The translations under genes and the position numbers were made by a program. Under the pieces are notes generated by a model. It saw only the letters and a program-made list of their open reading frames with translations. It was not told where the DNA came from and did not search any database. A stretch of DNA of 22,072 nucleotides from a bacterium (GTDB lineage: Bacteria > ARS69): NCBI GenBank assembly GCA_025774805.1, contig JALGZR010000093.1:1-22072 (forward strand), written 5' to 3'. The stretch's first letter is position 1. Every line of letters starts with the position of its first letter. Of the stretch, positions 1 to 22,072 are shown in pieces.

Positions 1-19
1 GGCGGAAGTTGAGCTCACC

Positions 20-280
20 GTGCCAATGAACGCGCCCGATCCGCCCCGCGAAGATGTGGATCCCGGCCCCCCCGTCGAGGAGCTCGCCGGCTACCGCATT
101 CGATCTTCGGACGAATTCTGGGAGAGGTTGCAGCGTCGCATCGATCGCTACGAAGCGAGGCGGCAGCTCGGTGAGTTCACCCTGCGGGGCGTTCTCGAAG
201 TGCTTCGCGAGTACGGCCTGGCCCTCCTGGCCCTGCTCGTACCACGCGACAAGGAGCACGACAAGGGGAAGGAGAGGTGA
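20..280 (+). CDS. Small hypothetical protein upstream of an MscS-like channel (start uncertain)
   Basis: An 86-residue reading frame from GTG 20 (ATG at 26 is an alternative). I recognise no family. The N-terminus is Pro/Asp-rich. Residues about 30-60 form a charged helix (EFWERLQRRIDRYEARR). A hydrophobic stretch follows (about residues 64-75, GLALLALLVP), then a very charged tail (DKEHDKGKER). It could be a peripheral or single-pass membrane protein. Neither GTG 20 nor ATG 26 has a convincing Shine-Dalgarno sequence, and the frame stays open to the left edge, so this may be the C-terminal end of a longer protein. Its TGA overlaps the GTG of the next gene (GTGA at 277-280), which suggests translational coupling to the channel gene. 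Function is unknown. Confidence 0.5.
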   Translation: MPMNAPDPPREDVDPGPPVEELAGYRIRSSDEFWERLQRRIDRYEARRQLGEFTLRGVLEVLREYGLALLALLVPRDKEHDKGKER

Positions 281-1113
281 CAGGAATGAACCGAATCGTC
301 GAGATCAGAGAGCTTCTGATCGATGCACTCAACGGCGTTCTGCAAAACGTCGTCGGTTACTCGCCTCAGCTCCTCGCTGCGGTTGCGTTGATCGTTCTGG
401 GCTTCGCCGCTGCCGCCGTCGCCCGGTGGATGGTCCGCACCGGTCTCGAAAGGGCTCGCTTCGATCGGTTCCTCGAAAGCGTCGGGGCCCGACAGGCCTT
501 CGCGGCCCTGTCCGAGAGGGATCCCTCCGAGATCGTGGCACGCATCGGCTACTGGGTGGTCTTGATACTCTTCGTTCAGGCGGCCATTCAGACGATCGGA
601 TTGACCGTGATCTCGAGTCTGGTTCAGAGGGCGATCGCCTACTTGCCGAGCTTGCTGGCCGCCGTCCTCGTGGTTCTCGGAGGTCTCGTGGTCGGTCGGT
701 TCATCTCGGGGGTCGTCTCACGGTCCGCGCGTTCGCTCGGAGAGAGCCACGCAACTGCGCTCGGGCGCATGTCCTCGGCGGTGATCCTCGTCGTCACCGG
801 GATCATGGCGATCGGACAACTGGGCATACAGGTCGTCGTCTTGCAGTCCATGTTCGTGGCGCTCCTGATCGGAGCCGCGCTCGCGGGGGCGCTCACGTTC
901 GGGTTGGGCTCCCGCGAGGTCACCCGAAGCATGCTGGCCGGTTTCTACGCTCGGAAACTCTTCCATTCCGGCGACGAAGTCCTGATCGGGGGTCAAAAGG
1001 GAAAGCTCGTCTCGATCACGCAGACCCAGACCGTCATCGAGTCCCGTGGCTCGCTCAAGGCCGTGCCGAACGAGACGTTTCTCCACAGCGTCACCGAGAA
1101 GAGGATCGGATGA
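277..1113 (+). CDS. MscS-like small-conductance mechanosensitive channel, TM-helix-repeat type, short form
   Basis: A 278-residue (275 if ATG 286 is used) inner-membrane protein with about five hydrophobic segments (roughly 31-50, 90-110, 121-145, 167-188, 190-212). It ends with a short MscS-type beta-domain (about 230-271: GDEVLIGGQKGKL then KAVPNETFLHSV). The two GxxVxGRxxSxxVxRS-type helices resemble the conserved TM-helix repeat of MscS-related proteins. The family forms tension-gated pores that release solutes on hypo-osmotic shock. The protein stops just after the beta-domain, so the alpha/beta cytoplasmic cage of E. coli MscS is absent. GTG 277 overlaps the upstream stop, but GGAGAGG at 271-277 is better spaced for ATG 286, so the true start may be 286. 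It is the first of four MscS-like genes here and the most divergent. Confidence 0.85.
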   Translation: MTGMNRIVEIRELLIDALNGVLQNVVGYSPQLLAAVALIVLGFAAAAVARWMVRTGLERARFDRFLESVGARQAFAALSERDPSEIVARIGYWVVLILFVQAAIQTIGLTVISSLVQRAIAYLPSLLAAVLVVLGGLVVGRFISGVVSRSARSLGESHATALGRMSSAVILVVTGIMAIGQLGIQVVVLQSMFVALLIGAALAGALTFGLGSREVTRSMLAGFYARKLFHSGDEVLIGGQKGKLVSITQTQTVIESRGSLKAVPNETFLHSVTEKRIG

Positions 1114-1227
1114 CGTTTCTCTCCGTGCCGAGCTTCGGGCTTCGATTCGCGTAGATTTGGGTGAAGATGCGCAGCATTGCCCAAAAAACGTGTGACTTCA
1201 CCGCGCGACCGCGCGTCTCAAGGCGCA

Positions 1228-1275
1228 GTCGGGCTGATCTCCGACGCCGCGCCGGCGCATCGCGGAACGCCCGAC
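1228..1275 (+). other. Inverted repeat in the leader of the outer-membrane protein gene
   Basis: The 233-bp gap 1114-1346 holds no gene. In it, GTCGGGC (1228-1234) pairs perfectly with GCCCGAC (1269-1275), and nested inside CCGCG (1247-1251) pairs with CGCGG (1261-1265). The hairpin lies about 70 bp before ATG 1347. A second inverted repeat, GGTGAAG (1160-1166) with CTTCACC (1196-1202), lies upstream. This may be mRNA leader structure or chance folding in GC-rich DNA; no known riboswitch class was recognised. Confidence 0.3.
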
Positions 1276-1346
1276 TCCGCTCAGGGCTCGTCGGCACCAG
1301 GCGGTCAAAGAACTCGCAACACTCGCAAGAAAAGAGGGGAAGAGAA

Positions 1347-2510
1347 ATGCGTGCGAAGGATCTCCGGTGGGCCCGCTGGGCAGTCATCCTGCTGATCGCC
1401 TCCGCCGCCCAAGCCCAGAACGTGGGCCCGACCGACTACACCGTGCCGGTGAGCACGGCCGAGCAGGCGCGCCTCGACGCGACCTACAAGTACGCGGGAC
1501 AGGAGAGCGACGTCCTGACGAACGACGCCACGGGAACGTTCCTCTACAACCGTTTCTACAACTCGCTCCCCTTCGCGTACGACTTCAACGTCAACGTCAT
1601 CGGCGACACGAAGCGTCTTCCGAACGGCGACCAGGACAACTCGCTCAACGCGCTGGGGAACGGCGGCGTCCGGAAGTACTTCTCGGAGACCGGGAACGCG
1701 TTCTACTCCGGAGAGGTCGGAATCCGGTATCAAGACGAGTTCGATCGTCCCTCCATCGTCGTGATCCCCGGGCTGGGGTACGGGCGCTTCATCCGGGCCA
1801 CCACCCTGGCGAGAGCGGTCCGCATCGAGGACTTCCTCGTCGATGAGGGGGTGATCTCCCGCCGCCTACCCAAAGACACGATCATCGAGCTCGCCCACAT
1901 CATCGAGAACGAGGGCGAGTACGAAGCCCTGCACGGAGAGCGCTACCGCCGCTACTGGTTCGAGGCGATGGAGGCGGAGATCGCCAAGTCCGGGGTGTTC
2001 ACGGAGGAGGGCCTCGGGGCGGTCGGGGTGCTGCGTACGGAGGAGGTGCTCTTCGAGGAGCGCATCAACGAGCGCTTCTACGGCTGGGACGTGCGGGCCG
2101 GCGTGCGCATCGAAGTACTTTCCGAGTTCGAAGACGTCGACGCGGACGACCCCGGCGCCTCGCTTCGCGCGCGGTACTCCCGCCCTCTGGGCTGGAAGTC
2201 TCAGTTCGGGGTCACCGGGGAGGCCGACTCTCCTCTGACGGGGGACTTCGGAGACGCCTACAACGCGGCGGGGACTTTGGACTACATCTACGAGATCGGC
2301 AACCGCATCGACTGGACGCTGAGCAACGTCGTCCTGGCCGCCAAGTCCGATCCCGACGCCGACGTCGTGTGGTCCGATCAGCTAAGCAGCGGGTTTCTCT
2401 TCTACCTCGAAAACCAGGTCACGCTCACGATCGAAGCCAATCTCAACAAGGTGAGTGACAACCCGGTGACCCAGGGTGTGGATGTGTCCTTTGGCTACCG
2501 CCTCCGGTAG
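1347..2510 (+). CDS. Putative outer-membrane beta-barrel protein with a large helical insert
   Basis: The start is set at ATG 1347, because GAGGGGAAGAG lies just upstream and a signal peptide follows directly (hydrophobic core 12-21, likely cleavage after AQA at residue 23). The mature protein has alternating aromatic/polar strands (for example 73-85, 117-130, 248-257). Its C-terminal half is strand-like and ends VDVSFGYRLR, compatible with an outer-membrane barrel, although the last residue is not aromatic. Residues about 155-245 differ: they are helical and charged (DTIIELAHIIENEGEYE, ERYRRYWFEAMEAEI) and interrupt the strands. I cannot name the family. The OmpA-domain gene follows 43 bp downstream on the same strand, so the two may be co-transcribed envelope proteins. 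Confidence 0.75.
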   Translation: MRAKDLRWARWAVILLIASAAQAQNVGPTDYTVPVSTAEQARLDATYKYAGQESDVLTNDATGTFLYNRFYNSLPFAYDFNVNVIGDTKRLPNGDQDNSLNALGNGGVRKYFSETGNAFYSGEVGIRYQDEFDRPSIVVIPGLGYGRFIRATTLARAVRIEDFLVDEGVISRRLPKDTIIELAHIIENEGEYEALHGERYRRYWFEAMEAEIAKSGVFTEEGLGAVGVLRTEEVLFEERINERFYGWDVRAGVRIEVLSEFEDVDADDPGASLRARYSRPLGWKSQFGVTGEADSPLTGDFGDAYNAAGTLDYIYEIGNRIDWTLSNVVLAAKSDPDADVVWSDQLSSGFLFYLENQVTLTIEANLNKVSDNPVTQGVDVSFGYRLR

Positions 2511-2553
2511 AGGCGGATACGGCCGGTACGCGGAGATTCTCGAAAGGAGACGG

Positions 2554-3999
2554 ATGATGATCTGCAGCAGCACGTCATGGCGGCTGACGATCCTTGCGAC
2601 CGCAGGACTCTTGATTCTGGCCTTCGGGAGCGCGGGTACCACTTCGGCGCAGGGCATCGAGAAGGAGATCGAGGCGGCGCGCGCCCGGATCGAGGCCGCA
2701 CGGGAGTCCCACCTCGACCGGATCGCGCCGAAGTCCTTTGCAAAGGCCGGCGAGCGGCTCGAGGACGCCGAGAAGCGCTACCGGAAGGGCGGCAAGATCG
2801 AGGATATCCGCGAGCGGCTCGCAGAACTCGACAGGCATCTCGCCCGCTGCAGGGAACTCGAGGAGATGGGGCACGTGATTCTTCGGGATGCACTCGTCGC
2901 GCGCGCCGACGCCGCCAAGAGTCACGCCGCCGATCTCGCGACCGGGATCTGGGAGGACGCCGAGAGGAAACTGACCGAGGCCGGTGAGAAGATCGAGGGC
3001 GGGGACCAGAATGCTGCGAGGACCAACGCCGCCACGGCCACCGGGCTCTACCGGGACGCCGAGTACGCGGCGATCCGGCGAGACATCCTCGAGGGCGTCT
3101 GGGCCCTGCGAAACCAGACGAGAGAACGCAAGGCAGAGGAGCGCGCGCCGACGACACTCGCGTCCGCGGAGCAGCTTCTCGCGACGACCGAGACATCGAT
3201 CAAGAACGATCGGTACGGACGGGATCGAGCGGAGTCCCTCGCCCGGGAGACGGCGGACGTCTTTCGGCACACGTTGAACATCTGTGATTACGTGGAGAAG
3301 ATGGAGAGTGATCGCAAGACCGGTCCCGAGCGTGTGATCAGAGGCCACGAGGGGGAAATCGCGAAGATCGCCGAAGCTCTCGGAGTGCGGGCGAATTTCG
3401 CGGAAGGTATCGGCTCGGTCACCAACGAGGTCATCGCCGAAATGCGGCGGCGAGAGAAGGAACGCATCGAGCTCGAGGAGAAGGTCGCGTCCCTCGAGGG
3501 CGAGCTGGATGGCGTGAGGACCCGGGTCGCCACGCTCAGCGATCGCGACGCGCTCCTGCAGCAGCGGGAGCGGCATGAGGTCAAGATGCAGGAGGTTCGC
3601 GAGGTCTTCAAGAGGGAAGAGGCCGACGTCCTCCTGCGCGGCGACCAGATGATCATCCGTCTCTACGGATTGAGCTTCCCGGTGGGATCGGCGGAGATCC
3701 GTCCGGAGAACTTCGCACTTCTCTCGAAGATCCGTAGGGTCCTCGCCGAGTTTCCCGAATCGGCGATCGCGATCGAGGGTCATACCGACTCCCAAGGCGC
3801 GGCAGAGCGGAATCGCGATCTGAGCCAAAGGCGTGCCGACGCGGTGCGGGAATACCTGCTGGCAAACACGAGCATCGTTCCGGCGCGGATCGCCTCCGTC
3901 GGTCACGGGGAGGATCGTCCCATCGCGAACAACGAGACGGAGGAGGGCCGGGCGAAGAACCGCCGTATCGATCTGACGGTGAACCTGTCCGCGAGCTGA
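2554..3999 (+). CDS. OmpA-family peptidoglycan-binding protein with N-terminal DUF4398-like helical region
   Basis: A 481-residue secreted protein. ATG 2554 (or the adjacent ATG 2557) follows AAGGAGA at 2544-2550. The signal peptide is TILATAGLLILAFGSAGTTSAQ. Residues about 35-110 carry spaced helical repeats of the type AARxRIEAA...APKSFAKAGERLEDAEKRY, as in DUF4398 proteins. A long charged helical, probably coiled-coil, stretch runs to about 370. The C-terminus (about 375-481) is an OmpA domain: HTDSQG at 410-415, then NRDLSQRRADAV, and NRRIDLTV near the end. The Asp and Arg of these motifs bind diaminopimelate in peptidoglycan in known OmpA domains. It probably tethers or spans between envelope layers. 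It lacks an N-terminal barrel, so it is a periplasmic linker rather than a porin. A possible terminator overlaps its stop. Confidence 0.88.
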   Translation: MMICSSTSWRLTILATAGLLILAFGSAGTTSAQGIEKEIEAARARIEAARESHLDRIAPKSFAKAGERLEDAEKRYRKGGKIEDIRERLAELDRHLARCRELEEMGHVILRDALVARADAAKSHAADLATGIWEDAERKLTEAGEKIEGGDQNAARTNAATATGLYRDAEYAAIRRDILEGVWALRNQTRERKAEERAPTTLASAEQLLATTETSIKNDRYGRDRAESLARETADVFRHTLNICDYVEKMESDRKTGPERVIRGHEGEIAKIAEALGVRANFAEGIGSVTNEVIAEMRRREKERIELEEKVASLEGELDGVRTRVATLSDRDALLQQRERHEVKMQEVREVFKREEADVLLRGDQMIIRLYGLSFPVGSAEIRPENFALLSKIRRVLAEFPESAIAIEGHTDSQGAAERNRDLSQRRADAVREYLLANTSIVPARIASVGHGEDRPIANNETEEGRAKNRRIDLTVNLSAS

Positions 4000-4014
4000 A
4001 ACCGCGGGTCTTTT
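3989..4014 (+). terminator. Possible Rho-independent terminator overlapping the OmpA-domain stop codon
   Basis: CCGCG (3989-3993) pairs with CGCGG (4003-4007) around a 9-nt loop containing the TGA stop (3997-3999), and GTCTTTT follows. The stem is only 5 bp, so support is modest. The next gene starts at 4209 after 209 bp without a gene, consistent with a transcription-unit boundary. Confidence 0.35.
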
Positions 4015-4208
4015 GGCGTGGCCTCGCGGTGGATCGGGCCGAAATCCGATCCGAGCCGACGCCGGGCCTCGGCCGGTCGCCGAGCCGGGAGACGGTCGAA
4101 CGCGCCGGAACGACCTCCGGTACCGTGCAGCGAGAACGGGGATGACAGGGCGGTCGAAAGCTCTCATCCTGCTCACCGGACGCACGCATCGTCACGAGGA
4201 GGAGACCG

Positions 4209-5309
4209 GTGAGCGGTTCCGAGCCAGCCGCCCCGAGACGCAAGCGAGGGCGGCGGCAGCGCCGACGCGTTCGGCCCGGCGCCCCGCCGGGGACTCTTCA
4301 GCCCCATCCCGACGCACACCCGCCGCGCGTCAGCCTGCTGGGATTCGGCCCGGATGACCTCCTCGATGTCGAGGTGGAAGACCTCGGCGCGATCCGCGAG
4401 ATTCGGGAGCGATTCCCCGTCGTCTGGGTCAACGTGAACGGCCTCGGTGACGCCGATGTGGCGCGGGGCATCGGGGACCTGTTCGGACTGCACACCCTCG
4501 CGCTGGAGGACGTGCTGAACGTCCACCAGCGCCCGAAGGTGGAGGAGTACGATCGAGAGCTCTTCCTCGTCACCCGGATGCCGCGGACGGGGATAAGTAC
4601 GGACACCGAGCAGGTGAGCCTATTCCTCGGCGACGGCTTCCTCGTCACGTTTCAGGAGGAGCCGGGTGACTGCCTGGGCCCGGTGCGCGAACGGATACGA
4701 CAGGGTCGACCGCGCATTCGCTCCGGCGGTCCGGACTATCTCGCATACGCAGTTCTGGACACGATCGTGGACGCCTACTTCCCCTTGCTTGATGAGCTCG
4801 GGGACCAGCTGGAGCGGCTCGAGGAGGAGATCCTCCAAGAGGCGGGTCCCGAGGCGGTCGGGAAGCTCCATGAGCTGAAGCGGAGGCTCACCGGGATCCG
4901 GCGGGTAGTGCTCCCGATCCGTGAGTCCGTGACCGGGCTCGTGCGCGACGAGTCTCCCCTCGTCACGGATTCCACGCGATTGTATCTCCGCGACTGTCTC
5001 GACCACACCTACCAGCTCATCGAGCTCGTGGAGCACTACCGGGACCTCGCCTCCGGCCTGCTCGATCTCCACTTGACCATCGTGAGCAACCGGATGAACG
5101 ACGTCATGAAGGTGCTCACGATCATCGCGACGATCTTCATTCCGCTCGGCTTCATCGCGGGGGTCTACGGGATGAACTTCGATGTGGGCGCGTCGCCGTG
5201 GAACATGCCGGAGCTCTCCTGGCCGTTCGGTTACCTCTTCGCGCTCGGGCTCATGGCGATCGTCGCGGGCGGCATGATCCTGTTCTTCCGGAGGAAGGGA
5301 TGGTTCTGA
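4209..5309 (+). CDS. corA: CorA-family divalent metal ion (Mg2+/Co2+) channel
   Basis: A 366-residue protein starting at GTG 4209, with AGGAGGAG at 4197-4204 as a strong ribosome binding site. After a basic Arg/Pro-rich N-terminus (about 1-40), a CorA cytoplasmic alpha/beta domain follows, with the signature WVNVNGL and LEDVLNVHQRPKVEEYD. A long helix then contains LEEEILQEAGPEA and LHELKRRLTGIRR. Two C-terminal membrane helices follow. The selectivity signature YGMN is present, with GMN at 321-323 just after the first helix (IIATIFIPLGFIAGVYGMNF). The C-terminus is basic (FFRRKGWF), as in CorA. The family forms homopentameric inner-membrane channels for Mg2+ uptake. An MscS gene follows after only 16 bp, so the two are probably co-transcribed. 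Confidence 0.95.
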   Translation: MSGSEPAAPRRKRGRRQRRRVRPGAPPGTLQPHPDAHPPRVSLLGFGPDDLLDVEVEDLGAIREIRERFPVVWVNVNGLGDADVARGIGDLFGLHTLALEDVLNVHQRPKVEEYDRELFLVTRMPRTGISTDTEQVSLFLGDGFLVTFQEEPGDCLGPVRERIRQGRPRIRSGGPDYLAYAVLDTIVDAYFPLLDELGDQLERLEEEILQEAGPEAVGKLHELKRRLTGIRRVVLPIRESVTGLVRDESPLVTDSTRLYLRDCLDHTYQLIELVEHYRDLASGLLDLHLTIVSNRMNDVMKVLTIIATIFIPLGFIAGVYGMNFDVGASPWNMPELSWPFGYLFALGLMAIVAGGMILFFRRKGWF

Positions 5310-5325
5310 AACCGGGCCGGCAGCG

Positions 5326-6216
5326 ATGACCGGAGAGGGCTTCGTGGCGAGTCTCGGGTCGGTGTTCCACACCGAGCTCTTCGCGATCTCGGGGACCCCG
5401 GTCACCACGATGACGCTCGTGACTTTCGGGGCGATCGTCCTGTTGTCGTTCTGGGCCTCGCGCCTCGTCCAGCGAACCGTGTCTCGGTTCCTCCGCATCC
5501 GGGGGATGAAGGACGAGGGGACGATCGGGGTCACCGAGCGCCTCACGCACTACCTCGTCTTGGCCGTCGGATTCGCCGTCGCGTTCCAGACACTCGGGGT
5601 CAAGCTGACTGCGCTCTTCGCCGCGGGCGCTTTCGTCGCGGTCGCGGCGGGCTTCGCGATGCAGAACATCACGCAGAACTTCGTCGCGGGGTTGATTCTC
5701 CTCGCGGAGCGGACGATCAAGCCGGGCGACGTCCTGTCCGTGGAGGGGTGCATGGTGCGCGTGGTGCGTCTCGGGACCCGGGCCACGGTGGCCCGAACGC
5801 TCAACGACGAGGATCTCATCATTCCGAACTCGACGATGGTCCAGACGACCGTCACGAACTACACACTGAGGGACACCCACTTCCGGCTGCGGGCCGTCGT
5901 CGGGGTGACCTACGATTCGGACATGGCGCTCGTGCGGAGCACGCTGGAGAAGGCGGCACGGGAGATCCCCTGGCGGGATGCCACGCACGAACCCGTCATC
6001 CTGATGACCGGGTTCGGTAGCTCGTCCGTGGACTGGGAGGTCTCCGTGTGGATCGACGAGCCGTGGAAGGAGAGGCGATTCCGCTCGCGGCTTCACGAGA
6101 CGATTTGGTGGGCATTGAGAGAGGCGGGCGTCGTGATCGCGTTCCCCCAGGTGGATGTCCATCTCGATTCGCCGGTGATGGAGTCTCTCCAACGGCTCGC
6201 ACCGAGGAGGGGCTGA
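5326..6216 (+). CDS. MscS-family small-conductance mechanosensitive channel (paralog 2)
   Basis: A 296-residue protein with membrane helices at about 27-46 and 74-90. The pore-lining helix is about 96-130 (TALFAAGAFVAVAAGF then NFVAGLILLAERTIKPGD), the hallmark MscS TM3 region. A beta-domain follows (IIPNSTMVQTTVTNYT), then an alpha/beta cytoplasmic domain (VGVTYDSDMALVRSTLEKA) ending in the usual FPQVDVHLDSP element. It is a full-length three-helix MscS core and likely acts as an inner-membrane tension-gated safety valve. It lies 16 bp after CorA and 84 bp before DUF432. The pore helix keeps alternating Gly/Ala packing with bulky substitutions (FVAVAAGF), so its gating properties cannot be predicted. 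Confidence 0.93.
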   Translation: MTGEGFVASLGSVFHTELFAISGTPVTTMTLVTFGAIVLLSFWASRLVQRTVSRFLRIRGMKDEGTIGVTERLTHYLVLAVGFAVAFQTLGVKLTALFAAGAFVAVAAGFAMQNITQNFVAGLILLAERTIKPGDVLSVEGCMVRVVRLGTRATVARTLNDEDLIIPNSTMVQTTVTNYTLRDTHFRLRAVVGVTYDSDMALVRSTLEKAAREIPWRDATHEPVILMTGFGSSSVDWEVSVWIDEPWKERRFRSRLHETIWWALREAGVVIAFPQVDVHLDSPVMESLQRLAPRRG

Positions 6217-6300
6217 TCCTGGTACCGACGGGCGTGCGGGCCAACGTCGGTCAGTTTCACGGATGCGGGTGCATTTCGAGTACCGGACCGGGAGCGACGA

Positions 6301-7122
6301 ATGGCTCTGAAATGGTGGGGTGATTTCGAGATCGATCCCGGAGCGGCTCGCTTCTGGCAGATCGGCCCGTTCCGGCTCTGGGCCACGCGTTTCACCCAGG
6401 AGTGGCAGCTCGTCACTGAGACGACGGGTGACGCACTCGCGAACGACGTCCTGGCGGCGGTAGAACCTCCGGAGGAACCGAAGCCCGACGCCCAGACGTC
6501 GAGGTTCGGGTTCCGCAACGTCCCGGGGACCATCCGGCTCGTTCCGGCGCCGGCGGACCGTGCCGTGGTCGTGAAGGCCGCCTCCCCGTTCTTCGTTCCC
6601 CCCGGCGAGGAGATCTCCCTATTCGTGAGCACGGCGCTCTGGCTCCAGGTGAAGGCCGGCAGCTCTTCCGAACTCCTGCTCGACGTGCCACTGCACCGCC
6701 CGAGCGACAGCTGGTTCGGATCCTCCACCCGGGAGGGCGAGCTCTGCTACGCCACGAAGACCGGCGCCCGGTATCATCTGGAGAACATCCCTCGTCGCCC
6801 CCACCGGGCGATCTCCGTCGTCCGGATCTGCAATCGGGCGCCGAGTCAGCTCGGCCTGGAACGGCTCAAGCTCCCCCTGCCCAATCTCTCACTCTACCGG
6901 TCGGAGGACGGTCAGCTCTGGACGGAGCCCGTCACGCTGGAGCGGGACGAGGAAGACGAGAATGCCACGGTAAAGCTGGGACGCGACGCGCCCCGCGCGG
7001 CAGGGAAGGCCAAGCGTGCCGCCGGACCGAGAACGCCCGCCGAGAAGGGACTCCTCACGCGGTCTTTCGGGGGCCTCTTCGGCTGGAAGGGAGGTGGAGG
7101 CTATGAGCGAGTGGGTGAATAG
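6301..7122 (+). CDS. DUF432-like protein between two MscS channel genes
   Basis: A 273-residue protein without signal peptide or membrane helix, from ATG 6301 preceded by GGGAGCG. Sequence features recall DUF432 (PF04254) as I remember that family: an N-terminal WxIGPxRLW...EWQL block (19-36), a central PFFVPPGEEISLFVSTALW (96-114), then SWFGSSTREGELCYATKT (137-154), and PHRAISVVRICNRAPSQL (167-184) leading to LSLYRSEDGQLWTEPV. It looks like an all-beta soluble protein with a conserved Trp/Gly core. The tail (about 226-273) is basic and Gly-rich (LLTRSFGGLFGWKGGGG) and might touch the membrane. Its last 20 bp overlap the start of the next MscS gene, implying coupled translation and a joint role. 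The family has no established biochemical function. Family assignment is by eye. Confidence 0.75.
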   Translation: MALKWWGDFEIDPGAARFWQIGPFRLWATRFTQEWQLVTETTGDALANDVLAAVEPPEEPKPDAQTSRFGFRNVPGTIRLVPAPADRAVVVKAASPFFVPPGEEISLFVSTALWLQVKAGSSSELLLDVPLHRPSDSWFGSSTREGELCYATKTGARYHLENIPRRPHRAISVVRICNRAPSQLGLERLKLPLPNLSLYRSEDGQLWTEPVTLERDEEDENATVKLGRDAPRAAGKAKRAAGPRTPAEKGLLTRSFGGLFGWKGGGGYERVGE

Positions 7123-7972
7123 CCTCGGGCTCGGCGGCGTTCTCACCCCGGAGCGCGTCTGGGGTGTCCTGCGCGCCGTCCTCATCCTCGTCGTCGGGCT
7201 CGCGCTGGCCCGGTTTGTCAGCATCGGACTCGGCAAGGGCATGGAGGGACGCCTCGGGGTCCAGCGGGCCATGCTCGCGCGACGCTTCACCTACTATGCG
7301 CTGTTCGTCCTCGTGGCCGCGACGGCCCTCCACCAGCTCGGCTTCCAGCTCGGGGTTCTTCTCGGCGCCGCCGGCATCCTGACCGTCGCCATCGGGTTCG
7401 CCTCGCAGACCTCCGCCTCGAACCTGATCAGCGGCCTCTTCCTGATCGCGGAACGCCCGTTCGTGGTGGGAGACGTTATCAAGATCGAGGACGTCACCGG
7501 AGAGGTGCTGTCCATCGATCTGTTGTCCGTGAAGCTCCGCACGTTCGACAACCTGTACGTCCGCGTGCCGAACGAGAGCGTGATCAAGTCGCGCGTGACG
7601 AACCTCACCCACTTCCCGATCCGGCGCGCGGATCTCAAGATCGGGGTCGCCTACAAGGAAGACCTGGAGCGGGTCGAGGAGATCCTCCGCCGGGTCGCCG
7701 ACGCGAACCCGCTCTGCCTGGAGGAGCCCCCCCCGCTGTTCATCTTCACCGGATTCGGGGACTCGGCGCTGGAGATGCAGTTCTCGGTCTGGTCGGCCCG
7801 GGTGAACTTCCTCGAGATGCGGAACTCGATCTGGAGGGAGATCAAGGAGGCGTTCGACGCGGAGGGCATCGAGATCCCGTTCCCGCACGTCTCGGTGTAC
7901 GCGGGCTCGGTGACGGAGCCGTTTCCGGTTCAGGTGAGACAGACGCCGCCGGACGCCCCGCGGGGGGGATGA
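7103..7972 (+). CDS. MscS-family small-conductance mechanosensitive channel (paralog 3)
   Basis: ATG 7103 was chosen because GGGAGGTGGAGG ends 2 bp before it. An upstream in-frame ATG at 7016 would add a non-membrane, Arg-rich shadow of the DUF432 gene. The 289-residue protein has helices at about 20-40 and 61-80, the MscS pore helix (GVLLGAAGILTVAIGFASQ, about 84-102, then GLFLIAERPFVVGD), a beta-domain (IKIEDVTGEVLSIDLLSVKL, RVPNESVIKSRVTN), and the C-terminal alpha/beta domain with GVAYKEDLERVEEIL and EIPFPHVSVY. It is a full-length minimal MscS channel and overlaps DUF432 by 20 bp. It is clearly a different paralog from the one at 5326, so the pair is not a recent duplication. Confidence 0.95.
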   Translation: MSEWVNSLGLGGVLTPERVWGVLRAVLILVVGLALARFVSIGLGKGMEGRLGVQRAMLARRFTYYALFVLVAATALHQLGFQLGVLLGAAGILTVAIGFASQTSASNLISGLFLIAERPFVVGDVIKIEDVTGEVLSIDLLSVKLRTFDNLYVRVPNESVIKSRVTNLTHFPIRRADLKIGVAYKEDLERVEEILRRVADANPLCLEEPPPLFIFTGFGDSALEMQFSVWSARVNFLEMRNSIWREIKEAFDAEGIEIPFPHVSVYAGSVTEPFPVQVRQTPPDAPRGG

Positions 7973-7987
7973 CCGCGGAGGTCGTGT

Positions 7988-8016
7988 CCTGATCGCCGGG
8001 TGCGGTGGCGTATGAT
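7988..8016 (+). promoter_or_regulatory. Candidate promoter for the cytidylate-kinase-like gene
   Basis: TATGAT at 8011-8016 matches the sigma-70 -10 consensus TATAAT in five of six bases and is an AT-rich island in GC-rich DNA. The -35 position (around 7988-7994, CCTGATC) matches the consensus poorly. It lies 60 bp before ATG 8076. Promoters of this lineage are not known, so this is tentative. Confidence 0.25.
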
Positions 8017-8075
8017 GCCAACATGCATCGACCGCAGACAATTGTGAGGAGCGAAGAGCTCTGCAGGAGGGAACG

Positions 8076-8777
8076 ATGACCGCGAGGGATCGCATCGAAG
8101 ACGTCGTCCAGCCGTTTCTTCTGGCTTGCGCCCACCCGGACCGGCGAGATCGGTCTTTCGGCCAAACCCCGCCCGGTCGTCGTCCTTTCGTGACGATCAC
8201 CCGGGACACCGGTGCCGGCGGTTGGGCGGTCGCCCAGGCCCTCGCCGAATCCCTGAACCGGCAGTCGGGCGCCGAGCGTTGGCGTGCCTTCGATCGCGAG
8301 CTCGTTGAGAAGGTGGCGGCCGACCACCACATCTCGCGATCCCTTGTCGAGTCACTCGAAGATGGATCGAGAAGCTGGCTTGAGGAAATGATTGCGTCTG
8401 GTCCCGAATCCAGCTTCGGGGTCTACCGGAGGGTGGCAACGACGATTCGTGCTCTGGCGGAAGTCGGGGGCGCGATCATCGTGGGCCGGGGTGGTGTCTT
8501 TGTGACGAGGAATCTCGCTGGAGGAATCCACGCACATCTTGTCGCTCCCTTCGCCCATCGCGTGCAGAGGGTGGCCGAGAAGCAGGGCATGACCGAGGGG
8601 GAGGCCACCAAGGTCATTCGGGAGAGCGACGAGAACCGCCGGGCGTTTCACCGGCGGTGGTGGCCCAAGCAGGAGATGACGCCAGAGATCTTCGCCGTGA
8701 CCCTAAACTCTGCGATCTTGAACGATGCAGTGATGGTGCAGGTTCTGTCCACCCTGGTTTCTGCTCAGTCGGCCTGA
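8076..8777 (+). CDS. Cytidylate-kinase-like family protein (Cytidylate_kin2 type)
   Basis: A 233-residue protein from ATG 8076, with AGGAGGG at 8065-8071. Residues 39-60 hold VTITRDTGAGGWAVAQALAE, equivalent to the SREYGSGGxxIA nucleotide-binding loop of this family. AFDRELVEKVAADHHIS follows, as does AIIVGRGGVFVTRNL, then HRVQRVAEKQGMTEGEATKVIRESDENRRAF, which resembles the arginine-rich lid/NMP-binding part. The classical Walker A GxxGxGK[ST] is replaced by a loop without Lys (TGAGGWAV), as is usual in this second cytidylate-kinase-like group, so true CMP kinase activity is uncertain. The N-terminus (1-37) extends beyond the core. It follows the third MscS gene by 103 bp and converges with the DUF3857 pair. 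Its physiological role is unknown. Confidence 0.85.
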   Translation: MTARDRIEDVVQPFLLACAHPDRRDRSFGQTPPGRRPFVTITRDTGAGGWAVAQALAESLNRQSGAERWRAFDRELVEKVAADHHISRSLVESLEDGSRSWLEEMIASGPESSFGVYRRVATTIRALAEVGGAIIVGRGGVFVTRNLAGGIHAHLVAPFAHRVQRVAEKQGMTEGEATKVIRESDENRRAFHRRWWPKQEMTPEIFAVTLNSAILNDAVMVQVLSTLVSAQSA

Positions 8778-8800
8778 GGGACTGGTTCAGTAGAAGCTCT

Positions 8801-8810
8801 CGGGGCCCCG
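8801..8810. terminator. Palindrome between convergent genes, possible bidirectional terminator
   Basis: CGGGGCCCCG is a perfect 10-bp palindrome in the 40-bp gap between the stop of the cytidylate-kinase-like gene and the stop of the minus-strand DUF3857 gene. No clear T-run flanks it, so only position and symmetry support the call. Confidence 0.25.
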
Positions 8811-8817
8811 TTCTCGA

Positions 8818-10725
8818 TCAGTCCTCCCGCTGGAGCAGGATCGTGGTCTTCGATTCGCCGGTCACGGCGGTCATCAGCGCCCGCAGATCGGGATAGTCCT
8901 CCGCAGGCACCTCGCCCTTCTCGAGCGTCAGCTTCGTGCGAATGCTCACCGTGCCCTCCTCGGTCTCCACCGTGCGGTGCACGGATCCGACCGAGTTGGC
9001 CACCGCGGCCGCCTCCGGCCGGTAGGCGAGCTCGTACCCGTCGGGAAGGGTCAGCTCCACCTGGACGGTCTCCGAGGCGGGACCCTTCGGAAGCACGAGG
9101 GGCAGCGTACGCGATCCGCGGTGGGTCTGAAGCGCCGCCGCGGTCACGGCGCCGGGCACGCGCGGGAGGGTCAGACGCACGAGGCCGTGTCTCGGAACCT
9201 CGATGGACCCCCCGGAGAAGGTCGTGCGAAGCGACGTCAGGCTCTCCGACTGCATTGCCACGTAGACCTCGTCGACCTCCGCGTCGCCCCAGGCCGCGGC
9301 CACCGCGCCGGCCACCTTCTCCTGCCGGTTCGACGAGCGGTCGTATCCCGCGAGCGGGTTGTAGAACGACACGAGATCCACGTCGGCGGTTCCCGAGAGC
9401 TTCAGCTCGTGCCCGCCGTCCTCCACCTCGACTTCGGCGTGCAGCGTCGCGCCGTTCTCCTGCGCGCTCCGGTCCGGAAGCGTCTCCAGGCCGTGGCGTC
9501 CGCCGTCCATCACCAGCACCGCTTTGCCGGCCAGGTGGTGGACGTTGTGGGCGTCGGCCTTCGCGGCGGGATCGAGCCAGTCGGTTCCACCGGCCGTCTC
9601 CACCCGCACCCAGGCCTGCTCGAGCTGAGACGGCGCGGCCACGTCCGCCACCCGTCCGCTCCGGGCATCTCCGTCCACCAGCGCCACCGAGGCATGGAAG
9701 CCGGCCGCGCGGAGCAGGGCGGCCAGGAGCGCCGCCTTGTCGAGGGAATGACCCACGCTTGACTCCAGCACCCGGCCGGCCGGTCTCACGACGTAGTCGA
9801 AGGCGTCCAGGGGCCAGTGGATCGTGCGGATCCCGTCCACGACGAACTCGTGGATCTTCGCGATCTTTTCCCGGGGCAGGGTGGTGTCCTCGATGAGCTT
9901 CTCGGCCCGCGCCTGCACCGTCGAGTCGGGAGCCAGCGCCTCCGCCAGCCTTTCCTCGAAAAACCCGCGCGCGGCGGTCCAGTCGGGGGAAGTGGTGAAG
10001 ACCAGTTTCTGCAGACCGTGATGCCCGCTGCCCGCCTCGGCCAGATTCGCGGGAGGCACGTCGGCGCGGCGGAACTCGTAGGAGGTCAGCCCGTCGCTCT
10101 CTTCGACGGAGACCTCCGGCTGGCACCCGATCCCGGCGAAGTGCAGCTCGGTTCCCGCGGGAACCTGCACGATGATCCGCTGATCGAGGATCGGCAGGTA
10201 CGTCTGCAGCTCGACGACCTCCCACAGGGGGACGCCGGCCGGCTCCCGGTCCCGCACCGTGTACTCGAGCACGCTGGTGGCGCCGTGCTCGACTCCGACC
10301 TGGGGCACGGTCATCCGCCGCATGTGGGCGTAGGGAACGGCCCATGCGAACGCGCTCGCGGTGTTGAGGACCTTGCTGTTCTCCTTGGCATCCACGATCG
10401 TGCCGTCCCGCATGTAGGTCCGAGCCTGGTCGATGCGGAGAGAGGCTCGAACCTCGTTCCAGTCGATGCTGGGGTCGAGGTCACCGGTACGCGTCACGTA
10501 GGAGGCCAGCATCTTCAACGACCGCTCGACGTGCCGCTCCACCCGGCCGTCCGAGCCGAGGGTGATGCGGATCGTGTGCCGCAGAACCAGCCCGTCCTGG
10601 TTCGGATACTCGTCGGACTCGGGGGCGTCGCGAATGTAGTCGGGGACCTGCGCCGCGGAACCGGTCGCCAGCAGGACCGCCAGGGCGAGCGGGGCGAGCG
10701 TCGTTCTAGGCAGTCGCGCGCGCAT
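8818..10725 (-). CDS. DUF3857/transglutaminase-like exported protein with degenerate active site
   Basis: A 635-residue protein from the ATG at 10725, preceded by GGAGAGGAGG, which lies inside the end of the upstream gene. The signal peptide covers about 1-25 (LAPLALAVLLATGSAAQ). A DUF3857 region follows (about 45-240: GLVLRHTIRI, RTYMRDGTIVDA, GATSVLEYTVRDREPAG), then a transglutaminase-like core (about 270-400). Compared with the paralog next door, where the core reads GVCKDKA, this one reads GHSLDKA, so the catalytic Cys is Ser327. The catalytic His (FNHCVV in the paralog) is Gln370 (LEQAWV). The Asp survives (WLDPA, D385). Active cysteine-type transglutaminase or protease chemistry is therefore unlikely, and a binding or structural role in the envelope is more plausible. 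It starts 2 bp after the paralog's stop. Function of the family is not established. Confidence 0.88.
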   Translation of the reverse strand: MRARLPRTTLAPLALAVLLATGSAAQVPDYIRDAPESDEYPNQDGLVLRHTIRITLGSDGRVERHVERSLKMLASYVTRTGDLDPSIDWNEVRASLRIDQARTYMRDGTIVDAKENSKVLNTASAFAWAVPYAHMRRMTVPQVGVEHGATSVLEYTVRDREPAGVPLWEVVELQTYLPILDQRIIVQVPAGTELHFAGIGCQPEVSVEESDGLTSYEFRRADVPPANLAEAGSGHHGLQKLVFTTSPDWTAARGFFEERLAEALAPDSTVQARAEKLIEDTTLPREKIAKIHEFVVDGIRTIHWPLDAFDYVVRPAGRVLESSVGHSLDKAALLAALLRAAGFHASVALVDGDARSGRVADVAAPSQLEQAWVRVETAGGTDWLDPAAKADAHNVHHLAGKAVLVMDGGRHGLETLPDRSAQENGATLHAEVEVEDGGHELKLSGTADVDLVSFYNPLAGYDRSSNRQEKVAGAVAAAWGDAEVDEVYVAMQSESLTSLRTTFSGGSIEVPRHGLVRLTLPRVPGAVTAAALQTHRGSRTLPLVLPKGPASETVQVELTLPDGYELAYRPEAAAVANSVGSVHRTVETEEGTVSIRTKLTLEKGEVPAEDYPDLRALMTAVTGESKTTILLQRED

Positions 10726-10727
10726 GG

Positions 10728-12794
10728 CTACCTCCTCTCCAGGACGACCAGGTCTTCGGGCAGCGACAGCGCCTCCTGGACCACCTCGCGGAAGCCGCCG
10801 TACTCGTCCACCGGGATCTGCCGCTGCTTCACGACGAGCTCGTACGTGAAAAGCAGCCGGCGCCCCTCGATCTTCGTTTGAGTCCTGAGCGACGCGACCT
10901 CCTCGTCGATCTCCCGATCCTCGGGAACGCGAACGACGTCGTAGCCGGGCGGCAGGGTGACGGTCTCGGTCACGTCGCGCATGCGCGGGGCCCAGAGCAG
11001 GATGTCCTGCGTGCGCTCCTCGAGGTCGGCGGCATCCAGGTAGGGCGCCAGGCGGTGAACGAGGTGCCGGGCCGTGGGCGGAGAGAAGTAGATCCGGTCG
11101 TCGGCGGTCATCGCGAAGTCCGGGACCCGGAACGCCACCTTGTAGCGGATCGGGGCGGTGACGTCCTGAATCTCCAGGTAGTCGAGCGGCACCCTCTCCA
11201 CTTCGGCGCCCGGTCCCAGCCGTCCGATGATCCGCTCGAACCACTCCTGGCGATCGAGCGACATCGCGGAGTGCACCATCTGCCGCCGGAGGCGCTGGTC
11301 CGCGTACCCCTTGCCGGAGAGCTCCAGGGTGCCTGCTAGGGATCCGTCCTCCGCGAGAGCGGTGCGGGCCTCGACCCGCAGCTTGTTGTCCGCCGGATCG
11401 AAGGAGGGGGTCTGCATCAGCTCGGCCCCCTCGGGGGTGCCGATCACGTAGTGCTGCTCGCCCTCGGCGCTCGACCACACCTCCGGCGAGAACACCACCC
11501 AAGTGGGGTCGAGCATGCGGAACGAGCCGTCATCCTGCTGCAGCGCCACGACGCAGTGGTTGAACTGGTCGGCGGGGATGCGCTCGACCCGCGAGCCGGC
11601 CATGGTCATGGCCGGATACACCGTGTAGCCGGCGGCGCGGAGCATGGTGATCGCCATGCCCGCCTTGTCCTTGCACACGCCGCTCCGGTTCTCGAAGATC
11701 ATCGGACCGGGATGGAGCGTGAATCCCTCCCCCTTCCCCATGCTGACGCCCGAGTACCGGATCTCGTCCGCCGCCCAGTGGACGATCGCGGCGATCTTCT
11801 CGTCGTCGTTGTGCTTTCCGCTCACGAGCTCGGCGACCTTCTCCCGAATGGCGTCGTTGGCCTCGAACTGGGACTCGTTGACGGTGCAGAACCAGCGGGA
11901 CTTCTCCGGCCAGTCGGGAACCGTCGCCAGGACGACCTTGGTCTGGACGTCCGGCGGATCCACCGCCCGCGGCTCCTCGTGGTACGCCGGCTGGTCCTCG
12001 CGCCAGAATCTGTAGGTCAGGTGCTCCTCGTCGTAGCTGACGTAGCTCGCGACCTCGCCGTTGTAGACCTCGAACTGGACCGGCTTGTCGTTCGGGGTCA
12101 TCACGGTGTAGTGCCGCTGCCTCACCGGATGACGCTTCTGGAAATACACGACGTCGTAGAAGTGGCCGCGCATGGGCGGGATGTATCTCTCGTCGTCGCC
12201 GGCGTCCTCGCCGGGGACCGCGCCGGTCGAGTCCCCGTACTCGCCGCCGGCCGTCCCCGCCGCCCGCTCCAGATCGTCCAGATAGGCGATCAGGAAGCCC
12301 TTCATGTACGTCCGGATCTCGACGGCGTCTCCCACGTTCAGCCGCGGCAGCGGGATCAGCTTCATGCGCGCTCCCCAGAAGATCATCCTCTGGGGCTGCG
12401 GCAGGTCCACCCCCTCCAGGGGAAGCTCCTCCACCTCCCCGTCGTCCCGCAGGATGCGCAGCGATCGGACCTCGACGTAGTTCGACGCCGGGTCGAAGTC
12501 CAGCCGGATGCGGGCCAGGTCCGCCGCCCCCTTCTCCGAGAGGCACTTGATCACTTCGTGGTTGTAGGTGTGGCCGAGACCCGAGTCCTCCACCTCCACC
12601 CGAGTCCGCCACAGGACGGTGACCAGGTCGGCGTCCTCGTTGTCCTCCCGGGTGCCCGCGTCGGCGATCAGCGCTCGCAGGGCCTCGTCGTCGGCCGGGG
12701 CGGCGGGCTCCTGGGCCGGCGCCCGCCCGGCGGAGACGAGAGTCGCCAGCAGGAGGACCGGCCCCCCGATCCATCGTTTCGATTGTCGCAGCAT
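10728..12794 (-). CDS. DUF3857/transglutaminase-like exported protein with intact catalytic triad
   Basis: A 688-residue protein. The start at ATG 12794 was chosen because a signal peptide follows immediately (GGPVLLLATLVSAGRAPAQ) and GAGGAGCGGAG lies just upstream. Longer in-frame starts add a basic non-coding-like segment. Residues about 55-270 are a DUF3857 domain (YNHEVIKCLSEKGAADL, SLRILRDDGEVEELPL, LNVGDAVEIRTYMKGF). The transglutaminase core (about 315-450) has Cys374 in RSGVCKDKAGMAITMLRAAGY, His413 in FNHCVVAL and Asp429 in LDPTW, the usual Cys-His-Asp triad. An unusual acidic loop (about 180-205, GEYGDSTGAVPGEDAGDDE) interrupts the DUF3857 region. It is exported, probably periplasmic. 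The next gene is a degenerate paralog, so the two may act as a pair. Substrate unknown. Confidence 0.9.
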   Translation of the reverse strand: MLRQSKRWIGGPVLLLATLVSAGRAPAQEPAAPADDEALRALIADAGTREDNEDADLVTVLWRTRVEVEDSGLGHTYNHEVIKCLSEKGAADLARIRLDFDPASNYVEVRSLRILRDDGEVEELPLEGVDLPQPQRMIFWGARMKLIPLPRLNVGDAVEIRTYMKGFLIAYLDDLERAAGTAGGEYGDSTGAVPGEDAGDDERYIPPMRGHFYDVVYFQKRHPVRQRHYTVMTPNDKPVQFEVYNGEVASYVSYDEEHLTYRFWREDQPAYHEEPRAVDPPDVQTKVVLATVPDWPEKSRWFCTVNESQFEANDAIREKVAELVSGKHNDDEKIAAIVHWAADEIRYSGVSMGKGEGFTLHPGPMIFENRSGVCKDKAGMAITMLRAAGYTVYPAMTMAGSRVERIPADQFNHCVVALQQDDGSFRMLDPTWVVFSPEVWSSAEGEQHYVIGTPEGAELMQTPSFDPADNKLRVEARTALAEDGSLAGTLELSGKGYADQRLRRQMVHSAMSLDRQEWFERIIGRLGPGAEVERVPLDYLEIQDVTAPIRYKVAFRVPDFAMTADDRIYFSPPTARHLVHRLAPYLDAADLEERTQDILLWAPRMRDVTETVTLPPGYDVVRVPEDREIDEEVASLRTQTKIEGRRLLFTYELVVKQRQIPVDEYGGFREVVQEALSLPEDLVVLERR

Positions 12795-12841
12795 GCCTTG
12801 GCTCCGCTCCTCGATTGCGCGTACGTACAGGTTCCGAGTGT

Positions 12842-12870
12842 AGATTACCCTACTCGACGGGGCACGTAAC
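12842..12870 (-). promoter_or_regulatory. Candidate promoter of the DUF3857 gene pair
   Basis: On the minus strand TAATCT (12847-12842), followed closely by TACACT, forms an AT-rich -10-like patch about 50 bp before ATG 12794, with a weak -35-like TTACGT about 17 bp further upstream. The 189-bp gap between this gene and the divergent BsuPI lipoprotein gene must carry promoters for both. Assignment is tentative. Confidence 0.22.
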
Positions 12871-12983
12871 GCGCGGAATGACGGGGGTCCGGCCTGCCGT
12901 CGGACCCGTGCCAACCGGGGATTGACGCGACCCGCGTACGCTCGGATAGTGCCGGTCAGTGATCCCGACGACGGGAGGCCCTC

Positions 12984-13559
12984 GTGCATAGACCGTCCCC
13001 TTCCTCCGCCTCTTCATCGCCTTTTTCCGACGTCTCTTCCGTCGTCGCCGCGCTCCGGGGCGCACTCGGGCGGGCCTCGTGGCTCTCCGCCGCGCTCGTC
13101 CTGGCGTGCTGCGCCTCCTCGGGCGGCCTTTCGGGCGGCCCGTCCTTCGCGCCGGATCCGACGCTGGACAATCGGGATCTCGAGACGTCGCTGTCCGTGG
13201 AGCCCCCGACGATCCGAGAGGGCGAGACCGTCGAGCTCGTCCTCACGATCGAGAACACGAGCGACCGGACGGTGCAGCTCCGGTTCCCGCGGAAGAAACA
13301 GGTCGGGCTCGCGGTGTACGACGAGGCGGACCTGCTCTATTACACGGACACGTCGACGATCGCCATGCCGAGGGTCGTCACGCTGGGTCCGCTTCAGAGC
13401 TGGAGCCGGGATATCGAATGGGACGGCACGATCGACATCGGCCCCCGGGAAGAGCACCTTCCCCCCGGCGAGTACGAGCTCCAGGCCGGCCTCCACCTCT
13501 CGGGCGATGTCTACGTCAACCGCACGAATCGCGTTTCGATCGAAGTTCTCGCAAAGTGA
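12984..13559 (+). CDS. BsuPI-domain lipoprotein
   Basis: A 191-residue protein from GTG 12984, with GGGAGG at 12973-12978. The N-terminus is long; a hydrophobic stretch (about 31-41) ends in a lipobox-like LVLAC, making Cys42 (or Cys43) the likely lipidated residue. After a short linker, residues about 68-185 form one BsuPI-type immunoglobulin-like domain: SVEPPTIREGETVELVLTIEN, DRTVQLRFP, GLAVYDEADLLYYTD, and LPPGEYELQAGLH. BsuPI was first described as an intracellular protease inhibitor of Bacillus. In diderms the fold is widespread in exported proteins with no proven inhibition. It is transcribed away from the two DUF3857-transglutaminase proteins, so it could conceivably interact with them. 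That link is an inference from position only. Confidence 0.82.
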   Translation: MHRPSPSSASSSPFSDVSSVVAALRGALGRASWLSAALVLACCASSGGLSGGPSFAPDPTLDNRDLETSLSVEPPTIREGETVELVLTIENTSDRTVQLRFPRKKQVGLAVYDEADLLYYTDTSTIAMPRVVTLGPLQSWSRDIEWDGTIDIGPREEHLPPGEYELQAGLHLSGDVYVNRTNRVSIEVLAK

Positions 13560-13596
13560 CGTCGCTCGCCTGCCTGTCTCACCCGTCTCTGCCGCG

Positions 13597-13612
13597 GCGG
13601 CGGCTTCGCCGC
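13597..13612 (+). terminator. Strong hairpin downstream of the BsuPI lipoprotein gene
   Basis: GCGGCG (13597-13602) pairs perfectly with CGCCGC (13607-13612) around GCTT. It sits 37 bp after the stop at 13559 and between the pairing arms TCTCACC (13577-13583) and GGTGAGA (13630-13636) of the adjoining repeat element. There is no T-run. It could act as a structured 3' end for the convergent genes. Confidence 0.35.
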
Positions 13613-13649
13613 AGCCTCGCGACGAGCCTGGTGAGAAATGCGGGCTAGG
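13612..13649 (-). repeat. 38-bp dispersed repeat, copy 1, at a convergent gene junction
   Basis: This 38-bp stretch matches 17305-17342 at 36 of 38 positions. It contains the mini-hairpin CTCG-CGA-CGAG and the arms GCCTG / CGGGC (one G-T pair; the pair is perfect in copy 2). Its CTA at 13645-13647 is, on the minus strand, the TAG stop codon of the glycosyltransferase gene. GGTGAGA inside it pairs with TCTCACC at 13577-13583, giving a larger stem-loop. It reads as a mobile or regulatory intergenic element, possibly a 3'-end/terminator module. Confidence 0.75.
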
Positions 13650-14934
13650 CCGCGGCCTCTTCGGGAGCCACCTCATCGGCAACCGGGGGGATCGGCTCCA
13701 TCGCGGAGGAGGACACGTCGGCCACGCGTCCGTCCCGCTCCAGGACGTACGTCAGATCGCTCCAGGTGAGCCGGTGCCGTCGCAGGCTCGCGTTCGCGCA
13801 CGCGAGAAGACCGGCCCCGTGCATGAGAAAACTCGCGGGGATCGCGATTCTCGCGGGTGAGCGGTCGGGCACGAGAAAGCGGCACACGTCGCAGGATGCG
13901 AGCACGACGGCCGCGGCGATCAGGGCACTCCACCCCGCCCAGGGGCCGGAGGGCCAGGCCCCCTCGATCAGACGGTATCCGGCGTGGAAGCCGGCCAGCC
14001 AGAGCAGCGCGACGTTGAGGCCGATCTTCGTCCAGAGGATGCGGTAGCGCCACGGGAGGTAGACCTTCACGAAAAAGAACTGCCGCCCGAGCCACCCCAC
14101 GAAACGGCGGTAGTTGGGAATCGTCGACGTCGAGCTCACGAGAAGGCGGGGGACGGGAACGACGCGCAGACCCTTCTCCTTCACGACGCGGATCATGGAC
14201 GTGTCGTCGACGACGGTCCGACCCCAGACCTCGGCGAGGCGGAGCCGGCGGAAGGCCTCCGCGCGGATCGCCATGGAGCCTCCCCAAGTCGCGCCCCGGC
14301 AGACGAGCGTCGCCAGGGACTGCGAAGCCTCGGCCAGTCCGTGGAGCGCCTCCAGGATCCTTCCCTCCGTCGGGGCGACGCCGTGAAAGCTCGTGGAGGC
14401 GTCCCCCGCGCCCGTCGCCAGGGGGCGGACCATGTCCCGGAGCCAGTGCGTCCGGACGAGCAGGTCCCCGTCGCAAAACGCGAACACGTCGATCGGCCCG
14501 AAGCCCTCCTCGGCGTGCCGGATGCCCGCCAGAAGATTCTGGTTCTTCTGGGCGCGGCGGAGCCCCCGATCGATGACCCGGCCGGCGACGACGTGATCGC
14601 AGCGCTCGCGGGCGTCCGCGTCCGTGTCGAGCACCGCCCGGAGATCTCCCGCGGCGAGGTCTCCGTCCTCGGCGGCGGCCTCCGTGACGAACGTGATTCG
14701 ATACGTGCCCCGGTAGTCCTGATCCCGCAGGGCGCGCACCGTCTCCCGGAGCCGCGGCAGGGAGCCCTTCAGGCATACGATCACGTGTACGTTCGGCCAG
14801 GAGCGGGGCTCGGGACGGGATCTCTCGGAGCTCGACCACCGGCGGTAGCCGCGCAGGGCCCGGAACCAGAAGGCCAGGTCGATTCCGACGGCCGCGAGCG
14901 CGACTCCGACGGTGACCGGACTCAGGAGTTCCAA
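13645..14934 (-). CDS. Membrane glycosyltransferase, GT2/GT21 (ceramide glucosyltransferase/HpnI-like)
   Basis: A 429-residue protein from the TTG at 14934, preceded by GGAGGCGGAGAG. An N-terminal membrane helix (about 5-25) is followed by a GT-A fold domain: VHVIVCLKGSLPRLRETVRAL (first block), KNQNLLAGI, FAFCDGDLLV with the metal-binding D155-G-D157, GGSMAIRAEAFRRL, and VVDDTSM (D243/D244) as the acceptor/base region. Helices at about 295-320, 325-350 and 358-380 follow. This layout matches ceramide-glucosyltransferase-like enzymes that glycosylate lipids at the membrane. The family's (Q/R)xxRW motif appears as RFVGW (277-281), with Gly replacing Arg. The substrate cannot be named. Its stop codon lies inside the dispersed repeat. 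The broken radical SAM gene ends 66 bp upstream of its start. Confidence 0.85.
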   Translation of the reverse strand: MELLSPVTVGVALAAVGIDLAFWFRALRGYRRWSSSERSRPEPRSWPNVHVIVCLKGSLPRLRETVRALRDQDYRGTYRITFVTEAAAEDGDLAAGDLRAVLDTDADARERCDHVVAGRVIDRGLRRAQKNQNLLAGIRHAEEGFGPIDVFAFCDGDLLVRTHWLRDMVRPLATGAGDASTSFHGVAPTEGRILEALHGLAEASQSLATLVCRGATWGGSMAIRAEAFRRLRLAEVWGRTVVDDTSMIRVVKEKGLRVVPVPRLLVSSTSTIPNYRRFVGWLGRQFFFVKVYLPWRYRILWTKIGLNVALLWLAGFHAGYRLIEGAWPSGPWAGWSALIAAAVVLASCDVCRFLVPDRSPARIAIPASFLMHGAGLLACANASLRRHRLTWSDLTYVLERDGRVADVSSSAMEPIPPVADEVAPEEAAA

Positions 14935-15000
14935 GATCGCTCTCCGCCTCCCTGGGAGCCGTCGGGCCGAGCGCGTCCGCCCGCCCCCGTCAGCCCTTCT

Positions 15001-16183
15001 CTACCAACCCATCAAACCGCAGCATCTCGAGCAGATGGGCATGAGCCCCTCCTGCTTGAGGCTGTTCCGGAATCGTCGGTACTTCCCGTTGTTCCAGATC
15101 GTGAGCAGGTCGTCGTCCTGGATGTTCCCGCAGACGTAGTCGGGGTAGTCGCGGCAGGTCGCCACGTCCCCGTTGGGCATGATCTCGGTGACGATCCAGG
15201 GCTGGATGCAGTGGCCGTAACCGAATCGCTTGGCTTGGGCATGATCTCGGTGACGATCCAGGGCTGGATGCAGTGGCCGTAACCGAATCGCTTGGCTGCG
15301 TCGGCGTAATACTCCGGGATCTGCTCGATCTCGAGATCGGGGATGAAGAGCACGGGGTAGGGCCAGCGCCGCGATCGGATGGATCGCACGTCCTCCATCA
15401 GCCGCCGATCGTCGAGGCCGGAGAAAAAGAGATATCCCTTCCACGCTCTCGGGTCGACTCCGAATCGCCGCTTCATCTCCTCGGTGTGGCGACGCCCGTT
15501 CTCCTCGTCCGTGAACCAGGAGTAGTAATAGGTGAGCAGATCGATTCCCTTGCCGATGCCCCACTCGGCGATCTCCTCGAGATGCCCGACGTTGTCCCGG
15601 GAGATCGTCGGATCTCGTTGTGCACCGGTCCGATCCCGTCGACCGAAAGCATGAGCATGTCGACGCCCGCACCCACGAGACGATCGGCGGTCTTCGCCAT
15701 GAGGGTGCCGTTCGTGACGACGCCGACGATTCCGCCCCGCTCCTTCATGTGCTCCATGAGGGGCATCAGATCGGGGTAGAGGTACGGCTCGCCTCCCCAG
15801 ATGTAGTAGAAGGGACGGAGGTGGGCGAGCTGATCGACCATGCGACGGTACGTCCCGGACGGAACGATCTCCCGGAGCTCAGCTCCGGGACGGTCGTGGT
15901 TGTATCCCGTGTCTCCCCACTGGCCGCACGTCTTGCACCGGAGATTGCACGTGTTCACGATCTTGAGGCTGACCTGCTGGAGACGGCGGCTCTCTCCGTC
16001 GAGGAAGCGCCGGTCCATCCGGGCGAAGACGTGCTTGGCGGCCTCGGCCCGGGCGACCCGCCAGAAGAGGTCCGGGGTCCGGAGAAGAACGGAGGAGAGG
16101 TGGCGGACCGGGATTCGGCTGTTGCGCCGGCCCCCCGGCTCGCGGGCGGGGATCTCCCGGGTGGGCGGTTCGGTTGCGGCCAA
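15001..16183 (-). pseudogene. Radical SAM/SPASM protein, disrupted by two frameshifts
   Basis: Reads from TTG 16183 (GAGGTGA just upstream) in three frames. Frame 1 (16183 to about 15615) encodes the radical SAM part with the 4Fe-4S motif NTCNLRCKTCGQWG (C79, C83, C86), the WGGEPYLYPDL loop and MLMLSVDGIGPVHNE. Near 15610-15616 the sense shifts by one base: the next frame gives DPTISRDNVGHLEEIAEWG, GIDLLTYYYSWFTDEENG and YLFFSGLDDRRLM. A 62-bp tandem duplication (15173-15296) then shifts it again, and the third frame gives the SPASM end: NGDVATCRDYPDYVCGNI, then ICSRCCGLMGW and TAG. With one copy removed and one base added the gene would be about 370 codons. The shifts do not compensate, so no full protein is made unless these are sequencing or assembly errors. 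A peptide- or sugar-modifying role is possible, but the substrate is unknown. Confidence 0.82.
15173..15296. repeat. Exact 62-bp tandem duplication inside the radical SAM gene
   Basis: Bases 15173-15234 are repeated without a mismatch at 15235-15296. Each copy encodes, on the minus strand, the segment KRFGYGHCIQPWIVTEIMP. Sixty-two is not a multiple of three, so the duplication causes a frameshift. The lack of any divergence indicates a very recent event or an assembly artefact. Confidence 0.97.
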
Positions 16184-16317
16184 CGATCACCTCGGGCGTG
16201 GCCGGACGGGGCTCGGATGGATTACTGATCAGGATTGGACCCGGGGATGGGATTCGAGTCAAGACTGGAGAATGCGAGCGGCCGATCCGCCTTGCCTCCC
16301 TTCCTCCGGCTCGGGGT

Positions 16318-16331
16318 GGGGGCTGGCCCCC
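16318..16331. other. GC hairpin in the divergent intergenic region
   Basis: GGGGG (16318-16322) pairs with CCCCC (16327-16331) around CTGG. The 272-bp gap 16184-16455 between the minus-strand radical SAM gene and the plus-strand lipoprotein gene holds no gene. Closer to the lipoprotein start, ATCCG recurs at 16390, 16413, 16425 and 16436. No clear promoter consensus was identified. Confidence 0.25.
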
Positions 16332-16455
16332 GGGTCGGCGGCGGCGAAGGGACCGGGACGGGTCCGAAGAGCGAGGAATGGCGGGCTCAATCCGCTCGGC
16401 GTCACGGTCGATATCCGTGGAGAAATCCGTCCACTATCCGCGGAGGCCTCCACCC

Positions 16456-17274
16456 ATGTTGTCTCGAAGAATTCAGATTCTCCTCACCCTGGCGGTGACG
16501 TGCGGGCTCGCGCTCTCCTTCGCCATCGGCTGCGACCCGAAGCTCACCGGCGAGGGGGGTGACGGCTCGGGCACCGGCGACGGGGGAGGAGACGGCGGCA
16601 CCCTCGAGCCCTCCACCGAGGCCATCGTCGTGGGAGCCGTGCTCGCGCTTCACATGGAGCTCCTCAACGCCGGCCACACCGTGGCCGCGGAGTTCGACAC
16701 GATCACGGCGAGCCCCCTGCCCCGGACGATGTTCACGACCGACTGCGTGACCATGACCGAGATCGAACCCCTCGAGCCGCGCTGGCAGGCCGAGATGGTC
16801 GACTGCATCGACGGCCGGGGAACGGTGCACTCGGGCGGCGGGGTTTTCCGCCGCGACGGCACGATGGACGGGTACACGTTCTTCCCGGCCACGCCCGCCC
16901 AGGACATGATCCGCGCCGACAACACGGAGGATCCCTCCCTGAGCCACACGTACAGTCAGGGGACGTTCTGGTTCGTCTACGATCGGGGCGGCGCCAACGA
17001 GATCACCGGGATCCGCATCGGGAACTACCTCCGCCACATGCTGCTGACGCAGACGGCGAGCTTCTCGTACGTCGACGTGCTCTTCCACGGCGCTCCGGGC
17101 AGCGTCGAGCAGTGGCCGACCTCGGGGACGATCCAGGGGTCTTGGGACGGTGTGGGACTCTTCGAGGCGACCTTCACCGGTGGACCCGTCGCTCACATGG
17201 TGATCCAGAGAACCGACTACGAGGTCGATCTGCGCACCGGGGACGTCACTCTGGAGGACTCCTCGATCCTCTAG
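16456..17274 (+). CDS. Hypothetical lipoprotein
   Basis: ATG 16456 was chosen because GGAGG (16442-16446) precedes it and a lipoprotein signal follows directly (RRIQILLTLAVTCGLALSFAIGC, Cys26 as the lipidation site). The upstream in-frame extension is Arg-rich and unconvincing. The mature N-terminus has a flexible Gly/Asp linker (about 32-49, GEGGDGSGTGDGGGDGG). The remaining about 220 residues look beta-rich: TTDCVTMTEIEP, MVDCIDGRGTVHSGGGVFRRDG, GTFWFVYDRGG, SFSYVDVLFHG and YEVDLRTGDVTLED. The two Cys (in TTDC and MVDC) could form a disulfide. I recognise no family. The protein is likely exported and anchored to a membrane. It is convergent with the next minus-strand lipoprotein gene, separated by the second dispersed repeat. 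Confidence 0.8.
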   Translation: MLSRRIQILLTLAVTCGLALSFAIGCDPKLTGEGGDGSGTGDGGGDGGTLEPSTEAIVVGAVLALHMELLNAGHTVAAEFDTITASPLPRTMFTTDCVTMTEIEPLEPRWQAEMVDCIDGRGTVHSGGGVFRRDGTMDGYTFFPATPAQDMIRADNTEDPSLSHTYSQGTFWFVYDRGGANEITGIRIGNYLRHMLLTQTASFSYVDVLFHGAPGSVEQWPTSGTIQGSWDGVGLFEATFTGGPVAHMVIQRTDYEVDLRTGDVTLEDSSIL

Positions 17275-17281
17275 CCTTTAA

Positions 17282-17330
17282 TTCTCACCAGACACGACGA
17301 TCCACAGCCTCGCGACGAGCCTGGTGAGAA
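17282..17330. terminator. Stem-loop between convergent lipoprotein genes
   Basis: TTCTCACCAG (17282-17291) is a perfect 10-bp inverted repeat of CTGGTGAGAA (17321-17330), with a 29-nt loop that holds the smaller hairpin CTCG-CGA-CGAG (17309-17319). It begins 7 bp after the stop of the plus-strand lipoprotein gene and ends 8 bp before the stop of the minus-strand one, the expected place for a bidirectional terminator. It has no strong T-run. Confidence 0.5.
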
Positions 17331-17342
17331 ACGCAGGCTAGG
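17305..17342 (-). repeat. 38-bp dispersed repeat, copy 2, at a convergent gene junction
   Basis: Differs from 13612-13649 at two of 38 positions. Arms GCCTG (17319-17323) and CAGGC (17334-17338) pair perfectly here; copy 1 keeps the pairing through a G-T pair. Its CTA at 17338-17340 is the TAG stop codon of the minus-strand lipoprotein gene, exactly as copy 1 supplies the stop of the glycosyltransferase gene. The upstream arm TTCTCACCAG lies outside the shared 38 bp. Confidence 0.75.
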
Positions 17343-18111
17343 GAAAGGGGTAGAGCACGGGCCCGGGGACCGGGATCTCCGGGTCCCCCAGACGCTGCCC
17401 CGTGACCGGGTCGAGATAGAACCGCACCGTGGACCACCACACCGGGCTCGTCGAGTCCTCGATCGGGCCCTCGACGAGGAAGTCGACGCGCCAGGCGGCC
17501 TCCTCGGGCAGGATCTGGTTCGCGGCGTCGAATTCCGGGTAGACCGGTTTGGTGGAGATCCGGGGGGCGAAGAACTCGGGGATCCGAATGATCTGCCCGG
17601 GGTTCTGCTCGTTCCAGTCCTCGGCCTCATTGATCGCGAAGGCAACCGCCTCGCGGGAGTCGAGGACTTCCTCGAAGCCGTCGATCAAGATGACCGGCGG
17701 ATCCACGGTCCGCTCTCCCTTCCAGGGCAACCCCGAGAAGAGATGCACCTTGAGCTCCCGCGTGGTGAAGCCGTCCCGGGCGTGGAAGATGAACGTGTGG
17801 TTTCGCGCTCTTCCCTCGGCGTCGGTGACGGTGAACCCGCCTCCCATCCCGGTGAGGAACGCGTTCTCCCTCCACCCCCGCGCCACCTTCTCCGCGAGGG
17901 GAAGGGCCTCCTTGCACGTGGCGGGAAACAGCACGGCCTCCTCGGTGAGCTCGAACGGCGTGGAGCTCGTGAGGCAGCCCGCGACGAGCGGTGCCATCAG
18001 CGCCACCACGGCTCCGAGCGCCGGCCGCGGCAGAGGCCGCTGAGGAATCCGGGCCGGGACCACGGCTCGGCGCCGGGCGGCGCCTCCCGCCGGGATCGGT
18101 CTCAGATCCAT
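17338..18111 (-). CDS. Hypothetical lipoprotein
   Basis: A 257-residue protein from ATG 18111, preceded by GAGGGTGGGG. The basic N-terminus (ARRRAVVPARIPQR) leads to a hydrophobic stretch and a lipobox LVAGC with Cys46. The N-region is longer than usual, so an internal GTG start is possible. The mature part mixes alpha and beta: PATCKEALPLAEKVARGW, GFTVTDAEGRARNHTFIFHA, HLFSGLPWKGERTVDPPVIL, then ILPEEAAWRVDFLVEG and WWSTVRFYLDPVTGQRLGDPE. The last part looks like a short PepSY-like or two-strand motif, but I recognise no family. The start overlaps the end of the upstream beta-barrel gene by 10 bp, so the two are likely translated together and may act in one outer-membrane assembly. Its stop lies in the dispersed repeat. 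Confidence 0.75.
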   Translation of the reverse strand: MDLRPIPAGGAARRRAVVPARIPQRPLPRPALGAVVALMAPLVAGCLTSSTPFELTEEAVLFPATCKEALPLAEKVARGWRENAFLTGMGGGFTVTDAEGRARNHTFIFHARDGFTTRELKVHLFSGLPWKGERTVDPPVILIDGFEEVLDSREAVAFAINEAEDWNEQNPGQIIRIPEFFAPRISTKPVYPEFDAANQILPEEAAWRVDFLVEGPIEDSTSPVWWSTVRFYLDPVTGQRLGDPEIPVPGPVLYPFP

Positions 18112-18950
18112 CGAAGCCCCACCCTCAGCCCGAATCCCATGAGGTCGATGTCCCGACTTCCGGGGAAGAACTCGTTCTCCACCGTCGCCTCCGTGGCGTC
18201 CAGCGTCGTCGACCCGGCCCGGAAGAAGGCCTCGAGATAGAGCGTCATCTGCGTGTCGGTGACCCAGTCGAGCTCCGCGCCCCCCTCGAATCCGAGGCCC
18301 ACTCCGCGCGAGTCGTGCGTGCTGACCTCCTCCACCGCAGTGTCCCCGATCCGGACGAGGATCTCGTCCTCCGCTCCCAGAGGCGCGATCAGCAGCCCAC
18401 CGAGAAACACGAGGCGCACCTCCCGATAAAAGAGTGCCCGCCCCGCCCCCACGGTGAAGAGGAGCGGGCGCGTCCGGATCTCGGTCGCATAGGAGATCGA
18501 CACGGGAGTGCGCACCCGACCACCGAGGATCCCGATGTACTGCCGGTCGCGGCGATCCCAGGACAGGCGCGTCCACTCGGTGAGGGCCCGGATCAACCAC
18601 CCGCGGCTGAGACGGTACTGGATCTCGACCATGTAACCGTAGGTCGCTTCGTACTCGGAGGAGTCGAACGTGAAGTCGTCCTCGGCGAGCAGCGCCCCGC
18701 GATGGTCCTGGAGGTCTTCGAGGGAGGCGAGAGTCCAGTACTGGAACCCACCTCCGATTCCCAGCGTGAGGCGGCCGAAGTAGTTGGAGACCGGCCTCTT
18801 CTTCTCGAAGACGCTGGCCGGCTGATCCGCGGCCGCGGGGGGCGGAAGAAGGGCGATCCCGAGGACGATGCCGGCGGCGAGCAGGAGGCGGGGCGGCGAG
18901 GGGCGAATCCGGGGTTCCCAACCGCCGCGGGGACGGGTGTCGATGGTCAA
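18102..18950 (-). CDS. Putative outer-membrane beta-barrel protein
   Basis: The start was set at TTG 18950, because GGAGGG lies 4 bp upstream on the minus strand and a signal peptide follows (RLLLAAGIVLGIALLPPPAAA, cleavage near residue 41). The longer frame to 19112 would run into the divergent MscS gene. The 282-residue product has alternating strands with aromatic girdles: YFGRLTLGIGGGFQYWTLAS, ATYGYMVEIQYRLSRGW, SISYATEIRTRPLLFTVGAG, EVRLVFLGGLLIAPLG, VGLGFEGGAELDW and TLYLEAFFRAGS. It ends MGFGLRVGLRWI, typical of small 8-10-strand outer-membrane barrels (OmpW/OmpA-barrel-like size), although the last residue is Ile with Trp next to it. The specific family is not recognised. Its end overlaps the downstream lipoprotein gene. 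Confidence 0.8.
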   Translation of the reverse strand: MTIDTRPRGGWEPRIRPSPPRLLLAAGIVLGIALLPPPAAADQPASVFEKKRPVSNYFGRLTLGIGGGFQYWTLASLEDLQDHRGALLAEDDFTFDSSEYEATYGYMVEIQYRLSRGWLIRALTEWTRLSWDRRDRQYIGILGGRVRTPVSISYATEIRTRPLLFTVGAGRALFYREVRLVFLGGLLIAPLGAEDEILVRIGDTAVEEVSTHDSRGVGLGFEGGAELDWVTDTQMTLYLEAFFRAGSTTLDATEATVENEFFPGSRDIDLMGFGLRVGLRWI

Positions 18951-19089
18951 AGGACCCTCCGAGACGACTTTTTTCCACCATGCGGGGCCTCGGGCAATCC
19001 TGCAAGGGGTGTGATGGGCTTGACTCGGGTCCCGTTCCCCTCTAGGAAGTCGGAAGGCGGGTCTCCGAAGTGACGCCGGGAGGGTCCCG

Positions 19090-20172
19090 ATGGACGCCCT
19101 GATCGACTCCATACGGCCCGATCTTCAGCCGGTGATCGCCTCTCGTCCGGGCCGGATCGCGCTGATCCTGGTCGGCACGGTCCTGGCCTCGCTTCTCGTG
19201 CAGTGGATCTACCGTGTCTTCTTCCGCCGGATCGCGTCGCGCACGTCCAGCACCTACGATGACACGGTCTTTCCCCTCCTCCATCGCCCCGTCCGGAACA
19301 CGATTCTCCTGATCGGGGTCACGATGATCCTCCCGGTCCTCGGCTGGGGCCCGGAGACCACCTCGGTTCTCCGGAAGATCGTGCACTCGGTCCTCATCAT
19401 TCTGTGGACGAGCGCGCTGATCCGCGTCCTGTCGACGACGCTGCGCCATCTCGGCCCGTCCGGGCGGATCGCCGCCGTCCAACCGAGAACCGTTCCGCTC
19501 TTCGACACGGTCCAGAAGGTCGTCCTGGCCGGGGGGGCGATCTACGTCTTCTTCCTGGTCTGGAACATCAACGTGACGGCCTGGATCGCGAGCGCGGGCA
19601 TCGCGGGCATCGCCGTCGGTTTCGCGGCCAAGGACACGCTCGCGAACCTGTTCTCGGGCGTCTTCATTCTCGTCGACTCCCCCTACCGAATCGGGGACAT
19701 GATCATGTTCGACACGGGAGAGCGCGGACGGGTGACCGACGTCGGAATCCGCAGTACGCGAATTCTCACGCGCGATGACGTCGAGATCACGATTCCGAAC
19801 GCCGCCATCGGAGCGGCGAAGATCACGAACGAGAGCGGGGGACCCCACCGCAAGCGCCGCGTGGACATCCGGGTCGGCGTCTCCTACGCGAGCGACGTCA
19901 CCCGGGTCCGGCGGGTGCTGCTCGAAGTGGCCGAGGAGCTGGACATGGTCTGCTCCTCGCCCGAGCCGCGCATCCGATTCCGGGAGATGGGGGACTCGGC
20001 CCTGATCTTCTCGCTGCTCTTCTGGATCCGGGATCCGGAGGATCGGGGCCGCGCGGTCGACAGCGTCAATACCCGCATCTTCGAGCGCTTTCGGGAAGAG
20101 GAGATCGAGATCCCCTTTCCCCAGCGTGTGGTCCACCTCCCGAGTCCGCCGGCGCCCCCGCGGGGAGACTGA
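19090..20172 (+). CDS. MscS-family mechanosensitive channel (paralog 4, extended N-terminus)
   Basis: A 360-residue protein from ATG 19090, with GGGAGGG just upstream. It has more N-terminal membrane segments than the two core-type paralogs: about 22-40, 70-85, 98-115 and 141-160. The pore helix (about 163-200) has ASAGIAGIAVGFAAKDTLANLFSGVFILVDSPYRIGD, a canonical MscS TM3 with Gly/Ala packing. The beta-domain (IRSTRILTRDDVEITIPNAAI) and the alpha/beta domain (GVSYASDVTRVRRVLLEVAEE) end in EIPFPQRVVHLPSP. It likely gates on membrane tension. It is divergent from the beta-barrel/lipoprotein pair, with 139 bp between them. Sequence differences show it is an older paralog of the channels at 5326 and 7103. 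Confidence 0.94.
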   Translation: MDALIDSIRPDLQPVIASRPGRIALILVGTVLASLLVQWIYRVFFRRIASRTSSTYDDTVFPLLHRPVRNTILLIGVTMILPVLGWGPETTSVLRKIVHSVLIILWTSALIRVLSTTLRHLGPSGRIAAVQPRTVPLFDTVQKVVLAGGAIYVFFLVWNINVTAWIASAGIAGIAVGFAAKDTLANLFSGVFILVDSPYRIGDMIMFDTGERGRVTDVGIRSTRILTRDDVEITIPNAAIGAAKITNESGGPHRKRRVDIRVGVSYASDVTRVRRVLLEVAEELDMVCSSPEPRIRFREMGDSALIFSLLFWIRDPEDRGRAVDSVNTRIFERFREEEIEIPFPQRVVHLPSPPAPPRGD

Positions 20173-20248
20173 TCCTCCGGGTCCGCCTCCGCAGACAACT
20201 TCCGAGCGTGCCGGATTTCGCCGACAGACGAGGAGGCGCTCCACGGTC

Positions 20249-20273
20249 TCCGGGACGGGGCAATCCGCCCGGA
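20249..20273. other. Strong hairpin after the fourth MscS gene
   Basis: TCCGGG-A-CGG (20249-20258) pairs with CCGCCCGGA (20265-20273), with one bulged A and a 6-nt loop. No T-run follows, so a Rho-independent terminator is uncertain. The surrounding 245-bp gap 20173-20417 has no gene. A slightly AT-richer patch with TATCTT (20359-20364), about 55 bp before the next start, might be a -10 element. Confidence 0.3.
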
Positions 20274-20417
20274 CCGGGGGCAGCGTGCCCACGCGCGCCC
20301 CCTGATGCGGATCGGTCGGCGGGGCACCTTTCCCGACGCTGAATCACGGGATCGGTGCTATCTTCCCCGGGATTCGGCCGTCTGATACGGGTCGGGTGTG
20401 GACGAGATGGGGTGAGG

Positions 20418-20876
20418 ATGTCCGAAGAAAACGGGGAGTCCCCCGGGGTCAATCCCCGGGTTCGCCGGTCCGTGGTGATCCGGCATCTCCTGCTGTCCGC
20501 AGCTCTCTGGGTCACCTACGTACTGTACTGGCGCATCGTCCTCCACCGGGGCGTCGAGAGCGAGGTCGCGTTCGCTCTCGGCCTCCTCGGACTCTTCGTG
20601 ATCCTGCAGATCGCCTTCACCCAGGCCTGGATCCTCCACAACCGCCACCTCTCGCAGAAGCACGCGGGACGCCGCCGGGAGCAGGCGGCTCCCCCCGTCA
20701 CCGCGGCCACCGACTTCCTGGGCCGAGTGATCGAGGTCTTTCCGGTGGGTGGGGACCTCACCCGCGCCCCGCACATCGTGGTTCGCGTCGAGGAGACGCG
20801 CAAGCGCTTCGAGGTGGGCATGTCCTTCGAGGAGGCCGAGCGGGGGAAGGACGCCCTGCCGGGGGGGGCGCGATGA
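20418..20876 (+). CDS. PgaD-like small membrane protein of a poly-GlcNAc operon
   Basis: A 152-residue protein. ATG 20418 was chosen because GGGGTGAGG ends just before it and the two-helix topology follows. Charged N-terminus (1-20), membrane helices at about 23-43 (HLLLSAALWVTYVLYWRIVL) and 49-74 (SEVAFALGLLGLFVILQIAF), then a basic cytoplasmic-type loop (HNRHLSQKHAGRRREQ) and a small C-terminal domain (about 100-135, VIEVFPVGGD, HIVVRVEETRKRFEV). Size, two helices and position next to the synthase resemble PgaD/IcaD, the partner of the poly-beta-1,6-GlcNAc synthase. Similarity is by layout more than by residue motifs, so the call is moderate. The stop overlaps the next start (ATGA, 20873-20876), implying coupled translation. 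Confidence 0.6.
   Translation: MSEENGESPGVNPRVRRSVVIRHLLLSAALWVTYVLYWRIVLHRGVESEVAFALGLLGLFVILQIAFTQAWILHNRHLSQKHAGRRREQAAPPVTAATDFLGRVIEVFPVGGDLTRAPHIVVRVEETRKRFEVGMSFEEAERGKDALPGGAR
20442..20460 (+). other. Perfect hairpin just inside the PgaD-like reading frame
   Basis: CCCGGGG (20442-20448) pairs with CCCCGGG (20454-20460) around TCAAT, 24 nt after the ATG. The palindrome GGGGAGTCCCC (20433-20443) overlaps it, and a further CCCCGGG lies upstream at 20365-20371. Such a stable structure near a start codon could lower translation or serve a regulator, but GC-rich coding DNA can also give it by chance. Confidence 0.35.
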
Positions 20877-22072
20877 AAGTCGATCTCGTCTCCGCCCTCG
20901 ACTGGTTCGAGCACACCTCCTTCTACTTCGGCTGGCTCGTCTTCTTCGCCTGGTACCCCATGCTGACCGGCCTCATGTGGATTCTCACCGCGCTCTCCTA
21001 CTACTGGCGGCGGGAGAGGGGTCGGCAGCCGGCCCCCCGAATTCCCGACGATCCTCCGTTCGTGTCGGTCGTCGTACCCATGTACTGCGAAGCGCTCCGG
21101 GTGGGAGAGACGATCGAGTCGGCGCTGGCCATCGACTATCCCGCCTACGAGATCCTCCTGATCGACGACGCGAGCACCGACGACACCCTGCATCGGGTCC
21201 GCCCCTATCTCCGCGACCCGCGGGTCCGCATCGTGCAGAAGACGAAGAACGAGGGGAAGGCCCTGGCCCTGAACGACGGTCTTCTGTGCGCCCGGGGCGA
21301 GATTCTCCTAATCATCGACGCCGATGCCCGACCCGACCGGGAGATCCTCCGTCACATGGTGCCGCACTTCCTCTCGCCCCGGGTGGGGGGCGTGACCGGC
21401 AATCCCCGCGTGCTGAATCGCGGATCGCTACTGAGCCGCCTGCAGGCCATCGAGTTCACGTCGATCGTCTCACTGCAGAAGCGGTCTCAACGCGTGTGGG
21501 GGCGGATTCTGACCGTGTCGGGGGTCGTCGGCGCGTTCCATCGGGGCGCGCTGATCGACGCCGGGCTGTTCAGTCCGGACATGGCCACCGAGGACATCGA
21601 CGTGAGCTGGAAGCTCCAACTGAGGCACTGGGACATCCGGTACGAGCCTCGCGCCCTCGTGTGGATGCACGTGCCGGAGCGGTGGCGGGATCTCTGGAAG
21701 CAGCGGCGGCGCTGGTCGCTCGGCCTCGCCCAGGTCCTGCGGCGCCACGCCCGGACCGCGTTCGCCTGGAAGTCTCGTCGCTTCTGGCCCGTCGTCTTCG
21801 AATCGATGGCATCGATTCTCTGGGGATTCAGCTTCGTCGCGCTGACCTCGCTCTGGATCCTCTCCTACGCGGTGGGCTACCCGCCGATCGGGGGCAGTCC
21901 GATCCCGAACTGGTGGGGGATGCTGATGGCCACGGTCTGTCTCGGCCAGCTCCTCACGGGGGTCCTGCTCGACCGGAGGTACGACTTCCAGCTCGGTCGA
22001 TCCTACGCGATCGCCATCTTCTATCCGCTGATCTACTGGATGTTCCTCGCACTCGTGACCGTCCGGTCGACG
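20873..22072 (+). CDS. pgaC: PgaC/IcaA-type poly-beta-1,6-N-acetylglucosamine synthase, partial
   Basis: The first 400 codons from ATG 20873 are in the window; the end is cut off. After an N-terminal membrane helix (about 20-42), a processive GT2 domain shows all expected motifs: SVVVPMYCEA, DDAS (D98/D99), KNEGKALALNDGL, IIDADARPD (D149, D151), TED (239-241) and the QRRRW motif (277-281). C-terminal membrane helices (about 308-334, 346-366) lead to FYPLIYWMFL, characteristic of PgaC-like synthases. The enzyme polymerises UDP-GlcNAc on the cytoplasmic side and extrudes the chain for biofilm matrix. It overlaps the PgaD-like gene by 4 bp. Export and deacetylation genes (PgaA/PgaB types) are not in the window. 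About 40 residues are probably missing compared with E. coli PgaC. Another processive GT2 substrate is possible but less likely. Confidence 0.88.
   Translation, partial: MKVDLVSALDWFEHTSFYFGWLVFFAWYPMLTGLMWILTALSYYWRRERGRQPAPRIPDDPPFVSVVVPMYCEALRVGETIESALAIDYPAYEILLIDDASTDDTLHRVRPYLRDPRVRIVQKTKNEGKALALNDGLLCARGEILLIIDADARPDREILRHMVPHFLSPRVGGVTGNPRVLNRGSLLSRLQAIEFTSIVSLQKRSQRVWGRILTVSGVVGAFHRGALIDAGLFSPDMATEDIDVSWKLQLRHWDIRYEPRALVWMHVPERWRDLWKQRRRWSLGLAQVLRRHARTAFAWKSRRFWPVVFESMASILWGFSFVALTSLWILSYAVGYPPIGGSPIPNWWGMLMATVCLGQLLTGVLLDRRYDFQLGRSYAIAIFYPLIYWMFLALVTVRST

Follow-up and report, generated by a model that had tools for sequence, protein, structure and literature searches.

The two near-identical 38-bp repeats located between convergent genes in the window (the whole 22,072-nt stretch of DNA analysed here) are each only one end of a larger element, and the unit drawn in the sequence-only reading was too small. 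With a probability of roughly 0.87, the repeats represent termini of two short members of a high-copy MITE family that an IS1380-family DDE transposase most likely mobilises in trans, that lands in CTAG with a 4-bp duplication, and whose placement on stop codons results from target choice and purging. The mobilization of a MITE by an IS transposase is a known kind of event; the surprising features are the proposed landing on CTAG-containing stops and the strand-polar hairpin found across phyla. The family is apparently undescribed so far: no description of either feature was found in the literature searched, ISfinder and most subscription journals aside.

The 38-mers at positions 13612-13649 and 17305-17342 are identical at 36 of 38 positions, as had been noticed from the letters, and repeat comparison lengthens the match to 41 nt at 93% identity. 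Within the window, a 23-nt core pattern with up to three mismatches occurs at exactly these two sites, and it gives no chance match in any of 100 shuffles. Both copies are internally shortened derivatives of a 182-bp palindromic MITE (84 and 71 bp; Table 1). At both junctions, the CTA of the repeat is indeed the stop of the minus-strand gene (13645-13647 and 17338-17340), and at copy 2 the convergent plus- and minus-strand genes both stop at the edges of the element. The distant arm reported to pair with GGTGAGA is real and corresponds to the opposite TIR of the same element. The local hairpin (GCCTG/CRGGC) noted there is not the main structure: the bases beside GGTGAG differ among copies, and the true pairing runs end to end. 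The TTAA of copy 2, considered as a piggyBac-like target duplication, was rejected, as it lies inside the degenerate left TIR and the foreign IS copies are flanked by CTAG or CTAA.

Table 1. Parts of the two MITE copies and the genes that flank them, in window coordinates.
Feature	Position	Strand	Basis
MITE copy 1, 84 bp, A end (type CTCGTCGCGAGG) on the right	13565..13648	-	model R1, 55.9 bits, E 6.5e-14; TIR pairing
Copy 1, left flank tetramer, CTAG decayed to CTCG	13565..13568		sequence
Copy 1, left TIR CCTGCCTGTCTCACC	13569..13583		sequence; inverted partner of 13630-13644
Copy 1, right TIR GGTGAGAAATGCGGG	13630..13644		pattern match
Copy 1, right CTAG flank; the minus-strand gene 13645-14934 has its TAG stop in this CTA	13645..13648		
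MITE copy 2, 71 bp, A end on the right	17271..17341	-	model R1, 34.7 bits, E 7.4e-8; TIR pairing
Copy 2, left CTAG flank; TAG 17272-17274 terminates the plus-strand gene 16456-17274	17271..17274		
Copy 2, left TIR, degenerate, CCTTTAATTCTCACC, contains TTAA 17278-17281	17275..17289		sequence
Copy 2, right TIR GGTGAGAAACGCAGG	17323..17337		pattern match
Copy 2, right CTAG flank; the minus-strand gene ending at 17338 has its TAG stop in this CTA	17338..17341		
Gene flanking copy 1, glycosyltransferase family 2/21-like (PF13506, PF13641)	13645..14934	-	Pfam match
Gene upstream of copy 1, BsuPI-type domain (PF12690); TGA 5 nt before the element	12984..13559	+	Pfam match
Gene flanking copy 2, lipoprotein-like N-terminus, no Pfam match; stop inside left CTAG	16456..17274	+	
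ORF flanking copy 2, start uncertain, no Pfam match; stop inside right CTAG	17338..19005	-	

The abundance of the family is readily apparent from a genome-wide search (5.1 Mb in 284 contigs, a 96%-complete assembly). An 18-nt core with up to three mismatches detects 537 ends (259 + 278), compared with 7 (2 + 5) in the reversed control. The family TIR, CCYGCRTTTCTCACC, is 15 bp long and flanked by CTAG, and the ends form head-to-head inverted pairs, among which discrete size classes of 55, 65-84 and 181-182 bp dominate. The elements are short, non-coding and present in many copies, as expected of a MITE, for which the size should lie below about 300 bp. Almost the whole of the 182-bp consensus is palindromic; its predicted folding energy is -139.8 kcal/mol, and its two ends differ from each other and are designated A (CTCGTCGCGAGG) and B (CTGCTGCGGCAGCGG); 29 copies align with a mean column identity of 92%. 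About 80 of the 159 detected units show one recognisable end only. The element has no match among the Rfam covariance models, and a search of plasmid and phage collections with one 184-bp element found no relatives.

Regarding the boundaries, 50 own and 75 foreign pairs of ends are conserved on either side out to precisely the C of CTAG, the next outward base being unconserved. CTAG is present on both sides in 17 of the 50 own and 39 of the 75 foreign pairs. Furthermore, adjoining elements have one CTAG in common, in two cases cleanly and in a third with a single TIR substitution. Such boundaries would be expected of a transposon that targets and duplicates CTAG. Since CTAG is its own reverse complement, duplication and an extension of the TIR appear identical in CTAG/CTAG elements. 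Where the flank tetramers differ from CTAG, direct repeats are seen in 3 of 36 foreign pairs and in none of the 33 own pairs, an uninformative comparison given that most of these tetramers are decayed CTAG; the lack of direct repeats among the own pairs suits decay rather than recent insertion.

The identity of the TIRs links the family to IS1380. In other bacteria, four intact transposase genes with a PF13701 match lie between matching TIRs with CTAG or CTAA flanks, and three further PF13701 copies carry the same TIR at one end. A PF13701 match is present in 30 of 48 foreign genomes containing the 19-mer and absent from 18, compared with 3 of 14 controls, which were not matched for genome type. 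The element encoding the annotated IS1380-family transposase WP_034018616.1 reads CTAG followed by CCCGCATTTCTCACA. It occurs in two genera, on Pseudomonas putida pKF715A and on a megaplasmid of Stutzerimonas zhaodongensis, where the two copies occupy unrelated sites and are identical at 1663 of 1663 positions including both CTAG flanks. For the second of these copies, an empty site is found in S. stutzeri pZDHY95-VIM-2: the query, made of the two flanks joined with one CTAG, matches it at 94.1% over all 304 nt. The single CTAG in this empty site shows that the WP_034018616.1 IS duplicates CTAG, 4 bp in length. The first copy was unusable as a query of this kind, its left flank being the end of another IS. 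These results support the proposals of the sequence-only reading that the repeat is the end of a small non-autonomous mobile element and that it resembles IS1380 termini.

It is most likely that an IS1380-family transposase moves the MITE in trans, although no live copy or intact partner transposase was found in this assembly, and the sole IS1380 sequence detected in it is a degraded C-terminal piece with no matching TIR beside it. Only the 20-24 bp of the TIR are common to MITE and IS, the MITE core being unrelated to the IS interior. Empty sites at base resolution are available for the IS and none for the MITE; we infer from the TIR and flanks common to both that the MITE itself probably duplicates CTAG. 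The literature search, ISfinder and most subscription journals lying outside it, returned no work joining IS1380 with a CTAG target, and the TIR strings had unrelated matches only.

The position of the elements at stop codons becomes understandable from the distribution of CTAG. Gene-context counts cover 1.15 of the 5.1 Mb, with genes called by a home-made codon-usage caller. Base composition predicts about 3449 CTAG sites in this portion, whereas 284 are observed; of these, 114 coincide with stop codons and 91 with element ends. Among the 193 sites away from element ends, 72 are at stops and 55 within genes, the rest being intergenic. Of 215 element ends, 54 are the exact stop of a neighbouring gene; in only 2 genes does the reading frame continue beyond the TAG into an element. 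Stops at the element edge comprise 53 TAG and 2 TGA, compared with 9 TAG, 18 TGA and 1 TAA for genes ending 1-60 nt upstream of an element (Fisher p = 4e-10). In foreign genomes, 23 tested ends are exact ORF stops, a rough figure given the long shadow frames of GC-rich DNA. Because CTAG is very rare and often holds a TAG stop, and duplication keeps that stop, elements would come to sit at stop codons.

According to the proposed mechanism, a MITE with 15-bp TIRs would insert into CTAG and generate a 4-bp CTAG duplication. The GC-rich genome is strongly depleted of CTAG, and roughly one in three of its element-free CTAG sites falls at a TAG stop (nnC TAG). An insertion there would leave CTAG, and hence a stop, at each edge, with the protein unchanged. 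Convergent genes with an overlapping common CTAG would keep both stops, as may have happened at copy 2, while insertions within genes would presumably be purged. The outcome would be an element whose edges look like stop codons. Stop placement is probably the result of target choice and purifying selection rather than of a host function. The earlier statement that the repeat supplies the stop holds insofar as the CTA is the stop, but only since the duplicated target CTAG contains TAG. If in-gene insertions are lost, stops would make up about half of the CTAG sites that remain; one stop or more is found on 11 of the 21 elements that retain CTAG on both sides, which matches without any added function, as a consistency check rather than a test. 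FtsZ, which ends on an element here, has the same ending, LETPTFLRKQMD and then the stop, in element-free relatives, and TrpS, which also ends on an element, terminates in them within about three residues of the same place. The relatives' orthologues of both genes stop with TGA. In one relative, the downstream neighbours of FtsZ and TrpS look the same (RecG-like and MetH-like, names assigned by reading the sequence), with no element between.

The family spans many phyla and is not lineage-specific, unlike the element suggested as one possibility in the sequence-only reading. Inquilinus limosus and Tamilnaduibacter salinus, both culturable, are among the carriers of the TIR. Exact matches occur in at least 115 stretches; among the matches listed are Gamma-, Alpha- and Deltaproteobacteria, Acidobacteria, Planctomycetes, Verrucomicrobia, Gemmatimonadetes, Nitrospira, Actinomycetota and Eisenbacteria. 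Many of the records are MAGs, so that single cases could be binning errors, whereas the breadth could not. Full-length alignments between 184-186 bp elements of different phyla show 68-76% identity. The covariance model R1, derived exclusively from 14 foreign copies, all from other phyla, recovers the family of this genome, with up to 99 bits at full length, as well as both window copies. It also matches 44 of 50 foreign genomes, which is not an estimate of prevalence because these genomes were picked for carrying the TIR and weaker matches may reflect the TIR alone. The phylum of the present genome was sampled by five species, all in one family, and within this family the element is nearly absent: covariance-model matches number 119 in this genome, against 2 overlapping strand matches at one place in one relative and none in the other three.

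A different origin of the stops has to be weighed, namely that the element creates them by inserting near gene ends without a CTAG and bringing its own TAG. The TGA stops of the FtsZ and TrpS orthologues would suit this, and the CTAG flank could in principle belong to the TIR. However, the empty site of the matching IS had its single CTAG beforehand, and the abutting elements with one common CTAG argue against an element-borne stop. Random insertion near gene ends would also make reading frames enter the element in two of three phases, and just two such genes stand against the 54 exact stops. In addition, C precedes TAG in 115 of 284 cases (40%, element genes included), close to the 38% before TGA and as expected for pre-existing CTAG stops, although this is a weak test. 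Taken together, element-made stops appear improbable. Similarly improbable is the interpretation as a host 3'-end element, that is, a bidirectional terminator or mRNA-stabilising hairpin kept for ending convergent transcripts, even though the consensus hairpin is very stable and elements occupy 37 of 128 (29%) convergent junctions compared with 64 of 633 (10%) codirectional ones (p = 2e-7). Targeting and purging alone predict such enrichment, and 19% of divergent junctions also hold an element.

The search for T-tract terminators, which bears directly on the bidirectional terminator suggested by the sequence-only reading, found none at copy 1; one call at copy 2 overlaps only the left edge and takes its stem from the flanking gene. 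The orientation of the element relative to the upstream gene is not significantly biased: 13 genes run into the A end and 15 into the B end of own full-length copies, exact stops are distributed 9:2 (p = 0.065), and the foreign ratio is 5:7. With no terminator within the window elements and no significant orientation bias, a terminator role is not supported. The near absence of the family from its own bacterial family, the relatives' orthologous junctions that lack the element, and the transposon-type boundaries with IS1380 TIRs speak against a host 3'-end element as well. Some features recall REP/BIME-type repeats moved by RAYT, a Y1 transposase: hundreds of small palindromes, many solitary ends and a conserved tetranucleotide at the foot. 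The genome has no Y1_Tnp match, with a small loophole left by the incomplete assembly, and the reading is contradicted by TIRs that match the DDE-type IS1380 family and by the 4-bp duplication of the matching IS; it can hardly be entertained. The mobile CTAG-targeting MITE described above stays the preferred explanation.

Structural comparison of the foreign copies provides a further insight into the family. Compensatory changes are found in 39 of 60 predicted pairs of the 184-nt hairpin, and cells changed on both sides number 120, compared with 40.3 in shuffled and 24-41 in slid controls. These changes run through the internal stem, beyond the TIRs. The family thus has many more than two copies in this genome, is enriched at gene ends and covaries, the three features on whose absence the sequence-only reading would have been abandoned. 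The strand that carries the A end first folds more stably in 29 of 29 own and 14 of 14 foreign copies, although their common descent means that these 43 of 43 are not independent events; random 182-mers of this genome, used as the baseline for the strand difference, give a standard deviation of 9.6 kcal/mol. The A-first structure contains 101 G-U against 10 A-C cells, an excess partly biased by the choice of structure; for pairs predicted on both strands, it is 14:4. Such covariation and strand polarity would most naturally reflect selection acting on a hairpin of RNA (or single-stranded DNA), although template-switching correction of the palindrome, strand-biased mutation or co-specific TIRs could contribute to the signal. 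It is tentatively suggested that the hairpin may be a functional RNA, or folded single-stranded DNA, of the element itself, with one strand polarity across several phyla, and that this trans-mobilised family may have been selected for a structured transcript that makes the element tolerable to its hosts or aids its movement, rather than being a passive IS deletion derivative.

Among known systems, the IS1380-family ISs, such as that of WP_034018616.1, have the same TIR and CTAG flanks, while the present MITE is 182-186 bp long and lacks a transposase gene. Another IS of this family, ISPa33, is described with an IR of 16/16 and a 4-bp DR (PMC4133298). RUP of Streptococcus pneumoniae, a MITE paired with IS630-Spn1, is likewise small, intergenic and present in more than 100 copies, with TIRs matching a resident IS family, a short target duplication and stem-loop transcripts (PMC2229807). 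It differs by its TA target, its IS630 family and its restriction to one species, whereas the present family targets CTAG, spans many phyla and often lies on stops. ERIC/IRU and Correia/NEMIS are comparable in length (100-200 bp), TIRs, long RNA hairpin and intergenic location (PMC2229807), but they have TA termini and other TIRs; the present family is without an Rfam match. TIMEs, Tn3-derived MITEs, are widespread, conserved in length, predicted to form strong RNA hairpins and moved in trans, yet they have Tn3 TIRs, 5-6 bp duplications and a low copy number (PMC4133298). REP/BIME sequences with RAYT are also high-copy palindromes found as singles and inverted pairs; the present genome has no RAYT, and its TIRs are DDE-type.

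Repeats of this type can fragment assemblies and be mistaken for regulatory 3' elements. The finding offers a simple, testable reason why some MITEs lie exactly on stops: the target tetranucleotide contains a stop codon, and its duplication regenerates that stop. In such genomes, CTAG-containing stops would be near-neutral landing pads. The family keeps its length, its end types and its covarying, strand-polar hairpin across phyla, an uncommon property among elements that are usually regarded as transient debris specific to one lineage.

The tetranucleotide CTAG, which flanks the 15-bp terminal inverted repeats (TIRs) of the ~182-bp MITE, is about 12-fold depleted in the genome from which the window derives (284 sites seen vs 3449 expected over the 1.15 Mb counted), and element ends make up about a third of the sites that remain. 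At the element ends of this genome, six genes stop exactly 10 nt ahead of the TIR TAG, a count exceeding those at neighbouring offsets, and this excess is possibly due to chance. The sole PF13701 match found on searching the genome, L190, is a decayed remnant of the C-terminal part of an IS1380-type transposase, and the TIR of the main MITE family was not found beside it.

Within the window, minus-strand ORFs are broken across a region that contains a perfect tandem duplication (15173-15296), whose 62-bp unit shifts the frame because 62 is not divisible by 3. The duplication is either a real mutation or an assembly error.

Positions of the features and loci described
Feature	Location	Remark
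Tandem unit 1	15173-15234	in minus-strand region 15001-16183
Tandem unit 2	15235-15296	in minus-strand region 15001-16183
L190	G000:C17:1747-2085	own genome
246-251 bp class	L093, L096, L104, L107, L122, L136, L151, L161, L168	and others
186-bp copies	L078, L084, L139, L156, L185, L188	VGTG
Variant-TIR loci	L081:6040-6224, L197, L193, L207	L193, L197: foreign intact IS1380 copies

Gammaproteobacterial and other genomes hold elements of a second length class, 246-251 bp, that carry the TIRs of the main family but appear to belong to a MITE family of their own. Many 186-bp copies with CTAG at both sides occur in Deltaproteobacteria VGTG; their ~99% mutual identity suggests recent amplification. 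Variant TIRs were also observed (CGTGAGATATCCGGG, GGTGAGAAATCCAGG and GGTGCAATATGCGGG), and both ends of any one element agree. This end-to-end agreement in sequence suggests that there may be transposase subtypes, each with its own matching MITEs.
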